The position numbers and the translations under genes are program-made. Shown in pieces: positions 1 to 64,000 of a stretch of 64,000 bases of DNA. The notes under the pieces are model-generated. The model saw only the letters and a list, made by a program, of their open reading frames with translations. It did no database searches and was not told the origin of the DNA. The DNA is taken from the NCBI GenBank assembly GCA_002355455.1, contig AP017375.1, positions 1,054,001 through 1,118,000 on the forward strand. Direction: 5' to 3'. The stretch comes from Stanieria sp. NIES-3757. Its GTDB lineage: Bacteria > Cyanobacteriota > Cyanobacteriia > Cyanobacteriales > Xenococcaceae. Numbering within the stretch: the first letter of the stretch is position 1; every line of letters begins with the position of its first letter.

Positions 1-1288
1 CTGGTTTGAGAGGTTGATTACTCGTTAGTGCTAGTTGCCAATTAGATAAGATGGTTGCAATGACTAGCTTCATTTCCATTTGTGCCAAAGCTGAACCCAA
101 ACAACGACGATTTCCACCGCCAAAAGGCAAATATTCATAAGGCGAATACTGTCTTTCTAAAAAACGTTCTGGTCGAAATAGTTCGGGTTGAGGATAAAGA
201 TCTTCTCGCCAATGAGTTAAATAAATAGAAATACCAAAAGCAGTTCCTGCTGGAAACTGATAATCTAAAATTTGCAAAGGTGCTTTGGCTCTCCGAGTAA
301 ATGTACCAGTCGTAATCGGATAAATTCTTAAAGTTTCGGCAATTGTAGCGTTGAGATAGGGTAATTGAACAATTTGATGCCAAGTTCTTTCCTCACCCAA
401 TTCATTTAATTCATGGAGTATTTTCTCTTTAACTTGAGGAAGATAATGAACCCAATATAATGCCCAAACTAACGCAGAAGCAGTAGTTTCATGACCTGCC
501 ATCAACATGGTGATTAACTCGTCATGAATTTCTTCATCACTCATGGGTTTGCCAGTTTCATCGGTTGTGGCTAGAAGTAAGCTTAAAATATCTTTGCCGA
601 TTGGTTGCGTTTGTTCTCGACGCGCTTTAATTTCTTCGTATAGTAATTCTTTAATTTGTTTTCTTAAAACAACAAAACGTCCCCAAGGACTCCATGCACC
701 CCAATCTTGGCGGAGAAATTCAAAGAAAATTAAACTAGAACTCAAAGGCGAACTGATAATCTCTAACCAAGCACAAAGAAGTTGTCTCAGTTGTGCGTAA
801 CGTGGTTGTTGAGAGTTGAGTCCAAATACAATCTGTAAAATCACTCGCAGAGTAATTTCTTGCATATAGGTGCGGACTCGAATCAATTCTCCTATTTGCC
901 ATTGATTAGTTACTTGTTTGGTAATTTCAATAATTTGTTCGCCATAACTTTGCAAACATTCGCCATGAAAAACAGGCATTAATAACTTTCTTTGACGTTG
1001 ATGAAATTCACCATCTTGAATAATGAGAGAGTTGTTGCCTACCAAAAATTCCAAACCAGCATTATTTTTCCCAATCTCAAACTTTTCTGATGGAGTAGTA
1101 AAAACTTCTTTAATTGCTTGGGGATTACTGAGAACCACCAGAGGAGAAGAGGTGTGTCTGCCAAGTTGGTAAATATCGCCATAACGATCGTAGTTTTCGT
1201 TAAAGTATTCTAAGGGCTGAAAAATAAACTTAAACAGACGTAACGTTCTCAACCAGCGAGAATTTGGAGGACCAGGTGGTTGTCTCAT
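1..1288 (-). CDS. cytochrome P450 (C-terminus cut by window edge)
   Basis: Reading the minus strand from the ATG at 1288 gives a continuous frame of about 429 codons that runs off the left edge. It begins MRQPPGPPNSRW, the usual proline-rich hinge of a soluble P450. The I-helix oxygen-activation motif AGHETTA is encoded near 478-500 (about residue 263), the K-helix ExxR as AETLR near residue 315, and the heme-thiolate loop PFGGGNRRCLG near 87-130 (about residue 390). Only the last stretch after the heme loop is missing. P450s of this type, resembling the CYP110 group common in cyanobacteria, hydroxylate fatty acids, terpenes or similar lipophilic substrates with electrons from ferredoxin. The substrate cannot be told from sequence, and no redox partner or terpene synthase gene lies beside it. 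The family is certain; the subfamily is inferred. Confidence 0.93.
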   Translation of the reverse strand, partial: MRQPPGPPNSRWLRTLRLFKFIFQPLEYFNENYDRYGDIYQLGRHTSSPLVVLSNPQAIKEVFTTPSEKFEIGKNNAGLEFLVGNNSLIIQDGEFHQRQRKLLMPVFHGECLQSYGEQIIEITKQVTNQWQIGELIRVRTYMQEITLRVILQIVFGLNSQQPRYAQLRQLLCAWLEIISSPLSSSLIFFEFLRQDWGAWSPWGRFVVLRKQIKELLYEEIKARREQTQPIGKDILSLLLATTDETGKPMSDEEIHDELITMLMAGHETTASALVWALYWVHYLPQVKEKILHELNELGEERTWHQIVQLPYLNATIAETLRIYPITTGTFTRRAKAPLQILDYQFPAGTAFGISIYLTHWREDLYPQPELFRPERFLERQYSPYEYLPFGGGNRRCLGSALAQMEMKLVIATILSNWQLALTSNQPLKP

Positions 1289-1540
1289 AGTAGTCAGTTT
1301 GAGCGAACAATTTTTTATTGTGACAAATAGTTTAATGATTGCGCTCGTTAATTGTTGATGTTGATTGACTATCACTACTTTTGAAGATGTAGTGAGAAAA
1401 ACTTAACGAACATAATCAACTTTAATTGAAGTAAATTAATTGAAAATGAATATTCGCTACAATTACTGACTTAAAAACAGGAAAATTGTTTGATTAAATC
1501 TTCTTAATGTATTAATGAATAGCTTTTTAGCTTTTGATAA

Positions 1541-1837
1541 TTATGTACAGTAAATTGTAATATCTTCGCCACATTGATCGGCAAGAAAACAAAGTGCGCG
1601 AAATCTTAAAGTCATCAACTGTTCGTAAAGAGGATTCAGTTTGCACAGTGGCGGAATACGAAACATAACTCGACCAAACAAACGAACTTCGCGGGCAAAA
1701 GGACATTGAGCAGGAATTAACCTTACAATTTGACGTGCTACTTGTTCTGACTGAATTTCTAAGTTATCAAACTGTTTTTGAATGAATTGGATGGGATTTG
1801 GAAATTTATTGTTTTTTTTCTCTGTTAAGCTTGACAT
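1541..1837 (-). CDS. Mo-dependent nitrogenase C-terminal domain family small protein
   Basis: This 98-residue protein carries a block that I recognise as the Mo-nitro_C family (PF06967): IPAQCPFAREVRLFGR, then IPPLCKLNPLYEQL, then a C-terminal CGEDITIYC. Conserved cysteines lie in CPF, PLCK, ALCF, CGED and the final YC. Despite the family name, short stand-alone copies are spread through cyanobacteria, including non-diazotrophs, and their function is unknown. No nif gene lies nearby, so it should not be read as evidence of nitrogen fixation. It is monocistronic, transcribed away from the MazE-like gene at 1976. The ATG at 1837 fits the family length. Confidence 0.8.
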   Translation of the reverse strand: MSSLTEKKNNKFPNPIQFIQKQFDNLEIQSEQVARQIVRLIPAQCPFAREVRLFGRVMFRIPPLCKLNPLYEQLMTLRFRALCFLADQCGEDITIYCT

Positions 1838-1975
1838 ATCGATGTTTATTTAACTCTGATCTAGTTGAACTATATTTAGTCTAGACATAAGTTCAGAAGA
1901 TGACAAGCCAAGATTAATATAAGTTTCTTTTATCTTTAATTGGTTAAATTTATCAAAAGATTCAATTGAGCAAAA

Positions 1976-2233
1976 ATGAAAATTCAAGTAGAGCTTAAAA
2001 AATGGGGTAATAGCTTAGGTTTAAGGATTCCTTACCAAATCGCTGAATATTTAAGAATTACTGAAAATAGTAAGGTCAGTTTGGTTGTTGAAGGAGATTG
2101 TTTGATTGTAAAGAAGGAAAAACCCATGCCTAATCTTGATGAAATTTTAGATATTATTCCCGATAACTTTGAGTACCCAGAAGATATTGCTGGTTTTGTT
2201 AATAGCGAACCAGTTGGTAACAAATTGATATAA
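1976..2233 (+). CDS. MazE/AbrB-type antitoxin, no adjacent toxin
   Basis: The 85-residue product has the swapped-hairpin AbrB/MazE DNA-binding fold at residues 1-48: MKIQVELKKWGNSLGLRIP followed by the LRITENSKVSLVVEGD strand pair. The acidic tail (about 50-85) is the part that in MazE antitoxins wraps the MazF toxin. MazE normally represses its own operon and neutralises MazF, an mRNA interferase. Here the stop at 2233 is followed by about 160 bases that hold only repeat sequence and then the convergent RidA gene, so the toxin gene is absent. It may be an orphan antitoxin or a stand-alone transcription factor. The C-terminal SEPVGNKLI resembles the usual MazE end, so the protein looks full length. 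Confidence 0.82.
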   Translation: MKIQVELKKWGNSLGLRIPYQIAEYLRITENSKVSLVVEGDCLIVKKEKPMPNLDEILDIIPDNFEYPEDIAGFVNSEPVGNKLI

Positions 2234-2282
2234 CAGTTCTTACTTATATTAGGTACATCCGTTCGATACTGATTGAGCGTTG

Positions 2283-2344
2283 GTCGCGCAGCGCGCCTTC
2301 GGCGGGGTTGATAGTTGATTGTTGATGAATAATCAACTATCAAC
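2283..2344. repeat. repeat element and 14-bp inverted repeat between convergent genes
   Basis: A GC-rich piece with GCGCAGCGCGCC at 2286-2297 is directly followed by a perfect 14-bp inverted repeat: GTTGATAGTTGATT at 2307-2320 and its complement at 2331-2344, with a 10-base loop. The GTTGAT words recur at 32340-32437. It sits between the convergent mazE-like and ridA genes, where it may act as a bidirectional terminator, although no clear T-run follows on either side. Confidence 0.55.
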
Positions 2345-2392
2345 AATTAACAAAGTCGAGGTTTTGACTGTATATGCTTAAAGCTGAGAACG

Positions 2393-2785
2393 CTATATTA
2401 CAGCAATACATTCAATTTCTACTAGGACATCTTTGGGTAAACGGGATACTTCAACACAAGCACGGGCGGGAGCAGTAGCTTCATCGAAATATTGACCATA
2501 AACTTGATTTACAGTACCAAAATTACCTAAATCAGTTAGAAAGACTGAAGTTTTGACTACATTTTCCCAATTAGCACCAGCTTCTTTTAAAATTGCTTCG
2601 ATATTGCTCATGACTTGCTGAGTTTGTTTGGCAACATCTCCACTGCCGACAATTTCCCCTGTTTGTGGATCGAGAGCAATTTGTCCAGCTACAAAAATCA
2701 TTTGTCCAGAAGTTGCGATCGCTTGATTATAAGGACCTACGGGTGCAGGTGCGTTTTGGGTGCGGATAATTTTTTTATTACTCAT
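2393..2785 (-). CDS. ridA: RidA family enamine/imine deaminase
   Basis: The protein has 130 residues, the standard RidA (YjgF/YER057c/UK114) length. The motif PVGPYNQAI is at 15-23, with ARACVEVSRLP and LVEIE near the C-terminus. R108 and E123 match the catalytic arginine and glutamate of the family. RidA hydrolyses reactive 2-aminoacrylate and other enamines/imines released by PLP enzymes such as threonine dehydratase, protecting PLP enzymes from damage. It works in the cytosol as a trimer. The Nudix gene lies immediately upstream on the same strand (12 bases between its stop and this start), so the two are probably co-transcribed. The assignment to the active RidA subfamily is strong because the arginine is present. 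Confidence 0.93.
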   Translation of the reverse strand: MSNKKIIRTQNAPAPVGPYNQAIATSGQMIFVAGQIALDPQTGEIVGSGDVAKQTQQVMSNIEAILKEAGANWENVVKTSVFLTDLGNFGTVNQVYGQYFDEATAPARACVEVSRLPKDVLVEIECIAVI

Positions 2786-2797
2786 AAATTTTTAATT

Positions 2798-3226
2798 TTA
2801 ATAATGGGGGCGAATGCCATAATGACGATAACGCCAATAGTCTTTCATGATGCGATCGTGATCGAAACACAGAGAAGTCGGAATTTCCCAGGAGTGAAAG
2901 ATACCGATATTTTTGGCATCATCGGCTGCTTGAGGTTGTCCAGTCGCCTTAGCAATAAAGACAATGGCGAGAGTATGTTGACGAGGATCGCGGTTTGGTT
3001 CGGAGTAGACTTGAAACTGTTCGACTAATTCTACATCTAAACTTACTTCTTCTTTGGCTTCTCTAATGGCTGCGGTTTCGGCTGACTCGCCATAATCGAT
3101 AAAACCTCCTGGAATTGCCCAACCAAAAGGAGTATTTTTTCTTTCAATTAGAACAATCGGTCGCTCAGAGCGATCGCTTAATTCAATAATGATATCTACT
3201 GTAGGTGCAGGATTACGATGAGTCAC
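2798..3226 (-). CDS. Nudix hydrolase
   Basis: A 142-residue Nudix protein. The Nudix box spans about residues 41-63: GFIDYGES, then seven residues on REAKEE, with the metal-binding glutamates present. The usual glycine after EE is replaced (EEVSL). Nudix enzymes cleave nucleoside diphosphates linked to another moiety; the substrate here is unknown, with ADP-ribose or 8-oxo-nucleotides among possibilities. It lies 12 bases upstream of ridA on the same strand. The pairing suggests a small metabolite-housekeeping unit, which is inference only. The ATG at 3226 gives a normal N-terminus just before the first beta strand. Confidence 0.9.
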
Positions 3227-3477
3227 ATTTACTGAAGGATTTTGATTATCTCGGCTTTAAATCATATCATTAATTGTCTATTTACAATTCGCAATCAAGC
3301 AACTTTTGGTTAGCAAGCTCGGTCTTAAAGATTAGATTAATAATTACTCAAAAAGTATGCCAATCTCTGTCAAGGCGAATCTCTGTTTGCTTCTACGATT
3401 ACTGTTATCAGAATTGGGATGACTTGTGATTGGTTGTTTGTTATTTATAACAATTTTAAGCTTATTGATATTTGGTA

Positions 3478-4428
3478 ATGAATAGAAAATTATTGAAAGC
3501 TAATCAATTATTTGTCACTGTTTTGCTCGGTTTAATTTTAAGTGTGACTACAACAAAATTTTCTTCGCTGTTTAATGTTTCTTTAGTAAGAGCAGACAAT
3601 ATTCAAACTGAAACAGATAATATTAATGAGGTTGATTTAATTGAATTAGGAGTTCCTCCTTTTCGTCAAGACGCGCCTAAAAACAACCCCAATCGAGCTA
3701 GTTCCATCGAACTGAAATTAATCTCTACTACACCAAATCAAATTACTGATACTGAAGCTTGGTTTGAGCGTAATAATATATCTTTACCAACTTATCAAAT
3801 TCCCAATTTTAATCTTAATCAAATAGGCGATCTTCCTGATTATCTTCCCATTTCTTTTGGAGATACTATTATAGTTAAAGCAATTCATTACCCTGACCAG
3901 GATTTTTTAATTTATGGTAATGATTATGGAGATGGTCGCTATTTATTTAGTTACGATTCAGATTCCCATCAATTTACTGCTGGTTATGACTTTAGCAATT
4001 ATTCATTATCACCAGATTATGTAGAAAGCGATCTAGATTTTGTCAATCAAAGTTTAACTTGGGTTAATCAGGAAGATAATATTTTGTATGTGTCTCATAG
4101 CCATAATACTTATGCTCAATCTTCCCTAGGTATGAATGGTTATCTCACTGCAATTAATACAGACAACAATCAAATTATTTGGCGTAGTCAACCCTTAGTT
4201 TGTAATGCAGGTAATTTTGAAATTATTAATGAAGTAATTATCTGTGGTTATGGTTTCACTGCTGAACCAGATTTTCTTTATTTAATTGATAAAAATAACG
4301 GTAAGGTTTTACAGCAAATTAATTTAAAAACTGCTCCAGATTATATTATTCGTAAAGGTGATAAATTGTATGTCCGTACTTATGATACTGACTATGTATT
4401 TGAAATAAAATTTATGAATAAAATGTAG
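3478..4428 (+). CDS. secreted protein of unknown function, propeller-like repeats
   Basis: Starting at the ATG at 3478 (a TTG two codons earlier is also in frame) gives 316 residues. Residues 1-40 form a signal peptide: MNRKLLK, a hydrophobic run LFVTVLLGLILSVTT, then a possible cleavage near VRADN. The rest is rich in Asn, Asp and Tyr and contains blade-like strands such as LFSYDSDSHQF, YLTAINTDNNQIIWR and LYLIDKNNGKVLQQINL. These resemble PQQ-like beta-propeller repeats, in which a short loop such as DKNNGK joins two strands. I do not recognise a named family. It is probably exported to the periplasm or outside the cell. It is monocistronic, with no clear partner. Confidence 0.7.
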   Translation: MNRKLLKANQLFVTVLLGLILSVTTTKFSSLFNVSLVRADNIQTETDNINEVDLIELGVPPFRQDAPKNNPNRASSIELKLISTTPNQITDTEAWFERNNISLPTYQIPNFNLNQIGDLPDYLPISFGDTIIVKAIHYPDQDFLIYGNDYGDGRYLFSYDSDSHQFTAGYDFSNYSLSPDYVESDLDFVNQSLTWVNQEDNILYVSHSHNTYAQSSLGMNGYLTAINTDNNQIIWRSQPLVCNAGNFEIINEVIICGYGFTAEPDFLYLIDKNNGKVLQQINLKTAPDYIIRKGDKLYVRTYDTDYVFEIKFMNKM

Positions 4429-4523
4429 GGGTAGCAATGCCTATCTTGCTCTACTTTAATATTATTTAATCTGCTGATCTACCTGCGAAATGTCCGCTTT
4501 AAGCTAAGAAATATTAGATTGAT

Positions 4524-5249
4524 TTAGCCAAGCATTTCGCCCAATGTTTTAGGGGCAATTCCCGATAGATATCTCCGTTCCTGATTAAGATATAACCAAG
4601 TCGGAATTTGAGAAACTAACTTTCGATCTCCTTCAAAAGTGATTTTTTGGGACTTTAATGCCAAATCGAGAGGATCGTAGCCCATTACCACATGAACGAT
4701 CGCACTAAGCTCTGCTGTAATTAAAATATCAACTTCAAAACCTGGATCTTGCATACAGACATCAACCCTTCTTTCTTCTACTACTACCCAATAACTACGT
4801 TGTTGGATGCCCTGTTTAGGAATTTTTCTCAAGTCAAATTGGAAGACAATTTTTTCTTCAGGCATCGCATCTAAATTAAAACCTCGTCGTAGCGACCACA
4901 TAAACAATTCAGGATCGAGTTGTTCTGCTGTCAAGCGATCGCTTGTCCAATGCTGCGCCCATACACCCATTGCTTCAATGATGGGGCGTAAAGCTTCTCC
5001 TGCTTCTGTCAAGAGATAAAGTGAGCCTTGTCCTGTTTTCTTTTCTTGACGGATAATAAGACCTGTATTTTCCATTTCCTTCAAGCGTTTAATCAACAAA
5101 GCGCGTGACATTAAAGGAACTCCGCGACTAATTTCATTGAAATGGCAACTACCAGACATCATTTCTCGCAAAATTAGTGGTGTCCAGCGTTCGCAGATGG
5201 CTTCTGCTGCCCTGGCAACTGGACAATATTGACCGTAACTCTTACTCAT
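4524..5249 (-). CDS. HxlR family winged-helix regulator with C-terminal SCP2-like domain
   Basis: Residues 1-105 form an HxlR-type winged helix: CPVARAAEAICERWTPLIL, then FNEISRGVPLMSRALL and KRLKEMENTGLI. HxlR regulators are DNA-binding dimers that often sense redox state or electrophiles; the Cys in CPVAR is the usual sensing position. Residues 120-241 look like a sterol-carrier-protein-like ligand pocket, a common two-domain form in cyanobacteria and actinobacteria. The gene is divergent from the acyl-CoA dehydrogenase-like gene at 5366 across a 116-base intergenic region, so it probably regulates that gene. The ligand is unknown. Confidence 0.85.
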   Translation of the reverse strand: MSKSYGQYCPVARAAEAICERWTPLILREMMSGSCHFNEISRGVPLMSRALLIKRLKEMENTGLIIRQEKKTGQGSLYLLTEAGEALRPIIEAMGVWAQHWTSDRLTAEQLDPELFMWSLRRGFNLDAMPEEKIVFQFDLRKIPKQGIQQRSYWVVVEERRVDVCMQDPGFEVDILITAELSAIVHVVMGYDPLDLALKSQKITFEGDRKLVSQIPTWLYLNQERRYLSGIAPKTLGEMLG

Positions 5250-5365
5250 TTTGCTTCTTTTTTTAACTTTCTCTTCTCAGGTTCAGATTTTGATCTAGTA
5301 TCACAATTTTTCCTGTCACAGAATAAAAACAACACAAGATTTCACATGGAGTGCAATAAATAATT

Positions 5366-6511
5366 ATGCTAGAACTTAAAGATTATCCTCAGTCTCAAAC
5401 TGTTGATTGGCGTGCCTTAGCAGAATCTATAGGAGAACAATGTGCCAAAGAAGAACTTTTCGCCGATGATTCCGATGGTTTTGTCGCCAAGAATTTTGCT
5501 CTTCTCCAAGAATCTGGGCTAACAAGAGCAGGAGTACCAGTTGAATTTGGTGGTGGGGGTGCAACCTACAGAGAAATTTGCGATATATTGCGTATTTTAG
5601 GTCGTCATTGCAGTTCCACAGCATTAGCATTATCGATGCATACTCATCAAGTAATGGTCAATGTCTGGAAGTGGCAGCATCAAAACGCCCCTGTTGAAGG
5701 TTTACTTCGTCGCATTGCTGTTGAGCAAATTATGTTACTCAGTACTGGCGGTGGAGACTGGCTTAATGGTTCGGGAACAGCAACACTCACTGAAGGTGGT
5801 TTTATCATCAATGCCTGCAAAAGTTTTGTTAGTGGTGTTCCCGCAGGAGATTTGTTAATTACCAGTGCTGTCTATGAAGACCCTACAGCGGGAAAAACAG
5901 TACTACATTTCGCATTACCAATGAATACACCAGGAGTATCGGTCGAACCCGTATGGCAAGCTATGGGCATGAGGGGAACTGGTTCTCACAATGTGCGACT
6001 CTCTAATGTTTTTGTTCCAGAACAAAAGATCGCTTTACAACGCCCTGCTGGCAAATGGCATCCCGCTTTTCATCTGATTACAGCGATCGCTATCCCGATT
6101 ATTTACTCCGTATACGTTGGTATTGCCGAAGCTGCGAGAAACTTAGTGGTTCAACAAGCGACTCAGCGACAAAATGATTCCCATATCTGTTATCTAGTTG
6201 GTGGTTTAGAAAATGAATTAGCTACAGCCAAGTTAGCACTGCAACAGATGATTGCTCTTTCTGAGTCTAACCAACCTAGTTTGGAAACTACTAATCAAGT
6301 CATGATGGGACGTACCATAGTTGCTAAAAGTGTATTAAATTCAATGGATTTGGCAATGGAAATTGCTGGTGGAAGAGCTTTTCAACGTTCTTTTGGTCTA
6401 GAAAAACTGTTTCGAGATGCTCAAGGTGTGAGATATCATCCATTAAGGGAAAAAGCTCAACGCCAACTTACTGGTAAGTTGGCACTGGGGGTGTCACCAA
6501 ACACTTTCTAG
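5366..6511 (+). CDS. acyl-CoA dehydrogenase-like flavoprotein
   Basis: The 381-residue protein has the acyl-CoA dehydrogenase order: an alpha-helical N-domain to about residue 125, a beta-barrel middle domain with LLSTGGGDW, MGMRGTGSHNV and FVPEQ, and a helical C-domain with AMEIAGGRAFQRSFGLEKLFRDAQ. FAD-dependent members oxidise acyl thioesters or, in the DszC/nitroalkane-oxidase branch, act as monooxygenases. In the C-domain, where dehydrogenases have YEGT with the catalytic Glu, this one reads RYHPLREK, so the base appears missing and a monooxygenase or other activity is plausible. It is divergent from the HxlR regulator at 4524, which probably controls it. No beta-oxidation genes lie nearby. 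Confidence 0.85.
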   Translation: MLELKDYPQSQTVDWRALAESIGEQCAKEELFADDSDGFVAKNFALLQESGLTRAGVPVEFGGGGATYREICDILRILGRHCSSTALALSMHTHQVMVNVWKWQHQNAPVEGLLRRIAVEQIMLLSTGGGDWLNGSGTATLTEGGFIINACKSFVSGVPAGDLLITSAVYEDPTAGKTVLHFALPMNTPGVSVEPVWQAMGMRGTGSHNVRLSNVFVPEQKIALQRPAGKWHPAFHLITAIAIPIIYSVYVGIAEAARNLVVQQATQRQNDSHICYLVGGLENELATAKLALQQMIALSESNQPSLETTNQVMMGRTIVAKSVLNSMDLAMEIAGGRAFQRSFGLEKLFRDAQGVRYHPLREKAQRQLTGKLALGVSPNTF

Positions 6512-6552
6512 GGGCGTTAAGTCTCAGGGGGTGATAACAAACTTCTTCAGGA

Positions 6553-6783
6553 TCAGAGAATAAGCTTTTTAGCTCTCATAATCTGTTGGTAAAAAGGTAG
6601 TTTGTTGGGAGTCAGTATGATTAATTTTTCAATCCAATGATGACATATTTGAAAATTTTCATCCCACAAACTTCCGTGTAAAATTATCCAATTCGAGTGG
6701 TCAACATTATGGGGTTTCCCCAGAATTACGCCCTCAAAAAATTGCTGTGTCTTTTTGTTATTGGCAAAATGTAGGCGATCGCA
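6553..6783 (-). pseudogene. possible gene remnant without start codon
   Basis: On the minus strand a stop-free frame of about 76 codons runs from just after a TAA at 6784-6786 to a TGA at 6553-6555. It contains protein-like sequence such as DHSNWIILHGSLWDEN and ICHHWIEKL but has no ATG at its head. It follows the hydroquinone reductase gene on the same strand and could be the 3' remnant of a decayed gene. I do not recognise the family. A chance open frame cannot be excluded. Confidence 0.3.
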
Positions 6784-6787
6784 TTAC

Positions 6788-7765
6788 TCAACTTGCTTTG
6801 GAATTAAATTTACTACGATTATGAGGCCCATCAAAATCAATAATTGGGCCTAAAGGAACAATACCACTAGGATTAATATGAGGATGACTTTGATAATAAT
6901 GACGCTTGATATGATCTAATTTACAAGTTTCTTTAATTCCAGAATGTTGATAAATTTCTTTGAGATAATTCCATAAATTTTCATACTCCCAAATATGACG
7001 GAGATTACATTTAAAGTGAACGTAATAAACTAAATCGAAGCGTAATAAAGTAGTAAACATACAAATATCTGCTGCGGTAAAACTATTACCACACAAGAAT
7101 CTTTGTTCGCCCAAAACACTATTCCAATGATCTAAATTTTCAAACAGTTCGATGACAGCTTCGTTATAAGCTTCTTGAGAAGTAGCAAATCCTGCGCGAT
7201 ATACTCCATTATTAATGGGATTATAAATAGCATTAATTGTTTGATTAATTTTATCTTTTAATTGCTCTGGATATAAACTAACTTTTTTCGTAGCTAAAGC
7301 AGTAAATTCCCAATCCAACATCTCGATAATTTCACGAGATTCGTTATTCACAATTGTGTTAGTTTGTTTGTCCCATAGTATCGGTACAGTAACTCTTCCT
7401 GTATAATTTGAATCAGCATGGGCATAAACTTCCCGCAAATATTTAGCATGATTAATTGAGTCAGGAATAGTACTCGCAAAATCAGCAAAAGTCCAACCTT
7501 CATCACCCATAAAAGGATGAACTACGGAGATAGAAATAACATCTTCTAAACCTTTTAATTTCCTAACAATTAAAGTTCGATGCGCCCAAGGACAAGCATA
7601 GGAAACATATAAATGATAACGATTAGCTTCTGCTTTAAAACCACTCGAACCATCAGCAGTTATGCGATCGCGAAAAGTAGTTGGGTTGCGTTGAAAATTG
7701 CCACTGCGATCGTTGTGATAGCTTTGTTTTTGCCATTTGCCATCGATCATCATTCCTGTTGCCAT
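6788..7765 (-). CDS. glutathionyl-hydroquinone reductase (xi-class GST)
   Basis: At 325 residues this matches the xi-class glutathione transferases (YqjG/PcpF/ECM4), which are longer than ordinary GSTs. The catalytic SYACPWAHR is at residues 55-63, with C58 as the nucleophile. The thioredoxin-fold domain continues to VPILWDKQTNTIVNNES (about 125-142), and the helical domain includes CGNSFTAADICMFTTLLRFD. The enzyme uses glutathione to reduce glutathionyl-hydroquinones, recycling quinones conjugated under oxidative stress. It acts in the cytosol. The gene stands between the kinase at 7808 and the decayed frame at 6553. The ATG at 7765 is a good start. Confidence 0.93.
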   Translation of the reverse strand: MATGMMIDGKWQKQSYHNDRSGNFQRNPTTFRDRITADGSSGFKAEANRYHLYVSYACPWAHRTLIVRKLKGLEDVISISVVHPFMGDEGWTFADFASTIPDSINHAKYLREVYAHADSNYTGRVTVPILWDKQTNTIVNNESREIIEMLDWEFTALATKKVSLYPEQLKDKINQTINAIYNPINNGVYRAGFATSQEAYNEAVIELFENLDHWNSVLGEQRFLCGNSFTAADICMFTTLLRFDLVYYVHFKCNLRHIWEYENLWNYLKEIYQHSGIKETCKLDHIKRHYYQSHPHINPSGIVPLGPIIDFDGPHNRSKFNSKAS

Positions 7766-7807
7766 CTTGATTGTCCTTTGCTGATATTTAAATATTAATT
7801 TTTAAAA

Positions 7808-9304
7808 TTATTTGATAATTACAAAAGAATTGAGCATTTTATTGACTATCGGACTAAATTTTTGATAGTTTTGTGCTTCAGCCGTATAAGTAATAATATA
7901 AACTCGATTATTTCTAATTGTCCAAATTTGCATTCTTTGGAGTTTATTTCCCCCTTCTTCTCCATGATAGACTACTTTTCTAGCTTCTCCATTGGCTAAA
8001 GTCGCTACACTTGCAGAGATTAAATTAGGGTCGGATAATTTTTTAATTTCTTGAATTGATTGATTAGTATATTCACTGAGAGATAAAGAAGTAGATAATT
8101 CTTCGATCATAACGCTGATATTTTCCTGAAAATTATCTTGCGCTTCTGAATCGGGTGCAGTAAAAACTATTCCTGTAGTAAAAAAATCATTTCTTGATTC
8201 AGCAGACCAATCTTTAGGATAATGAATTTTAATGCCATATTCTGGATCGCTATAGGTGACAAAAGTTGTTTTTTCTGGGGTTAGTAACTTCCAAAAACTA
8301 AAGCTCAAAATAACTATAATTGTTCCTACAATAATAATTAAACGAAGAGAAATTTTATGAGAAAGATCTGGCAGTTTTGGTTGATTCTCTTGAGGTGATA
8401 ATGTAGTAAAATCTGGTTGATTTTGATTATTTTCCAGTTGAGCTAAATCTTCTAAAACTGCTATAGCTGATTGATAGCGTTCTTGAGGAAGATAACGCAC
8501 CATTCGCTCAATAATAGTTAAGAGATTTGGTGAATATTTATATTCAGAACGAATGCGATCACGCCAAATAATTTCTCCTTGATCGTCAAAAGATAATTGT
8601 TTAGGAAACAATCCAGTAATTGCTTGAATAGCGATTATACCAACACTATAAATATCACTACTAAAATTTGGAAAACCATTCATTTGTTCCGACGCAGTAT
8701 AACCTTGACTTTGAATTACTACTGTAGGAGTAACAGGAGTAAATTGTCCCTGAGTGTTAGCGACGTGAGTACTAATTCGTTTAACTGCGCCAAAATCAAT
8801 GACAATAATTTTGCCGTCGGATTTCCTTCTCATCAAATTAGAAGGCTTCAGATCTCGATGAATTACACCATGTTGCTGAATAAAAACTAAGACATTACAA
8901 ATATCTTTTAATAGTTCAATAACTTGAGGTTCACTTAAAGAATGTTCGGGAATAATTTCTTGGGTGAGATCGTAACCATCGATAAATTCTTGGACTAAAA
9001 AAAATTCTTCATTTTCTTCAAAATATGCCAAGAGTCGAGGAATTTGATCGTGACTTCCTAAATCAACTAAAGTGTTAGCTTCTTCAGCAAATAAACGTCT
9101 AGAAATTGCTAAAGTGTTGCGATCGCAGCGCGCCTCGCCCTTGGCGAGATCGCTTCTTTGGGGTTTGAGTTGTTTGACGACACAAAGACAATTAAAACAT
9201 TGTCGATCTTCTGCTAAGAAAGTAATGCCAATCCCCCCTCGCCCCAATTGTTTGATCACATAGTATCTTCCCCGTAGGGTTGTACCGATTAGATTGACAT
9301 TCAT
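7808..9304 (-). CDS. Ser/Thr protein kinase with membrane anchor and PsbP-like C-domain
   Basis: The 498-residue protein has a Hanks-type kinase domain at about 13-285: glycine loop GRGGIG at 21-26, invariant Lys in VVK at 42-44, HRDLKPSN at 149-156 with D151 catalytic, and DFGAVK at 170-175. A single membrane span follows at about 320-340 (LRLIIIVGTIIVILSFSFW). The C-terminal 150 residues begin YSDPEYGIKIHYPKDW, the form of the PsbP-like domain seen in many cyanobacterial kinases, probably outside the membrane as a sensor. The stretch of residues 51-62 (about SDLAKGEARCDRN) is encoded by a palindromic repeat at 9119-9153 and makes the beta3-alphaC linker longer than usual. The gene is monocistronic. 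Confidence 0.92.
   Translation of the reverse strand: MNVNLIGTTLRGRYYVIKQLGRGGIGITFLAEDRQCFNCLCVVKQLKPQRSDLAKGEARCDRNTLAISRRLFAEEANTLVDLGSHDQIPRLLAYFEENEEFFLVQEFIDGYDLTQEIIPEHSLSEPQVIELLKDICNVLVFIQQHGVIHRDLKPSNLMRRKSDGKIIVIDFGAVKRISTHVANTQGQFTPVTPTVVIQSQGYTASEQMNGFPNFSSDIYSVGIIAIQAITGLFPKQLSFDDQGEIIWRDRIRSEYKYSPNLLTIIERMVRYLPQERYQSAIAVLEDLAQLENNQNQPDFTTLSPQENQPKLPDLSHKISLRLIIIVGTIIVILSFSFWKLLTPEKTTFVTYSDPEYGIKIHYPKDWSAESRNDFFTTGIVFTAPDSEAQDNFQENISVMIEELSTSLSLSEYTNQSIQEIKKLSDPNLISASVATLANGEARKVVYHGEEGGNKLQRMQIWTIRNNRVYIITYTAEAQNYQKFSPIVNKMLNSFVIIK
9119..9153. repeat. palindromic HIP1-containing repeat inside the kinase gene
   Basis: Positions 9119-9153 contain GCGATCGC followed by GCGCGCC and the hairpin CTCGCC-CTT-GGCGAG. 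The composition is GC-rich and unlike the AT-rich flanking coding sequence. Related GC-rich palindromes occur in intergenic DNA at 2286, 13861 and 56149. Here it is in frame and translated as part of the kinase. Confidence 0.65.
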
Positions 9305-9508
9305 CAGAATTAACTAGTCTTCAATTTAAGTGATAAAAAACTTGGCAGGATTACATTGATTTAGGCTTCTGTCTGTTTTTTTATGCAATTAAAATTCTGA
9401 ATGAGTTAATTCTACTATTAATCGGACTTTCTCCTGGCGGATACTACAAAAATTTAATGCTTTAATCGCCTAAAAATGAGCTTTAACACCAGACAATTTA
9501 TTTCTTAA

Positions 9509-10897
9509 TTAAGAAGAAGTAGAAGTTGCTAAACGACGTTTTTTCAATTTAACGATAGTATGTTGATGAACTCTACTATTAATTGGGTAAAAATAAGTCA
9601 AGATTAAACTGATAATCAGTGCTGTTGTTGGTAGAATAACAATCGCCTGACGAATTGCCACTAACGCAGAATGGGGTTGTACTAATGTAATCGGTCCAGG
9701 AATTGCAGCTTGAAAACCTGACCAATCTAACCATTGTCCTACGAAAAATAATCCTACAGCAAAAGTAATTTGGTAGATAAACATCAGGATACTATAAAAT
9801 AATCCTTCTCTTCTTTCTCCTGTAGTTAATTCATCCCAATCAATTACTTCTGGTAACATCGAAGCAGGGATAAAGTAGGTGGTAGACATTCCCACTCCTG
9901 CTACCATTGCTAAAGAATACATCGTAAAACATTCTCCTGGTTGGAGATAAAATAAACCAATCTCCGCCACAATCCAAATAATGCTACCTAAAGCAAAGAC
10001 TTTCTTTTTACCTAGTTGTTTGCTGAGAGGTTCCCAAATAAACAAAGCTACTAAAGCGGTTGTTTGCATTAATAAGACTACTTGGGTAACTACAGCAGAG
10101 TTAAGTTTGAGACAGTTAATCACAAAATAAGGCAAAATCGCAGGAGTAATTTGTACAGCTAACCAAGATAAAGCGTAGATTCCTACCAACATTAATAAAG
10201 GTTGATTGCACAAAATTGTCTTGATTCCCTGCCAACTATAGCGAGAGGTAGATTTTGGCGTATGAGGATGTTCATCGATCTTCCAACAACTAGAAACAAT
10301 TGATACCACTGTAAAGGCGGCACAAATCAATCCCAACTGAAATAACTGTTGTCGTGGATTGTAAATCCAATGGGCAATTAATTGAGATAATAAAAGTGAG
10401 CCAATACACCCAGCCAGAGAAAAGCCAAAGCGCATACTATTGAGGCGGAGATGATCGCTATGATCATCACTTAAATCTGTAATCAAGGCACCATAAGGTA
10501 CTACAAAAGCACTAGCAGCAGTCTGAAACAAGAGAGCGATCGCTAAATAATAACCAAACTTCAGCCAGTCTTGGTTAGGAGGAATCCACCACAGTAAAAA
10601 GAAACTAAATCCTAAGATTGGCGCACTGGCAAGCATCCAAATTCTTCTTCTTCCCCAAGCACAAGTAGTGCGATCGCTTAAAACTCCTACTAATAAAGTG
10701 CTAATCGCACTCCAACAGTTACTTAGTAACAATATGATTCCTGCTAAATTGGCAGGTAGTCCTGCTACCGTAGTCAAAAAGAAGAAAAAAAAGACAACTA
10801 GAATATTTCCAGCCATCGAAGGACCAAAATCAGCAACACCATAGGCTAATTGGGTGGAAAAACTTAGTTTTTCTCCTTGAGAAGGATTTTCTCTCAT
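9509..10897 (-). CDS. MFS transporter, GPH (sugar:cation symporter) type
   Basis: A 462-residue multi-pass membrane protein with about 12 hydrophobic segments. The loop after TM2 reads GVLSDRTTCAWGRRRIWML, the DRxxxxGRRR signature of the glycoside-pentoside-hexuronide:cation symporter family (MFS_2). A central cytoplasmic loop (DEHPHTPKSTSRYSW) separates the two halves. Family members move sugars or sugar conjugates with Na+ or H+; cyanobacterial members are mostly uncharacterised and the substrate is unknown. The gene is monocistronic, with long AT-rich DNA upstream. The start ATG at 10897 precedes the short soluble segment MRENPSQGEKLSFST before TM1. Confidence 0.88.
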   Translation of the reverse strand: MRENPSQGEKLSFSTQLAYGVADFGPSMAGNILVVFFFFFLTTVAGLPANLAGIILLLSNCWSAISTLLVGVLSDRTTCAWGRRRIWMLASAPILGFSFFLLWWIPPNQDWLKFGYYLAIALLFQTAASAFVVPYGALITDLSDDHSDHLRLNSMRFGFSLAGCIGSLLLSQLIAHWIYNPRQQLFQLGLICAAFTVVSIVSSCWKIDEHPHTPKSTSRYSWQGIKTILCNQPLLMLVGIYALSWLAVQITPAILPYFVINCLKLNSAVVTQVVLLMQTTALVALFIWEPLSKQLGKKKVFALGSIIWIVAEIGLFYLQPGECFTMYSLAMVAGVGMSTTYFIPASMLPEVIDWDELTTGERREGLFYSILMFIYQITFAVGLFFVGQWLDWSGFQAAIPGPITLVQPHSALVAIRQAIVILPTTALIISLILTYFYPINSRVHQHTIVKLKKRRLATSTSS

Positions 10898-11657
10898 TTA
10901 CACTAATTTTTTTATTTTTTAAAGTCAGTTTTACTATCGTCAAAATTGGTTCTGTCTAAATAGACTTGTTCCAACTAAAAAGTATTAAAATTTGTCAAAA
11001 TTAATTAACCTTCAGCAAAATAAATTTGCTAAATGAAGGTAAATATATCAAGAAAATGAAATATTTGTAAACCAACTTTAGATGAATCTCAAATTTAATT
11101 GAGTCACTTCAAAAAAAACGGGATCAACTGTTTTGCATTTAAGAAAATTAGGTCATCTTTTGAAGCAAACCTTCAATTTTGGTAATTGAGATCATTCAAC
11201 ATCTTTGTCAGCCAAGATTATTTCCCAAGATATCTTAATTCTCGTCAGCCTTTTACTGATGCGTCTGGCCTGTTCAACCAACAAATTGCCAAAGATTAAT
11301 CTCTGTTTCGGTAAACTAATTTTTGGTATTTGTCACTCAATCTTTAGGTAGATTTTTTTAGTAAAATGCTTTTTTATTTAATTAAACAAATCTTTCTAAA
11401 TATTTATCTTAACATGAGCAATTAAAGCTGAGAAAAAATACTTCAGTTAAAAGCGATCGCGTCAGAACTAGATTAATTAGAAGAAGTAAAAATTTGCTTT
11501 CTTATACTCCAGTTTTTATTAGTTGGTAATTATTGATTAATCCATAACAATCTAAAAAGTCCAAACTCTCTAATCTGGTTGACTTGGATCAACACAAATT
11601 CTAATTTTTTGATAAAGTAATCTTAAGATTAAGTCTCTATATATTTTTGGGCTAAAA
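10898..11657. other. 760-base intergenic region, no gene recognised
   Basis: AT-rich DNA between the divergent MFS gene (minus) and the TIGR03643 gene (plus). It holds one GCGATCGC at about 11454-11461. The longest open stretch I saw, around 11197-11299 on the plus strand, is about 34 codons without a start and looks fortuitous. It must contain the promoters of both flanking genes, but I could not place them. Confidence 0.5.
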
Positions 11658-11912
11658 ATGGATTTATCAAATTTAGATTCTCAAACTATTGACCGTATTA
11701 TTGAAATGGCATGGGAAGATCGCACCCCTTTTGCAGCTATTGAACTTCAATTTGGTTTACTAGAAAAAGAAGTAATTGCTTTAATGCGACAAGAAATGAA
11801 ATCCTCTAGTTTCAAGATGTGGCGCAAACGAGTTACGGGACGCAAAACTAAACATTTACAAAAAAGAGATTTTTTTGTTGGTAGATTTAAATCTGCTCGT
11901 CAAAAAACGTAG
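11658..11912 (+). CDS. TIGR03643 family small protein
   Basis: The 84-residue product matches the conserved TIGR03643/DUF2805 pattern: an acidic helix-turn-helix-like start (TIDRIIEMAWEDRTPFAAIELQFGLLEKEVIALMR), then the basic FKMWRKRVTGRKTKH. The HTH-like first half suggests nucleic-acid binding. The function is not established. The gene is alone, 210 bases before the DUF3685 gene. Confidence 0.85.
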   Translation: MDLSNLDSQTIDRIIEMAWEDRTPFAAIELQFGLLEKEVIALMRQEMKSSSFKMWRKRVTGRKTKHLQKRDFFVGRFKSARQKT

Positions 11913-12140
11913 AGCTAATTAATTAAAATTAAACCACTAAAATTTATAATTAAAAACCTGTTTCAATCATCCCTAGAAGTGATATACTATTTTTTCAAGC
12001 TTTCACATCTTTAATAATTACTATTTTAACTCTAAATCACTCAGAGCCGATTTCGAGAATTTGTTGATTTAAACTGGCTACTGTTTATACTAGGTTGCAT
12101 TCAGCAATATTATAAAATTCTTGTGCCAAGACGGTTAGAA

Positions 12141-13838
12141 ATGACCCCAAATCAGATTAAACTATCGATCGTTGATGACGACCCGATCTTTCGCCTTGGT
12201 TTTTGTACTGCCTTAGCATCTGTCCCTGGTTTTCGAGTTATTGCTCAAGCAGATACTATCGCTAACCTATTACAACAATTGACCCAAGGATTTATTCCTG
12301 ATATTTTGATTTTAGAATTAGCTATCGGTCGTTTTGGCGGAAAGAATTTATCTGCTTTACAACTTTGCCAACAATTAGCACAACAATATCCTAATGTAGC
12401 TATTTTCATTCTTACTTCTGTAACCGAACCTGAAGCATTACTTACCGCTAAAGCATTAGGAGTGAGAGGTTACTGTCCCAAAGGTAGCAATTTTGAGACA
12501 ATTGTGTTTGCCTTACGTCGTCTTGCTAGTGGAGGAATTTATTGGCAAGAAGAAAATCTTCCTACTCCTAATTTATGGCAAAACTTTTTAGTTCAGTTGG
12601 GTAATTCAGGTAGACAACAAATTCAAGATAGTATCAATCAAATTAATACTCAGTTAACAGATCATAATTCATCTACTTTAGATCGATTATTTTGGTCTGG
12701 TCGCAAGCGAGAATTGTTAGTCGCTCGTTGGTTGGTTAATCGTCTTACTTCAAATAAATATAATTCTAGTGGGGAACGAGTTTCTTTACCAAAAACATTG
12801 CCAGAAACTCAAGATAATTTAGTTTTACCACCACCTAAATTAACTTTAGCTAAAATTGCTCGAGATTCTGTTGCTGCGCAAATTTTTAGAAATATTTTTG
12901 CTCAAATTCAATTGGGAACAGTTAATTGTACGGGAATTATTTTAGAAATTGATATTTTAAGAACTGCCAAAAAACAAGAGCTGTTATACATTGTTCTTAA
13001 TCACATTATTAAATATTTAGAAGAGTTATCAACCAAGGAAATTTTGCTTGAAGAAATTGAACCAACTTTATGGTTGATTTGGCAAGAAACAACGATTGAT
13101 TTTTGGAAAAAAAATGTCGATGATTCTCTTTTAATTACCGATCAAGAATTGAGCAAAATTTTGACTCAAGAATTTGCGCTCATTCAAAAAAACATTTTTC
13201 AAGATAATCCTTTTATTTTAGAACTATTTGAATATTTATTATGGGAAAAACCCTTGATAATTGATAATATTTCTTATCGACCTGAAGCTCTTGAAGCGAT
13301 GATCAGAGCAGAATATTTATTAGAAAATTTATTGATTCAAATTGCTAATAGCGTCATGCAGTTTATTTTAAATAACTTTTATGATTTAGAAATATTTAAA
13401 TATAATCTTTATCATCGTAACTATCGCAGTTCTAGAGAAATTGCTCGTTTTCGTAATGAATTATCTTGGCGATATCGTCTCGAAAAATATTGGAACAATC
13501 CTCAAAATATTTTTGAAAGTCGTTATCGTCTGCTAACACTACAACAACAAACGATTCAAACTCGATTTATTTATGCACCACGAATAACCGAACTGGAACG
13601 TTTAGAAGGATTGCCTTGGTCAACTACAATTATCTTAGAAACCAGAGATGCGATCGCTCCTAGACTACGTTCAATTATAGCTGCTGCTGGTCGTGGTTTA
13701 GTTTATATTTTGACTCAAGTAATTGGGAGAGGAATTGGTTTAATTGGGAAAGGAATTATTCAGGGAATTGGTAGTACCGTTCAACCGCCTTACTACAATC
13801 AAAAAGAGGATTTTTTGAGAAATAAAAGCGATCGCTAG
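12141..13838 (+). CDS. receiver-like domain fused to DUF3685
   Basis: From the ATG at 12141 (a GTG at 12123 is an in-frame alternative with no Shine-Dalgarno) the protein has 565 residues. Residues 6-125 form a receiver fold: acidic VDDDP at 11-15, T92 in ILTSV, and lysine K114 in YCPKG. The phosphoacceptor position reads ILILEL, so Glu59 stands where Asp is expected; this may mimic a permanently phosphorylated state or make the domain phosphorylation-independent. The remaining about 420 residues are the cyanobacterial DUF3685 region, helix-rich with the C-terminal glycine-rich segment GRGLVYILTQVIGRGIGLIGKGI. No DNA-binding domain is visible. The role is unknown, and no kinase lies adjacent. 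Confidence 0.82.
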   Translation: MTPNQIKLSIVDDDPIFRLGFCTALASVPGFRVIAQADTIANLLQQLTQGFIPDILILELAIGRFGGKNLSALQLCQQLAQQYPNVAIFILTSVTEPEALLTAKALGVRGYCPKGSNFETIVFALRRLASGGIYWQEENLPTPNLWQNFLVQLGNSGRQQIQDSINQINTQLTDHNSSTLDRLFWSGRKRELLVARWLVNRLTSNKYNSSGERVSLPKTLPETQDNLVLPPPKLTLAKIARDSVAAQIFRNIFAQIQLGTVNCTGIILEIDILRTAKKQELLYIVLNHIIKYLEELSTKEILLEEIEPTLWLIWQETTIDFWKKNVDDSLLITDQELSKILTQEFALIQKNIFQDNPFILELFEYLLWEKPLIIDNISYRPEALEAMIRAEYLLENLLIQIANSVMQFILNNFYDLEIFKYNLYHRNYRSSREIARFRNELSWRYRLEKYWNNPQNIFESRYRLLTLQQQTIQTRFIYAPRITELERLEGLPWSTTIILETRDAIAPRLRSIIAAAGRGLVYILTQVIGRGIGLIGKGIIQGIGSTVQPPYYNQKEDFLRNKSDR

Positions 13839-13849
13839 GGGTTCACGTC

Positions 13850-13893
13850 CTTTGGTAGCGGTCTCAGCTTCGCTGAGGCACTTCGTGGTCGCA
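13850..13893. repeat. GC-rich palindromic dispersed repeat
   Basis: The core CTCAGC-TTC-GCTGAG (13863-13877) is a 6-bp hairpin within GGTAGCGGTCTCAGCTTCGC. A close relative lies at 56141-56170 (GGTAGTCGCGGTCTCGGC, then TTT and GCCGAGGC). Both occur next to a GCGATCGC site between genes. Confidence 0.6.
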
Positions 13894-13920
13894 ACAACTA
13901 ATATAATAAAAAAATTATAA

Positions 13921-13948
13921 GCACCCAAAAATTATATAACTTGGGTGC
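13921..13948. terminator. stem-loop, possible terminator after the DUF3685 gene
   Basis: An 8-bp perfect stem, GCACCCAA at 13921-13928 and TTGGGTGC at 13941-13948, encloses a 12-base AT loop. On the plus strand only GTCTTACT follows. On the minus strand a T-rich stretch follows. It could terminate the gene ending at 13838. Confidence 0.45.
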
Positions 13949-14225
13949 GTCTTACTATATACCAGCAATATTATATTTTTTACGCTGGCGTTGTTTAAAG
14001 TTTGATTTTATTTACTTATCTATACATATATAATAAATTGTCTACTTAATCCCAATAGATTTTCTTAATATTTTTTTTAGATTGTTACAAAAATACTTGT
14101 TTAAAATAGATTATCTCAACTACCTATTTGGAAGATTGCAACATAAAAATGTAAAAAAAGTGTTGAATTGAGTTAATTAATTAACTTTTTCTTTACAAAA
14201 TACGCTTAAATTGAAAGTATTGTAA

Positions 14226-14804
14226 GTGAGACTGTTGATGATACTGATGCAGGAAACCTCAAAAACAAATAAGAGGTTACATACTTTTAGCCCCCGCGAA
14301 CTCATGCCCTTGCAACCAGAGCATTTTTGGCTACTCAAACAAGGGGTAGTCAAAACTTGTACTTGGAACGAAGAGGGTACAGCCATAACGTTAGGCTATT
14401 GGGGTTCAGGAGATATTGTCGGTCATTCCTTATCTCTGGTCAATCCCTATCAAATTGAATGTTTAACTACTGTGGAGGCAATTTGTGTTCCTCTGCGTCA
14501 GTGTGACTGGTTATCCGATTCAATTTGTCGCCATATTCAACAAACCGAAGAACTGTTATATATAGTTAGATCGGAACGTATGTATCACCGTTTGTTAAAA
14601 ATACTAATTTGGCTGGCACGTAAATTTGGTAGAGAAGTAGAACGAGGAAAGTTAATCGATTTGCCTTTAACTCATCAGGAGTTAGCTGAAATTATTGGCA
14701 CTACTAGAGTAACTGTAACTAAATTGATTAATCAATTAGAACAAGAAGGCGTGATTGCTCGTCCTCGTCGTAATTTAATAATTTTACAAAGCGATCGCTC
14801 TTAA
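14226..14804 (+). CDS. Crp/Fnr family transcription regulator
   Basis: The open frame starts with GTG at 14226; ATGs at 14238 and 14247 are equally possible starts. The 192-residue form has a short cyclic-nucleotide-binding-like beta-roll (LKQGVVKTCTWNEEGTAITLGYWGSGDIVG), a long dimer helix, and a Crp-type winged helix at about 145-190 (LTHQELAEIIGTTRVTVTKLI, EQEGVIARPR). The effector is not evident: the cAMP-binding phosphate cassette is not clear. A terminator-like hairpin follows at 14863, then the MFS gene. It could regulate that neighbour, but the spacing alone does not prove this. Confidence 0.88.
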   Translation: MRLLMILMQETSKTNKRLHTFSPRELMPLQPEHFWLLKQGVVKTCTWNEEGTAITLGYWGSGDIVGHSLSLVNPYQIECLTTVEAICVPLRQCDWLSDSICRHIQQTEELLYIVRSERMYHRLLKILIWLARKFGREVERGKLIDLPLTHQELAEIIGTTRVTVTKLINQLEQEGVIARPRRNLIILQSDRS

Positions 14805-14862
14805 ATTTTAGTTGAACGCTTTTTTGTTAAGAATCGTTAAGATGAATACAGGTTAACAATAG

Positions 14863-14895
14863 AGTCAATGATCTTTTAGTCATTGGCTTTATTAT
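14863..14895 (+). terminator. rho-independent-type terminator after the Crp/Fnr gene
   Basis: The arms AGTCAATGA (14863-14871) and TCATTGGCT (14880-14888) form a 9-bp stem with one G-U pair. TTATTATT follows. It lies between the Crp/Fnr stop and the MFS start and suggests separate transcription or attenuation. Confidence 0.5.
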
Positions 14896-14925
14896 TGCTA
14901 GAATCCTAAGTTTGCTAAAGAATCT

Positions 14926-16167
14926 GTGAAAGTTTTTATCGATCTCGAACCAACCAAACGGCGTAATTTACTAACCTTATTTACTACTGGTTTACTATTT
15001 TGGTTTAGTATTACCTCTTTGTTACCAGTATTGCCTCTTTATATCAAAGATATAGGAGGAACAAAGCAGCAAATTGGGTTAGTGATGGGCTGTTTTGCTA
15101 TTGGTTTGCTTCTATCTCGTACCTGGTTAGGACAATTAGCTGATTCTCAAGGACGAAAAATTTCGATTTTAATTGGTGCTGCGGTAGTTGGGATTGCGCC
15201 TTTAGGGTATCTAGTTGCCAACTCGGTTTCTTTATTAATGATCTTGAGAGCATTTCACGGCATTAGTATTTCTGGTTTTACCACTGGTTATAGTGCCTTA
15301 GTGGTCGATATTTCTCCACCCAAGCAACGAGGAGAATTAATCGGTTATATGAGTTTGGCAATTCCCATCGGTATGGCATTAGGTCCGGCTTTAGGAGGAT
15401 ATCTTCAAGTTACATGGGGCTATACACCATTATTTTTAGTGTCTGCGATCGCAGGATTAATTGCTTTAATCTGTGCTAGTCAAGTTAAAGAAGAATTGAA
15501 TTTAAAGACTCAAGATAGTAATCAACAGCTTGAATTAGAACCTAGTCGAAGTTTTGGTGAACTAATTAAAAATTCTTCTTTTGTGATTCCAGGAATAATT
15601 ATGTTGCTAATTGGCTTAGTTTTTGGTACCTTAGCAACTTTTTTACCCCTCTACATTCAAGAAACAAAATTAGATTTTAATGCAGGATTGTTTTATGCCG
15701 TAGCTGCGATCGCATCTTTTATTGCTCGCGTAGTGGTAGGAAAAGCTTCGGATACTTGGGGACGTGGGTTATTTATTACCTTTAGCTTGATTTGTTATAC
15801 CATTTCCATGCTTTTACTCGCAGATGCAACTCTACCCTCGATTTTTATTCTAGCTGCTTTTGTTGAAGGGACAGGTGCAGGAATCTTAATTCCCATGTTA
15901 ATTGCCTTGATGTCCGATCGCTCTTATATCACTGAAAGAGGGAAAGTTTACGCCATTTGTATTGGTGGCTTTGATTTAGGTGTTGCGATCGCAGGACCCA
16001 TTCTTGGTTCCTTGGCTTTGATCGTTAGCTATTCTACGATGTTTTATTTGTCAGGCGGACTAGCTGCGATCGCTTTATTGGTTTTTCTAACTAAATCTAG
16101 TAAAAACTTGGGTCATTCTTTGCGATTCGCTTTAGGAAAAGAAGGCGATGTTTACGCTATTGAATAA
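14926..16167 (+). CDS. MFS transporter, drug/metabolite efflux type
   Basis: The 413-residue protein has 12 predicted spans. The loop between TM2 and TM3 reads RTWLGQLADSQGRK, the MFS motif A (GxLaDrxGRk). The second half repeats it as ARVVVGKASDTWGRG. This placement and the length fit the MFS_1 multidrug/metabolite exporters. The start is GTG at 14926 (VKVFIDLEPTKRRN), and no ATG lies nearby upstream in frame. The substrate is unknown. The Crp/Fnr gene upstream is on the same strand but separated by a hairpin. Confidence 0.88.
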   Translation: MKVFIDLEPTKRRNLLTLFTTGLLFWFSITSLLPVLPLYIKDIGGTKQQIGLVMGCFAIGLLLSRTWLGQLADSQGRKISILIGAAVVGIAPLGYLVANSVSLLMILRAFHGISISGFTTGYSALVVDISPPKQRGELIGYMSLAIPIGMALGPALGGYLQVTWGYTPLFLVSAIAGLIALICASQVKEELNLKTQDSNQQLELEPSRSFGELIKNSSFVIPGIIMLLIGLVFGTLATFLPLYIQETKLDFNAGLFYAVAAIASFIARVVVGKASDTWGRGLFITFSLICYTISMLLLADATLPSIFILAAFVEGTGAGILIPMLIALMSDRSYITERGKVYAICIGGFDLGVAIAGPILGSLALIVSYSTMFYLSGGLAAIALLVFLTKSSKNLGHSLRFALGKEGDVYAIE

Positions 16168-16221
16168 TATGACAGTTTTCAACTGAATAAGGTACAATCT
16201 AGCATTCTGATTTTTATTAAT

Positions 16222-16252
16222 AGTAGGGGCAAGGCACTGCCTTGCCCCTACT
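16222..16252. repeat. 31-bp palindromic repeat, copy 1
   Basis: A perfect palindrome: AGTAGGGGCAAGGCA, a single C, then its complement TGCCTTGCCCCTACT. A second shorter copy lies at 60874-60894, and both are followed a few bases later by GGTAACTG. It lies between two genes on the same strand and could fold into a strong hairpin in the transcript. Confidence 0.75.
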
Positions 16253-16275
16253 GGTAACTGTCAAACTGAATTTCT

Positions 16276-18000
16276 ATGAATGCCCAAAAATTTTGTTCCC
16301 TGTTTTGTTTATCTGTTTTATCTACGTTGTTGCTCAATGCTTGTAGCAAACCTCAAGCTAATAACAGTCAAGGAGGAGATAGTAGCACACTAAAATTATT
16401 ATATTGGCAAGCACCAACTATTCTGAATCCTCATCTTTCCACAGGATTTAAAGATGCTGAAGCTAGTCGCATTACTCTAGAACCTCTAGCTAGTTTTAAT
16501 AACAATAATGAATTAGTTCCAATTCTCGCGGAGGTAATTCCTTCAGAAACAAATGGTGGTTTAGCTGCTGATGGCAAATCAGTTACTTGGAAACTGAAAC
16601 AGGGAATTAAATGGTCTGATGGAACTCCGTTTACTGCTGCTGATGTAGTCTTTACTTATCAGTTTATAACTAATCCTCAAGTTGGTTCGGTTTCAGCAGG
16701 AACTTATGAAGTAATTCAAAGTGTAGAAGCCATCGATGACCATACAGTTAAAATTAATTTTAAAGAAGTTAATCCGGCTTGGGCTTTAGTTTTTGTCGGT
16801 ACCGAAGGAATGATTCTTCCCAAACATATTTACGAAGCTTACAACGGTGCTAATGCCAGAGAAGCACCAGCCAATCTTAAACCTGTAGGAACAGGAGCTT
16901 ATCGAGTAGTAGAATTTAGACCAGGTGATACCGTAATTTATGAACCTAACCCCGAATTTCGTCAAGCAGAAGGATTAGGTTTTCAAAGAGTTGAACTAAA
17001 AGGTGGTGGTGATGCCACTTCCGCTGCTAGGGCAGTATTACAAACAGGGGATGCTGATTATGCTTATAATTTACAAGTTGAAGCTCCGATTTTAAAAGAA
17101 CTAGAAGCTGCTGGAAGGGGAAAAGTAGTAGCTAATTACGGTGCTTTAATGGAACGCATTATTATCAATCATAGCGATCCTAACCAGACTACAGCCGAAA
17201 GCGAACGTTCTAGTGTCAAAATTCCTCATCCCTTCTTTAGCGATCGCAATGTACGTCAGGCTTTAAATTTAGCTATTGACCGCGATACTATTACTCAACA
17301 ATTATACGGAGTTACAGGAAAAGCTACTGCTAATTTTTTGGTCGCACCAGAACAATATGCTTCTCCTAATACCAGTTATGAATTTAACCTCGAACAAGCA
17401 GGTAAATTATTAGATCAAGCAGGATGGCGAGATACTAACGGCAATGGTACTAGAGATAAAAATGGGATGGAGATGCAAATCGTCTTTCAAACTTCAGTCA
17501 ACCCTCTACGTCAAAAAACTCAAGCCATTGTTAAACAAAATCTGCAATCTTTAGGGATAGGAGTGGAATTAAAAAGTATCGATCCTGGGGTTTATTTTTC
17601 TAGCGATCCTGCTAATAACGATACAGTAGAACATTTTTATGCCGATCTACAAATGTATACTTCAGGTAATACTAATCCCGATCCTGGTGCTTATATGCAG
17701 TTTATGACTTGCGCTCAAATTCCGCAAAAGGCTAATAATTGGACAGGGGATAATAATGCTCGCTATTGTAATCCCAAATATGATGCTTTATGGCAACAAT
17801 CGAGTAAACAATTAGATGAGGAAAAGAGAACCCAACTATTTATTCAAATGAATGATTTATTAATTGATGAAGTTGCTATCATTCCTTTAGTTCATCGTGC
17901 TGATGTAGTGGCTTTTAGTAATAATCTGACTGGTTATGAAGTGACTCCTTGGGATTTACGTACCTGGGATATTATGAACTGGAAACGTCAGCAGGAGTAA
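16276..18000 (+). CDS. peptide-type ABC transporter substrate-binding lipoprotein
   Basis: At 574 residues this is a full family-5 solute-binding protein (SBP_bac_5, DppA/OppA/NikA group). A lipoprotein signal peptide ends in the lipobox LLNAC, with Cys23 as the lipidation site. Typical family segments are LKQGIKWSDGTPFTAADVVFTY near residue 115 and NVRQALNLAIDRDTI near residue 330, followed by LLDQAGW. It binds oligopeptides or similar ligands outside the inner membrane and delivers them to a permease pair. A DppC-type permease lies far away at 53926, and no permease or ATPase genes are adjacent, which is common for scattered cyanobacterial opp genes. Confidence 0.92.
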   Translation: MNAQKFCSLFCLSVLSTLLLNACSKPQANNSQGGDSSTLKLLYWQAPTILNPHLSTGFKDAEASRITLEPLASFNNNNELVPILAEVIPSETNGGLAADGKSVTWKLKQGIKWSDGTPFTAADVVFTYQFITNPQVGSVSAGTYEVIQSVEAIDDHTVKINFKEVNPAWALVFVGTEGMILPKHIYEAYNGANAREAPANLKPVGTGAYRVVEFRPGDTVIYEPNPEFRQAEGLGFQRVELKGGGDATSAARAVLQTGDADYAYNLQVEAPILKELEAAGRGKVVANYGALMERIIINHSDPNQTTAESERSSVKIPHPFFSDRNVRQALNLAIDRDTITQQLYGVTGKATANFLVAPEQYASPNTSYEFNLEQAGKLLDQAGWRDTNGNGTRDKNGMEMQIVFQTSVNPLRQKTQAIVKQNLQSLGIGVELKSIDPGVYFSSDPANNDTVEHFYADLQMYTSGNTNPDPGAYMQFMTCAQIPQKANNWTGDNNARYCNPKYDALWQQSSKQLDEEKRTQLFIQMNDLLIDEVAIIPLVHRADVVAFSNNLTGYEVTPWDLRTWDIMNWKRQQE

Positions 18001-18056
18001 AATAGTTTTAACTTTTTCAAGTTAAAAATTATCAAAAATATTTTTGAAAGAGCAAA

Positions 18057-18602
18057 ATGGTTTCTTTAGCTAAATGGTCGATTACAGATTATCACAAAAT
18101 GATCGAAGCAGGGATTTTACAGAACCGCCATATTCAATTGATTGATGGAGAATTAATCGAAATGAGTCCAGAAGGCGTAATTCATGCAGCTTATGGCGGT
18201 AGTATAGCTGATTATTTACGTCAAATCTTAATAGGAAAAGCTTGGATTCGCGAAGCACACCCAATTACTCTGACCAATTCTGAACCAGAACCAGATCTTG
18301 CTATAGTTAAATTACCTAAAAACAAATATTTTCAACATCACCCAACCTTTCAAGATATTTATTGGTTAATTGAAATTTCTGATACAACTTTAGCCTACGA
18401 TTTAAGTAAAAAGAAAGAAATTTATGCGACAGAAAATATTCAAGAATATTGGGTTTTAGATATTAAAAATAAACAATTAATTGTATTTACTACCCCACAA
18501 AATAATAATTATCTTGCTCAATTGATATTAAATAAAGGGATAGTTAAACCTATTGCTTTTCCTAATCTTTCAATCTCAGTAGAAAAATTGTTTGAGCAAT
18601 AA
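18057..18602 (+). CDS. Uma2 family (DUF820) putative endonuclease
   Basis: A 181-residue Uma2 protein with a PD-(D/E)XK-like core: EPEPDLAIVKLP near residue 79 gives the catalytic Asp, WLIEISDTTLAYD supplies the Glu, and KKKEIYATENIQEYWVLD the Lys and the family's YWV signature. Uma2 proteins are very numerous in cyanobacteria and their biological role is unsettled. A second, diverged member follows at 18753. The gene is preceded by only 56 bases after the solute-binding gene but has no obvious link to it. Confidence 0.9.
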   Translation: MVSLAKWSITDYHKMIEAGILQNRHIQLIDGELIEMSPEGVIHAAYGGSIADYLRQILIGKAWIREAHPITLTNSEPEPDLAIVKLPKNKYFQHHPTFQDIYWLIEISDTTLAYDLSKKKEIYATENIQEYWVLDIKNKQLIVFTTPQNNNYLAQLILNKGIVKPIAFPNLSISVEKLFEQ

Positions 18603-18752
18603 ATTGAATTGACAAACTTAAAGCTATTTTCAGTGTTATGGAACAGTTAATCTAGTTTACCTAATTGAGCATGAAGTATGCCGAATATAATACTTACTTT
18701 GAAAGCTGCTGTAAGTTATGATGACTAAATAGCTCAGAAAATATTGAGAATA

Positions 18753-19433
18753 ATGGTAGCTGATCGATCTAATCTACTCACTTCAATTATTCCACCTCTA
18801 GAAAACGGCGATCGCTTGACTCGCGATGAATTTGAACGGCGTTATGCTGCCATGCTTCATCTAAAAAAAGTCGAATTAATTGAAGGAGTTGTCTACCAGC
18901 CAGCAGCATTAAGATTTAGAAGTCATGGTCAACCTCATGCTAATATTATTGGTTGGCTATGGTTTTATAAAATTGCGACTTCTGGTGTGGAATTAGGAGA
19001 TAATGCTACTGTTCGTTTAGATTTAGATAACGAACCTCAACCAGATGCGGTATTACTCATTAATGGCGGACAAGCAAGAATATCCGAAGATGACTACATT
19101 GAAGGCGCACCAGAATTAATAGCAGAGGTAGCTGCGAGTAGTGCTACTTACGACTTATATGATAAAAAACGAGCCTATAGACGCAATGGAGTACAAGAAT
19201 ATCTTGTCTGGCGAGTATATGATCAGGAATTAGATTGGTTTAGTTTAAAAGCAGGAGAATATCTCAAATTAGAACCAGATGACGAAGGTATTATTCGTTC
19301 TCAAATCTTTCCTGGTTTGTGGTTAGCAACGCCTCAACTATTATCTGGGAAAATGAATCAAGTATTGGCAGTATTGCAGCAAGGATTGAATTCACCAGAA
19401 CATCAAGAGTTTAGTCAACGTCTTTCTAGTTAG
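18753..19433 (+). CDS. Uma2 family (DUF820) putative endonuclease
   Basis: The ATG at 18753 (MVADRSNLL) is preferred over the in-frame TTG at 18744, giving 226 residues. The core is QPDAVLLI, then APELIAEVAASSATYD, then KKRAYRRNGVQEYLVWRV, matching the D...ExA...K arrangement of Uma2. It is longer than the neighbour at 18057 and diverged from it, so the pair is not a recent tandem duplication. The function is unknown. Confidence 0.9.
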   Translation: MVADRSNLLTSIIPPLENGDRLTRDEFERRYAAMLHLKKVELIEGVVYQPAALRFRSHGQPHANIIGWLWFYKIATSGVELGDNATVRLDLDNEPQPDAVLLINGGQARISEDDYIEGAPELIAEVAASSATYDLYDKKRAYRRNGVQEYLVWRVYDQELDWFSLKAGEYLKLEPDDEGIIRSQIFPGLWLATPQLLSGKMNQVLAVLQQGLNSPEHQEFSQRLSS

Positions 19434-19518
19434 AGATGTTGTACCAACCTAAACCAATATCTTAATTTACTTGAAAAGCTTACCACTACCATCAATAAAA
19501 TGGTATAAAGATAGAAAT

Positions 19519-19592
19519 GGCAATGGAGCTTGCCGAAACCGCCCTTTGTTATTGAGTTTTTTATAATACTTAAGAGGCTGATAGCTCCTACT
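19519..19592 (+). promoter_or_regulatory. fluoride riboswitch (crcB motif)
   Basis: The RNA reads GGCAATGGAGCTTGCC, then GAAACCGCCC, a variable loop, and AGAGGCTGATAGCTCCTACT. P1 is GGCA (19519-19522) with TGCC. The pseudoknot pairs GGAGCT (19524-19529) with AGCTCC. The other helix is GCC-CTT with AAG-GGC, one A bulged, closed by a 24-base AT loop. The AAACCGCC and GGCTGAT...CCTAC blocks are the invariant crcB-motif elements. A further hairpin (CTTCCG at 19593-19598 with CGGAAAG at 19607-19613) follows and may be part of the expression platform; it has no T-run. The motif sits 100 bases before the antiporter start. Fluoride binding normally turns on the downstream gene. Confidence 0.88.
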
Positions 19593-19691
19593 CTTCCGAC
19601 TTGTAGCGGAAAGGTAGGTTCATAGATGCCCTTAATTAAACTTTCTGTTGCAAGTCACGTTATTCAATCGATTCATCTTTAACGTAGCGTG

Positions 19692-21332
19692 ATGTTAGCA
19701 AGTATTATTTTGATTTTACTAATCGGTTTTTTTGTCGGGCAAATTGCTCGACGACTGAAAGTTCCTGCCTTGGTAGGTATGGTACTAGTTGGTATTCTGT
19801 TAGGTTCCCAAGTAGCGAAGGTTCTTAGTTCAGATGTTCTAGATGCTGCCGATTCTTTCCGTACTATTGCCGTGATGGTAATTTTGATGAAAGCAGGATT
19901 AGGACTTGATCGCGAAAAATTGGCTCAACAGGGAACTGTAGCGTTGCGCTTAGGTTTTTTACCTGCTGCTTGCGAAGCGATCGCTATTGCTATTGCTGCT
20001 ATCTGGTTATTCCAATTTAATTTTTGGACTGGATTGCTATTAGGCTGCATTATTGGGGCAGAATCACCTGCGGTAATTGTACCAGGGATGCTGCGCTTAA
20101 AAAGTTTGGGTTGGGGAGTCCAAAAAGGAATTCCTGATGCGATTTTAACAGGGAGCGCACTTTCTGACGTGCTGCTTTTGTTGGTGTTTAGTCTACTGCT
20201 GGCTTTTTTATCCCAGGAAGCGACGACAGGTATTACTGTCTTAGGAATAATTACTCTTAGTCCTTTGCAGTTATTACCATTTCAAGTCATCATCCAAATG
20301 GTTTTGGGGGTACTCTTGGGATGGGTAACCGCTCAAATACTAGTATTACTGCTAGCCAAACAAAATTGGACTCAAACGACAGTTCAGGATTCTTTAGTGG
20401 CTGCTAGCTTTGCTTTATTGTTAGTAGTAATAGCGGAAAATTTTCCTGTTTTTTCTGGCTATTTAGCTGTCATGGCAACAGGATTTTTCTTGATTGAGTT
20501 AGACACACCTTTAGCAAGACGTTTGCGAAATGGCTTTGACAATTTGTGGACAATTGCTGAAATTATTTTGTTTGTGCTGTTGGGAGCAAGTATTCAACTC
20601 AATGTTTTAGGCGATACTTTATTGATTGGTTTACTAGTGTTGATAATCGGAACACTAATTGGTAGATCTTTAGGTTGGTACCTTTCCACCCTTGGTAGTA
20701 ACTGGACTTGGAAAGAACGTTTATTTTTACTACCAGGAAATTCAGCTAAGGCAACGGTACAAGCAGCCATTGGGGCGATTCCATTGACTCAAGGTATTTC
20801 AGGAGGAGACACAATTTTAGCGATCGCAGCCCTGTCAATTTTGGTTACAGCACCTTTAGGCGCTTGGGCAATTCCAACTTTTGCTCCCAAACTGCTTGAA
20901 AAAGGTGAGGTCGATCCGACTAAAGTTTCGATTAATCGGCGTATTATTCTTTTAGCTGCTGTAGACACTTCTTCCCTATCAACTCAAGTTTTGACCAAAG
21001 CAGCAGAATTAGCTCGTCGCAGTAATGGTGAAGTATTGGTACTGCACGTGATTCGAGTCAATGATCCCCAAGGAGTTAAACGTTTGCAGGAGCAAACCAA
21101 ACGAATTTTAGCCGACATTCGCCATCAATTTATGACAACCTTCGGATCAGTGCCAGAAGAAATTGTTCTTACCGCACAAAAGTATGAAGTTACTGAAATT
21201 GTCATCGGTAAACGTGGACATCGCCCGTTTGATCAAGTTTTAGTAGGTTCGGTTTCTCAATCTGTTTTGGAGATGAGTCAGTTACCCGTTTTAGTGGTTG
21301 AAGATGAGCAAATTACTTTGAATGTTGACTAA
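19692..21332 (+). CDS. CPA-type cation/proton antiporter fused to a universal stress domain, fluoride-riboswitch controlled
   Basis: The ATG at 19692 follows a GTG at 19689; 546 residues result. Residues 1-400 are an about 12-span Na+/H+ exchanger domain (for example ARRLKVPALVGMVLVGILLGS, GCIIGAESPAVIVPG, LPGNSAKATVQAAIGAIPLT). Residues 405-546 are a UspA domain: ILLAAVDTSS, LARRSNGEVLVLHV, then IVIGKRGHRPFDQVLVGSVSQSVL with the G-x2-G-x9-GS nucleotide-binding pattern. Antiporter genes are a known class of fluoride-riboswitch targets, where they probably help fluoride or ion/pH homeostasis. Whether this protein moves fluoride itself is inference. The Usp domain may couple transport to ATP or cyclic-nucleotide status. 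Confidence 0.9.
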   Translation: MLASIILILLIGFFVGQIARRLKVPALVGMVLVGILLGSQVAKVLSSDVLDAADSFRTIAVMVILMKAGLGLDREKLAQQGTVALRLGFLPAACEAIAIAIAAIWLFQFNFWTGLLLGCIIGAESPAVIVPGMLRLKSLGWGVQKGIPDAILTGSALSDVLLLLVFSLLLAFLSQEATTGITVLGIITLSPLQLLPFQVIIQMVLGVLLGWVTAQILVLLLAKQNWTQTTVQDSLVAASFALLLVVIAENFPVFSGYLAVMATGFFLIELDTPLARRLRNGFDNLWTIAEIILFVLLGASIQLNVLGDTLLIGLLVLIIGTLIGRSLGWYLSTLGSNWTWKERLFLLPGNSAKATVQAAIGAIPLTQGISGGDTILAIAALSILVTAPLGAWAIPTFAPKLLEKGEVDPTKVSINRRIILLAAVDTSSLSTQVLTKAAELARRSNGEVLVLHVIRVNDPQGVKRLQEQTKRILADIRHQFMTTFGSVPEEIVLTAQKYEVTEIVIGKRGHRPFDQVLVGSVSQSVLEMSQLPVLVVEDEQITLNVD

Positions 21333-21402
21333 GTTGAGTTGTAGGGGAAGTCTTCTCGTCAGCAAAGATAAAATAATCTAGGTAAAACATATTAGAGGCG
21401 AT

Positions 21403-22794
21403 ATGGTAACGAGAAGAATTGTAGAATTGTTAAAAAACGGTCAACCACATGAATCCGTAACTATTCAAGGTTGGGTGCGGACTAAACGCGAACTTAAAGA
21501 CTTTTCCTTTATGGAAGTTAATGATGGTTCGTCTTTAGCTAATCTGCAAGTAGTTCTCGATGCCAGCTTACCAGATTACGAGCAGCTACTCAAAAAAATT
21601 AATACAGGTGCCTCGGTAGAAGTCTTAGGAACGTTAGTCGCATCGGTGGGAAAAGGACAAAGAATTGAACTGAAAGCTGATTCTGCCCAAGTCTATGGAG
21701 AAGCAGATCCTGAAACCTATCCTCTACAAAAGAAACGTCACTCGTTTGAATTTTTACGTAATATCAGTCATTTGCGATCGCGTACTAATACTTTAGGTGC
21801 AGTATTTCGGGTACGTAATGCTTGTGCTGCTGCCATTCATCAGTTTTTTCAAGACAGAGGTTTTTTATGGATCCACAGTCCCATTATTACTGCTAGTGAT
21901 TGTGAGGGTGCAGGCGAATTATTTACCGTTACCAGTTTGGATTTAAATAAAATTCCGAAAACCCCTCAAGGAGAAGTTGATTATAGTCAAGATTTCTTTG
22001 GCAAACCAGCTTATTTAACTGTCAGTGGACAATTACAAGCTGAAGTTATGGCAATGGCGTTTCAAAATGTTTATACTTTTGGACCTACTTTCCGTGCAGA
22101 AAATTCTAATACTTCTAGACATTTAGCAGAGTTTTGGATGGTAGAACCAGAAATGGCTTTTTGCGATCTTGAAGGCGATCAAAATTTGGCAGAAGAGTTT
22201 CTAAAATATATGTTTCAATATGTCCTGGATCGTTGTCCAGAAGACATGGAATTCTTTAATAAATGGGTCGATCAAACTGTTTTAGCGACAGCCGATAATA
22301 TTATCAATAATGAATTTGAACGGATTACTTATACTGAAGCTGTTAATTTACTAGAAAAAGCTGATAAAAAATTTGAGTTTCCTGTTCAATGGGGGATTGA
22401 TTTACAATCGGAACACGAACGATATTTAGCCGAAGAATTGTTTAAAAAACCTTTAATTGTTACCAATTATCCTAAAGAGATCAAAGCTTTTTATATGCGA
22501 CTCAATGATGATGGTAAAACCGTAGCAGCCATGGATGTTTTAGCTCCAAAAATCGGTGAAATTATTGGCGGTTCACAAAGAGAAGAAAGATTAGCAGTTT
22601 TAGAAGAACGTATTCAAGCTTTAGACATGGAAACCGATAGTTTATGGTGGTATTTAGATTTACGTCGTTACGGAACTGTTCCTCATGCTGGTTTTGGTTT
22701 AGGATTTGAAAGAATTGTTCAGTTTATGACAGGAATGGGTAATATTCGAGATGTAATTCCTTTCCCCAGAACTCCTTTAAGTGCTGATTTTTAA
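21403..22794 (+). CDS. asnS: asparaginyl-tRNA synthetase
   Basis: The 463-residue protein is a class IIb synthetase that charges tRNA-Asn. An OB-fold anticodon-binding domain spans about 17-100 ([21 protein letters not shown]). The catalytic domain has motif 2 around [21 protein letters not shown] and motif 3 as [13 protein letters not shown] followed by [12 protein letters not shown], which is the AsnRS form. An upstream SD-like AGAGGCGA precedes the ATG. The gene is alone, followed at 22809 by a hairpin and then IS element A. Confidence 0.97.
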
Positions 22795-22805
22795 AATAGT
22801 GTTGG

Positions 22806-22836
22806 TAGGCATTTTTGATTAGGAAAAATGCTTGCC
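22806..22836 (+). terminator. stem-loop after asnS
   Basis: GCATTTTT (22809-22816) pairs with AAAAATGC (22824-22831), with a 7-base loop and partial outer pairing GG/CC. No T-run follows, so terminator function is uncertain. Confidence 0.4.
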
Positions 22837-22950
22837 AGTGATCAATATATATAATTATCTAGGCAAAAATAATCAGGACGCTGCACGCTTCTCACTTTTT
22901 ACTTTTCACAATAACTTATGTTCATAAATTAAATAGAATTGCTATAGTAA

Positions 22951-24045
22951 CTGATGTTACGCACTCTTGAGTAAATGTAATTCACACATAGCTTGTTGCA
23001 AAGCTTTGACATAAATAGTACTGCGCAAAGCAAAATGGTTCATCTTGTGTTTCAATTTCAGACACTCTAATTGAAATGCAGCATAGATAGACATAAAGAT
23101 ATGGTTTCCTTGAGTACGAAGACATTTAGTTGGGGACTTAGCTAAACCAGTATTAGACTTGAGCGTTTTATGAAAGACTTCCACGTTCCACCGTTTTTGG
23201 TAGATTGCTTCTATTTGAGGGACATTACAGTTTAAATCACTACAAGCCAAATACAAAATACCAGTACTGCCATCTTGGTTTTTAAAGACTTGACGATAGA
23301 TGAGAACAGGAAAGTCCAGTCCTTTAAGCCATCCTCTGACTGAGATCTGTTCTGACCAGTTGAGTTCATCAATTCTGGTAAAACAACCCTGTTTTTTGTT
23401 TTCTTCACTCAAGGCTACGGTACGATTGCTTTTGAGAGCCATGATCAAGTGCTTATCTAAATCCTGACAGATAAAAGCCATATTTTCCTTCGAGGAAAAC
23501 CAACTATCAGCTAGCACATACCTGTATTTGAGTTGATTCTGGGAGCAAATTTTTAATTGATTTCGTGTTAATTCATTTTTTGTTGCTGTTGCTTTTCGTT
23601 TTTCCTTCTTTGTTTTTACCTCACAAAATTTTATGGACTTTTTGACGACATCAAACCCAATTGGTAGGCTTATGTCTTCGACACTATAAACATAGTTGAT
23701 GATGTTAATTCCCTTGACAGAACGGTTTTCTTGATGGTCATGATGCCAGCACACTAACTCATTCTCTTGGGTATGAGGTTTTTTCTCTATGGTGTCATCC
23801 ACAATCAACACACCATCTTCTTGTTCATACTCCCTGACCACTGGTTTCACTAACTTCCACAGCTCTCGTGACTCTAAGTCTTTAGCCGACAGGAAACGAG
23901 TTATTTTATCGTGACTGATACTTCCTTCTAATACTCTTGATAATCCTGTCGCTGTTATCTGTCCAAACGAGCTGATAATATAATCGCTGTATAGTTCCAA
24001 AAGCTTTTTGTCCATTCGAGTATTATAGCTTTTGCGTAACATCAG
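22951..24045 (-). mobile_element. IS4-like insertion sequence, intact, 7-bp target duplication
   Basis: The perfect 13-bp terminal inverted repeats CTGATGTTACGCA (22951-22963) and TGCGTAACATCAG (24033-24045) are flanked by direct repeats ATAGTAA at 22944-22950 and 24046-24052. The 1,095-bp element carries one transposase gene. The exact repeats and target duplication suggest recent insertion. It sits between asnS and the convergent glycosyltransferase gene. Confidence 0.9.
22957..24042 (-). CDS. IS4-type DDE transposase
   Basis: The 361-residue frame starts inside the right inverted repeat; a second Met at about residue 10 (MDKKLLELYSDY) is the more usual-looking start. The DDE triad is visible: VDDTIEKK near residue 100, LADSWFSS near residue 196, and YQKRWNVEVFHKTLK near residue 290, the Y-(2)-R-(3)-E-(6)-K signature of the IS4 family. 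The frame is uninterrupted, so the enzyme could be active. It fills almost the whole element. Confidence 0.9.
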   Translation of the reverse strand: MLRKSYNTRMDKKLLELYSDYIISSFGQITATGLSRVLEGSISHDKITRFLSAKDLESRELWKLVKPVVREYEQEDGVLIVDDTIEKKPHTQENELVCWHHDHQENRSVKGINIINYVYSVEDISLPIGFDVVKKSIKFCEVKTKKEKRKATATKNELTRNQLKICSQNQLKYRYVLADSWFSSKENMAFICQDLDKHLIMALKSNRTVALSEENKKQGCFTRIDELNWSEQISVRGWLKGLDFPVLIYRQVFKNQDGSTGILYLACSDLNCNVPQIEAIYQKRWNVEVFHKTLKSNTGLAKSPTKCLRTQGNHIFMSIYAAFQLECLKLKHKMNHFALRSTIYVKALQQAMCELHLLKSA

Positions 24046-24089
24046 ATAGTAATTAAATTGGCATTTTTGAGTTTAATTTCGGTTATATT

Positions 24090-25046
24090 TTATAACCATT
24101 CAATCTTTCTAGCTGCTTCTGGTAATTTACTTTCTTGTTGTCCTTGGGTTCGTGCTTGAAAACCAATCAAATCTATCGGAGTTTTGAGCAGATCGATCCA
24201 AGGTGTTTTTCCTGCGATCGCTTTTAAACTATTTGTAGGCAGTTCTTTAAGTAACCATCGACTCAGACGATAAAAGATTTCTTGAGGAGTTAATTCTCTC
24301 ATTAAATTAACACCATGAAGTTCATGTAAATAGCGGTTGGAACTTCCATAACGTCGAAATTGACTACGAAAATTTTTTAAATTAGAACGATGGCGATGTT
24401 CAATAATTGCAGTTGGTGCATAAGCTAATTGCCATGAAGTTTCTTTTTGAATACGCCAACAAATATCAGCATCACCACCAGTAGTTAAATGAGGACGAAA
24501 TAATCCTACTTTTACAAAAGCTTCTTTTCTAATGGCAATGTTAGCAGTTTGTCCGTAGGGATAAAAAGGGTGTTGGAGCAAAAATTTTTGAGACATAATC
24601 TGATTGCGGTCGGCATATTTTTCTAGTAAAGTATTTCCAAATAAGGCAACAACTTCACCTACAACAATACCAACTTGAAAATTACTAAAAGGTTGTACGA
24701 TTTTTTCTAACCAATCTGGTTGGGGACGACAATCAGTATCAGTAAAAACTAAAATTTCTCCTTGAGCTTTACGAATGCCTAAATTACGAGCAGCATAAGA
24801 ACTTTGAATTTCTTTTTCGCTAAGATGTCTCAGCTTCATTCCTTTTTCAGAAGCTGTTTGTTGGGCTTCTTTTAAAATAATGGCAGTGCGATCGCTACTG
24901 TTATTATCAACCAATAAATATTCGCTTAGTTCTTTTGGATAAGTTTGTTTAAATAAACATTTAATTAGTTGATGCAAATCAGTTTCGCCATTATAAATTG
25001 GCACAATTATTGATACTGAAGGCAAGTATTTTTGCTGACTAATCAT
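24090..25046 (-). CDS. family 2 glycosyltransferase
   Basis: The 318-residue protein opens with a GT-A fold: SIIVPIYNGETDLHQLIKCL, then LLVDNNSSDRT. The metal-binding DxD-like motif is in LVFTDTDCRPQPDW (about 95-108), and GGDADICWRIQ supplies the acceptor-side ED-like acids. It transfers a nucleotide-activated sugar to a polysaccharide, lipid or protein acceptor, unknown here. No membrane spans are visible. The sulfotransferase gene lies 25 bases upstream on the same strand, so a pair that builds a sulfated glycan is plausible but unproven. Confidence 0.92.
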   Translation of the reverse strand: MISQQKYLPSVSIIVPIYNGETDLHQLIKCLFKQTYPKELSEYLLVDNNSSDRTAIILKEAQQTASEKGMKLRHLSEKEIQSSYAARNLGIRKAQGEILVFTDTDCRPQPDWLEKIVQPFSNFQVGIVVGEVVALFGNTLLEKYADRNQIMSQKFLLQHPFYPYGQTANIAIRKEAFVKVGLFRPHLTTGGDADICWRIQKETSWQLAYAPTAIIEHRHRSNLKNFRSQFRRYGSSNRYLHELHGVNLMRELTPQEIFYRLSRWLLKELPTNSLKAIAGKTPWIDLLKTPIDLIGFQARTQGQQESKLPEAARKIEWL

Positions 25047-25071
25047 AATTCAGATTGTACTGATTTTTTTG

Positions 25072-25956
25072 CTAGGCTGCTAACCAAATTGACAAATCTC
25101 GTTGAAGTAAATCTTGTAATTTTAAAATATCTTCTCGATAAATTTTTATTAATTGTTCCCGATCTTCTTCCGATAAAGGAGCTTGTTTTTTCTCAACAGA
25201 ATTGAGATTGAGCAGACTATTTCTTAGTTTTTGCCTAGTTTCTAAAGGAACAATAGTTTTTAGAGTATTAGCAACCATAGTTCTTAGAGGATTTTTACCT
25301 TGGAGTAAATGATTAATAGTTTGATTTTTAGGAACTTTAGCAACTTGAGCTTTCTTACTCATATCAGGACAAAAAGTATCATCTACACCTAGATAACGAT
25401 ACATTTCTTGCATGATTGCTTCAGGTTGCTTACAAAAATCTTCGTAGAGAAAAACTTTAATTTGCTCTGGGCAAAATTGCTCGTAGTAAAATTTTAATGG
25501 CTCGTAATAAAAACCTTTACGAATCATAAAAGATTTGTGCGCGCTATGTCGAATTTGTTCGGAAAGAGGACGATAAGCGATCGCATCTCTAATATGCATT
25601 AAATAATCTGAATATGCTCGTTCTACAGGATTTCTTAAAATAGCAATTAATTTAGCATCAGGAAGATATTGTTTAATTTTTGGTGCGGAAAATTGGTAAT
25701 GAAATAAATAATTAGGAGAAGCTTCACCAATGGCAATTTCATCTTGAACTTCAGTAAATAATTGGCAATAATCAGCGAAGGTAATAATCCCTTTTTTATT
25801 GCGTTGTTCTACAGGAAGACTTTCCCAATCTTTTTCAAAAAAATTAGTCTCTTTGACTGGACTCATATAAATTTGGGGATGTTCTTGGAGATAGTTGTAA
25901 ATTGATGTAGTACCAGCTTTTTGAATGCCAATGATTAAGAAGTTGGGAAGTTTCAT
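25072..25956 (-). CDS. PAPS-dependent sulfotransferase
   Basis: The 294-residue protein has the 5'-phosphosulfate loop GIQKAGTTSIYNYL at residues 10-23, followed by HPQIYMSPVKETNFF, and the 3'-phosphate-binding ILRNPVERAYSDYLMH near 105-120. It transfers sulfate from PAPS to a hydroxyl or amine of a glycan or small molecule. The gene sits just upstream of a glycosyltransferase on the same strand. Sulfated exopolysaccharide is a reasonable guess in a cyanobacterium, but the acceptor is not known. Confidence 0.92.
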   Translation of the reverse strand: MKLPNFLIIGIQKAGTTSIYNYLQEHPQIYMSPVKETNFFEKDWESLPVEQRNKKGIITFADYCQLFTEVQDEIAIGEASPNYLFHYQFSAPKIKQYLPDAKLIAILRNPVERAYSDYLMHIRDAIAYRPLSEQIRHSAHKSFMIRKGFYYEPLKFYYEQFCPEQIKVFLYEDFCKQPEAIMQEMYRYLGVDDTFCPDMSKKAQVAKVPKNQTINHLLQGKNPLRTMVANTLKTIVPLETRQKLRNSLLNLNSVEKKQAPLSEEDREQLIKIYREDILKLQDLLQRDLSIWLAA

Positions 25957-26190
25957 AATTATTCTTTTTTTGTCATTAGTTAGGGATTGAAAAATTAAAG
26001 TGATTAATTAGTTAAATAATTGTCAATATCAAGTTTTTCAATCTTAGCCAATTATGATTTTTCAAACCGTAACAAACATTTAAGTATTTCATTTAATATG
26101 TTAAAGCGGTTTTATTAAGAGTTAATGAAAATACAGAGTTGTTTTGTAAAAATTAGATGTAATTATTCAAAAAATTTTGGCAACCTCAAT

Positions 26191-28827
26191 CTAATCAGTA
26201 GATTTACGAGACAAACGACTACCTCGACGACAAACTAAATCAAAATCACAATATTGACAAACTTTTTGTTCTAAATCTGGAGCGACAGGATAATAACCTT
26301 TTTGTAAGTTAAGTTGGACTTTTTCAGCAAAATTTGCCAATTGTTCTGAATTTCGTTTAGCTGAAGCAATTTTTTTGCGTTTAGTTAAAGAATAATAGAT
26401 AGCCTCAACAGATTGATCCTGAAAACACTGTTCAATTGCTGCTTGATATAAAGGAAGTTGCAAATCTAAACTCGCTTTCCCCTCTTCATCTTTAATCCCT
26501 AAAGGAGTAGTGCTACTAGTTTTATAATCTAAAATAACTAATCCAGTAGTAGTGCGATCAATTCTGTCTATTTTCCCTTTAATTTGTAATCCATGCCACT
26601 CTATCTTAAATTTGCTTTCTCTAGATACAATTTCTCTTTCTTCTGGTAGGAACTCTGGTGTAATGAGATTGAGATAAAGTAATTCAAGATGTTCTTGCCT
26701 TCTTGCTTGCCAAGCTGGTAATTCTAATAAATTTAATTCTTGTTCGACTTGTATAAAAGCTTGTTCTAATTGTTGTAAATTAAATTCGGCTAAATCAGCA
26801 GCAGTTTTGATTTTTTCTAAAGATAATTCTAAACAGCGATGATATAAATTTCCTCTAGAAATAGTGCTTAAATCTAACTCTGCTTCTGGTAATTCTTTTA
26901 ATTTTAATAACCGATACGCAAACCATTTAAAAGGGCATTGCCCTAATTGAGTGAGTTGAGAAGCACTAAAGACTAAATTATTAGATTCAAGAGGAATACC
27001 AATGAAACCATCATATTCGTCAGCTACAGTAGCAACTTCTCTATTTTGTTCTACTTGCCAGGCTTTAACTATGTGTTTGATGGTGAAATCTTTTAACTTT
27101 GTCGGTTGATGTAAATAAACTTGACGTGCTTTTTCTAAACTAGCAACAGGTAAATTTGGTAAAGAAGATGGTTTTAATCCTAAACGAGTCAAATAATGGC
27201 TAGGTAAAATAGATTCTTGTTTAATTAATTGGGGATAAGAAAAAATAATTTTTGTTTGTGGTACTGCTAAAAAACTGTAAAAAGCCAGTGCTTCTCGATT
27301 AGTTTTTGTAACAGCAGTTTCGATCCGAAATCCCTGTTTAACTAATTGCTTACGTTCAAAAAAATCTAAAATTGAATCACTAGTAATAGCAGCAGGAAAA
27401 ATTCCTTCTCCCATACCTAAAACAAAAACATAATTATATTTAGCTCCGAGTAAAGATAAAGGTGTGTGTAACTCAATACCACCTCTTCCTGGTTGAGCAG
27501 GTACGGTTAATAAAGCAAGAGTATCTCTTACATCTTGGAAAAAAGCTGTTTGAGTAAGTATTTCTGCTTCTGGTTGAGCAAGCTGAACTAAAGCCTCTTG
27601 AATCTTGTAAAAAGCGACTATTTCCCTAGCCCAACGCTTCCCTTGCTGTCTTAATTGAAATTGTTCGAGGATATTTTGTAGTAGTTGTACCCATTCATCT
27701 CTGCGGTTTCGTTTTGGTAACTGCAACAAAGATAAATCGACTCCTAACTCTTGCCAAGCTGAAAAAGTTTGAGGGTGTTTTAATTTTGCCTGTTGCCAAA
27801 TTTCACCAGGAAGTTGTCTAGCTAAGGGATGAGAAAGCAATTTAGCTGTAGTTTCAAAGGGAAAATTAGTTTCAATTACTTCTAATAACAGTTTTAACCA
27901 AGCACCCATACGGGTATGTTCTAAACCAATAGCATATAAAGCCCGTAGCGGTAAATTGTATTCCCACGCAGTATCTAATAAAGTCGTGCCATATAACTGT
28001 TCATCTCTAGCGACTATAACAATTTCTTTTGCACTAACTCCTTGATTGAGTAAACTTTTGACTTGAGTTAAAATGTCTCTTACTTCTGTTTCTAAATTAG
28101 GATAAACCTGTAAGCTAATTCCTTGGGGTAAAGGTTGTTGGTGAAGAAAACATTGTTGTAATTGTTTGCCTATTGAATTCGTGTTTGTTTGAGGCATAAG
28201 CTTTGCCTCTCTACAATGCCATCCTCTGGCAGTTAAAAACTCAATTCCCTCTCTATTTGAAGTAAAAATATCTTCCTTTCCTGTAGGTAAAACTAAAATT
28301 AAAATACTGTGGTTTCCTGCTATTGCATCAATGAAAGCTAACTCGTCATGAGAAGGATAAAAATAACCGTAAAATAAATAAGATTTTTGATAATTATTAG
28401 TTTTAGCAGCCTGCCAACATAATTCGGCACAATCAATATATCTTTTTGCTCTTAATTTTTGTTGATAAATCCCGGTAATAGTAGCTAACTGTCTCACTCT
28501 GACAGAAGAAGATTGAGCAAAAGTAATTAAATCTAATTCTGTACTTAATAATTCTTTGATTGCAGGAAAATATTTTTTAATTGTTCCCTCAATATCTTTC
28601 GGACGAAGAACTTCTTGCAGCGTTTGTCTTAATAACCGATAAGATAATAATGATGAAGCAAGCCTGATTCCCTGTTGACGGATAATATTTTCAGCTAAAT
28701 TTTCCAAACTAATATGAGCTACTCCTAAAGTTTTGGCAGTTGTGCGACTTGGAGTAATTATTTGCAGATGGGTAGGAAGAGAAAAATTAGCAGGTAAGTT
28801 GAATAAGAGGGATCTGTGATTATTCAT
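26191..28827 (-). CDS. AddB-like PD-(D/E)XK nuclease with helicase-like N-domain
   Basis: The 878-residue protein resembles the AddB/RexB half of recombination nucleases. The N-terminal 600 residues are UvrD-like: QIITPSRTTAKTLG near residue 23 stands where Walker A should be and is degenerate, and YVFVLGMGEGIFP and HTPLSLLGAKYNYVF are AddB-type. The C-terminal nuclease domain has RGNLYHRCLE, then KIDRID, VILDYKTSS and LQLPLYQ. Cysteines in LGQCPFKWF and CQYCDFDLVC match the AddB-type Fe-S cluster. AddAB-like enzymes process DNA breaks for RecA. No addA lies beside it; def and a small membrane gene follow upstream on the same strand. Confidence 0.87.
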   Translation of the reverse strand: MNNHRSLLFNLPANFSLPTHLQIITPSRTTAKTLGVAHISLENLAENIIRQQGIRLASSLLSYRLLRQTLQEVLRPKDIEGTIKKYFPAIKELLSTELDLITFAQSSSVRVRQLATITGIYQQKLRAKRYIDCAELCWQAAKTNNYQKSYLFYGYFYPSHDELAFIDAIAGNHSILILVLPTGKEDIFTSNREGIEFLTARGWHCREAKLMPQTNTNSIGKQLQQCFLHQQPLPQGISLQVYPNLETEVRDILTQVKSLLNQGVSAKEIVIVARDEQLYGTTLLDTAWEYNLPLRALYAIGLEHTRMGAWLKLLLEVIETNFPFETTAKLLSHPLARQLPGEIWQQAKLKHPQTFSAWQELGVDLSLLQLPKRNRRDEWVQLLQNILEQFQLRQQGKRWAREIVAFYKIQEALVQLAQPEAEILTQTAFFQDVRDTLALLTVPAQPGRGGIELHTPLSLLGAKYNYVFVLGMGEGIFPAAITSDSILDFFERKQLVKQGFRIETAVTKTNREALAFYSFLAVPQTKIIFSYPQLIKQESILPSHYLTRLGLKPSSLPNLPVASLEKARQVYLHQPTKLKDFTIKHIVKAWQVEQNREVATVADEYDGFIGIPLESNNLVFSASQLTQLGQCPFKWFAYRLLKLKELPEAELDLSTISRGNLYHRCLELSLEKIKTAADLAEFNLQQLEQAFIQVEQELNLLELPAWQARRQEHLELLYLNLITPEFLPEEREIVSRESKFKIEWHGLQIKGKIDRIDRTTTGLVILDYKTSSTTPLGIKDEEGKASLDLQLPLYQAAIEQCFQDQSVEAIYYSLTKRKKIASAKRNSEQLANFAEKVQLNLQKGYYPVAPDLEQKVCQYCDFDLVCRRGSRLSRKSTD

Positions 28828-28839
28828 CCCTCCATTATG

Positions 28840-29046
28840 CTACTTTTGATTGGCTCTGGTATCTTGTACCGCAGCCCAAAATAAGATTCCTGTTAGAGGA
28901 ATACTTCCAGCCAGTATCAACCCAGTAGTTAAACCGCCTAAGTCGGGTTCGCCAGATGACAATTCAAATACCGATCCTACACCTGCGATCGCACTAATAC
29001 AGCATAACGCTAAGAAAATACCGCTTTTTACGGTAATTGGTGTCAC
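28840..29046 (-). CDS. small two-span membrane protein, cyanobacterial hypothetical
   Basis: The 68-residue product has two hydrophobic segments, about 8-26 (GIFLALCCISAIAGVGSVF) and 37-59 (GGLTTGLILAGSIPLTGILFW), joined by a short acidic loop SSGEPDLG. The family is not recognised by name, but the arrangement is typical of cyanobacterial small membrane proteins. The ATG at 29046 sits 37 bases after the def stop, and the AddB-like gene starts 12 bases after its own stop, so the three may be co-transcribed. Confidence 0.7.
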   Translation of the reverse strand: MTPITVKSGIFLALCCISAIAGVGSVFELSSGEPDLGGLTTGLILAGSIPLTGILFWAAVQDTRANQK

Positions 29047-29083
29047 TTTAGTTTTACTCCTAATTTTTTATTTATCTTTATTA

Positions 29084-29647
29084 TTATTTAACTGGTTTAA
29101 CGGCACTTACGGCAAAACCTTTCTTTTTCAATTCTTCGGTTAAAGCAATTTCATTTTCTACCCTATCGACAAACATCACGCCATTAAGGTGATCCATTTC
29201 GTGTTGAATTACACGAGCAAGTAAACCAGAAGCTTGTAGTTTACGAGGTTTACCCTGTTCGTCTTTAAAAGATACTTCTACTGCTTCAGGTCTAGTTACT
29301 TCTAAATATACACCAGGAATACTCAGGCAACCTTCATCAGAATTACATTGCTGACTACTAAAGCGAGTAATTTTAGGATTAATCAAAACTAGAGGAGGAT
29401 TATCGGGGTTATCTGGTTCGCAATCAATCACAATTAACTGCTTATTAACACCTACTTGGGGTGCTGCCAAACCAATTCCATCCGCACTATACATAGTTTG
29501 CAGCATCTCTTTAATTAACTGACGGATGCCGTCATCTACTTTAGCAATCCGTTTAGCTGGCTGACGCAAAACGCGATCGCCTAAATAGTGAATTTCTAAA
29601 GGTGGTTGCTTTAACTTTTTCTTTTCTACGGCAACGACTGAAGTCAT
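29084..29647 (-). CDS. def: peptide deformylase
   Basis: The 187-residue protein has the three deformylase motifs: GIGLAAPQVG (about 58-67), EGCLSIP with the metal-binding Cys, and QHEMDHLNG with the HExxH ligands. It removes the N-formyl group from nascent polypeptides in the cytosol with Fe2+ or a similar metal. The N-terminal 18 residues are a lysine-rich extension before PPLEIHYLGDRVLR. It heads a minus-strand run with the small membrane protein and AddB-like genes. Confidence 0.97.
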   Translation of the reverse strand: MTSVVAVEKKKLKQPPLEIHYLGDRVLRQPAKRIAKVDDGIRQLIKEMLQTMYSADGIGLAAPQVGVNKQLIVIDCEPDNPDNPPLVLINPKITRFSSQQCNSDEGCLSIPGVYLEVTRPEAVEVSFKDEQGKPRKLQASGLLARVIQHEMDHLNGVMFVDRVENEIALTEELKKKGFAVSAVKPVK

Positions 29648-29847
29648 ACTTAGATAAAATTTAACGAGATTCTGTTTCTTTTTTTCATCTTATCGCATCC
29701 CACCAAGTCATTTTAAATTACTAAACTACACCTAGATTTAGAACATTGTAGAAATGCTGTTTCTAGAGATAATTTTAGACCGAAAAAATCTCATATAAGG
29801 GATTATTAAAAGTTAGATATTAAAAAAATCAACTCAAATAAAAATTA

Positions 29848-31294
29848 TCCCTCTTTTATGACTATGGGGAAAAATATTGAATTAGCAAGCAACAGAGAAC
29901 GAATACTCTAAAAATTGACTTTGAGGAAAAGGAGAACCACGAAAGCGATTCATAATGTTGATTAACTTAGAAAAACCAAGTTGAAGATGTTGATTAGGAA
30001 ATACGGATAGCCAAGGTTGAATAAGAGAGAAAAAGATTAATGGTTGAATAATTAAGCGCAAGTTATTTAAAGAACTTTTCCAACCAGCACCAGAATCCCA
30101 CGCCTGATGATTAGAGAAAGGAAAAGAAGAAACTGATTTAAGAGTAGAGACTTGAGAATTGGCATCGGGAACAATCGTCTCTAATTGAAAATAATTAGCT
30201 TGAAGACTTACTAAAAAATAAGTACTCATAATTAATTCCCACCAGCGTTCTATACCGTGATAATCTGTAACTCGAAAATCTGCCCAACCAAGTTCATTTT
30301 TGACTTGTTTAAACGCATATTCAATCCAGTTTCTCAAACTATATTCTGAAGCAATTGTGGTGGCAATTTTGCCTTTTTTATTCGTCATAATAAACCAAGT
30401 ATCTTTTGGTTCAGGGTTTTTGTCGTCTTGTTTACTTATTTGATAGAAACGAATATGTTTTCTTGTGCCAAAAATAATTTCTCTAATGTATCTAGTTTCG
30501 CTCTTCTTTCGAGATAATTTTTGTTGATAAGCTTGCCATCGATTATATTTTTTTTTCTCATCGCCGAACATCCAAACCTTATGGTTAGAGCGAATTGCCA
30601 CAATATACTCCAGATTCAATTGCTCCAAAACTGTAATTACATCTCCACTTTCTCCATACAAACTATCAGCTAATATTAACTTGATGTTAAAGTTCCATTT
30701 TTGTAATTCCTTGATTATTTCTACAGCTAGTTGTGGTTTGGTTTTATATGTATCTTCTGCTTTGAGGCATTTGTTCGGCTTAAATATTTTAAAAAGTAAA
30801 GGGTATGTTATTCCCTCTACTACTGCATAAGCATTAACCGACACAATTCCATTTTTTGTCTTTCCTAAATTACCAATATACTGTCTGGCTACATAATCAG
30901 TTGTTTTTCCTTTCTTGACATCTCCTGTTTCATCAATACAAAGAGTTATTTTTCTTTCTCCAATCAATAATTTAGTCAACCATAATCTAATTTCTCGTAT
31001 TTTTTCTACATTCCAATGAGCTTCAGATAGAAAATAATTTAATCCTTGACTATCTTTTAATCCTACCGCTCTTGCTATCTTTGGTAGCGACTTTCTAGGT
31101 ATTTCTGATAGCATTCCTAAATGTATTAATTTGAATGCTTCATAATTTCTCACATCAGAGAATAGCTCTTGGTAGGCTTGACAATAGTGATCGATAAAAC
31201 TCACTGTTGATGATGCTTCTCTTCGTGGTGTCACCATTTTTCATTGGGTTTTTATTTTCAATTATTTTATCACCCTATAGTCATAAAAGAGGGA
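29848..31294 (-). mobile_element. IS701-like insertion sequence, intact
   Basis: The ends are near-perfect 22-bp inverted repeats: TCCCTCTTTTATGACTATGG (from 29848) against the complement of CCCTATAGTCATAAAAGAGGGA (31273-31294). TTA flanks both ends (29845-29847 and 31295-31297), a possible 3-bp target duplication. The 1,447-bp element contains one transposase frame and lies between def and trhO. Confidence 0.85.
29882..31237 (-). CDS. IS701-type DDE transposase
   Basis: The 451-residue frame is uninterrupted. Catalytic residues fit the IS701/DDE_5 group: CIDETGDVKKG near residue 102, ILADSLYGESGD near residue 188, and YSLRNWIEYAFKQVKNELGW near residue 306 for the glutamate. The Arg in ARQYIGNLGKTKNG is also typical. 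It is distinct in sequence from the transposase at 22957, so two different IS families have entered this 9 kb region. Confidence 0.92.
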   Translation of the reverse strand: MVTPRREASSTVSFIDHYCQAYQELFSDVRNYEAFKLIHLGMLSEIPRKSLPKIARAVGLKDSQGLNYFLSEAHWNVEKIREIRLWLTKLLIGERKITLCIDETGDVKKGKTTDYVARQYIGNLGKTKNGIVSVNAYAVVEGITYPLLFKIFKPNKCLKAEDTYKTKPQLAVEIIKELQKWNFNIKLILADSLYGESGDVITVLEQLNLEYIVAIRSNHKVWMFGDEKKKYNRWQAYQQKLSRKKSETRYIREIIFGTRKHIRFYQISKQDDKNPEPKDTWFIMTNKKGKIATTIASEYSLRNWIEYAFKQVKNELGWADFRVTDYHGIERWWELIMSTYFLVSLQANYFQLETIVPDANSQVSTLKSVSSFPFSNHQAWDSGAGWKSSLNNLRLIIQPLIFFSLIQPWLSVFPNQHLQLGFSKLINIMNRFRGSPFPQSQFLEYSFSVAC

Positions 31295-31407
31295 TTAAGA
31301 CATTTTTTAAATGCTGTATCAACGCATTCTCTAATATAGCACTATGTAAAGACGTTAGGACGATGATTAATATATTTTAGCAAGATGAAAAAAGTTATAA
31401 TTGACCT

Positions 31408-32298
31408 TTATTTCTCTTTATTTTTAACTTGTTCTCTCTGTCTTTGTTTTTCTAACTGACGAGCTTTTTTTTCTGGGGTTAACTTATCGTAGCAATGAGG
31501 ACAAGAAACAATTGGTTCATAATAAGGCGAAGCTTTATCGGCTTCTGAAATAGGATGTCCACAAGCATAACAAAGATCGTAACTTCCTGGTTCTAATCCT
31601 TGTTTAACTGCAACTCGTTCGTCAAAAACAAAACATTCTCCTTCCCACAAACTTTCTTCAGCAGGAACTTCTTCTAAATATTTTAGTATGCCACCTTTAA
31701 GATGATAAACTTCTTTAAATCCTTGAGAAAGCAGATAAGATGAAGCTTTTTCACAACGAATACCTCCAGTACAAAACATCGCTACTTTTTGATGTTTTTG
31801 AGGATCGAGATTTTTGGCTACGTATTCAGGAAATTCTCGAAAAGATTCAGTTTGAGGATTATTTGCTCGTTTAAAAGTACCGATTTCTACTTCATAATCG
31901 TTTCTCGTATCAATTACCACTACTTCTGAATCTGAAATAATTTTATTCCATTCTTGAGGAGCAACATACGTTCCTACTTTTTGACTAGGAGCTACTTCAG
32001 ATACACCAAAAGTGACAATTTCTGATTTAATTTTTACTTTTAGCCGTTCAAAAGGACATACCTCGCTATAAGATTCTTTGTATTCTAAGTCGGCAAATTT
32101 AGACTCGCTACGAAGATAGGCGAAAACTTTGTCAATATTTTCTCTACTACCTGCAATTGTGCCATTAATGCCTTCGGTAGCTAAAAGAATAGTTCCTTTT
32201 AGATCATGTTTTTGACAAAACTCTCGTAAAGATTGCCGTCTTTGTGATAAATTTTCGAGGGTAACAAATTTATAAAATGTAGCAATAACTATAGTCAT
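31408..32298 (-). CDS. trhO: tRNA uridine(34) hydroxylase, rhodanese family
   Basis: The 296-residue protein has the TrhO/UPF0176 layout: an N-terminal acylphosphatase-like domain (about 1-95), then a rhodanese domain with active loop [15 protein letters not shown] near residues 174-188. The final segment has CYACGH and CPHCYDKL, a probable zinc site, and a charged tail. TrhO makes 5-hydroxyuridine at the wobble position of tRNAs. It is alone between the IS701-like element and frmA. Confidence 0.93.
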
Positions 32299-32339
32299 TT
32301 TTGTTGCTAATAATTTTAATTGATAAAAAATTTTAGGTT

Positions 32340-32437
32340 AATTGTTGATTGTTGATTGTTAATAGTTGATTGGTAACTTGCTACTTTATAACTGTTCACT
32401 GTTAATGGTTGATAGTTAATTATTAATTGAACAGTTA
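32340..32437. repeat. GTTGAT-type short repeats with a 10-bp inverted repeat
   Basis: Tandem TTGTTGATTG words occur around 32342-32372. Then TAACTGTTCA (32389-32398) pairs with TGAACAGTTA (32428-32437). It resembles the element at 2307-2344. It fills much of the space between trhO and frmA. Confidence 0.5.
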
Positions 32438-32500
32438 GTTGGATTATCTTTGAATTTTTACCTAAAGCAAAGCTTGTCTGCAACAAAATTGAATCATAAC

Positions 32501-33619
<1,119 letters not shown>

Positions 33620-33719
33620 TCAAAGTATTCCTAAATCATATTACTATATATCTTTGTTAATACTTTCCGCGCTTAGGCTGGCTTTAAGATAAATAAAATT
33701 AATTTTTATCCTAACTCGG

Positions 33720-33766
33720 AAAAAAATAATTGGGAACTTAGCCCAAACCTGACTAAATTCCCAATT
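33720..33766 (-). terminator. rho-independent terminator of psbV
   Basis: On the minus strand a 9-bp stem, AATTGGGAA with TTCCCAATT (33729-33737 and 33758-33766), is followed by TATTTTTTTC (33728-33719). This is a textbook terminator directly after psbV. Confidence 0.75.
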
Positions 33767-33791
33767 AACAACTTGATAGTTAAATTTTGTG

Positions 33792-34280
33792 TTAGTTGTA
33801 AACTTTACCGCCACCCCACATAGTGCCGCGAATTTTGGGTTGAATCAAAATGTGACCAGCTACTGCTTTTAAATCTTCATCGGTTAGATTTCTCATCATT
33901 GGATATAGATCAGAGCGAGTAGTGTTGGGATGTAATTCATAAATATTACTTTCCCCGTCATAGGTAGTGGGATTTTTCAAATACTCTACTATTCCCTCGA
34001 TATTATCTTTGGGAGGTTCGGCATTAGCTAGAGCGTTAAGTCCTAATCCCACATTAGGATTAGTTTTGGTTGTTCCCGATTTATGACAGTAGCTACAACT
34101 ATCAACAAAGATGCGTTGTCCTCGTTTAACTTCTTGAAGAGAGAGAGTAACTTCATCTCCTGCTTCATTTAATCTGACAGTACGAATAGCATCGTCTAAT
34201 TCCACCGCAGTTGCACTGCTAATGGATTGAAACACAAAGAAAATAGTAGCTACAGCAACTAAAAATAATCGCTTCAACAT
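33792..34280 (-). CDS. psbV: photosystem II cytochrome c-550
   Basis: The start is the ATG at 34280, preceded by the strong Shine-Dalgarno GAGGAG; the open frame extends further upstream to 34493 but that part is not gene-like. The 162-residue precursor has a signal peptide (MLKRLFLVAVATIFFVFQS, cleavage near ATA/VELDD). The heme c site is CSYCH at 62-66, and the conserved C-terminus reads IRGTMWGGGKVYN. PsbV is an extrinsic lumenal subunit that stabilises the manganese cluster of photosystem II in cyanobacteria and red algae. It has its own terminator at 33720-33766. Confidence 0.97.
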   Translation of the reverse strand: MLKRLFLVAVATIFFVFQSISSATAVELDDAIRTVRLNEAGDEVTLSLQEVKRGQRIFVDSCSYCHKSGTTKTNPNVGLGLNALANAEPPKDNIEGIVEYLKNPTTYDGESNIYELHPNTTRSDLYPMMRNLTDEDLKAVAGHILIQPKIRGTMWGGGKVYN

Positions 34281-34321
34281 GTTTCTCCTCAAAAACTTTG
34301 TCTTAATTATTGGATTATGTG

Positions 34322-34337
34322 AGAGGTGGTAACCTCT
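34322..34337 (-). promoter_or_regulatory. short palindrome in the psbV leader
   Basis: AGAGGT-GGTA-ACCTCT is a 6-bp stem with a 4-base loop, about 42 bases upstream of the psbV start. It could be an operator or an RNA hairpin in the 5' leader. There is no direct evidence for either. Confidence 0.35.
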
Positions 34338-34425
34338 TGAAATATACCAATAGGATTGATTTATACCCCTGCAATTAAAATTCATAGATCGTCTTGATTG
34401 AGCAAACCAGAGACAAAGATAGTTG

Positions 34426-34623
34426 CTAACCATCTTGCTCTTGTTGGTTGTTGGGTTGAGTAGATAAAATTTCGGAAATAACAGCCTTAGCATCTTCCAA
34501 TGCTAGACAAGTATGTTGGTTTTTATAGGCAATTTTAAACCGATCGCATAACTGAAATATTTTCTCTACAGGGAGATGATATTCTGCTGCTATGTCCGCA
34601 ATTGATAAGTCTGCAAAACCCAT
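34426..34623 (-). CDS. small conserved cyanobacterial protein, HTH-like
   Basis: The 65-residue product reads MGFADLSIADIAAEYHLPVEKIFQLC, a helix-turn-helix-like arrangement, then LALEDAKAVISEIL. It lies directly upstream of psbV on the same strand, and the artificial N-terminal extension of psbV would overlap it in another frame. I do not recognise a named family. The amphipathic pattern and normal ATG make it a likely real gene. Whether it regulates psbV is not known. Confidence 0.65.
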   Translation of the reverse strand: MGFADLSIADIAAEYHLPVEKIFQLCDRFKIAYKNQHTCLALEDAKAVISEILSTQPNNQQEQDG

Positions 34624-34696
34624 ATCAATGATTCTGATCTGTTGAATAGTTAGGATTAATTAATCCGTCATCATAAATATCATGCCATTCAACCGA

Positions 34697-34716
34697 CCCA
34701 ATTTCAGAAAATTGGG
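34697..34716. terminator. stem-loop downstream of cobA
   Basis: CCCAATTT (34697-34704) pairs with AAATTGGG (34709-34716) around a CAGA loop. It lies between the cobA stop and the 65-residue gene. No T-run follows on the minus strand, so it is a candidate only. Confidence 0.35.
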
Positions 34717-34768
34717 AAATTATATCTTTTTGTTAAATTTATTGGGGCGATTAAATTTCTCTGACTGT

Positions 34769-35545
34769 CTAATTTACAGCAGGAACGCTGACAGCTAATT
34801 CTGAGTGGAGATTCACTACCTTGCCAATAACTGCGATCGCGGGAGCTTCAAATCCTGTCTCTGTAACTTGAGCAACAATTGTCTCTAAAGTACCAATTAA
34901 TTCTTCCTGTTCTGGTCGAGTTCCCCACCGAATAAGAGCAATTGGCATTTGGAGCGATAATCCTCCTGCTAATAACTCAACGATAATGTTTCCTAGATTG
35001 TGAACTCCCATATAAATCACAATGGTTTCTGAGCCTGATGCGATCGCCTTCCAGTTAATTTGTGGACGGTACTTACCTGCCATTTCATGCCCTGTGACAA
35101 AAGTTACCGAAGAACTATACCCCCGATGAGTAACAGGAATACCCGCATAGGCAGGAGCAGCAATACCTGCCGTAATACCTGGTATTACTTCTACTGGTAC
35201 TCCAGCTTTGATTAAATCTGCCATTTCTTCACCACCGCGTCCAAAAACAAAAGGATCTCCACCTTTGAGTCGGACAACGATAGTATATTCTTGTGCTTTG
35301 GCAATTAAAAGCTGAGTTGTTTCGTCTTGCAGCTTAGAATGACGACCTCGGCGTTTACCTGCATCAATTTTTTCAGCTTTGGGGTTAACCATTGCCAAAA
35401 TCGCAGGACTAACCAATGCGTCATAAATCACGACTTCGGCATTTTCCAGCAGAGTTTTTCCTTTAATCGTCATTAAACCAGGATCGCCTGGTCCAGCCCC
35501 AACAAGATAAACTTTACCTGGATATTGTGATTGTGGTTGAATCAT
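34769..35545 (-). CDS. cobA: uroporphyrinogen-III C-methyltransferase
   Basis: The 258-residue protein has the SUMT pattern: VGAGPGDPGLMTIKG at 15-29, VRLKGGDPFVFGRGGEE near 90-106, PGITAGIAAPAYAGIPVTHRG near 123-143, and VTFVTGHE. It methylates uroporphyrinogen III twice with SAM to precorrin-2, the branch point to siroheme and cobalamin. Its start overlaps the stop of sirB by 4 bases (35542-35545), so the two are translationally coupled. Confidence 0.96.
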   Translation of the reverse strand: MIQPQSQYPGKVYLVGAGPGDPGLMTIKGKTLLENAEVVIYDALVSPAILAMVNPKAEKIDAGKRRGRHSKLQDETTQLLIAKAQEYTIVVRLKGGDPFVFGRGGEEMADLIKAGVPVEVIPGITAGIAAPAYAGIPVTHRGYSSSVTFVTGHEMAGKYRPQINWKAIASGSETIVIYMGVHNLGNIIVELLAGGLSLQMPIALIRWGTRPEQEELIGTLETIVAQVTETGFEAPAIAVIGKVVNLHSELAVSVPAVN

Positions 35546-36363
35546 TGTAATGCTCCTTCCAGGATTAAATTAGCAAGTTCTACGGTCGCTCCTAAAGGCT
35601 GATCGAGAATTAAATTTACTTCAGGAAAATCTTGTTGTAATTGCTCTACTTGAATTGCGATCGCATCAGTAATTTTTCCTGGAAACAAAAAATAGGGTAA
35701 GATCACCAGATTTTGCTTACCCTGTTGAGCTAATTGTGCAACACTTTCAGCGAGATTTGGCGCAATAGACCAATAGGCAATGGTTGCTTGTAATCGCTCT
35801 GCCAAAAGCTGACAAGCTTCATTGCCTCTTTTGTAACGACTACCATGAGCTAGCAAAATTTTGCCGTCCCTTGCTTGAGTATTAAATTTGTCAAATTTGT
35901 AACGCAACAAATCAAACATTTTGGCATAACTACCGAGATAAGAACATAAGTTTAAACTAATTTGTCCCGCTAAAATCTGTTGAGCTTGATTTACTTGAGT
36001 CGGTAGATCGACAGTGACGTGAATTCCTGGTAACAAAAACAAAGGCAAAAGCACTACTTGTCGATACCCTAACTGCTGAGAACGACGAGCAAAATTGACA
36101 ATACTTTCCGCCAAAGATAAAGGAGAAAATTCTAAACAAGCATAATCAACCAAAGGCAAGTGAGGTTTTTCTAAAATAACAATTTTTTGCGTCCGTGTTA
36201 TTACTGAATTAGACCCTAAGTATTTTCCTCGATCTAAGATAGCATTAGTAGCTAATTGCTGACTTAATAAATCAGTCAGTTTAGTCAATGCTAAATGTTG
36301 TCGCTGGTCACGACTCCCATGAGCTATTAATAAATAAGACCGATGCCAGGAAATAGTATTCAA
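35542..36363 (-). CDS. sirohydrochlorin chelatase, CbiX/SirB type
   Basis: The 273-residue protein is a duplicated CbiX: LLIAHGSRDQRQHLAL at 12-27 and again ILLAHGSRYKRGNEACQLL near 167-185, each with the metal-binding His of AHGSR. LPLFLLPGIHVTVDLP gives a further His. It inserts Fe2+ (siroheme) or Co2+ (cobalamin) into sirohydrochlorin. The overlap with cobA supports the pathway. A Fur-like palindrome lies at 36388-36398 upstream. The choice between iron and cobalt is not settled by sequence. Confidence 0.9.
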   Translation of the reverse strand: MNTISWHRSYLLIAHGSRDQRQHLALTKLTDLLSQQLATNAILDRGKYLGSNSVITRTQKIVILEKPHLPLVDYACLEFSPLSLAESIVNFARRSQQLGYRQVVLLPLFLLPGIHVTVDLPTQVNQAQQILAGQISLNLCSYLGSYAKMFDLLRYKFDKFNTQARDGKILLAHGSRYKRGNEACQLLAERLQATIAYWSIAPNLAESVAQLAQQGKQNLVILPYFLFPGKITDAIAIQVEQLQQDFPEVNLILDQPLGATVELANLILEGALQ

Positions 36364-36387
36364 AAGTTATTTAAATTGCAAAACGAA

Positions 36388-36398
36388 ATGATTATCAT
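36388..36398. promoter_or_regulatory. Fur-like palindrome ATGATTATCAT
   Basis: An 11-base perfect palindrome that matches 10 of 11 core bases of the consensus Fur box. It lies 25 bases upstream of the sirB start and also within the leader region of the divergent tyrosine kinase gene. The outer arms do not match, so Fur, Zur or no regulator are all possible. Confidence 0.28.
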
Positions 36399-36541
36399 AT
36401 CCCAAAAAGTATATCTCAATAAATTTACAGTTTTGTAGCTAATGATATAACTTGATTTCTTCCCGTAAAAATACGAACATAATAAAAAAAATACGCCAGA
36501 AAAAATACATAAAATAATCTCAGTAAAACAAACTCATAACT

Positions 36542-38773
36542 ATGACAAATAATTATCCAGCCAACAATTCCAATAATTATAATTATCCCTCAGAAACATT
36601 ATCAGCCTCAAGAGAAGCAATTGATGTCAATATAAGTCAGTATCTAATTAAATTACGTCGACGCTGGAAATTAGCTCTAGCCGTATTTTTACTTACCGCT
36701 GGTATCACTACTGCCTTAAGTTTATTATTACAAAAAACCTATCAAGCTCAAGGAAAATTACTATTCAAACAAAACTCTACCGCTTCTTTAACAGGAGTAG
36801 GGAAAAATGTAGGAGAATTAAAGCCTTTATTAGTCAATCAAAGTCCTTTAAGTACTCAAATTGAAGTTATTACCTCTGATCCTGTCTTACAACAAACTAT
36901 CGATCAACTCAAATTAGTAGACGATCAAGGTAAACCAATTAAACCAAAAGATTTTGAAAAAAAATTAAGTATCGAACTCGTTGGCGGAAGTGATGTGATT
37001 GAAATTACTTATGCTCATCCCAATCCCAAAGTTGCTGCCGATGTTGTCAATACTTTGATGAATACATACATCAACGAACAAATTAGAACTAATCAATCTG
37101 AACCAGCAAGTGCGCGGGAATTTATTAATAAACAGTTACCACAAATAGAATCTCAAGTTAGTCAAGCTGAATCAGAATTACGCAATTTTAAAGAATCAAA
37201 CCAAGTAGTTAATTTGACAAAAGAAGCAGAAAGCACTGTGATGCAAATGGCTGAAATGAATAGTGAAATATCTAAAGTAGCAGCCCAATTACAAGGAACA
37301 ATGGCTCAATCAGAAGCCTTACAAAGTCAACTTAATTTAAATCTTAATCAAGCGATCGCAGCCAATCAATTAGGAGCTTCTCCAGTAGTTGATGGTCTAT
37401 TAAAAGAAATGGCGACTGTAGAATCAGAATTAGCCAAAGAAAAACAACGTTTTTTGGATAATCATCCTAGTATCCAAAGTTTAGAAGAAAAGAAAGCTTC
37501 TTTAAATAAAGAATTAAAAGATTTAATTAGTCAAAATGTTGGTCAAGGAGTAGAAATTTCTGAAGGTTTATTTAACAACGATGGTCTTAAAGAAAATCAA
37601 TTAGAAAAATTTATTACTTTAGAAATAGATAAAATTAATCAGCAAAGACAACTATCTTCTTTATATCAAACTCAAGAAAGTTATTTAGAACGCGCTCAAA
37701 AACTACCTAGTTTAGAACAAAAAGAAAAAGATTTAATTCGTAAAGTTAAAGCAGCACAAAATACCTATGAAACTTTACTTACCAGTCTACAAGAAGTACA
37801 ATTAGCTGAAAATCAACAAAATGGTAACGCTCAGATTATCGAGTTAGCTAAATTACCCGAAAAAGGTAGCTCAGGCAGAATGGCGTTTATGCTTGTGGGT
37901 ATCTTACTAGGATTATTGTTATCTAATTTGTCAGTTCTGTTAGTAGAAATGCAAGACCGCAGCTTGAAAACCGTTGCGGAGATCAAAAACAAATTTGGCT
38001 ATAAGGTTTTGGGTTTAGTGCCAAAACATGCTGCCGAAGAGAATCAAGGCATTATTGTTCAAAAACAGCCTGATTCCTTTGCTAGCGAAGTTTATCGCAT
38101 GATTCAGGCAAATTTAAAGTTTATGAGCCTTGAGAATTCGACCCAAGTAATCTTAGTCACGAGTTCTGTACCAGAAGAAGGGAAATCTACGGTTTCGGCA
38201 AACTTAGCTGCTGCGATCGCTCAGTTAGGCAAACGAGTATTATTAATTGATGGAGATTTAAGAAAACCTTCTCAGCATCGTCTTTGGAATTTGGAAAATT
38301 TTGTTGGCTTAAGAGACGTTATTGTAGCTCAAAAACCTCTTAGTTTAGCTGTATCCAAGCCTCTAGAAAAATTAGACTTGTTGACGGCAGGAGAGCTTCA
38401 ATCTAATCCTCTTGCCTTATTAGATTCAGAAGCTATGAGTGAATTAATCACTCAATCAAGAAAAAAATACGATTTAATCCTAATCGACGCACCACCTTTA
38501 CCAGTAACGGCTGATGTTCTTACTTTAAGCAAATTAGTTGATGGGATAGTGTTTATTAGCAGACCAGGAGTGGTCGAACATGAAAGTGCAGAACTTGCTC
38601 AAGAGGCGTTAGCTAATAGCAAAAAAACAGTCTTAGGTATGGTTATTAATGGCATCAATTCCAAAGAATTTGACCGTTATTCTTACTATGCTAAATATGC
38701 GAAAGGTTACTTTCCTAGTCAAAGCAAGCAAGGTAATGAGGTTAATGGTAACCACAGTCAAGCTAGAGTTTAA
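36542..38773 (+). CDS. polysaccharide co-polymerase / tyrosine autokinase (Wzc-like)
   Basis: The 743-residue protein has a Wzz domain with TM1 at about 43-65, a long periplasmic coiled-coil to about 440 containing repeated Gln/Glu helices, TM2 near 445-465, and a BY-kinase domain at about 500-715. Kinase motifs are SSVPEEGKST (Walker A), LLIDGDLRKP (Walker A') and DLILIDAPP (Walker B). The tyrosine-rich tail FDRYSYYAKYAKGY is the autophosphorylation site. Wzc-type proteins set chain length and export of capsular or extracellular polysaccharide. The other export genes are not adjacent; the O-antigen-ligase-like gene at 42912 is nearest. Confidence 0.93.
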   Translation: MTNNYPANNSNNYNYPSETLSASREAIDVNISQYLIKLRRRWKLALAVFLLTAGITTALSLLLQKTYQAQGKLLFKQNSTASLTGVGKNVGELKPLLVNQSPLSTQIEVITSDPVLQQTIDQLKLVDDQGKPIKPKDFEKKLSIELVGGSDVIEITYAHPNPKVAADVVNTLMNTYINEQIRTNQSEPASAREFINKQLPQIESQVSQAESELRNFKESNQVVNLTKEAESTVMQMAEMNSEISKVAAQLQGTMAQSEALQSQLNLNLNQAIAANQLGASPVVDGLLKEMATVESELAKEKQRFLDNHPSIQSLEEKKASLNKELKDLISQNVGQGVEISEGLFNNDGLKENQLEKFITLEIDKINQQRQLSSLYQTQESYLERAQKLPSLEQKEKDLIRKVKAAQNTYETLLTSLQEVQLAENQQNGNAQIIELAKLPEKGSSGRMAFMLVGILLGLLLSNLSVLLVEMQDRSLKTVAEIKNKFGYKVLGLVPKHAAEENQGIIVQKQPDSFASEVYRMIQANLKFMSLENSTQVILVTSSVPEEGKSTVSANLAAAIAQLGKRVLLIDGDLRKPSQHRLWNLENFVGLRDVIVAQKPLSLAVSKPLEKLDLLTAGELQSNPLALLDSEAMSELITQSRKKYDLILIDAPPLPVTADVLTLSKLVDGIVFISRPGVVEHESAELAQEALANSKKTVLGMVINGINSKEFDRYSYYAKYAKGYFPSQSKQGNEVNGNHSQARV

Positions 38774-39157
38774 CTAAATAAGCTTATCATTGGGATTTAA
38801 CCTAGAAAAATAAAAGCTTAATTTATATAGCTAATGAGGATAAAAAAAAGCCTGAATTTGCTTAAATACTCCTCATCTCAATAAGTTAAAACTAATACCA
38901 TTTCTCAAAAATAACTGGAAAGAGCTGACTAAACAATTAGAAGCTTACTCTGGCTAAATCTTTTGTTAATTCTGGCTTATAAACTTAATCCCTAACTCTG
39001 CTTGTGCAGTATACTCATGACCTCCAAACAGGCTATGATCAGGAGGACACGGGTGGCGAATTCGATTCGCCACCGTGAGATGTCCATGTCGAAGCTACTG
39101 GGTCAACTGAGCCTAAGTTAGCCTAATTTTGCCTCTTAATCTATAGCGATCGCTTTT
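38774..39157. other. 384-base intergenic region before upp with strong stem-loops
   Basis: The region contains CCTCC (39021-39025) that can pair with GGAGG (39042-39046), followed at once by a long hairpin: CAC-GGTGGCGAAT with ATTCGCCACC-GTG (39048-39077), 13 pairs with one bulge and a TCG loop. The rest is AT-rich. This may be a structured leader or small RNA, or the 3' end of a decayed IS200/IS605-type element. No tRNA or known riboswitch motif fits. Confidence 0.5.
39021..39077. other. candidate structured RNA or element end (double stem-loop)
   Basis: Two adjoining stems, CCTCC/GGAGG and the 13-pair CACGGGTGGCGAAT hairpin, are GC-rich against AT-rich flanks. The second is as strong as a terminator but lacks a T-run. 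The location is about 80-140 bases before the upp start. Identity is unknown. Confidence 0.4.
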
Positions 39158-39808
39158 ATGTCTTTACAATTGCGAGTTTACGTTCCCGAACACCCTTTAA
39201 TTAAGCATTGGTTAGCTGTGGCTCGTGATGCTGGAACTCCCCCTGTCTTGTTTAAAACTGCGATGATCGAATTAGGACGTTGGTTAAGCTATGAGGCAAC
39301 CCGCACTTGGTTACCAACTATGACAACAACGCTACAAACTCCTTTAGCTCAAGCAGATGCTACTTTGATCGACCCAGAAGTACCGATTGGAGTTGTACCT
39401 ATCCTACGTGCAGGTTTAGCGTTACTTGATGGAGTACAACATATTTTACCCATCGCTTCAACTTATCATTTAGGTTTAGTTCGTAACGAAGAAACCCTTG
39501 AACCAAGTTGCTATCTCAACAAATTACCAGAAAAATTTCATCCTCAGACTAGAATACTCATTCTCGAACCAATGTTGGCTACTGGGGGTTCAATTATGAT
39601 GACAATGGAAATTTTAACCCAACGGGGAATAGATCCCAGTTTAGTCAGAATTATTTCTGTTGTGACTGCACCACCAGCTTTAAAAAAATTAAGTGAACAA
39701 TATCCCAGTCTGAATATCTATACCGCTATTATTGATGAAGGTCTGAATGATCGTGGTTATATTGTCCCTGGTCTAGGAGACGCAGGAGATCGCGCTTTTG
39801 GAACTTGA
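39158..39808 (+). CDS. upp: uracil phosphoribosyltransferase
   Basis: The 216-residue protein salvages uracil to UMP with PRPP. The N-terminal region is HPLIKHWLAVARDAGTP. The PRPP-binding loop is ILILEPMLATGGSIMM near residues 129-145. The C-terminal uracil site is GLNDRGYIVPGLGDAGDRAFGT. The PRPP loop has MLATGG, the usual UPRTase form. It is monocistronic and preceded by the structured region at 39021-39077. Confidence 0.96.
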   Translation: MSLQLRVYVPEHPLIKHWLAVARDAGTPPVLFKTAMIELGRWLSYEATRTWLPTMTTTLQTPLAQADATLIDPEVPIGVVPILRAGLALLDGVQHILPIASTYHLGLVRNEETLEPSCYLNKLPEKFHPQTRILILEPMLATGGSIMMTMEILTQRGIDPSLVRIISVVTAPPALKKLSEQYPSLNIYTAIIDEGLNDRGYIVPGLGDAGDRAFGT

Positions 39809-39915
39809 CTAAGTAGAGCTATTCTAAAAATAAAAGTTAAATAGTTTTGTTATTTAAATTACTTAAACAACCAAAAGTATTTAATCTAGGCAAAAAAAAG
39901 AGGTGAGCAAAAATT

Positions 39916-40203
39916 ATGAGTCAAAAAGATAATTTCGGTGGCGGTTTTCTTTTAGGAGCTATTGTTGGTGGTGCACTTGGTGGTGTACTAGGCACTTTGT
40001 TAGCTTCTCGTAGTGAAAATTTTCAACTATCGTCAAAAGAAAAAGATGTTTTGGAAGGGGGTAAACAACCCAGATTTACCACTGAAGATAGTATCGAACA
40101 ATCTCGGCGTAGTCTAGAAGACAAAATTGCCCAATTAAACTTGGCAATTGATGATGTACGCCATCAATTAGGAGCGGTGAATGGTAACTTTTCTGAAGAA
40201 TAA
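39916..40203 (+). CDS. small Gly-rich membrane-anchored protein (YtxH-like)
   Basis: The 95-residue product starts MSQKDNFGGGFLLGAIVG, a glycine-rich hydrophobic segment of about 23 residues (GAIVGGALGGVLGTLLAS) typical of the YtxH-like family, then a charged helical tail including QSRRSLEDKIAQLNLAI. It is probably a single-span inner- or thylakoid-membrane protein. An AGAGGTGAG Shine-Dalgarno lies 8-16 bases before the ATG. The function is unknown. Confidence 0.75.
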   Translation: MSQKDNFGGGFLLGAIVGGALGGVLGTLLASRSENFQLSSKEKDVLEGGKQPRFTTEDSIEQSRRSLEDKIAQLNLAIDDVRHQLGAVNGNFSEE

Positions 40204-40344
40204 ATAATAGTTTGAATCAACTAGATTAAAATTGACAACTATTGCTATTATTCAATTCAGCCTGGTTAAATTCTGGGATGATTTAGTTACTAGGTCATGG
40301 AAATCTATCAGGTTTATTATTTAAGTTTGCTCAAATGCTAATGC

Positions 40345-40536
40345 TTAAGTCTCCGTATTTGGTAACGAACGTATTTGTCCTGGTAAGGGTTCGGCATTAC
40401 TACTAACAGGAGAGTAATAAGCAATTACCAACAAAGGTAAGATTAGAGTCATAATAGCAACAACTGTGCCTAATATCCCTGCCCATCTATGATCGGGAGA
40501 TTCAGAAGTATTAGGCGATCGCTCGCTAGAATCCAT
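40345..40536 (-). CDS. small single-span membrane protein
   Basis: The 63-residue product has a polar N-terminus (MDSSERSPNTSESPDHR), one hydrophobic segment at about 19-41 (AGILGTVVAIMTLILPLLVIAYY), and a short tail. It is transcribed opposite to its neighbours. I do not recognise a named family, and small proteins of this kind are common in cyanobacteria. A normal ATG and a membrane segment with polar flanks favour a real gene. Confidence 0.6.
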   Translation of the reverse strand: MDSSERSPNTSESPDHRWAGILGTVVAIMTLILPLLVIAYYSPVSSNAEPLPGQIRSLPNTET

Positions 40537-40793
40537 AAAATAATTGGTGAACTGAATTCGATTTCGTAAATAACAAAAAAAGATTAGCTAGTCTAAACTC
40601 TTTGACTACCATTCTAGCTACTTATTTAATTAATAGTGGTATTTTTTAAAACTAAAACAGATCATTCTTTGGCTTAATCTTCAATCCTTAAGCTGGTTTC
40701 CCTTTTTCTCTACTTACAAAAAACCGCTCCAGAAAAGTTGACAGGGTTCGGCAAAAATGATGATAATAATAGTTTGTGTAAACTTTAGCTTAA

Positions 40794-42140
<1,347 letters not shown>

Positions 42141-42253
42141 ATACTTGCTGGCAAATAAAAGAAGAGTTGAGGGTTGTTTTAAATATATAGCAACCTTAAT
42201 TCTTAAAAACTTTATTGGTTAATTTTTTAGTGATTTATTTGGGGTAAAAAAGT

Positions 42254-42850
42254 ATGTCAATTACAGTTGAATGTCAAAAAAGACCAGAAGGAAGCAAACC
42301 CAATGCTTTACGCCGTGAAGGTTTTATTCCTGCTGCACTATACGGACACAATGGGACAGAATCTGTTTCTCTAACTATAGCTGTCAAAGATGCACAGACG
42401 TTATTAAAAAATGCAGCAGTCAATAACACCTTGGTTGACCTAAGTATTCCTGAACTTCCCTGGAGTGGTAAAGCTTTAATTAGAGAAGTGCAAGTTCATC
42501 CTTGGAAAAAAACGCTTCGTCATCTAAGTTTTTTCTCTGTTGCTGCTCATGGTACCTTAGAATTAGTTGTTCCTATCAAAATTGTTGGTGAAGCTGCTGG
42601 TATCAAACAAGGCGGTATTCTAGAACAGATGATGACTGAATTGAATATTAGCTGTCTTGCTGAAAATATTCCTGAATCTATTGAAATTGATATTTCTCAG
42701 TTTGAGATTGGCAGTAATCTCACTGTAGGAGATGTAGTTCTTTCCGAAGGCGTAACTGCTTTAGATGAATCTGATCGTATTGTTGTCGCTATAGTTCCTC
42801 CTGCTAAAGCTGAACCTACGACACAAGAAGAAGCTGCTGGAGAAGCATAA
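42254..42850 (+). CDS. rplY: 50S ribosomal protein L25 (long, Ctc type)
   Basis: The 198-residue protein has the L25 5S-rRNA-binding domain at about 1-92 (KPNALRREGFIPAALYG, then VQVHPWKKTLRHLSFF) and the beta-rich C-terminal TL5/Ctc domain to about 180, ending in an acidic tail (EPTTQEEAAGEA). This is the long general-stress-protein form used by most bacteria. A terminator follows at 42881. Confidence 0.96.
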   Translation: MSITVECQKRPEGSKPNALRREGFIPAALYGHNGTESVSLTIAVKDAQTLLKNAAVNNTLVDLSIPELPWSGKALIREVQVHPWKKTLRHLSFFSVAAHGTLELVVPIKIVGEAAGIKQGGILEQMMTELNISCLAENIPESIEIDISQFEIGSNLTVGDVVLSEGVTALDESDRIVVAIVPPAKAEPTTQEEAAGEA

Positions 42851-42880
42851 ATAGTTTGTTTGATTTAATTTTTATTACTT

Positions 42881-42905
42881 AGGGACTCATTCAGTCCCTT
42901 TTTTG
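42881..42905 (+). terminator. rho-independent terminator after rplY
   Basis: AGGGACT (42881-42887) pairs with AGTCCCT (42893-42899) around CATTC, followed by TTTTTT. It can also serve the convergent membrane-protein gene that ends at 42912. Confidence 0.85.
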
Positions 42906-42911
42906 TTATTT

Positions 42912-44444
42912 TTATTCAAGTTGCGGAATTTTTAATAATACACCTACAAAAAACCAATAATATATCGCTACTGGCTCAATAATTAGCGGATAGTAATAGG
43001 TGTTGTAGCTGATTAAAAGTATAAATATCCAAATACAAATACTAATACGTTTTAGCGGTAATTCTTTGATTGAACGATAAGCTTTAAAGGTAAAAACTGT
43101 GGTAAAAGTAACAGCCACTAAAAAAGTAAGAGTGCCTACCCAACCAATTTCATAAAGTAAGCGAGGGTAAAAAGTTTCAATTAGTTTGATCTCTCCTAAA
43201 CGTCTAGCAGCACTAGCAGCTTTACCTAAACCATATCCCCATAATTTAACTCCTTCTTGGAGAATCCAATTGAATTGATTAATCACAAACTCTTGTGGTG
43301 GAGAATAGCTCCATCTAGCGATCGCATTCTGCCAAACTGTACCAAATACCCCAGTATGGTTGGCAATTAAAATACCAAGAAAAATTGCTATTCCTAATTT
43401 AAAGGCAAGTCGTTTGGTTTGTTTTTCTGTGACTAATAATAAAGTTAATAAAATAAGAGGAACAAGTATAATTGCCGTAGTTTGACCAGAAATAATTGTT
43501 GCGCTCAAAACCAGTAGTGCTGAAAAAAAACTAATGATTCGCCACCCTAGAGAGGATTCTCCCACAGTAGCAGCAGCAGTAAAGAAACTACTTGAGATTA
43601 AAAACCATGCCCATTGCCAAGGTGCAACAAAAGTTCCTGGTAAACTGATTAGTTTTTTGGCAGGATTATAAAGTAAAGAACCACCCACAAAACATCTTGC
43701 TTGTAAAGTAGCTCTTGTTGCTGCTGGTTCGGTTAAATGAGTGTTACCAAGACAAATACCTTTGGTTAATAAAAGATATTGAATTAAACATAAACTACTA
43801 CAAATTAAAGCCAGAATTACCTGAACACGTAGTAAAAATTGTAAATCTTGGCGATCGCGAATTAGATAATAACCACAAATAAGTAAAGGAACATATCCAA
43901 TCAAAATTTTTAAACCGATTATGCCCATTAACAAGGGTTTTTCTTTGGGTAAAGCTGATAGTTGTTGGGGTAAATTGACCAAAAATAACGTGAGAAGACA
44001 TACTCCTAAAAGTGTTAACAAGGCAATTAATAAAGGTTTAGCTTGATGTCGTAGTTGTTTTAACCTTTGACTGGATAGCACAATTGCAATTAGTGCAGGA
44101 AAGTATAAAGCGTCTTTAGCTAAATGAAATAAGGCATAATCGCCAGAATAGGTAACATAACCACCAACTGGTCGATAAATTGAGGCAAAGGAATAGCTAA
44201 CTGTACCTGTGAAGGGTAAATAAATTAAAAATAACCATAAACCCTGACGAGGATAACGATAAGCGATCGCAAAAGCGATAACCGCTGCTGCACTAATTAG
44301 ACTAGTTTGAAGACTACTAAAGATTACGAGAACTATACTAACGAAAAATGCAGTTGCTACTGTAGAAGCAATAAAGATTTCTTGTCGGTTCAGATTCATC
44401 AATAAAGCATCAATTTGTTTAAGGTAGAGAAGTAAAGTATTCAA
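42912..44444 (-). CDS. multi-pass membrane protein, O-antigen ligase/polymerase-like
   Basis: The 510-residue protein has about 10-12 hydrophobic spans with short polar loops and a long loop around residues 230-270. This arrangement, with a segment near LSATIISGQTTAIILVPLILL and a C-terminal YPLIIEPVAIYYWFFVGVLL, resembles Wzy/WaaL O-antigen ligase-like proteins that polymerise or transfer sugar units. The assignment rests on topology rather than firm catalytic residues. It could complement the Wzc-type kinase at 36542 in extracellular polysaccharide synthesis, which is inference. Confidence 0.65.
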   Translation of the reverse strand: MNTLLLYLKQIDALLMNLNRQEIFIASTVATAFFVSIVLVIFSSLQTSLISAAAVIAFAIAYRYPRQGLWLFLIYLPFTGTVSYSFASIYRPVGGYVTYSGDYALFHLAKDALYFPALIAIVLSSQRLKQLRHQAKPLLIALLTLLGVCLLTLFLVNLPQQLSALPKEKPLLMGIIGLKILIGYVPLLICGYYLIRDRQDLQFLLRVQVILALICSSLCLIQYLLLTKGICLGNTHLTEPAATRATLQARCFVGGSLLYNPAKKLISLPGTFVAPWQWAWFLISSSFFTAAATVGESSLGWRIISFFSALLVLSATIISGQTTAIILVPLILLTLLLVTEKQTKRLAFKLGIAIFLGILIANHTGVFGTVWQNAIARWSYSPPQEFVINQFNWILQEGVKLWGYGLGKAASAARRLGEIKLIETFYPRLLYEIGWVGTLTFLVAVTFTTVFTFKAYRSIKELPLKRISICIWIFILLISYNTYYYPLIIEPVAIYYWFFVGVLLKIPQLE

Positions 44445-44465
44445 GACTTATGAAGCTTTTAAGAA

Positions 44466-44483
44466 GAGGGGTTATTGCCCCTC
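44466..44483 (-). terminator. stem-loop after proS
   Basis: GAGGGG (44466-44471) pairs with CCCCTC (44478-44483) around TTATTG. It lies between proS and the membrane-protein gene, both on the minus strand. The downstream T-richness is weak. Confidence 0.4.
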
Positions 44484-44579
44484 CTCAAGCAACAAGGTTT
44501 TTGGTCAATTACTAGTTTTTGTTTAATGTTTTACCAAACGTTGAGCAATTCAAGCGTGCCTCTACCATTAATAACCGAT

Positions 44580-46379
44580 CTAAACCGATTTAAGCCATTG
44601 CTTTAAAGTATCAACTACTTGCTCCAATGAGACTTCTGTCGATTTTTTGGTCTTTCGTTCAACTACTTCTACCTTACCTTGCTCTAGCGATCGCCCTGTA
44701 ACAATGCGATAAGGAATACCAATTAAATCTGCATCCTTAAATTTCACACCTGCTCTTTCTGAACGGTCATCTAAAATAGTTTCAATTCCAGCCTGATTTA
44801 ACTGCTGATACAATTGTTCGGCTACCTGGACTTGATTGGGAGCAGAAGTATTAGGAATAATCACAATTACTTGGTATGGCGCGATCGCAACTGGCCAAAT
44901 AATTCCATCTTTATCATAGGATTGTTCGACCGCAGCCTGAGCTAATCGGGAAACACCGATGCCATAACAACCCATTGCCAAAGGAATTTCTTCTCCCTGC
45001 TCGTTAGTATAGTTAGCACCCATCGCTTGAGAGTATTTTGTACCTAATTGAAAAATATGCCCTACTTCAATACCTCTAGCACTTTTGAGAGTTTGACTAG
45101 GATTGTGAATTGAGCGATCGCCTTGTTTAGCTGTTCTAATATCAACAATTAATCGAGGTAGAGTAAATTGTTCGCCCCAATTCGCCCCTACCACATGATA
45201 ACCAACCTCATTAGCACCAGTAACAAAATTCTTCAAATCTACTACGGTTTGGTCTACCAAACGAAGAAATTGAGGAGCAACATTTTTATGAGGACTGATA
45301 TAACTATCTCCTAAATCAGGTGCAAGATAACCCAAAGGTAGAGGTTGAGATGCCCATTTTGTTTGAGCATTAGCATCAGGGACAGTCAAAGCTAAGATTG
45401 TTTTGGCATTATATTGAGCAGCAAGTTTAACTAATTCATTTTGCAACTTCACTTCATTAACATCTTGATCGCCTCGAATGCTAATTAAAACTAAAACACT
45501 CATGCCATTGTCATAAACAGCTTCATAAAGAACATTTTTAACTATGACTGTAGGAGAACACTTGAGATGTTGAGATAAAAGCGCGATCGTTTCTGTTTCA
45601 GGTGTTGCTACTTTTTCGTAATTAGTAAAAGGGGAAACTTCAACCTCAAGTGGAAGAGAAATTGCCTTTTCTACATTGGCAGCATACTGTCCATCTTCAG
45701 TATAAAGAATTTCATCTTCACCAGCTTCCGCCAACACCATAAACTCTTGCGAACCAGAACCACCAATTGCTCCAGAATCTGCTTCTACAGGACGAAAAGC
45801 CAAACCACAACGCCTTAAAATATTGCGATAGGCTCGATCCATATCTTGGTAGGTTTGTTTCAAGCTTTCTTCATCAGTATGAAAAGAATAAGCATCTTTC
45901 ATAATAAATTCTCTTCCCCGCATCAAACCAAAACGAGGACGAATCTCATCGCGAAATTTAGTTTGAATCTGATATAAATTCAGAGGCAACTGCCGATAAG
46001 AACGAATCATTTCTCTCGCCACAGTAGTAATTACCTCTTCGTGAGTAGGACCCAAACCCATCTCTCGATTTTGTCGATCAATCAGGGAAAACATAATCCC
46101 TTCCGCTTTAGTATAAGTATCCCAACGTCCAGATTCTTGCCACAATGAAGCTGGTTGAAGTTGAGGCAAAAGACATTCTTGCGCTCTAGTAGCATCCATT
46201 TCTTCGCGGACAATTTGAGATACTTTTTTTAAAACTCGCCACATCAGAGGTAAATAAGCATAAATACCACTACCAATTCGGCGAATATAACCGGCACGTA
46301 ATAAAAGTTTATGACTGGGAATTTCTGCCTCTGCTGGTTCTTCCCGTAGCGTCATGAATAACATTTGAGACAATCGCAT
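44580..46379 (-). CDS. proS: prolyl-tRNA synthetase, bacterial type with editing domain
   Basis: The 599-residue protein has class II motif 1 in [19 protein letters not shown], motif 2 as [26 protein letters not shown] and motif 3 as [18 protein letters not shown]. Between motifs 2 and 3 (about 220-405) is the INS editing domain that hydrolyses mischarged alanyl-tRNA-Pro. The C-terminal anticodon-binding domain ends KQWLKSV. It charges tRNA-Pro in the cytosol. Confidence 0.97.
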
Positions 46380-46493
46380 GGTTGCTCCTCTTGTCGATCA
46401 CCGAAGGATTTATTATCTCATCAGTAGGAGCTAGTTAGTTGCCAGTTTATTTTTATCTCAACCTCAAAACCGATCTAATTTAATTAGCTGACC

Positions 46494-48230
46494 TTAGGAA
46501 GCAACTTTTAATCCTGTAATCATTCCTTGCATTTCGATAATTGCTTGATGTTGAATATTGCCATTATCTCGGGAATTAACCATTAATTCTTCAATAACTT
46601 CTAATTTGTGACGAATATCATTTAAAATATCTTGTTCTGGTTGAAGAGTTTCTTCGTAAAAATTAAGTTTAGCTTGTAGTTGAGCTAAAACAATGTGTGC
46701 CTGTTGCAAATCAGCACGCTTATTTTTTACGTCTTCTACTTTTACTTGATACTGGGAATTTTGTTGTTCTAAATTTTGCTTTAATTGAAAAATATTTTGT
46801 TGAATTTGTTCAATTTCTTGTTGTAATTTTTGGATTTTTTCTTTTACTTGAATTTGCTGTTTTTTTAAAGATTGTTTAATTGGTTCAAAATTAATATTAT
46901 CAAACCCTGATTCTAAATCAACTAATCCTTGACGGCGTTTCAAAACTCTTAAATGTTGAAGTAAAAATTCATGTCGTTCTCGCATCGAACGTCGTTGACC
47001 AAATAAAGTCTCATCAAGCATTTTTTTAGCTTCTTTTTCTTCAGCCAACTCTTGTTCTAAAGCCAAGCGATCAAATTCACTAGCTGATTTAATTTTTGCT
47101 TCTAATTCTTCAACAGCTTGACATTGCCAACCCAATTCTTCTTCTTGCTCATTGACAAATCTCGCTACTTTTTCTAAATCATTTTGAAGATTGTTGACAA
47201 TTTCTTCTAATTTTCCCAAAGGCATATTTTCTAAAGCTTCAATATCAATTTTCTGCTGTAAATCCACTTCTCCTGATTCTATGCCTAAGCGAGCAATTTG
47301 CTCTTGTAACTCTTCTTGACTTTGTCGTTGCCAACTTAAAATTTGAATCTGTTCTTGTTTACTTTCCAAATATTTTTGCTCAACTTCTAACTCAATTTTA
47401 ACTGCTTCCACAAAAGCCAACAAAGAATTCATTTCTTCTACAATTTGATTTAATTGAGCTTCATATTGACCAACTTCTATTTGTTGTTGATTAACACTAT
47501 TTTTGTGTTGTTCTAATTGTTGCCAATGTTGATCAAAATGTTCTTGTTGATGATTAACCGCAGCAAAAGCAAGACTTAACTGTTCTTGCAGTAAGTCTAT
47601 TGGGATAATTGCTGACAACAAAGAATCAATCAGTGCCTGAATTTTAACAGTTTGTTCTTCATCAATAATACAAGTTTGTTGAATTTGTTCTTCTAAACGT
47701 AATTTTTCTCCTCTTAAATGAGCCCAAGCACCCTCTAATTCTTTACTTTTAGTTTCAAATTCAATTTTAATTTTCTCTGCTTCTGCTTGAAGAAAAGTAA
47801 TTTCTTGACGCTGCTGCTCCAGCTTTTGATACTCTTGCTCCATCAATTCAAGCTGTTCAAGCCGAGTTTCCATTTCAATCTCTCTACGGCTTAATTCTTC
47901 ACTTTGAATTGTTAAAGATTCTTTCCATTGTTCGATTTCCTCTTCTTGGTTTTTAGTTTTTTCTAAAAGACGAGAAAAACCTTGTAATATACTCACAATT
48001 CGCTTAGAAGCTGACTCAAGATTGCCTTGTAATTGGCGATTTGTACCTAAATTAACGACGATTAAAGCTCCTTCGCCAAAACTATTCGCTTCTTCTGCAT
48101 TAATTAATTCGTTTCCAGGTACAACACTCCAACTTTGATCGTTGTGTTGACAAGCTAACAGTTTGAGTTTTGTCTCAGAACCGCCCATAAATCCTATTTT
48201 CTGCTTCTGTACTTCTGCCAGATATAGCAC
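46494..48230 (-). CDS. hmpF: pilus motility/taxis coiled-coil protein HmpF
   Basis: The 578-residue protein has a small N-terminal globular part (MLYLAEVQKQKIGFMGGSETKLKLLACQ... PGNELI) and then nearly continuous coiled coil from about residue 90 to 540, rich in Glu, Gln and Leu. This matches HmpF, a cyanobacterial protein that links type IV pilus activity to the Hmp/Tax3 chemotaxis-like system and localises with the pilus motors. The gene is divergent from the pilG-pilJ operon at 48628, as expected for that system. Confidence 0.88.
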   Translation of the reverse strand: MLYLAEVQKQKIGFMGGSETKLKLLACQHNDQSWSVVPGNELINAEEANSFGEGALIVVNLGTNRQLQGNLESASKRIVSILQGFSRLLEKTKNQEEEIEQWKESLTIQSEELSRREIEMETRLEQLELMEQEYQKLEQQRQEITFLQAEAEKIKIEFETKSKELEGAWAHLRGEKLRLEEQIQQTCIIDEEQTVKIQALIDSLLSAIIPIDLLQEQLSLAFAAVNHQQEHFDQHWQQLEQHKNSVNQQQIEVGQYEAQLNQIVEEMNSLLAFVEAVKIELEVEQKYLESKQEQIQILSWQRQSQEELQEQIARLGIESGEVDLQQKIDIEALENMPLGKLEEIVNNLQNDLEKVARFVNEQEEELGWQCQAVEELEAKIKSASEFDRLALEQELAEEKEAKKMLDETLFGQRRSMRERHEFLLQHLRVLKRRQGLVDLESGFDNINFEPIKQSLKKQQIQVKEKIQKLQQEIEQIQQNIFQLKQNLEQQNSQYQVKVEDVKNKRADLQQAHIVLAQLQAKLNFYEETLQPEQDILNDIRHKLEVIEELMVNSRDNGNIQHQAIIEMQGMITGLKVAS

Positions 48231-48627
48231 TCTTGGAATCCTCTTGATTTTTACTGTCTTTACTTGGAAAAACTCAATAAATAAAATTATTTAAATTTAT
48301 TTCAAAATTTTATTTCGGTTTATTCGATTTAATTGATATATTTAAGCTTTTTTCCTATCAAACGATACATTGACATACTATTGTAAACATTTCTCAAAAT
48401 AATTTAGTGTGTCGAGTTGAGCAGAGCTAATGAATAACTATCGATCATAGCTTTTCTTTTCTAGTTTAATTAACCGAGTCAAAAAAATATTTAGCTTACT
48501 TAATATAACCAGCATAACTAGCTGAATAAACACTTGCCAAGGTTATTTTGAAATGTTATCAAGTTGATGACTTGACAGTAAAAATCCTCAATTAAACCTA
48601 ATTAATATAATTTGAGCAAAAAACAAG
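48231..48627. other. divergent promoter region of hmpF and the taxis operon
   Basis: The 397 bases are AT-rich and hold no gene that I could see. They separate hmpF (minus) from the response-regulator gene (plus), so both promoters must lie here. I could not place them with confidence. Confidence 0.5.
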
Positions 48628-49857
48628 ATGCAAGGCGACTTACAAGAAATAAATTTCTCTAGTCTAATTAAATTTTTGGAATTAAATCAGCAAACAGGTA
48701 CATTATTTCTGGAAACAAGGACTCGTACGGAACCAATCAGGCAAATTGCTACTGGTAGTTATAATCATTTTAATTCAGAGTCTTATCGTTTATCTTCTCT
48801 ATCACAACTACAAGCGTGGTTAATTTTTTTTAAAGATGGAAAAATTATTTATGCTACCAACAGCCAAGAAAATTCTCTTTTTCAACTAAAAGATTATCTT
48901 CATTTCAACTTATCGGCAGAAACACTGAATTATCTAGAGGAAAGTTCAGTATCTTCTTTTGGTTATTTAGAATATAGCTATTTAGTCGAATTGATCAAAA
49001 AAGGCATTATTACACCTCTAAAAGCAAAAAAAATCATTAAAAATATTTTAATAGAAAATCTATTTCAAATTTCCAAATCTCATCAAGGTAATTTTATTTT
49101 TAAATCTGGCCAAATTTACTTAAGTAACTTTTTTGAATTTACTCCTTCTGGTTTAATCAGTTTGGTTTTAAAAGAATTACAAGATTGGTATAAATTAACT
49201 CCGTATATTTACTCAGAAGCTCAATATTTTGGTAATTGTCGTCAAGAAAAACTCCAAAAAAATTTAGCTACTGATACTTATCAAACCCTAATCAACTGGA
49301 TTGAACATAAAACTTCTTTACTACAAGCATCAAGACAATTAAATTGTTCGGTGGTTGCTTTAGCTAAAACAGTTTATCCTTTTTTACAAAAAAGTTGGAT
49401 TAAGTTGTTAGCCAATGATTCACAAGATTATTTAAAACAATCTTTCCATAATAATCAATCAACATTACACATTATTTATATTGATAATGACGTGACGAAT
49501 GGTAAGAATGTAGAGTATATTCTGAAGCAGAGGAATTATAAATTAACAGTAGTTCAAGATTCCATAGAGGCACTAAGTCTAATTTTAAAAACTCAGCCTA
49601 ACGCGATTCTGTGTAACGTTGATATGCCTCAAATCAATGGTTATGAGTTGTGTAGTATGCTACAAAATTCCCAGATGAGTCGGCAAATTCCAATTATTTT
49701 AGTGGCTGAGAGTGAAGATTGTCTGGCTCTAGAAAAAGTGAAACTAGTGAGTACTGGAGATTATCTTATTAAACCGTTTATAAATGATGAGTTATTGATT
49801 TTATTAGAAAAGCATTTAAAGGAGACAAAACAGAAACAATTAGATTTAATCAGTTGA
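48628..49857 (+). CDS. PatA-type response regulator (PilG/PixG/HmpA-like)
   Basis: The 409-residue protein has the DUF4388/PatA N-terminal domain (MQGDLQEINFSSLIKFLEL, QTGTLFLETR) and a C-terminal receiver at about 285-400. The receiver has acidic IDND, the phosphoacceptor Asp in NAILCNVDMPQINGYEL, and Lys in DYLIKPF. It is the first gene of a Tax3-like operon with pilH, pilI and pilJ. In the family it relays the signal from the taxis kinase to the pilus or cell polarity. Confidence 0.9.
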   Translation: MQGDLQEINFSSLIKFLELNQQTGTLFLETRTRTEPIRQIATGSYNHFNSESYRLSSLSQLQAWLIFFKDGKIIYATNSQENSLFQLKDYLHFNLSAETLNYLEESSVSSFGYLEYSYLVELIKKGIITPLKAKKIIKNILIENLFQISKSHQGNFIFKSGQIYLSNFFEFTPSGLISLVLKELQDWYKLTPYIYSEAQYFGNCRQEKLQKNLATDTYQTLINWIEHKTSLLQASRQLNCSVVALAKTVYPFLQKSWIKLLANDSQDYLKQSFHNNQSTLHIIYIDNDVTNGKNVEYILKQRNYKLTVVQDSIEALSLILKTQPNAILCNVDMPQINGYELCSMLQNSQMSRQIPIILVAESEDCLALEKVKLVSTGDYLIKPFINDELLILLEKHLKETKQKQLDLIS

Positions 49858-50046
49858 TGTTGCTAACTCAAATTAAATCTTAGTTATTAGCTAGAGCTAA
49901 GTTATCCAAAAAGAGTAAATTGAGGAGGAGTCATGCCATGAAGGATAAACAAAGATATATTAAGTTAATCAGTCTGCTTTTAAAAGTAAATTATTAGCTT
50001 AGTAAAATTAAGCGTTCGAGTATGCAATGTTGTCAGATAACATATT

Positions 50047-50412
50047 ATGAGTAAAGTTCTGATTGTAGAAGATAGCTTGGCGCAAAGACAAATGATTTCA
50101 GATCTACTTAAAGGTAGTGGACTGAAAGTTGTAGTAGCTTGTGATGGGGTTGAGGCATTAGAGCATCTAGAAAAATTTAGTCCAGATCTAGTAGTGATGG
50201 ATATTGTGATGCCCCGCATGAATGGTTATGAATTGTGTCGAAGGCTAAAAGCTGATCCGAAAACCCAAAATGTTCCTGTGGTAATGTGTTCTTCTAAAGG
50301 AGAAGAGTTTGACCGCTATTGGGGCATGAAACAGGGAGCAGATGCTTATATTGCTAAACCTTTCCAACCTGTAGAGTTAATTGGTACAGTCAAACAGCTT
50401 TTGAGAGCATAA
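50047..50412 (+). CDS. single-domain response regulator (PilH/PixH/HmpB-like)
   Basis: The 121-residue CheY-like protein has VEDS at residues 7-10, the phosphoacceptor Asp in PDLVVMDIVMPRMNGYEL near residue 52, and Lys in DAYIAKPFQP near residue 105. In the Tax3/Pix/Hmp systems this is the second regulator, probably a phosphate sink or an antagonist of the first one. It lies between the PatA-type regulator and the CheW gene in one operon. Confidence 0.93.
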   Translation: MSKVLIVEDSLAQRQMISDLLKGSGLKVVVACDGVEALEHLEKFSPDLVVMDIVMPRMNGYELCRRLKADPKTQNVPVVMCSSKGEEFDRYWGMKQGADAYIAKPFQPVELIGTVKQLLRA

Positions 50413-50473
50413 AATTCATAAGTTTTCAAAAGTGTTTAGATAAGATATTTCAGAAAAAACTACATTATTTAAT

Positions 50474-51004
50474 ATGGTTAGCAATTCGGAATTACTTATC
50501 GGTAACGGGCAAGAATTATCCCTAGAAATCAAACCTTTAGATAATCCTGAAGGCGAATTGCACTTGCGGTTCTATTTGGCTTCTGGTGAAGAATTAGCAT
50601 TACCAGCTACAGGTATTGCTGAAGTTATGCATCCTAGTCCCGATCATATAACACCCATTCCCAATGCCTCTCCGCTTTTATTGGGAACAATTAACTTGCG
50701 AGGTAAAATTATTTGGGTAGCCGATTTGGGTCACTTTTTGGCTGACTCAGGAATTCTCAATACTGATAGACCAACCATACCAGTCATAGCGATTGAACAT
50801 CAAGAACAAATTATTGGCTTGGCGATTGATAGGATTGGCGGAATGGATTGGCTTGATACAGAAAAATTAGAGGTAGCAACTAATTTACCTGATAGTATGG
50901 CTCCTTTTATACATAAACAGTGGAAATTCGATAACGACTCGATTCGGATTTTGAGATTATTAGATCAAGTTGAAGTTTTGCGTTCTGCCAGATGGGCGGC
51001 ATAA
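50474..51004 (+). CDS. CheW-like adaptor (PilI/PixI/HmpC-like)
   Basis: The 176-residue protein has the CheW fold: a two-lobed beta structure with GIAEVMH and then TINLRGKIIWVADLG, the NLRG.I.PV-type CheW signature. LAIDRIGGMDWLD is also typical. It couples the MCP PilJ to a CheA-type kinase. It is followed 156 bases later by pilJ in the same direction. Confidence 0.93.
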   Translation: MVSNSELLIGNGQELSLEIKPLDNPEGELHLRFYLASGEELALPATGIAEVMHPSPDHITPIPNASPLLLGTINLRGKIIWVADLGHFLADSGILNTDRPTIPVIAIEHQEQIIGLAIDRIGGMDWLDTEKLEVATNLPDSMAPFIHKQWKFDNDSIRILRLLDQVEVLRSARWAA

Positions 51005-51160
51005 AACACTTGTTATTATTACGTTACTTATTATACCGAACTCATTCTATATACTAACTAAGCTCCTTGAAACCATTAAAAATTATGAAAAATTTAAGCC
51101 AGAAGCAGGGAATCGAGTAAGAGCAACCACAACAATTAGATTTAATTTGACAGAAAGCAA

Positions 51161-53821
51161 ATGGCATCAGAAACTAATTATTCAAACGAATACGGGCAAG
51201 CAGAAAAAGCTTACTTGCAAGGAAATTTTAATCAGGCTGCTGAAATTATTGATCGTTTAGCACAGGATTTTCCTGAAGATCCTCATGTTCTTTTACTAAG
51301 GGGTCATATTTATTGCTATGGCTTTCAAAACTATGAATTAGCTCAACAACAATATGAAATAGTATTAGGGCTGAGTCAAGATCAAGATATATTAGATTAT
51401 GCCTATAGTGGTATTGAACAAGTTAAACAGTTACAGCAACAGGCTTTATCTGAGCAAAATTTTGCTCAATTTGGTGGAGAAGAAGAAGCTTATTCTCAGG
51501 ATTTTGAGTTAGCAGAAAGTTGGAGCGAAGCAAATTTTGGTCAAGATTTAGAAAATGATAATAATCACTTCGAGCATCATAATAATTATGGTTTTGAATT
51601 AGATGATCTTGAATTAGAAGATTTATCTGAAGTAAATCATAATGCTGAAAATTATTTAGAACAAGAATCAACTTTTACTAATCCTTTTGAAGTAGAAGAA
51701 AAAGAAAATTGGCAAGAATTCGATCAAGTCGAAGCGGGTTCTGTCTATTCGAGACAAAGTAGCTTTGATCAAAACTATACCGAAAACGATCCTTTTGCAC
51801 AATTTGAGCCAGAAGAAGTAGAACAAGATTTGTCAGCACAAGTAGAATCAAGCTATGAATTTGAAGATTTTGAAGCCTCGAAACTAGATTTGGATGAGTC
51901 AAATTCTAACTCTTCACAAGATAATGTGAAAACCTTTATGGTGGACGAAGAAGATGACAATGAATCATTGTATGGTTCTGGACTTCATGCATCGGAGGAT
52001 ACGAATTTTTTAGGAGATACCAACTTTATTGGTGATGAAGACTATAGTTCAGATTTAGATTTAGATACAATTTTAACGGAATCTTATAGCGATCGCTCTA
52101 AAAGAGATTTAAAGAATAATAGCGAACAAGATGAATCAGACTATCAGGATGAACTAGAGTTTGATGAAATTGATAGTAGTTTTTTCGATCTAGAAGAATT
52201 GGAACAAGGTCTTCCTGATACTGGTTTATTTAATGTAGCTGATGATGCTCATTCTAATCATCTGAGCAAGAATAATGATGTATTTCAGGAAAATAATCTA
52301 ATTGGAATAGACGAAATTGAAACTAGTCAGATTAATCAAATTAGCCCTCCTGCGGATATAGGAATTGAACCTAGCGTTGAAACTCAGCAAGGATTATTGT
52401 CTGGATTTGTTAATGCTTCTATCCATAAAAAACAATTGATTACTGCCAGTGTGACTGGAGTTGTTTCGCTTTTTGCTGTGTTGACAATTGGATTGGTTGG
52501 TACAGCAGTAAATAATAAAGATAATGCTGATTCGAGTGCAAAAAATAGTGCTTTAATGGCTTTAGTTGCTGGTCTTGCTAGTTTTGGAACAACAATATTC
52601 TTTGGTAATCTGACAGCTAAACAAATTGAACGAGCGACTAAAGATTTAGAGAATCAATTTGATGATGTTTATCAAGGTAATCTTAACGCCAAAGCAACAG
52701 TTTACTCACGCGATGAGTTTGGGATGTTAGCTACCAGATTTAATCGGATGACGAGAGTAATTTTAACTACTACTCAAGAAGCGCAACGAAGAGCAGAGGA
52801 AACCGAACAGGCAAAAGAAGATTTACAACGTCAAGTAATTCGGTTGCTAGATGACGTAGAAGGAGCAGCGCGAGGAGATTTAACGGTACAAGCTACTGTA
52901 ACGGCTGACGTATTGGGTGCAGTAGCAGATGCTTTTAACTTAACGATTCAAAGTCTTAGAGAAATTGTTCGTCAGGTAAAACAAGCAGCCGAGCAAGTAA
53001 ATAAAGGTTCTACAGATAGTGAATTATTTGCTCGGAATCAGTCTAGCGAAGCATTACGGATGGCTGAAGAATTAGCCGTGACTCTTAATTCAGTACAAAT
53101 GATGACTGAATCAATTGAACGGGTAGCAGAAAATGCTCGTGAAGCTGAAGAAGTTGCTCGTTCGTCTTCTGTAACTGCGCTTAAAGGTGGTAAAGCAGTA
53201 GATCGTACTGTGGCTGGAATTTTCCAAATTAGAGAAACTGTATCAGAAACAGCACGTAAAGTAAAACGATTAGCCGAAGCATCTCAAGAAATTTCAAAAA
53301 TTGTCTTGTTAATTTCGACAATTGCCGAAAGAACTAATCAATTAGCTTTAAATGCTTCTATTCAAGCAGCTAAAGCAGGGGAAGCTGGGAGAGGTTTTGC
53401 AGTAGTTGCTGATGAGGTAAGACAATTGGCAGATAGATCTGCTAAGTCGTTGAAGGAAATTGAGCAAATTGTCTTGCAAATTCAGAGTGAAACTGGTTCG
53501 GTAATGACTGCGATGGAAGAAGGTATTCAGGAGGTAATTGACGTTACTGATAGGGCAGAACAAGCAAAAACTGCTCTTGAAGATATTATTCAGGTCTCTA
53601 ATCGAATTGATACTTTGGTACGCTCAATTACAGCAGATACTGTTGAACAAAGAGAGAATTCGCGGGCAGTGGCACAAGTTATGCAATCGGTAGAATTAAC
53701 TGCTCAAGCGACTTCTCAAGAATCACAACGGGTAGCTGGCGCACTCCAAAATTTGGTAAGTATTGCTCGTGATTTATTATCTTCAGTAGAACGCTTCCGA
53801 ATTGACAAAAATGAAGATTAA
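51161..53821 (+). CDS. methyl-accepting taxis receptor (PilJ/PixJ/HmpD-like)
   Basis: The 886-residue protein starts with a TPR-like stretch (about 8-80), then an acidic low-complexity region (about 90-400) rich in Glu, Asp, Asn and Ser. Two hydrophobic segments lie near 424-446 and 463-485. A HAMP domain follows from about 486, and the signalling domain around 720 reads [35 protein letters not shown], the MCP hairpin tip. Tax3 receptors of this class control type IV pilus motility. No CheA gene follows; the kinase must be elsewhere. Confidence 0.92.
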
Positions 53822-53925
53822 AGCCTGTATTAATTAAATATTTTTTTATTTATATAGTTAAAATATGATTAAAAGTTAGTTCATAAGTTGCTAGGTTAAT
53901 AGATGTTCTAGCTTCTGGTTCTTGA

Positions 53926-54840
53926 ATGAATCTTTTAACTTCTGATTCAATCGATCTAAGAGAAAGACTATCAACTAATTTATGGCGCAATAGTTGGCTA
54001 AGATTTAAACGCGATCGCACTGCGGTATTGGGTACAATCTTATTAATATTTATTGTTTTAGCTGTTATTATTGGTCCCATTATTTATCCTATTCCCATCG
54101 ATAAGATTGATTTTAGTCAATCTGCTGCACCTCCTTCTTGGCAACATTTTTTTGGTACTAACGATCTAGGACAAGACCAGTTGGCAAGAGTTTTACACGG
54201 AGGAAGAATCTCATTAACTGTGGGAATTACAGCGATGCTAGTAGCTATTTTTTTGGGGACTTTAATTGGTGCGATCGCGGGTTTTTATGGTGGAATAATT
54301 GATGGAATTTTAATGCGGATCGCAGATTTATTTTTAGCGTTACCACATTTACCATTATTATTATTAATTGTTTATTTATTTCGAGATTCAATTAAGGTAA
54401 TTGCTGGTCCAGAATTAGGAATTTTTTTGTTAGTTGTTTTGATAATTGGTGGACTAAATTGGATGTCGGTAGCCAGATTAGTTAGAGCTAATATTTTAAT
54501 CTTAAGAGAAATGGAATTTGTGAGTGCAGCTCAAGCAATTGGTGCTAAACCATTTCGTTTAATCTGGATTCATTTGTTACCAAATGTTTTAGGAATTATT
54601 ATTGTTGCTGCAACTTTATCGGTAGCCAATGCTATTATTACCGAATCGACATTGAGTTTTTTAGGTTTAGGTTTTCCTCCCGATGTTCCAACTTGGGGAA
54701 GAATGTTATATGATGCTCAAAATTATCTAACCTCTGCCCCTCACATGGCTATCTTTCCAGGTTTAGCTATTTTTTTAACCGTATTAAGTATTAATTATCT
54801 TGGTGATGGATTAAGGGATGCTTTCGATCCAAAAACTTAA
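53926..54840 (+). CDS. ABC transporter permease, DppC/OppC type
   Basis: The 304-residue protein has an N-terminal extension, TM1 near 38-58 (GTILLIFIVLAVIIGPIIYP), four or five more spans, and the EAA loop SAAQAIGAKPFRLIWIHLLPNV near 200-221. It is one of two permeases in a dipeptide/oligopeptide importer. The partner DppB and ATPases are not next to it. The family-5 binding protein at 16276 is a possible partner 36 kb away. The gene lies 104 bases after pilJ but is functionally unrelated. Confidence 0.92.
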   Translation: MNLLTSDSIDLRERLSTNLWRNSWLRFKRDRTAVLGTILLIFIVLAVIIGPIIYPIPIDKIDFSQSAAPPSWQHFFGTNDLGQDQLARVLHGGRISLTVGITAMLVAIFLGTLIGAIAGFYGGIIDGILMRIADLFLALPHLPLLLLIVYLFRDSIKVIAGPELGIFLLVVLIIGGLNWMSVARLVRANILILREMEFVSAAQAIGAKPFRLIWIHLLPNVLGIIIVAATLSVANAIITESTLSFLGLGFPPDVPTWGRMLYDAQNYLTSAPHMAIFPGLAIFLTVLSINYLGDGLRDAFDPKT

Positions 54841-55020
54841 AATAATATTAAAGACTTAAATGATTGTTTTCTTTAGCTCTTAGCTGATCTTTAACTAATA
54901 TCGAACTATTTGTAGCATTAGTTTTTCTATTTCATCTAACTAAAAAACTAGGTCAAATTTTTATATTAATCTAACCTAGTTTAGAGTCTGTTGTGTTGGA
55001 ATATGTTGTTGAAATCTGAA

Positions 55021-55812
55021 TTAATCAGCAAGTGTTACAAAAGCAAGTGTGGTTTCAATACGAAAATGGGATTCAGTAGTATGTCTTTCGGCAAAAAAGA
55101 AATCAAAATCGTAAGTTTTTCCTACTTGTAATCCTAATTGCTCCGCTTTAGCTGTATCTAAAGTTACACTGCCAGTTTGTGCTCCATGAACTCCACCAAT
55201 ATCAACTACTTTTTTACCATTAATATAAACCCAAACATCATCATCACCAATAAACTTAAAAGTTTCTCCTCCTTTATAAGTAAATTGAGAATTGATTGCG
55301 TAGGTAAAATGGTAATTATGGGTACGTCCTTGATTACCAAATAATTGATTATCTATAGGGAAAAAAGAATTGTCTTCATAGACATATTTTCCTGTAGAAC
55401 TATCATAGTTTAAAGTAATTTCATAACTTTTACTTTGATTAACTCCTGCTACATCTCGATACCATTGCTCGAAATTTGTTTGATTAGTTGTTGAATAACT
55501 TCCTCCTTTATAAACTGGTGTTTTATCAGAACTAATTGTATTAGTAGTAATATTTTGATCTAAACCATAATTAAAAAATTGACCAGCAGGATTTTGATCT
55601 GTACCTGGTTTTCTTTCAAAATCAGGATGTCCATTAGGATCGATGTTGCCACTAGTATTACGATAAGCTTTAAAATCTCTAAGTGTTCCTGTTACGGTCA
55701 TTTGACTAGGGCTAGTTTGAGTCAAACCTATTTGAGGAGTAGCAAGAATAGTCAATAAACCAGCTATACTTGCAGCAAAAATTTGAAAATTGAATAAGTT
55801 CGATTCTTTCAT
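55021..55812 (-). CDS. secreted fibro-slime domain protein
   Basis: The 263-residue protein has a signal peptide (FQIFAASIAGLLTILATPQ, cleavage near IGLTQ). The rest matches the fibro-slime/PA14-like domain: VTGTLRDFKAYRNTSGNIDPNGHPDF, DDDVWVYINGKKVVDIGGVHG and YDFDFFFAERHTTESHFRI. The DDDVWVYINGK block is a calcium-dependent beta-sandwich signature. Such domains occur in surface adhesion or carbohydrate-binding proteins. The binding partner is unknown. The gene is monocistronic. Confidence 0.88.
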   Translation of the reverse strand: MKESNLFNFQIFAASIAGLLTILATPQIGLTQTSPSQMTVTGTLRDFKAYRNTSGNIDPNGHPDFERKPGTDQNPAGQFFNYGLDQNITTNTISSDKTPVYKGGSYSTTNQTNFEQWYRDVAGVNQSKSYEITLNYDSSTGKYVYEDNSFFPIDNQLFGNQGRTHNYHFTYAINSQFTYKGGETFKFIGDDDVWVYINGKKVVDIGGVHGAQTGSVTLDTAKAEQLGLQVGKTYDFDFFFAERHTTESHFRIETTLAFVTLAD

Positions 55813-56223
55813 TTCTTATTGATAATTGTTGTAAAAATTGAGTTAACTTATTAGCTTGTTGTTAATGAGTATATCCAGTTACAAAGCAATATACATCCGT
55901 ATTTTTTAGGTTTTTATAATTTAAATAAAATTAAAAATTTGTTTTTTTAATTAACTATTTGTTTAAAGTACAGAGAAACAAAAACCCCAAAAACTTAAAT
56001 TCATAAAAAAATAATAAATTACTGTTGAATTTACGGTGATGCTGATACAAACAAAAAAACAGGACTATTTTCTGAAGCTTGATCTTGTCTGTGCTAAGGC
56101 ACATCGCAAGAGGTTCGCTCTTTACGTCGCGAGAGCTTCGGTAGTCGCGGTCTCGGCTTTGCCGAGGCGCAGAGCGATCGCGATTAGTCAAGTGTCCTGT
56201 TTCTTTTAATAGAAATAAATATT
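55813..56223. other. 411-base intergenic region with a GC-rich repeat
   Basis: It contains the GC-rich palindromic repeat at 56101-56184, annotated separately. The rest is AT-rich with no gene recognised. It separates the fibro-slime gene from the aminopeptidase gene, both on the minus strand. Confidence 0.5.
56101..56184. repeat. GC-rich palindromic dispersed repeat with HIP1 site
   Basis: The core CTCGGC-TTT-GCCGAG lies within GGTCTCGGCTTTGCCGAGGC (56149-56168), flanked by TCGCGAGAGCTTCGGTAGTCGC and GAGCGATCGCG. It is a relative of the element at 13850-13893 and shares composition with those at 2286 and 9119. Confidence 0.65.
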
Positions 56224-58791
56224 TTAATTAGCAGTTGCTTCTAACTTAGCCAAACGGCTTTTTAGGTCAAGATTTTCTGTTTTTAGTTGATCGATTTCTT
56301 GGCGTAATTCTTGAATTGCTTTGTCTCCACCAAGATTTTTTTGAACTTTTTCTACGGCTTCTTCGGCTATTCTTTTGACTCTACCATCAGGAGTTTGGGA
56401 CGCTAGAGTATGAAGTAAAGCGATCGCACTAGGGGTTTGCATTTGTCCCAAGGCAGAAGCAACCGCTACTTGGGTTAAAAAGAAACTTTCTCCTGAAAGG
56501 GATTTTAATTGGGCTAAAATTTCTTCAACTTGATCAGGAGTTTGTCCGGTAGAAATTTTTCCCAAAGCACGAATAGCTGCTAAACGTAAGGGTTGTGGTA
56601 CACCCGATTTAGTGTATTGAATGATTGTCTCCGCAGCGACAGGAGATGTTTTCATTTGACTCAATCCTGCGATCGCACCTCCGCGAACTACTTCATTCCA
56701 ACCAGCGCGTTGTTCTAAGATTTGTTGAAGTAGGGTTATCGTTTCGGTTGTTTTGTCTTTGAGATTTCCTGTCACCATACTACCTAAACAACGGGCGGAA
56801 GTGGCTTCAGTGTAGTAACTAGGATCACCTTGTTCTAAAGCTTGTTTAATGGTGTTGTAAGCTTGAATGGTTTGAAAATTACTTAAAGCTTCGATCACTG
56901 CCCCTCTTACTCTAGCATCAGAATCTTGTAAACCAGGGATGAGGGCTTCGGCTGCTTGATGAAGAGTAATTTTACCTAGTTGTTTGGCAATTTCTAATCT
57001 GACTCCCCAAAAAGAATCATTAGTCAGAGATTGTTCTAAAGCCTTAATTGCTTCAATTCCACCTTTTTTACCTAACGCGATCGCAGCAGAGATTCTGGAA
57101 ATGGGATCTGGATCGTATTGAAGTTGATTTTTTAGTTCGGGCAATGGATATTCTAAAGTAACAGTTTTTAAGAAATTATTGCCGACATCGAAACTAACAA
57201 AATCGGGTTTTTTCTCCAAAGGAAAGTAAAAACTTTGTTCCTGTTGATGAATACGCAGGGTAAAGGCTTTCGCTTCACCATCAATGTAACCGAAAGCGAC
57301 AGGAATTTTTAGATCGAATAAATCCTTACTATTATCTTTCCCTTGAGTTTGGGTAACGGTAAGGGTAGCGAGATTACTATCTCCATCCCAAGAGTAGGCT
57401 ACTTTATAATCAGGATGACCACCACGAAAGACGTATTGATCGAAGAGAAAGGCTAAATTGTAACCCGTAGCTTGGTCAATTGCCCTTAATAAATCGATCG
57501 TTTCCACAGTTTGATGGGCATTATTCTGCACAAAAGTCGCGATCGCGCGCTCAAATAATTCATCTCCCAACACAGCCCGAATCATGTGATAGACACAAGC
57601 ACCTTTTTCATAAAGATGACGGTCATAAAGTTCGATCGCTTCTCGATAGATATTAGTTACAATCGGACGACGGTAGCGAGAACTGTCTTCATCTAAATAA
57701 CTACGCGCTTCACCTAACAAATAATAGGCTGCATCATCTTTACCGTATTCGTATTCCGTCCACAAAACTTCGGCATAAGAAGCCATACCTTCTTTAATCC
57801 AGGCATGGGACCAATGTTTAATTACTACTAAATCACCAAACCATTGATGGGCGAGTTCATGCAGGACTAAACTTTCTGTCCTCATATTATCTAAACTTGC
57901 TCTTTCATCCAATAAACAACGATCTGTTAATAAAGTAGTAGAAGTATTTTCCATACCTCCAAAAATAAAATCATCAACACAAACTTGGGCGTATTTGGGA
58001 AAAGGATAAAGATAACCGTATTTTTGAGTTAAAAATTCCATCATGCGTGGAGTTTTGCCCATACTTCGTTGACCATCTGCTTCTCTTCCTTTTTCAACGT
58101 AGTAAGTGATGGGAATGCCATTCCATTCATCTTTTAATTCGGCAAAATCTCCTACAGCTAAAGTCATCAAGTAGGTAGGATGAACTTGCTTTTGCTGCCA
58201 ATGATAAATCTTGTCTTCCCCTATTTTTTCTGTGTTGACTAATTCTCCGTTAGAAATAGCCATGAATTGATTGGGAACCCGAACCCGAATTTCCGAAGTT
58301 GCTAATTGACCGGGATAATCAAAACAGGGAAACCAAAAACGAGAATCTTCATCTTCCCCCTGCGTCCAAACTTGCGTTGGTTTATTTGGATAATCTGCTG
58401 TGGGACTAATAAAGTACAGTCCTCGTTGTGGATGATCGACCTTGTACGCGATCGCAATTTCTAGTTTAGCTGCGATAGTGGCTTCAATTAAATCAATCTC
58501 AAGTTTTTCGCCATCATAATTAAACGGTTGGCTGACTCCAGCAATTGCAACCGATTCAATATGTAAATCTACGGCATCTAAAGTTAACTTTTTAATTCCC
58601 GAACGAATCGGCATCAAGGTAATCGTACAAGTTCCTTGAAAACTTTGATTAGGAAGATCCAAAACTAAATCTAGAAAAATATGTGTAACTTGTCCAGGGC
58701 GATCGGGATTGTAGTGAGGTTTAGCCCCTGGTAATTCAAAGGACTTGCGAGTGGATTCGGCATCGAAAGCAGAATGTAACATAAGCAACAC
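56224..58791 (-). CDS. M1 family metallo-aminopeptidase with HEAT repeats
   Basis: The 855-residue protein is an M1 (gluzincin) aminopeptidase. The exopeptidase motif is GGMENTSTT, and the zinc site is HELAHQWFGD followed 18 residues after the second His by the Glu of WIKEGMASYAE. The C-terminal third carries HEAT-like repeats (for example DPDPISRISAAIALGKKGGIEAIKALEQSL and later copies), and the extreme C-terminus is a coiled coil (IQELRQEIDQLKTENLDLKSR). It cleaves N-terminal amino acids from peptides. The HEAT region is an uncommon but known extension in cyanobacterial members. Confidence 0.94.
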   Translation of the reverse strand: MLLMLHSAFDAESTRKSFELPGAKPHYNPDRPGQVTHIFLDLVLDLPNQSFQGTCTITLMPIRSGIKKLTLDAVDLHIESVAIAGVSQPFNYDGEKLEIDLIEATIAAKLEIAIAYKVDHPQRGLYFISPTADYPNKPTQVWTQGEDEDSRFWFPCFDYPGQLATSEIRVRVPNQFMAISNGELVNTEKIGEDKIYHWQQKQVHPTYLMTLAVGDFAELKDEWNGIPITYYVEKGREADGQRSMGKTPRMMEFLTQKYGYLYPFPKYAQVCVDDFIFGGMENTSTTLLTDRCLLDERASLDNMRTESLVLHELAHQWFGDLVVIKHWSHAWIKEGMASYAEVLWTEYEYGKDDAAYYLLGEARSYLDEDSSRYRRPIVTNIYREAIELYDRHLYEKGACVYHMIRAVLGDELFERAIATFVQNNAHQTVETIDLLRAIDQATGYNLAFLFDQYVFRGGHPDYKVAYSWDGDSNLATLTVTQTQGKDNSKDLFDLKIPVAFGYIDGEAKAFTLRIHQQEQSFYFPLEKKPDFVSFDVGNNFLKTVTLEYPLPELKNQLQYDPDPISRISAAIALGKKGGIEAIKALEQSLTNDSFWGVRLEIAKQLGKITLHQAAEALIPGLQDSDARVRGAVIEALSNFQTIQAYNTIKQALEQGDPSYYTEATSARCLGSMVTGNLKDKTTETITLLQQILEQRAGWNEVVRGGAIAGLSQMKTSPVAAETIIQYTKSGVPQPLRLAAIRALGKISTGQTPDQVEEILAQLKSLSGESFFLTQVAVASALGQMQTPSAIALLHTLASQTPDGRVKRIAEEAVEKVQKNLGGDKAIQELRQEIDQLKTENLDLKSRLAKLEATAN

Positions 58792-59034
58792 TTTAAAAAA
58801 ACTTAAACTAACTCAGCCAGCGAAGTAATGAATGGGATTACATCTTAATCATTATCAGGCTTTTAATTTGATTATTGCCCAGTGTTTAATAAATATCGGC
58901 TTAACCAGTCATACATAACAAATTACTAAGACTCTTTTCCGCGTTACCCTCTTTCTGTAATTTGAATAAAAGCAGGTCTTTTTCTACTAAGAGAAAAACT
59001 TATAAAAACAATTCAAATCTTTAGAGAAGGTGGT

Positions 59035-59415
59035 ATGTCGAGGAGAAAAAAAAAATTTCCTTGTGGGCATAAAGGTTATGGTCAAATTTGCCATCATTGC
59101 GCCCAACAAAAATCCGATCTCAATAAAAAACGACAGCATAAATTGGAATGGGAGGCTACTTTTGCTGAAGATCCAATCGATCTAAGAAATTTACCCAAAA
59201 ATGTGGTGATTAAATCTCGTCGGATTATGAGGCAATTACAAAATCAACCAGATTATCGTCAATTTCATGGTAAGCGGTTACGTCACGATCGCTTTGTGAT
59301 TAGTATTCCTGTTACTCGTAACTATCGTCTACTTTGTCGCGATTGTGGTAATCTACTTATTCCTGAGGCTGTCATCTCCCATGAGGACTACAATGTAGTC
59401 AAACCAGGAGGCTGA
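59035..59415 (+). CDS. zinc-ribbon protein with RelE-like segment
   Basis: The 126-residue product starts MSRRKKKFPCGHKGYGQICHHCAQ, with C10, C19 and C22 plus histidines forming a likely zinc site. Residues 45-105 (LPKNVVIKSRRIMRQLQ, YRQFHGKRLRHDRFVISIP, RNYRLLCRD) resemble the RelE/ParE fold. The pair CRDC near the C-terminus may add to the metal site. I do not recognise a named function; it could be an RNA-binding or toxin-derived cyanobacterial protein. No antitoxin gene is adjacent. The ATG follows GAGAAGGTGG. Confidence 0.65.
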   Translation: MSRRKKKFPCGHKGYGQICHHCAQQKSDLNKKRQHKLEWEATFAEDPIDLRNLPKNVVIKSRRIMRQLQNQPDYRQFHGKRLRHDRFVISIPVTRNYRLLCRDCGNLLIPEAVISHEDYNVVKPGG

Positions 59416-59573
59416 TTTTTAGTAACTAATAATTTTGTTAAGATACACATCTGAAATCAATTAAGAGTTAACAATAAAATTCAAGACTCATCGCAAGATG
59501 AGAAAATAAAAAGTAGATAAAAATTAAATTTATTCAAATTATTTGTCTTCTATGACTAGATAACTCAAAATCT

Positions 59574-60746
59574 ATGCAAATTTATTTAGACTATAGCGCG
59601 ACTACTCCACCCCATCCAGATGTAATGACTAAAGTACACCAAGTTATGTCTCAACAATGGGGAAATCCTTCTAGTCTTCATACTTGGGGAGGCAGGGCTG
59701 CTACGGTCTTAGAAACAGCTAGAATGCAAGTAGCTAGTCTGATTAACGCGGATCATCCAGAATCAATTATTTTTACTTCTGGTGGCACGGAAGCTGATAA
59801 TCTGGCAATTATGGGCATAGCCAGAACCTATTCTACTCCTCAACATCTGATTATCTCTAGTGTCGAACACTCTGCGATCGCAGAAGCTGCAAAATTATTA
59901 GAACAATGGGGTTGGCAAGTAACTCGTTTACCAGTTAATCGTCAGGGCAGAATCAATCCTCTCGATTTACAAGCAGCCATCCAACCCAATACTGTTTTAA
60001 TTTCAATTATCTACGGACAAAGCGAAATTGGCACGCTACAACCAATTGAAAAATTAGCCCGCATTGCGCGTAGTCACGGGATTTTATTTCATACCGATGC
60101 CGTACAGGTAGCAGGCAGAATTCCAATTGATGTCCGACAATTAGGAATAGATTTACTTTCCTTATCCGCCCACAAAATTTATGGCATTCAAGGGGCTGGT
60201 GCTTTATACGTTCGTAGTGGTGTAAATTTAGTACCCTTATTAAATGGTGGTGGACAAGAATTAAAACTGCGTTCAGGTACTCAAGCCTTACCTGCGATCG
60301 CAGGGTTTGGAGTAGCAGCAGAATTAGCTGCGGAAGAATTAACTTCAGAAGCAATGCGTCTGAGAGGATTACGCGATCGCTTATTCGATCTGTTAGCAGA
60401 TTCTCCTTATCTGATTCCTACAGGCGATCGCTTGTATCGTTTACCTCATCACGTTAGTTTTATTCTGAGTGAGTCTTTTGCTGCTAAGACACAGAACGTT
60501 ACAGGAAAAACCATTGTTCGTCAGTTAAATTTAGCAGGCATTGGTATTAGTGCAGGTTCAGCTTGTCACAGTGGCAAACTCAATCCTAGTCCAGTTTTAC
60601 TAGCCATGGGTTACAGTGAAGCTGCTGCCAAAAGAGGGATTCGTTTAACTTTAGGCAAAGATACCACCGAAGCTGATATTGATTGGACAGCCATGGTACT
60701 ACAACAAGTTTTAGACCGTTTAATGCCTCCGTTAGTTACAATTTAG
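59574..60746 (+). CDS. cysteine desulfurase, NifS/IscS family
   Basis: The 390-residue PLP enzyme opens IYLDYSATTPPHPDV. TSGGTEADNLAI binds PLP phosphate, HTDAVQVAGR holds the pyridine ring, and LSLSAHKIYGIQGAGAL contains the Schiff-base lysine. The persulfide cysteine is in GISAGSACHSGKLNPSPVL. It releases sulfur from cysteine for Fe-S clusters or thiolation. Cyanobacteria usually have several such enzymes plus SufS; this is the group I (NifS/IscS-like) type. Its scaffold partner is not nearby. Confidence 0.95.
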   Translation: MQIYLDYSATTPPHPDVMTKVHQVMSQQWGNPSSLHTWGGRAATVLETARMQVASLINADHPESIIFTSGGTEADNLAIMGIARTYSTPQHLIISSVEHSAIAEAAKLLEQWGWQVTRLPVNRQGRINPLDLQAAIQPNTVLISIIYGQSEIGTLQPIEKLARIARSHGILFHTDAVQVAGRIPIDVRQLGIDLLSLSAHKIYGIQGAGALYVRSGVNLVPLLNGGGQELKLRSGTQALPAIAGFGVAAELAAEELTSEAMRLRGLRDRLFDLLADSPYLIPTGDRLYRLPHHVSFILSESFAAKTQNVTGKTIVRQLNLAGIGISAGSACHSGKLNPSPVLLAMGYSEAAAKRGIRLTLGKDTTEADIDWTAMVLQQVLDRLMPPLVTI

Positions 60747-60873
60747 TAGCTTGGTTAATTGTGAATTGTTGAGGGCTAAATCGATTACAAGCCTCCTCTT
60801 AGAAAGAGAAAAATATAAAAAAATATTTTTTATTGCAAGTTACCGACTTATGGCATGGTATTAACTGATGTAC

Positions 60874-60894
60874 GGGCAAGGCACTGCCTTGCCC
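60874..60894. repeat. palindromic repeat, copy 2
   Basis: GGGCAAGGCA-C-TGCCTTGCCC is a 21-base perfect palindrome identical to the centre of the element at 16222-16252. Both are followed by GGTAACTG a few bases later. It lies between the desulfurase gene and cpcT. Confidence 0.75.
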
Positions 60895-60918
60895 CTTACG
60901 AGGTAACTGATAACTGAA

Positions 60919-61512
60919 ATGACTCATTCTACTGATGTAAAAGCCTTAGCTCGCTTGATGGCAGCAGATTTTAGCAATCAAGACCAAGCTTTTGAAAATC
61001 CGCCTTTTTTTGCCCATATTCGCGTTTGTATGCGTCCTCTTCCCGATTCCTTATTAGACGGAACTAGTCTGTTTTTAGAACAAGCGTACGATTATATGCT
61101 CAATCGTCCCTATCGTCTGAGAGTATTTAAACTAAGTGTAGTGGAAGACCGCATCGAACTAGAAAACTACAAAGTTAAAGAAGAAGAAAAATTTTATGGG
61201 GCTTCTCGCGATCGCGATCGCTTAAATAATTTAACGCCTAATTTAATCGAAAAACTCCCAGGTTGCGATATGAATGTAATCTGGAAAGACAACAGTTTTC
61301 ATGGCGAAATTAAACCAGGCAAAGCTTGTATTGTCGAACGCCAAGGCAAAACAACCTATTTAGATAATAGTTTTATTATCGATCAAGAAACCTTAATCAG
61401 TTACGACCGCGGAAGAGATCCCGACACAGAGGAGTTAGTCTGGGGTTCTTTAGCTGGGCCATTCCATTTTAAACGTCGGCAAAGTTTTGCTGATGAGGTG
61501 ATTATTCAATAG
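60919..61512 (+). CDS. cpcT: phycobiliprotein bilin lyase, CpcT/CpeT family
   Basis: The 197-residue protein matches the CpcT/CpeT family: LARLMAADFSNQDQAFENP, then FFAHIRVCMRPLP, LFLEQAYDYMLNRPYRLRVFKL, and the YGASRDRDRL and GCDMNVIWKDNSFHGEI blocks. CpcT attaches phycocyanobilin to Cys-153 of the phycocyanin beta subunit; CpeT acts on phycoerythrin. CpcT is more likely in the absence of phycoerythrin genes here, but this is not proven. The gene implies a phycobilisome antenna. It lies alone, before msrA. Confidence 0.92.
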   Translation: MTHSTDVKALARLMAADFSNQDQAFENPPFFAHIRVCMRPLPDSLLDGTSLFLEQAYDYMLNRPYRLRVFKLSVVEDRIELENYKVKEEEKFYGASRDRDRLNNLTPNLIEKLPGCDMNVIWKDNSFHGEIKPGKACIVERQGKTTYLDNSFIIDQETLISYDRGRDPDTEELVWGSLAGPFHFKRRQSFADEVIIQ

Positions 61513-61628
61513 TCAAGATGTACGGCTTACACCCCTACTTAATGTCTAGAATCGCAACAAAGGACAATTAACAATTGATATATTAAAAAATGTAAAGGAA
61601 ATTAATTTCAATCAGGGATTTTCTCATT

Positions 61629-62282
61629 ATGGTACTATTTGGTTTTGGCAAAAAAGCAGCCATGCCTTCACCTCAAGAGGCTTTACCAGGAAGGGCAGAA
61701 GTTATGCCAGTTCCAGAAAAACACTATGTCAACAACAATCGAATTAAGCCCCCTTTTCCTGAAGGGATGAAAAAGGCATTGTTTGGACTTGGTTGCTTTT
61801 GGGGTGCAGAAAGAAAATTTTGGCAGCAAGAAGGCGTTTACTCAACTGCGGTAGGTTATGCTGCTGGATATACACCCAATCCTACTTATCACGAAGTATG
61901 TACGGGAATGACTGGTCATAACGAAGTAGTTTTAGTGGTGTACGATCCTAACCAGATTAGTTATGAAGATTTACTCAAAGTGTTTTGGGAAAGTCATAAT
62001 CCTACTCAAGGAATGCGCCAAGGAAACGATGTTGGTACTCAGTATCGTTCGGGTATTTATGTTTATGATCAAACGCAAAGAAAACTAGCTGAGGCTTCTA
62101 AAGAAGCTTATCAAAAGGAATTAACTCAGGCTAGCTATGGCGAAATTTCTACTGAAATTATAGACGCGCCTGAATTTTACTACGCAGAAGAATACCATCA
62201 GCAATATTTGGCGAAGAATCCTAACGGTTATTGTGGTTTAGGCGGAACCAAGGTTTGTTATCCTAGCACTGCTGTTAACTAA
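61629..62282 (+). CDS. msrA: peptide methionine sulfoxide reductase A
   Basis: The 217-residue protein reduces methionine-S-sulfoxide in proteins with thioredoxin. The catalytic motif GCFWGAE is near residues 55-61, with the Cys as nucleophile. Further MsrA blocks are [29 protein letters not shown] and [28 protein letters not shown] near the end contains the resolving Cys. The N-terminal 45-residue extension is longer than in minimal forms. It is followed by a bidirectional terminator at 62302. Confidence 0.97.
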
Positions 62283-62301
62283 ATGATTGATGAAGATTTA
62301 G

Positions 62302-62321
62302 GGAGAATTCATTAATTCTCC
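62302..62321. terminator. bidirectional terminator between msrA and nucleosidase gene
   Basis: GGAGAATT (62302-62309) pairs with AATTCTCC (62314-62321) around CATT. The plus strand continues TTATTTA. It lies exactly between the stops of the two convergent genes. Confidence 0.6.
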
Positions 62322-63020
62322 TTATTTACTACTAAACAATTGAGTCGTAATTTGTTGTAAAACATTTAGTCCTTTAGTTGCCCCTTGGATTAATCTAACT
62401 GCTGCTTGTGGTTGGGAAAGTAAAGCAACTGCTAAAGGGAATGTTTTTAGTCTACCGCGATCGCGATCAAAGGCATAATTAAGATCGGGTAAGTTGTAGT
62501 GACAATCATCACTAACTACTCGGAGGATGGCTACTGAACAATCTGGTAATGCTTCTAAAATTGCCACTCCTTCCATATCAACAACATCAGCTTGGTATAC
62601 TTGAGCTAAAGACAATTTTTCTTCAACTTTACTAATAATGCGATCGCAAGTTAATCCTCGTACTAAGGAAAATTTTGTGGTTAATTGAGAAGCAATTAAA
62701 TTAGTAAGCTGTGTATCAGTCTGATAAATCTGCTTTTCTGAAGAGGAACTATTGCTAGCAAAAAGACAATCTTGATATAACACTACATCCCCAACTTGTT
62801 CTTGAGAAGATAAACTACCACACAAACCCAGAATTAAAACTCGATTAATTGAATCTTGCCAAGATTTATTCTTTAATTGTTGGTAATATTTAGCGACAGC
62901 CTCCCCTCCCATTGGAATTGGCAAGAGCTTAATATCTGTTTTAGTTTGTCTTAATCCTCGTTCTACTGCTTGATATTCTGCACCATGAGGAACAAAGATC
63001 GCATCTACAGCTAAATTCAT
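62322..63020 (-). CDS. nucleoside phosphorylase / MTA-SAH nucleosidase-like protein
   Basis: The 232-residue protein has a PNP/UDP fold: DAIFVPHGAEYQAVERGL at the start, LILGLCGSLSSQEQVGDVVLY with the phosphate/ribose-binding glycines, DVVDMEGVAILEAL with the catalytic Glu, and ILRVVSDDCHYNLPDL with the Asp for the base. It cleaves a nucleoside or related N-glycosidic bond. The exact substrate (MTA, SAH or adenosylhopane as in HpnG-like members) is not determined. No hopanoid genes are near. Confidence 0.82.
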   Translation of the reverse strand: MNLAVDAIFVPHGAEYQAVERGLRQTKTDIKLLPIPMGGEAVAKYYQQLKNKSWQDSINRVLILGLCGSLSSQEQVGDVVLYQDCLFASNSSSSEKQIYQTDTQLTNLIASQLTTKFSLVRGLTCDRIISKVEEKLSLAQVYQADVVDMEGVAILEALPDCSVAILRVVSDDCHYNLPDLNYAFDRDRGRLKTFPLAVALLSQPQAAVRLIQGATKGLNVLQQITTQLFSSK

Positions 63021-63131
63021 CTTAGATTTAAATTAATTTGGCATTCAATAATTATTTCTTGATAATAGTTCTTAACTAGAGTCTGGGATGGATGATATAT
63101 TAGTTGGTAGTTGTTGAGAACAATTCTTAAA

Positions 63132-63150
63132 AATCTAGATAATCATTATA
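63132..63150 (+). promoter_or_regulatory. Fur-box-like sequence upstream of iron-type ABC gene
   Basis: GATAATCATTAT at 63138-63149 matches 12 consecutive bases of the consensus Fur box, and the 19-base window matches about 14 positions. It lies 37 bases before the start of the ABC ATPase gene at 63187. This suggests iron-dependent repression. Confidence 0.55.
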
Positions 63151-63186
63151 AACTAGTTTATTTTTTCATCTGAGTTAGACAAATCC

Positions 63187-64000
63187 ATGACCCAATCAGT
63201 AATTCTCCAATTAGAAGGTATTGTTAAACAGTTTCCCCACAGTAAAAGTAGAGCAGTAGACAACGTTAGTCTAACTCTTGAACAAGGAGATATTTTAGGA
63301 TTACTAGGTCCTTCTGGTTGTGGTAAAACTACTCTTTTAAGAATTATTGCTGGATTTGAATCAGCTTCTGAAGGAAAAGTTGCTTTAGCAGAACAAATAG
63401 TTTGTGGTCAAGGCTGCTGGCTACCACCTGAAAAACGTGATACAGGAATGGTTTTTCAAGATTATGCGCTGTTTCCTCATCTCAACGTCGCGGACAACAT
63501 TGCTTTTGGTTTAAAAAGTAAAAAAAGTTCTCTTCCTCGTCCCCAAATTAAACAAAGAGTAGCAGAAGTTTTAGCTTTGGTAGGATTAAGTGGTTTAGAG
63601 AAACGTTATCCTCATGAACTTTCTGGTGGTCAGCAACAACGAATTGCTTTAGCTAGAGCTTTAGCACCTCAACCTGCTCTAATCTTACTAGACGAGCCTT
63701 TAAGTAATTTAGACGTTCAAGTCCGCCATCGACTCAGAGAAGAAATTCGTTCTATTCTCAAAGCAGCAGGAACATCAGCCATTTTTGTTACTCATGACCG
63801 CGAAGAGGCTTTAGCTATCTCTGATAAAATTGCCGTGATGCGTCAGGGAAAACTGGAACAAATAGGAACACCAGAAGAAATTTATATTCAACCAGCTTCT
63901 CGATTTGTTGCCGAATTTGTCACTCAGGCTAATTTTCTACCAGCCAAACGCAGTGGTGAGTTTTGGTCTACAGAAATTGGCGAATTAGTTATCCGAAATT
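63187..64000 (+). CDS. iron(III)-type ABC transporter ATPase (cut by window edge)
   Basis: The frame from the ATG at 63187 runs 271 codons to the right edge. It has Walker [11 protein letters not shown]-loop [11 protein letters not shown], signature [15 protein letters not shown], Walker [13 protein letters not shown] and the H-loop VTHDRE. The C-terminal part has the regulatory beta-domain start ([10 protein letters not shown]). This is the FbpC/FutC-like class that powers Fe3+ uptake, although sulfate, molybdate and polyamine ATPases are related. The Fur-like box upstream supports iron. The remaining C-terminus and any permease genes are outside the window. Confidence 0.9.

Follow-up and report, generated by a model that had tools for sequence, protein, structure and literature searches.

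A fluoride riboswitch and a conserved three-helix leader module upstream of an NHA-family antiporter–Usp gene in Stanieria sp. NIES-3757

Fluoride riboswitch aptamer and antiporter–Usp gene

We analysed a 64-kb stretch of DNA from Stanieria sp. NIES-3757 (hereafter, the window), in which a fluoride riboswitch aptamer precedes a gene encoding a cation/proton antiporter with a C-terminal Usp domain (Table 1). Scanning all 64 kb with Rfam models (cmscan) gave a single match above gathering score, RF01734 (45.1 bits against a gathering score of 34 bits; E = 2.8e-9), which covers the full model (positions 1–64), and no other RF01734 match in the 5.46-Mb genome reaches E = 0.001. Direct reading of the sequence identified the P1 helix (19519–19522 paired with 19531–19534) and the pseudoknot, and 23 aptamer core columns are invariant among 24 aligned leaders. 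The original prediction of a crcB motif with P1 and a pseudoknot upstream of an antiporter, for which a search with the RF01734 covariance model had been proposed as a check, is thus borne out, and at the level of sequence the feature is confirmed as a genuine fluoride riboswitch aptamer. The start given in that prediction (19519) lies 9 bases inside the Rfam match. The ATG of the antiporter gene is located 94 bases past the aptamer end, with an in-frame GTG at 19689 as an alternative start.

Table 1 Features of the riboswitch–antiporter locus in the window
Feature	Position	Strand	Basis or remark
Fluoride riboswitch aptamer (RF01734)	19510–19597	+	cmscan above gathering score, full model
Aptamer pseudoknot, 5′ strand GGAGCT	19525–19530	+	Partner AGCTCC at 19583–19588; direct sequence reading
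Stem A hairpin	19587–19618	+	19587–19598 with 19607–19618; 5′ strand includes CCTAC from the aptamer 3′ end
Helix B, 5′ strand	19598–19613	+	Overlaps stem A 3′ strand
Helix B, 3′ strand	19641–19656	+	Folding of the window; covariation in 37 leaders
Helix C, 5′ strand	19654–19663	+	Overlaps last 3 bases of helix B
Helix C, 3′ strand	19684–19693	+	Reaches first two start-codon bases
NHA-family cation/proton antiporter with C-terminal Usp, 546 aa from ATG	19692–21332	+	ORF; Pfam; NHA2 best solved relative
Na_H_Exchanger membrane domain	19722–20861	+	Pfam
Ion-site residues E124, S158, D159	20061–20063, 20163–20165, 20166–20168	+	Residue read-out over 105 loci
Usp domain with G-2x-G-9x-G-S stretch GKRGHRPFDQVLVGS	20949–21299	+	Pfam, 75.8 bits; MJ0577 alignment

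In line with the predicted CPA antiporter–Usp fusion, both Pfam domains score above cut-off in one ORF: Na_H_Exchanger at residues 12–391 (109 bits) and Usp at residues 421–537 (cut-off 24). The ORF has no Pfam match to PF02537 or CLC. A G-2x-G-9x-G-S/T stretch is the motif of ATP-binding type universal stress proteins. The Usp domain of the window protein has this motif and aligns to MJ0577 (titled ATP-binding domain); in some orthologues, such as L112, the motif is degraded. The domain probably tunes transport through binding of a nucleotide (ATP or c-di-AMP).

Assignment to the NHA family and the ion site

The best solved relative of the antiporter by sequence is mammalian NHA2 (SLC9B2; 7p1i and 7b4l; E = 1.6e-33), which also ranks first in a structure comparison based on a model of moderate confidence (pLDDT 74). 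The antiporter therefore belongs to the NHA (SLC9B) branch of the CPA superfamily, with mammalian NHA2 as its nearest solved relative, and the earlier assignment to CPA stands in this narrower form. Given that the model has low confidence at residues 125–154, it was not used for the ion site, and residues were instead read by alignment over 105 loci. Equivalents of NHA2 E214, D278, R431 and K459 are all present in the window protein and conserved in nearly all loci: E95 is glutamate in 105 of 105, R325 and K353 are arginine and lysine in 104, and the transport aspartate D159 (equivalent to D278) is aspartate in 98, asparagine in six and unread in one. The two-aspartate motif and the TM4 A-V-S-P of NHA2 are, in contrast, absent, with S158 (in place of D277) and E124 (in place of V243) in 104 of 105 loci (one unread). 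The cyanobacterial branch thus differs from NHA2 in an AESP/SD rather than AVSP/DD ion site and in the added Usp domain. All four non-cyanobacterial relatives that were read (Ilyobacter, Acetoanaerobium, Peptoclostridium and Cetobacterium, from Bacillota and Fusobacteriota) retain AVSP/DD although they are riboswitch-linked; the ion-site change therefore does not track fluoride control, and we rejected it as a mark of fluoride specificity.

Distribution and link to fluoride exporters

RF01734 sites above cut-off numbered 33 in 292 genomes of the phylum Cyanobacteriota. The window's class accounts for 25 of these sites, each with the antiporter or its leader: the antiporter follows at 21, a remnant of it and then CLC-F or CrcB at two, and CLC-F directly at the other two, behind the same kind of leader as at the antiporter sites. 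The arrangement of riboswitch and antiporter–Usp gene, for which a wider cyanobacterial search had been proposed, recurs across Cyanobacteriota and is therefore a lineage trait rather than a one-off. Fluoride control is nevertheless not obligatory, given that the aptamer lies upstream in 41 of 80 close cyanobacterial-type relatives and was undetected in 39 (L099 and L090 are incompletely readable), and that 28 of the 49 surveyed genomes with the antiporter have no RF01734 site above cut-off. Twelve rows without a detected aptamer come from the Okeania–Trichodesmium–Hydrocoleum clade (L099 with only 121 upstream bases). The unit appears to have been transferred, leader included, to methanotrophs; in one of these (L056), the leader retains the platform but no aptamer was detected.

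Sampling the family by protein placed RF01734 upstream of every full-length NHA gene in a plasmid collection (12 of 12) and of the single one in a phage collection, these 13 records representing about seven distinct lineages. The 12 were those that hold most of the query among 797 matching records of the plasmid collection. The enterobacterial plasmid matches are irrelevant, as those listed cover only residues 254–418 or less; one that was examined is a 182-aa ORF adjoining resistance genes. No relative turned up in a single scan of viral contigs for which the Peptoclostridium protein was the query. The position of the window pump and of its distant bacterial relatives behind a fluoride riboswitch suggests that the bacterial NHA-type pump family may help cells to withstand fluoride.

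As judged from gene arrangement, the exporters CLC-F and CrcB either take the place of the antiporter or share operons with it. Exchange in place involves CLC-F at L005, L007 and L010 and CrcB at L031; the exporters stand behind the same kind of leader at L005 and L007 and after an antiporter remnant at L031. CrcB/Fluc and CLC-F are protein families other than NHA, and neither adjoins the window gene. The Stanieria sp. NIES-3757 genome has no PF02537 match and no match to riboswitch-linked CLC-F at E = 1e-40, and is one of 12 genomes, among the 21 with a riboswitch–antiporter gene, that lack both a PF02537 match and a close CLC-F. It encodes four CLC proteins, one of which (L042) matches a solved CLC-F (E = 2.2e-16) slightly better than it matches ClcA (E = 3.8e-14); as this protein cannot be firmly assigned to the chloride type, the genome may hold another fluoride exporter.

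A second module in the leader

Like other RF01734 members, the window aptamer has P1, a second stem and a pseudoknot; it differs in an added downstream module of about 100 nt that ends at the start codon. The cyanobacterial leader thus carries a conserved second module of three overlapping helices (A, B and C), which the original prediction had not seen. Comparison of 37 leaders gave pairing in 88.3% of cells for stem A (at most 56.1% when slid), with no excess of covariation (0.089 versus 0.098 in shuffles); the stem is present in the apo-like fold of the window. Helix B, with 16 consecutive pairs in the window, is paired in 91.6% of cells (at most 47.0% in slid versions), and both its two-sided changes (27 cells versus 9.6 in shuffles) and its covariation (0.334 versus 0.197) were reached in 0 of 500 shuffles, ranks that are non-independent because the leaders are related. 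Helix C is paired in 84.3% of cells with a covariation of 0.220 versus 0.178 (2 of 500 shuffles; the same related leaders), although some of its cells fail to pair (at one pair, 10 of 37) and two registers occur. It forms ten pairs in the apo-like fold of the window and seven in the aptamer-engaged fold. A copy of the three-helix leader is also present on plasmid pAQ7 of Picosynechococcus PCC 7002, a laboratory strain. An ORF for a leader peptide (19626–19682, 18 codons) was set aside as a switch, as the aligned leaders have no matching ORF by eye.

Ranked against 100 shuffles, the relay score was in the best 5% for 47 of 66 leaders and outside it for 19, the leaders being related; for the window, the automatic pick was a 4-bp substitute in place of stem A itself. 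With CUCCUAC blocked in the folding model, the openness of the start region shifted by more than 0.05 in 36 of 66 leaders, upwards in 33 and downwards in three, and by no more than 0.05 in the other 30; the rise in the window was small (0.43 to 0.52).

Predicted switch mechanism

We consider it likely that the locus produces a fluoride-inducible antiporter mRNA with a relay leader; the encoded NHA antiporter would exchange H+ for a monovalent cation, and its Usp domain would tune this transport by binding a nucleotide. On the basis of the folding model, the leader is predicted to be a translational ON switch. In the absence of fluoride, CUCCUAC at the aptamer 3′ end would become part of hairpin A, so that the helix B 3′ strand would be available to pair with the start region (helix C), which would keep translation low. 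Fluoride would fold the aptamer and hold CUCCUAC there, such that A could not form fully and helix B would form, shortening helix C, opening the start region and raising translation.

Two other ways of reading the leader have to be weighed against this relay. Control of transcription through intrinsic or Rho-dependent termination, with hairpin A as the terminator stem and the aptamer as the antiterminator, would explain why stem A overlaps the aptamer 3′ end much as do the terminators of known transcriptional fluoride riboswitches (described in excerpts of PMC13273304), and a Rho-type mechanism would leave no sequence mark by which to judge it. However, a consensus scan of the + strand at 19434–19720 found no terminator-like site, only five of 66 leaders have a run of at least five T after stem A, and the conserved helix C beside the start codon would have no role; the same excerpts report that, of 1,901 fluoride riboswitches tested in vitro for termination with Escherichia coli RNA polymerase, 323 were functional. 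We therefore regard transcriptional control as improbable. Alternatively, stem A and helix B might be present at the same time, as a second pseudoknot that forms a rigid platform and is coupled to the aptamer by stacking. The main lineage fits such a platform, as helix B (columns 23–33) there lies mostly inside the 8-nt loop of stem A (columns 24–31), whereas the 16 pairs of the window extend into the 3′ strand of stem A and a second lineage (for example, L007 and L012) pairs helix B with GGGAGAGU of that strand itself. Because B takes 3′-strand bases of A in these leaders, the two cannot both hold at full length, and we consider coexistence doubtful, though a serious minority prospect.

Role of the antiporter

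Of several roles to be compared, H+/cation homeostasis under fluoride stress is the likely one: most likely, the antiporter would exchange H+ against a monovalent cation and restore the pH and cation balance after HF enters the cell and dissociates. Were the antiporter instead to handle fluoride itself (by F−/H+ exchange or similar), it would be a third kind of exporter beside CrcB/Fluc and CLC-F. The riboswitch link in 13 of 13 protein-sampled records, the exchange in place with both exporters, the 12 genomes lacking PF02537 and a close CLC-F, and the altered AESP/SD residues would all suit such an exporter; the joint operons fit a helper equally well, riboswitch-linked Bacillota and Fusobacteriota relatives keep the cation-type AVSP/DD, and L042 may supply export in the window genome. 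CPA members with tested transport carry cations, and we hold direct fluoride handling to be improbable. NHA2 is itself a cation-carrying member (PMC8850199, as excerpted). An ordinary salt or pH antiporter, with a riboswitch that in some strains is vestigial or contributes little, would account for the many close relatives without a detected aptamer, among them the 12 rows of the Okeania–Trichodesmium–Hydrocoleum clade, and for the methanotroph platform of L056. Against a relic, the riboswitch is present in all distant NHA family members sampled, helix B covaries and the unit seems to have reached methanotrophs together with its leader; this reading is improbable as well. The broadest proposal, to which we likewise give a low probability, is that the bacterial NHA family arose as a third class of fluoride-defence transporter, which can stand in for CrcB or CLC-F and may move fluoride itself, and of which cyanobacteria have a rebuilt version (AESP/SD and a fused nucleotide-sensing Usp domain) under a translational relay riboswitch.

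Na+/H+ antiporters are the next most common class linked to fluoride riboswitches after exporters, according to excerpts of PMC11139923, and the control of some of them by this riboswitch, as stated in the original prediction, was already published. Compared with these fluoride-regulon antiporters (Baker et al. 2012, via PMC11139923), the window gene is of the same class and under the same switch, but its product is assigned to the NHA/SLC9B type, carries a Usp domain at the C terminus and has an ion site altered in cyanobacteria. Among the literature matches listed (titles and starts of abstracts), none dealt with the cyanobacterial leader or with NHA2 and fluoride riboswitches; the NHA-family link, the three-helix module and the exchange or operons with CLC-F and CrcB were not found in print. 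The NHA link by protein sampling, together with exporter exchange, makes a role of the antiporter in fluoride defence testable, and the leader is a candidate for a relay that acts on translation at long range, in a class of riboswitches best known for their use of terminators. Terminator-type platforms were the basis of the full-length covariation model published for fluoride riboswitches (PMC13273304, as excerpted). A Usp gene under a fluoride riboswitch also occurs in Enterobacter cloacae FRM, with approximately 120-fold induction by fluoride; in the operon as listed in excerpts of PMC5533749 (ppaC-uspA-eno-gpmA-crcB-orf5249), Usp is separate and no antiporter is named, whereas in the window Usp is fused to the antiporter.

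Fluoride riboswitch and antiporter–Usp gene

The original prediction placed a crcB-motif fluoride riboswitch before a CPA antiporter fused to a universal stress (Usp) domain, and proposed a search with the RF01734 covariance model. That search returned a significant match, and the next gene was confirmed to carry the Na_H_Exchanger and Usp domains in one ORF (see table). At E 0.001, this was the single RF01734 match across the 5.46 Mb genome. Two Uma2-type genes lie upstream of the antiporter gene, and 70 bases 3′ of it is an ORF judged by eye to encode asparaginyl-tRNA synthetase.

Features of the riboswitch–antiporter locus in the window
Feature	Position	Strand	Support
Fluoride riboswitch aptamer (RF01734)	19510-19597	+	Rfam model, 45.1 bits versus gathering 34, E 2.8e-9
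Stem A	19587-19618
Helix B	19598-19613/19641-19656
Helix C	19654-19663/19684-19693
Antiporter–Usp ORF	ATG 19692 to 21332; GTG 19689 also in frame	+	Next gene after aptamer
Na_H_Exchanger domain	Residues 12-391 of ORF		109 bits
Usp domain	Residues 421-537 of ORF		75.8 bits

The window antiporter had no NCBIfam match above cut-offs. Among solved-structure sequences, mammalian NHA2 (SLC9B2) was the top match (7p1i, E 1.6e-33; 7b4l, E 1.9e-32), with 4czb (MjNhaP1 by title) far behind (E 2.4e-10), and bison NHA2 was the first structural match of a predicted structure of moderate confidence (pLDDT 74, pTM 0.62). Judged by sequence identity, the family is sharply bounded within the phylum: all 31 matches at E ≤1e-15 in 146 phylum genomes were ≥60% identical to the window protein, and the second-best match inside the window's own genome was 29% identical to it.

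The described CPA motif combines four unwound-TM4 residues with X6-D7 of TM5 and R/K8 of TM10 (PMC6181914), and the bison NHA2 ion site is given as D277, D278 and the V243 backbone (PMC8850199); in an alignment to NHA2 these three residues correspond to S158, D159 and E124 of the window protein. In 105 loci sharing a segment of >50% identity, which are not independent and in part repeat one strain, E124 and S158 were present in 104, the internally deleted locus L034 being unread; the transport aspartate D159 was conserved in 98 and replaced by N in 6, while E95 was E in all 105 and R325 was R in 104. Because all four non-cyanobacterial relatives read keep V and D at the E124 and S158 positions, the change, as aligned, marks the cyanobacterial branch and not fluoride control.

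A leader of three overlapping helices

From CTCCTAC at the aptamer 3′ end to the start codon, 66 leaders (63 distinct plus L005, L007 and L021; aptamer-less leaders such as that of L056 were left out) span a median of 98 nt (range 83–161) and are conserved in sequence throughout. Stem A includes CCTAC of the aptamer 3′ end. In helix B, a strand further downstream pairs with both the loop and the 3′ strand of stem A, and helix C joins the end of the helix B 3′ strand to the start region. Statistics were obtained from the 37 aligned leaders (the rest belong to different sequence groups or are poorly alignable), with shuffle counts that ignore the relatedness of the sequences. Helix B was paired in 91.6% of cells (≤47.0% when slid), with 27 double-change cells where shuffles gave 9.6 (0/500 as high) and a covariation of 0.334 against 0.197 (0/500 reaching it). 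For helix C, 84.3% were paired (slid, ≤56.9%) and covariation was 0.220 against 0.178 (2/500). Stem A was 88.3% paired (slid, ≤56.1%) and showed no covariation excess by score in these 37 leaders (460/500 shuffles reach it); only its count of pairs changed on both sides stood out (3/500).

The helix logic is kept, at the level of putative pairings, in groups with quite different leader sequences: GGGAGAGU of the stem A 3′ strand pairs with ACUCUCC in L007 and L012, GGGAG pairs with CUCCC in L021, and in divergent groups UGACUCU, UCCUG or UAACUCC pairs with a purine-rich stretch before the start. Set against 100 dinucleotide shuffles, 47 of the 66 leaders scored in the top 5% for overlapping helices A, B and C. 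The window leader also contains an 18-codon ORF (19626-19682) overlapping helices B and C; by eye, the aligned leaders hold no counterpart.

Each leader was folded with CUCCUAC blocked (representing an engaged aptamer) or free, using a model that omits the aptamer itself and Mg2+. Blocking made the start region more open in the model by >0.05 in 33/66 leaders and less open by >0.05 in 3/66, and the mean change was +0.062 versus −0.001 in shuffles (Wilcoxon p 3.6e-7, from related sequences). The effect in the window was modest (0.43 to 0.52): with CUCCUAC free, the predicted fold contains stem A, and helix C has 10 pairs; with CUCCUAC blocked, helix B forms over 16 pairs and helix C has 7, which releases 19691-19693, including the first two ATG bases. 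Given this predicted opening, the finding of no terminator-like site on the + strand of the window leader and a T run after stem A in just 5/66 leaders, we infer that the leader would act as a translational ON switch.

Pairing in the phylum and exchange with fluoride exporters

RF01734 exceeded its cut-off at 33 sites in 32 of 292 phylum genomes, in a scan whose stricter filters lose weak matches. The original prediction had called for other antiporter–Usp fusions behind the riboswitch in cyanobacteria, and an NHA–Usp antiporter was the next gene at 21 of the 33 sites, the window's genome included. In five of these genes the search counted one stop inside the match, yet the frames are open for 537–558 aa, so we take the stop for the natural end. 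Elsewhere the next gene was CrcB (5 sites), CLC-F (2; loci L005 and L007), an antiporter remnant and then an exporter (2) or, by eye, another CPA protein (3; L011, L026 and L027). Within the window's class, each of the 25 sites led to the antiporter, a remnant plus exporter, or CLC-F; the remaining eight belong to other classes. The antiporters of L011, L026 and L027 lie outside the window's class and are of a different CPA type (TM5 reads T-D in L011 and L026, by eye); more than one CPA branch may therefore have been recruited.

A close CLC-F occurs in 4 of the 21 riboswitch–antiporter genomes (G068, G099, G129 and G278), each time directly downstream of the antiporter. A PF02537 (CrcB) match occurs in five (G024, G085, G174, G177 and G286), directly downstream in G024, G177 and G286 (position not listed for G085), and 12, including the window's, have neither. 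At the two remnant sites, a broken antiporter is followed by CLC-F in G203 (L010), and the second riboswitch and leader of G174 (L031) lead into ~20 antiporter codons and then two CrcB-like ORFs. Going by these layouts, the antiporter is an occupant of exporter positions: beside exporters, preceding them or substituting for them. In L007, the CLC behind the riboswitch has a solved CLC fluoride/proton antiporter as a match (E 1e-61). The window's genome encodes four CLC proteins, the best 27% identical to the CLC-F query; one (L042) matches solved CLC-F (E 2.2e-16) slightly better than ClcA (E 3.8e-14).

Six further RF01734 sites fell below the cut-off, of which L034 precedes an antiporter and the other five look like chance. 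A large deletion inside the L034 antiporter keeps the reading frame (332-aa ORF) and is possibly an assembly fault. The antiporter was found in 49/292 genomes at E 1e-60, 28 of them without a riboswitch over cut-off. With a model built here from 24 leaders, the aptamer was detected directly upstream in 41 of 80 relatives from named genomes and not in 39, with L099 (121 upstream bases) and L090 (a run of N) not fully readable. A second aptamer-like match (L077:1798-1880; 39 bits with model R1) lies ~1 kb before the first in its locus, and two small ORFs between them resemble a toxin–antitoxin pair by eye.

History and relatives of the unit

On a quick-method tree of 103 antiporter domains (long branches flagged), the riboswitch label requires at least 14 changes, seven forced by well-supported branches. 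A single supported clade (100), nested inside the cyanobacteria, unites four methanotroph rows; 3/4 have the aptamer and 4/4 the leader sequence, which indicates transfer of the whole riboswitch–leader–antiporter unit. Upstream of base 3001 in the methanotroph locus L056, the platform sequence is kept and no aptamer was detected. The Okeania–Trichodesmium–Hydrocoleum clade has the antiporter in 12 rows (L069, L075, L076, L079, L083, L085, L094-L096, L099, L101 and L104) and a detected riboswitch in none, L099 offering only the short upstream stretch. These genera are marine, and constant seawater fluoride could be the cause of the loss; Picosynechococcus also occurs in salt water and keeps the riboswitch.

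In a plasmid collection that is not representative, 12 records had one place covering ≥80% of the query: seven cyanobacterial (five Picosynechococcus strains), Ilyobacter, Acetoanaerobium, Peptoclostridium and two Cetobacterium. RF01734 was over cut-off upstream in all 12 (L128-L139) and at the single antiporter match of a phage collection (L140), in a small sample chosen by protein, not riboswitch, that contains near-copies and about seven distinct lineages. The three non-cyanobacterial antiporters scanned in Pfam (396–404 aa) lack the Usp domain. The riboswitch and the antiporter of Peptoclostridium are separated by a CBS-domain gene, and the best solved relative of that antiporter is NHA2 (E 5.3e-45). 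The Usp domain of the window protein retains GKRGHRPFDQVLVGS, which matches the MJ0577 stretch of ATP-binding type. Nucleotide binding is a property of Usp and CBS domains alike in other proteins, so association with a nucleotide-sensing partner may be a recurrent feature of this NHA family.

Control of Na+/H+ antiporters by fluoride riboswitches is already published, with pH homeostasis as the role given (PMC11139923, citing Baker 2012). In Enterobacter cloacae FRM, uspA under a fluoride riboswitch is reported as ~120-fold induced (PMC5533749); there it is a separate gene, whereas in the window Usp is fused to the antiporter. The cyanobacterial antiporters NhaS5 and NhaS2 are described as putative c-di-AMP receptors (PMC10117731). 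For fluoride riboswitches of the terminator type, a full-length covariation model is available (PMC13273304); the main text of that paper contains neither 'cyanobacter' nor 'antiporter'. The NHA link, a Usp fusion under a fluoride riboswitch and the three-helix leader appeared in none of the literature titles and abstracts listed, a coverage that mostly leaves out subscription journals.

In [Synechococcus] sp. NIES-970, a c-di-AMP riboswitch (L135:3130-3293) lies directly 3′ of the antiporter and is followed by a gene for an ABC-type transport permease. NHA-like antiporters are represented on many enterobacterial plasmids by a short C-terminal stretch; one copy (L127:6917-7465) adjoins rmtB1, near blaNDM-1.
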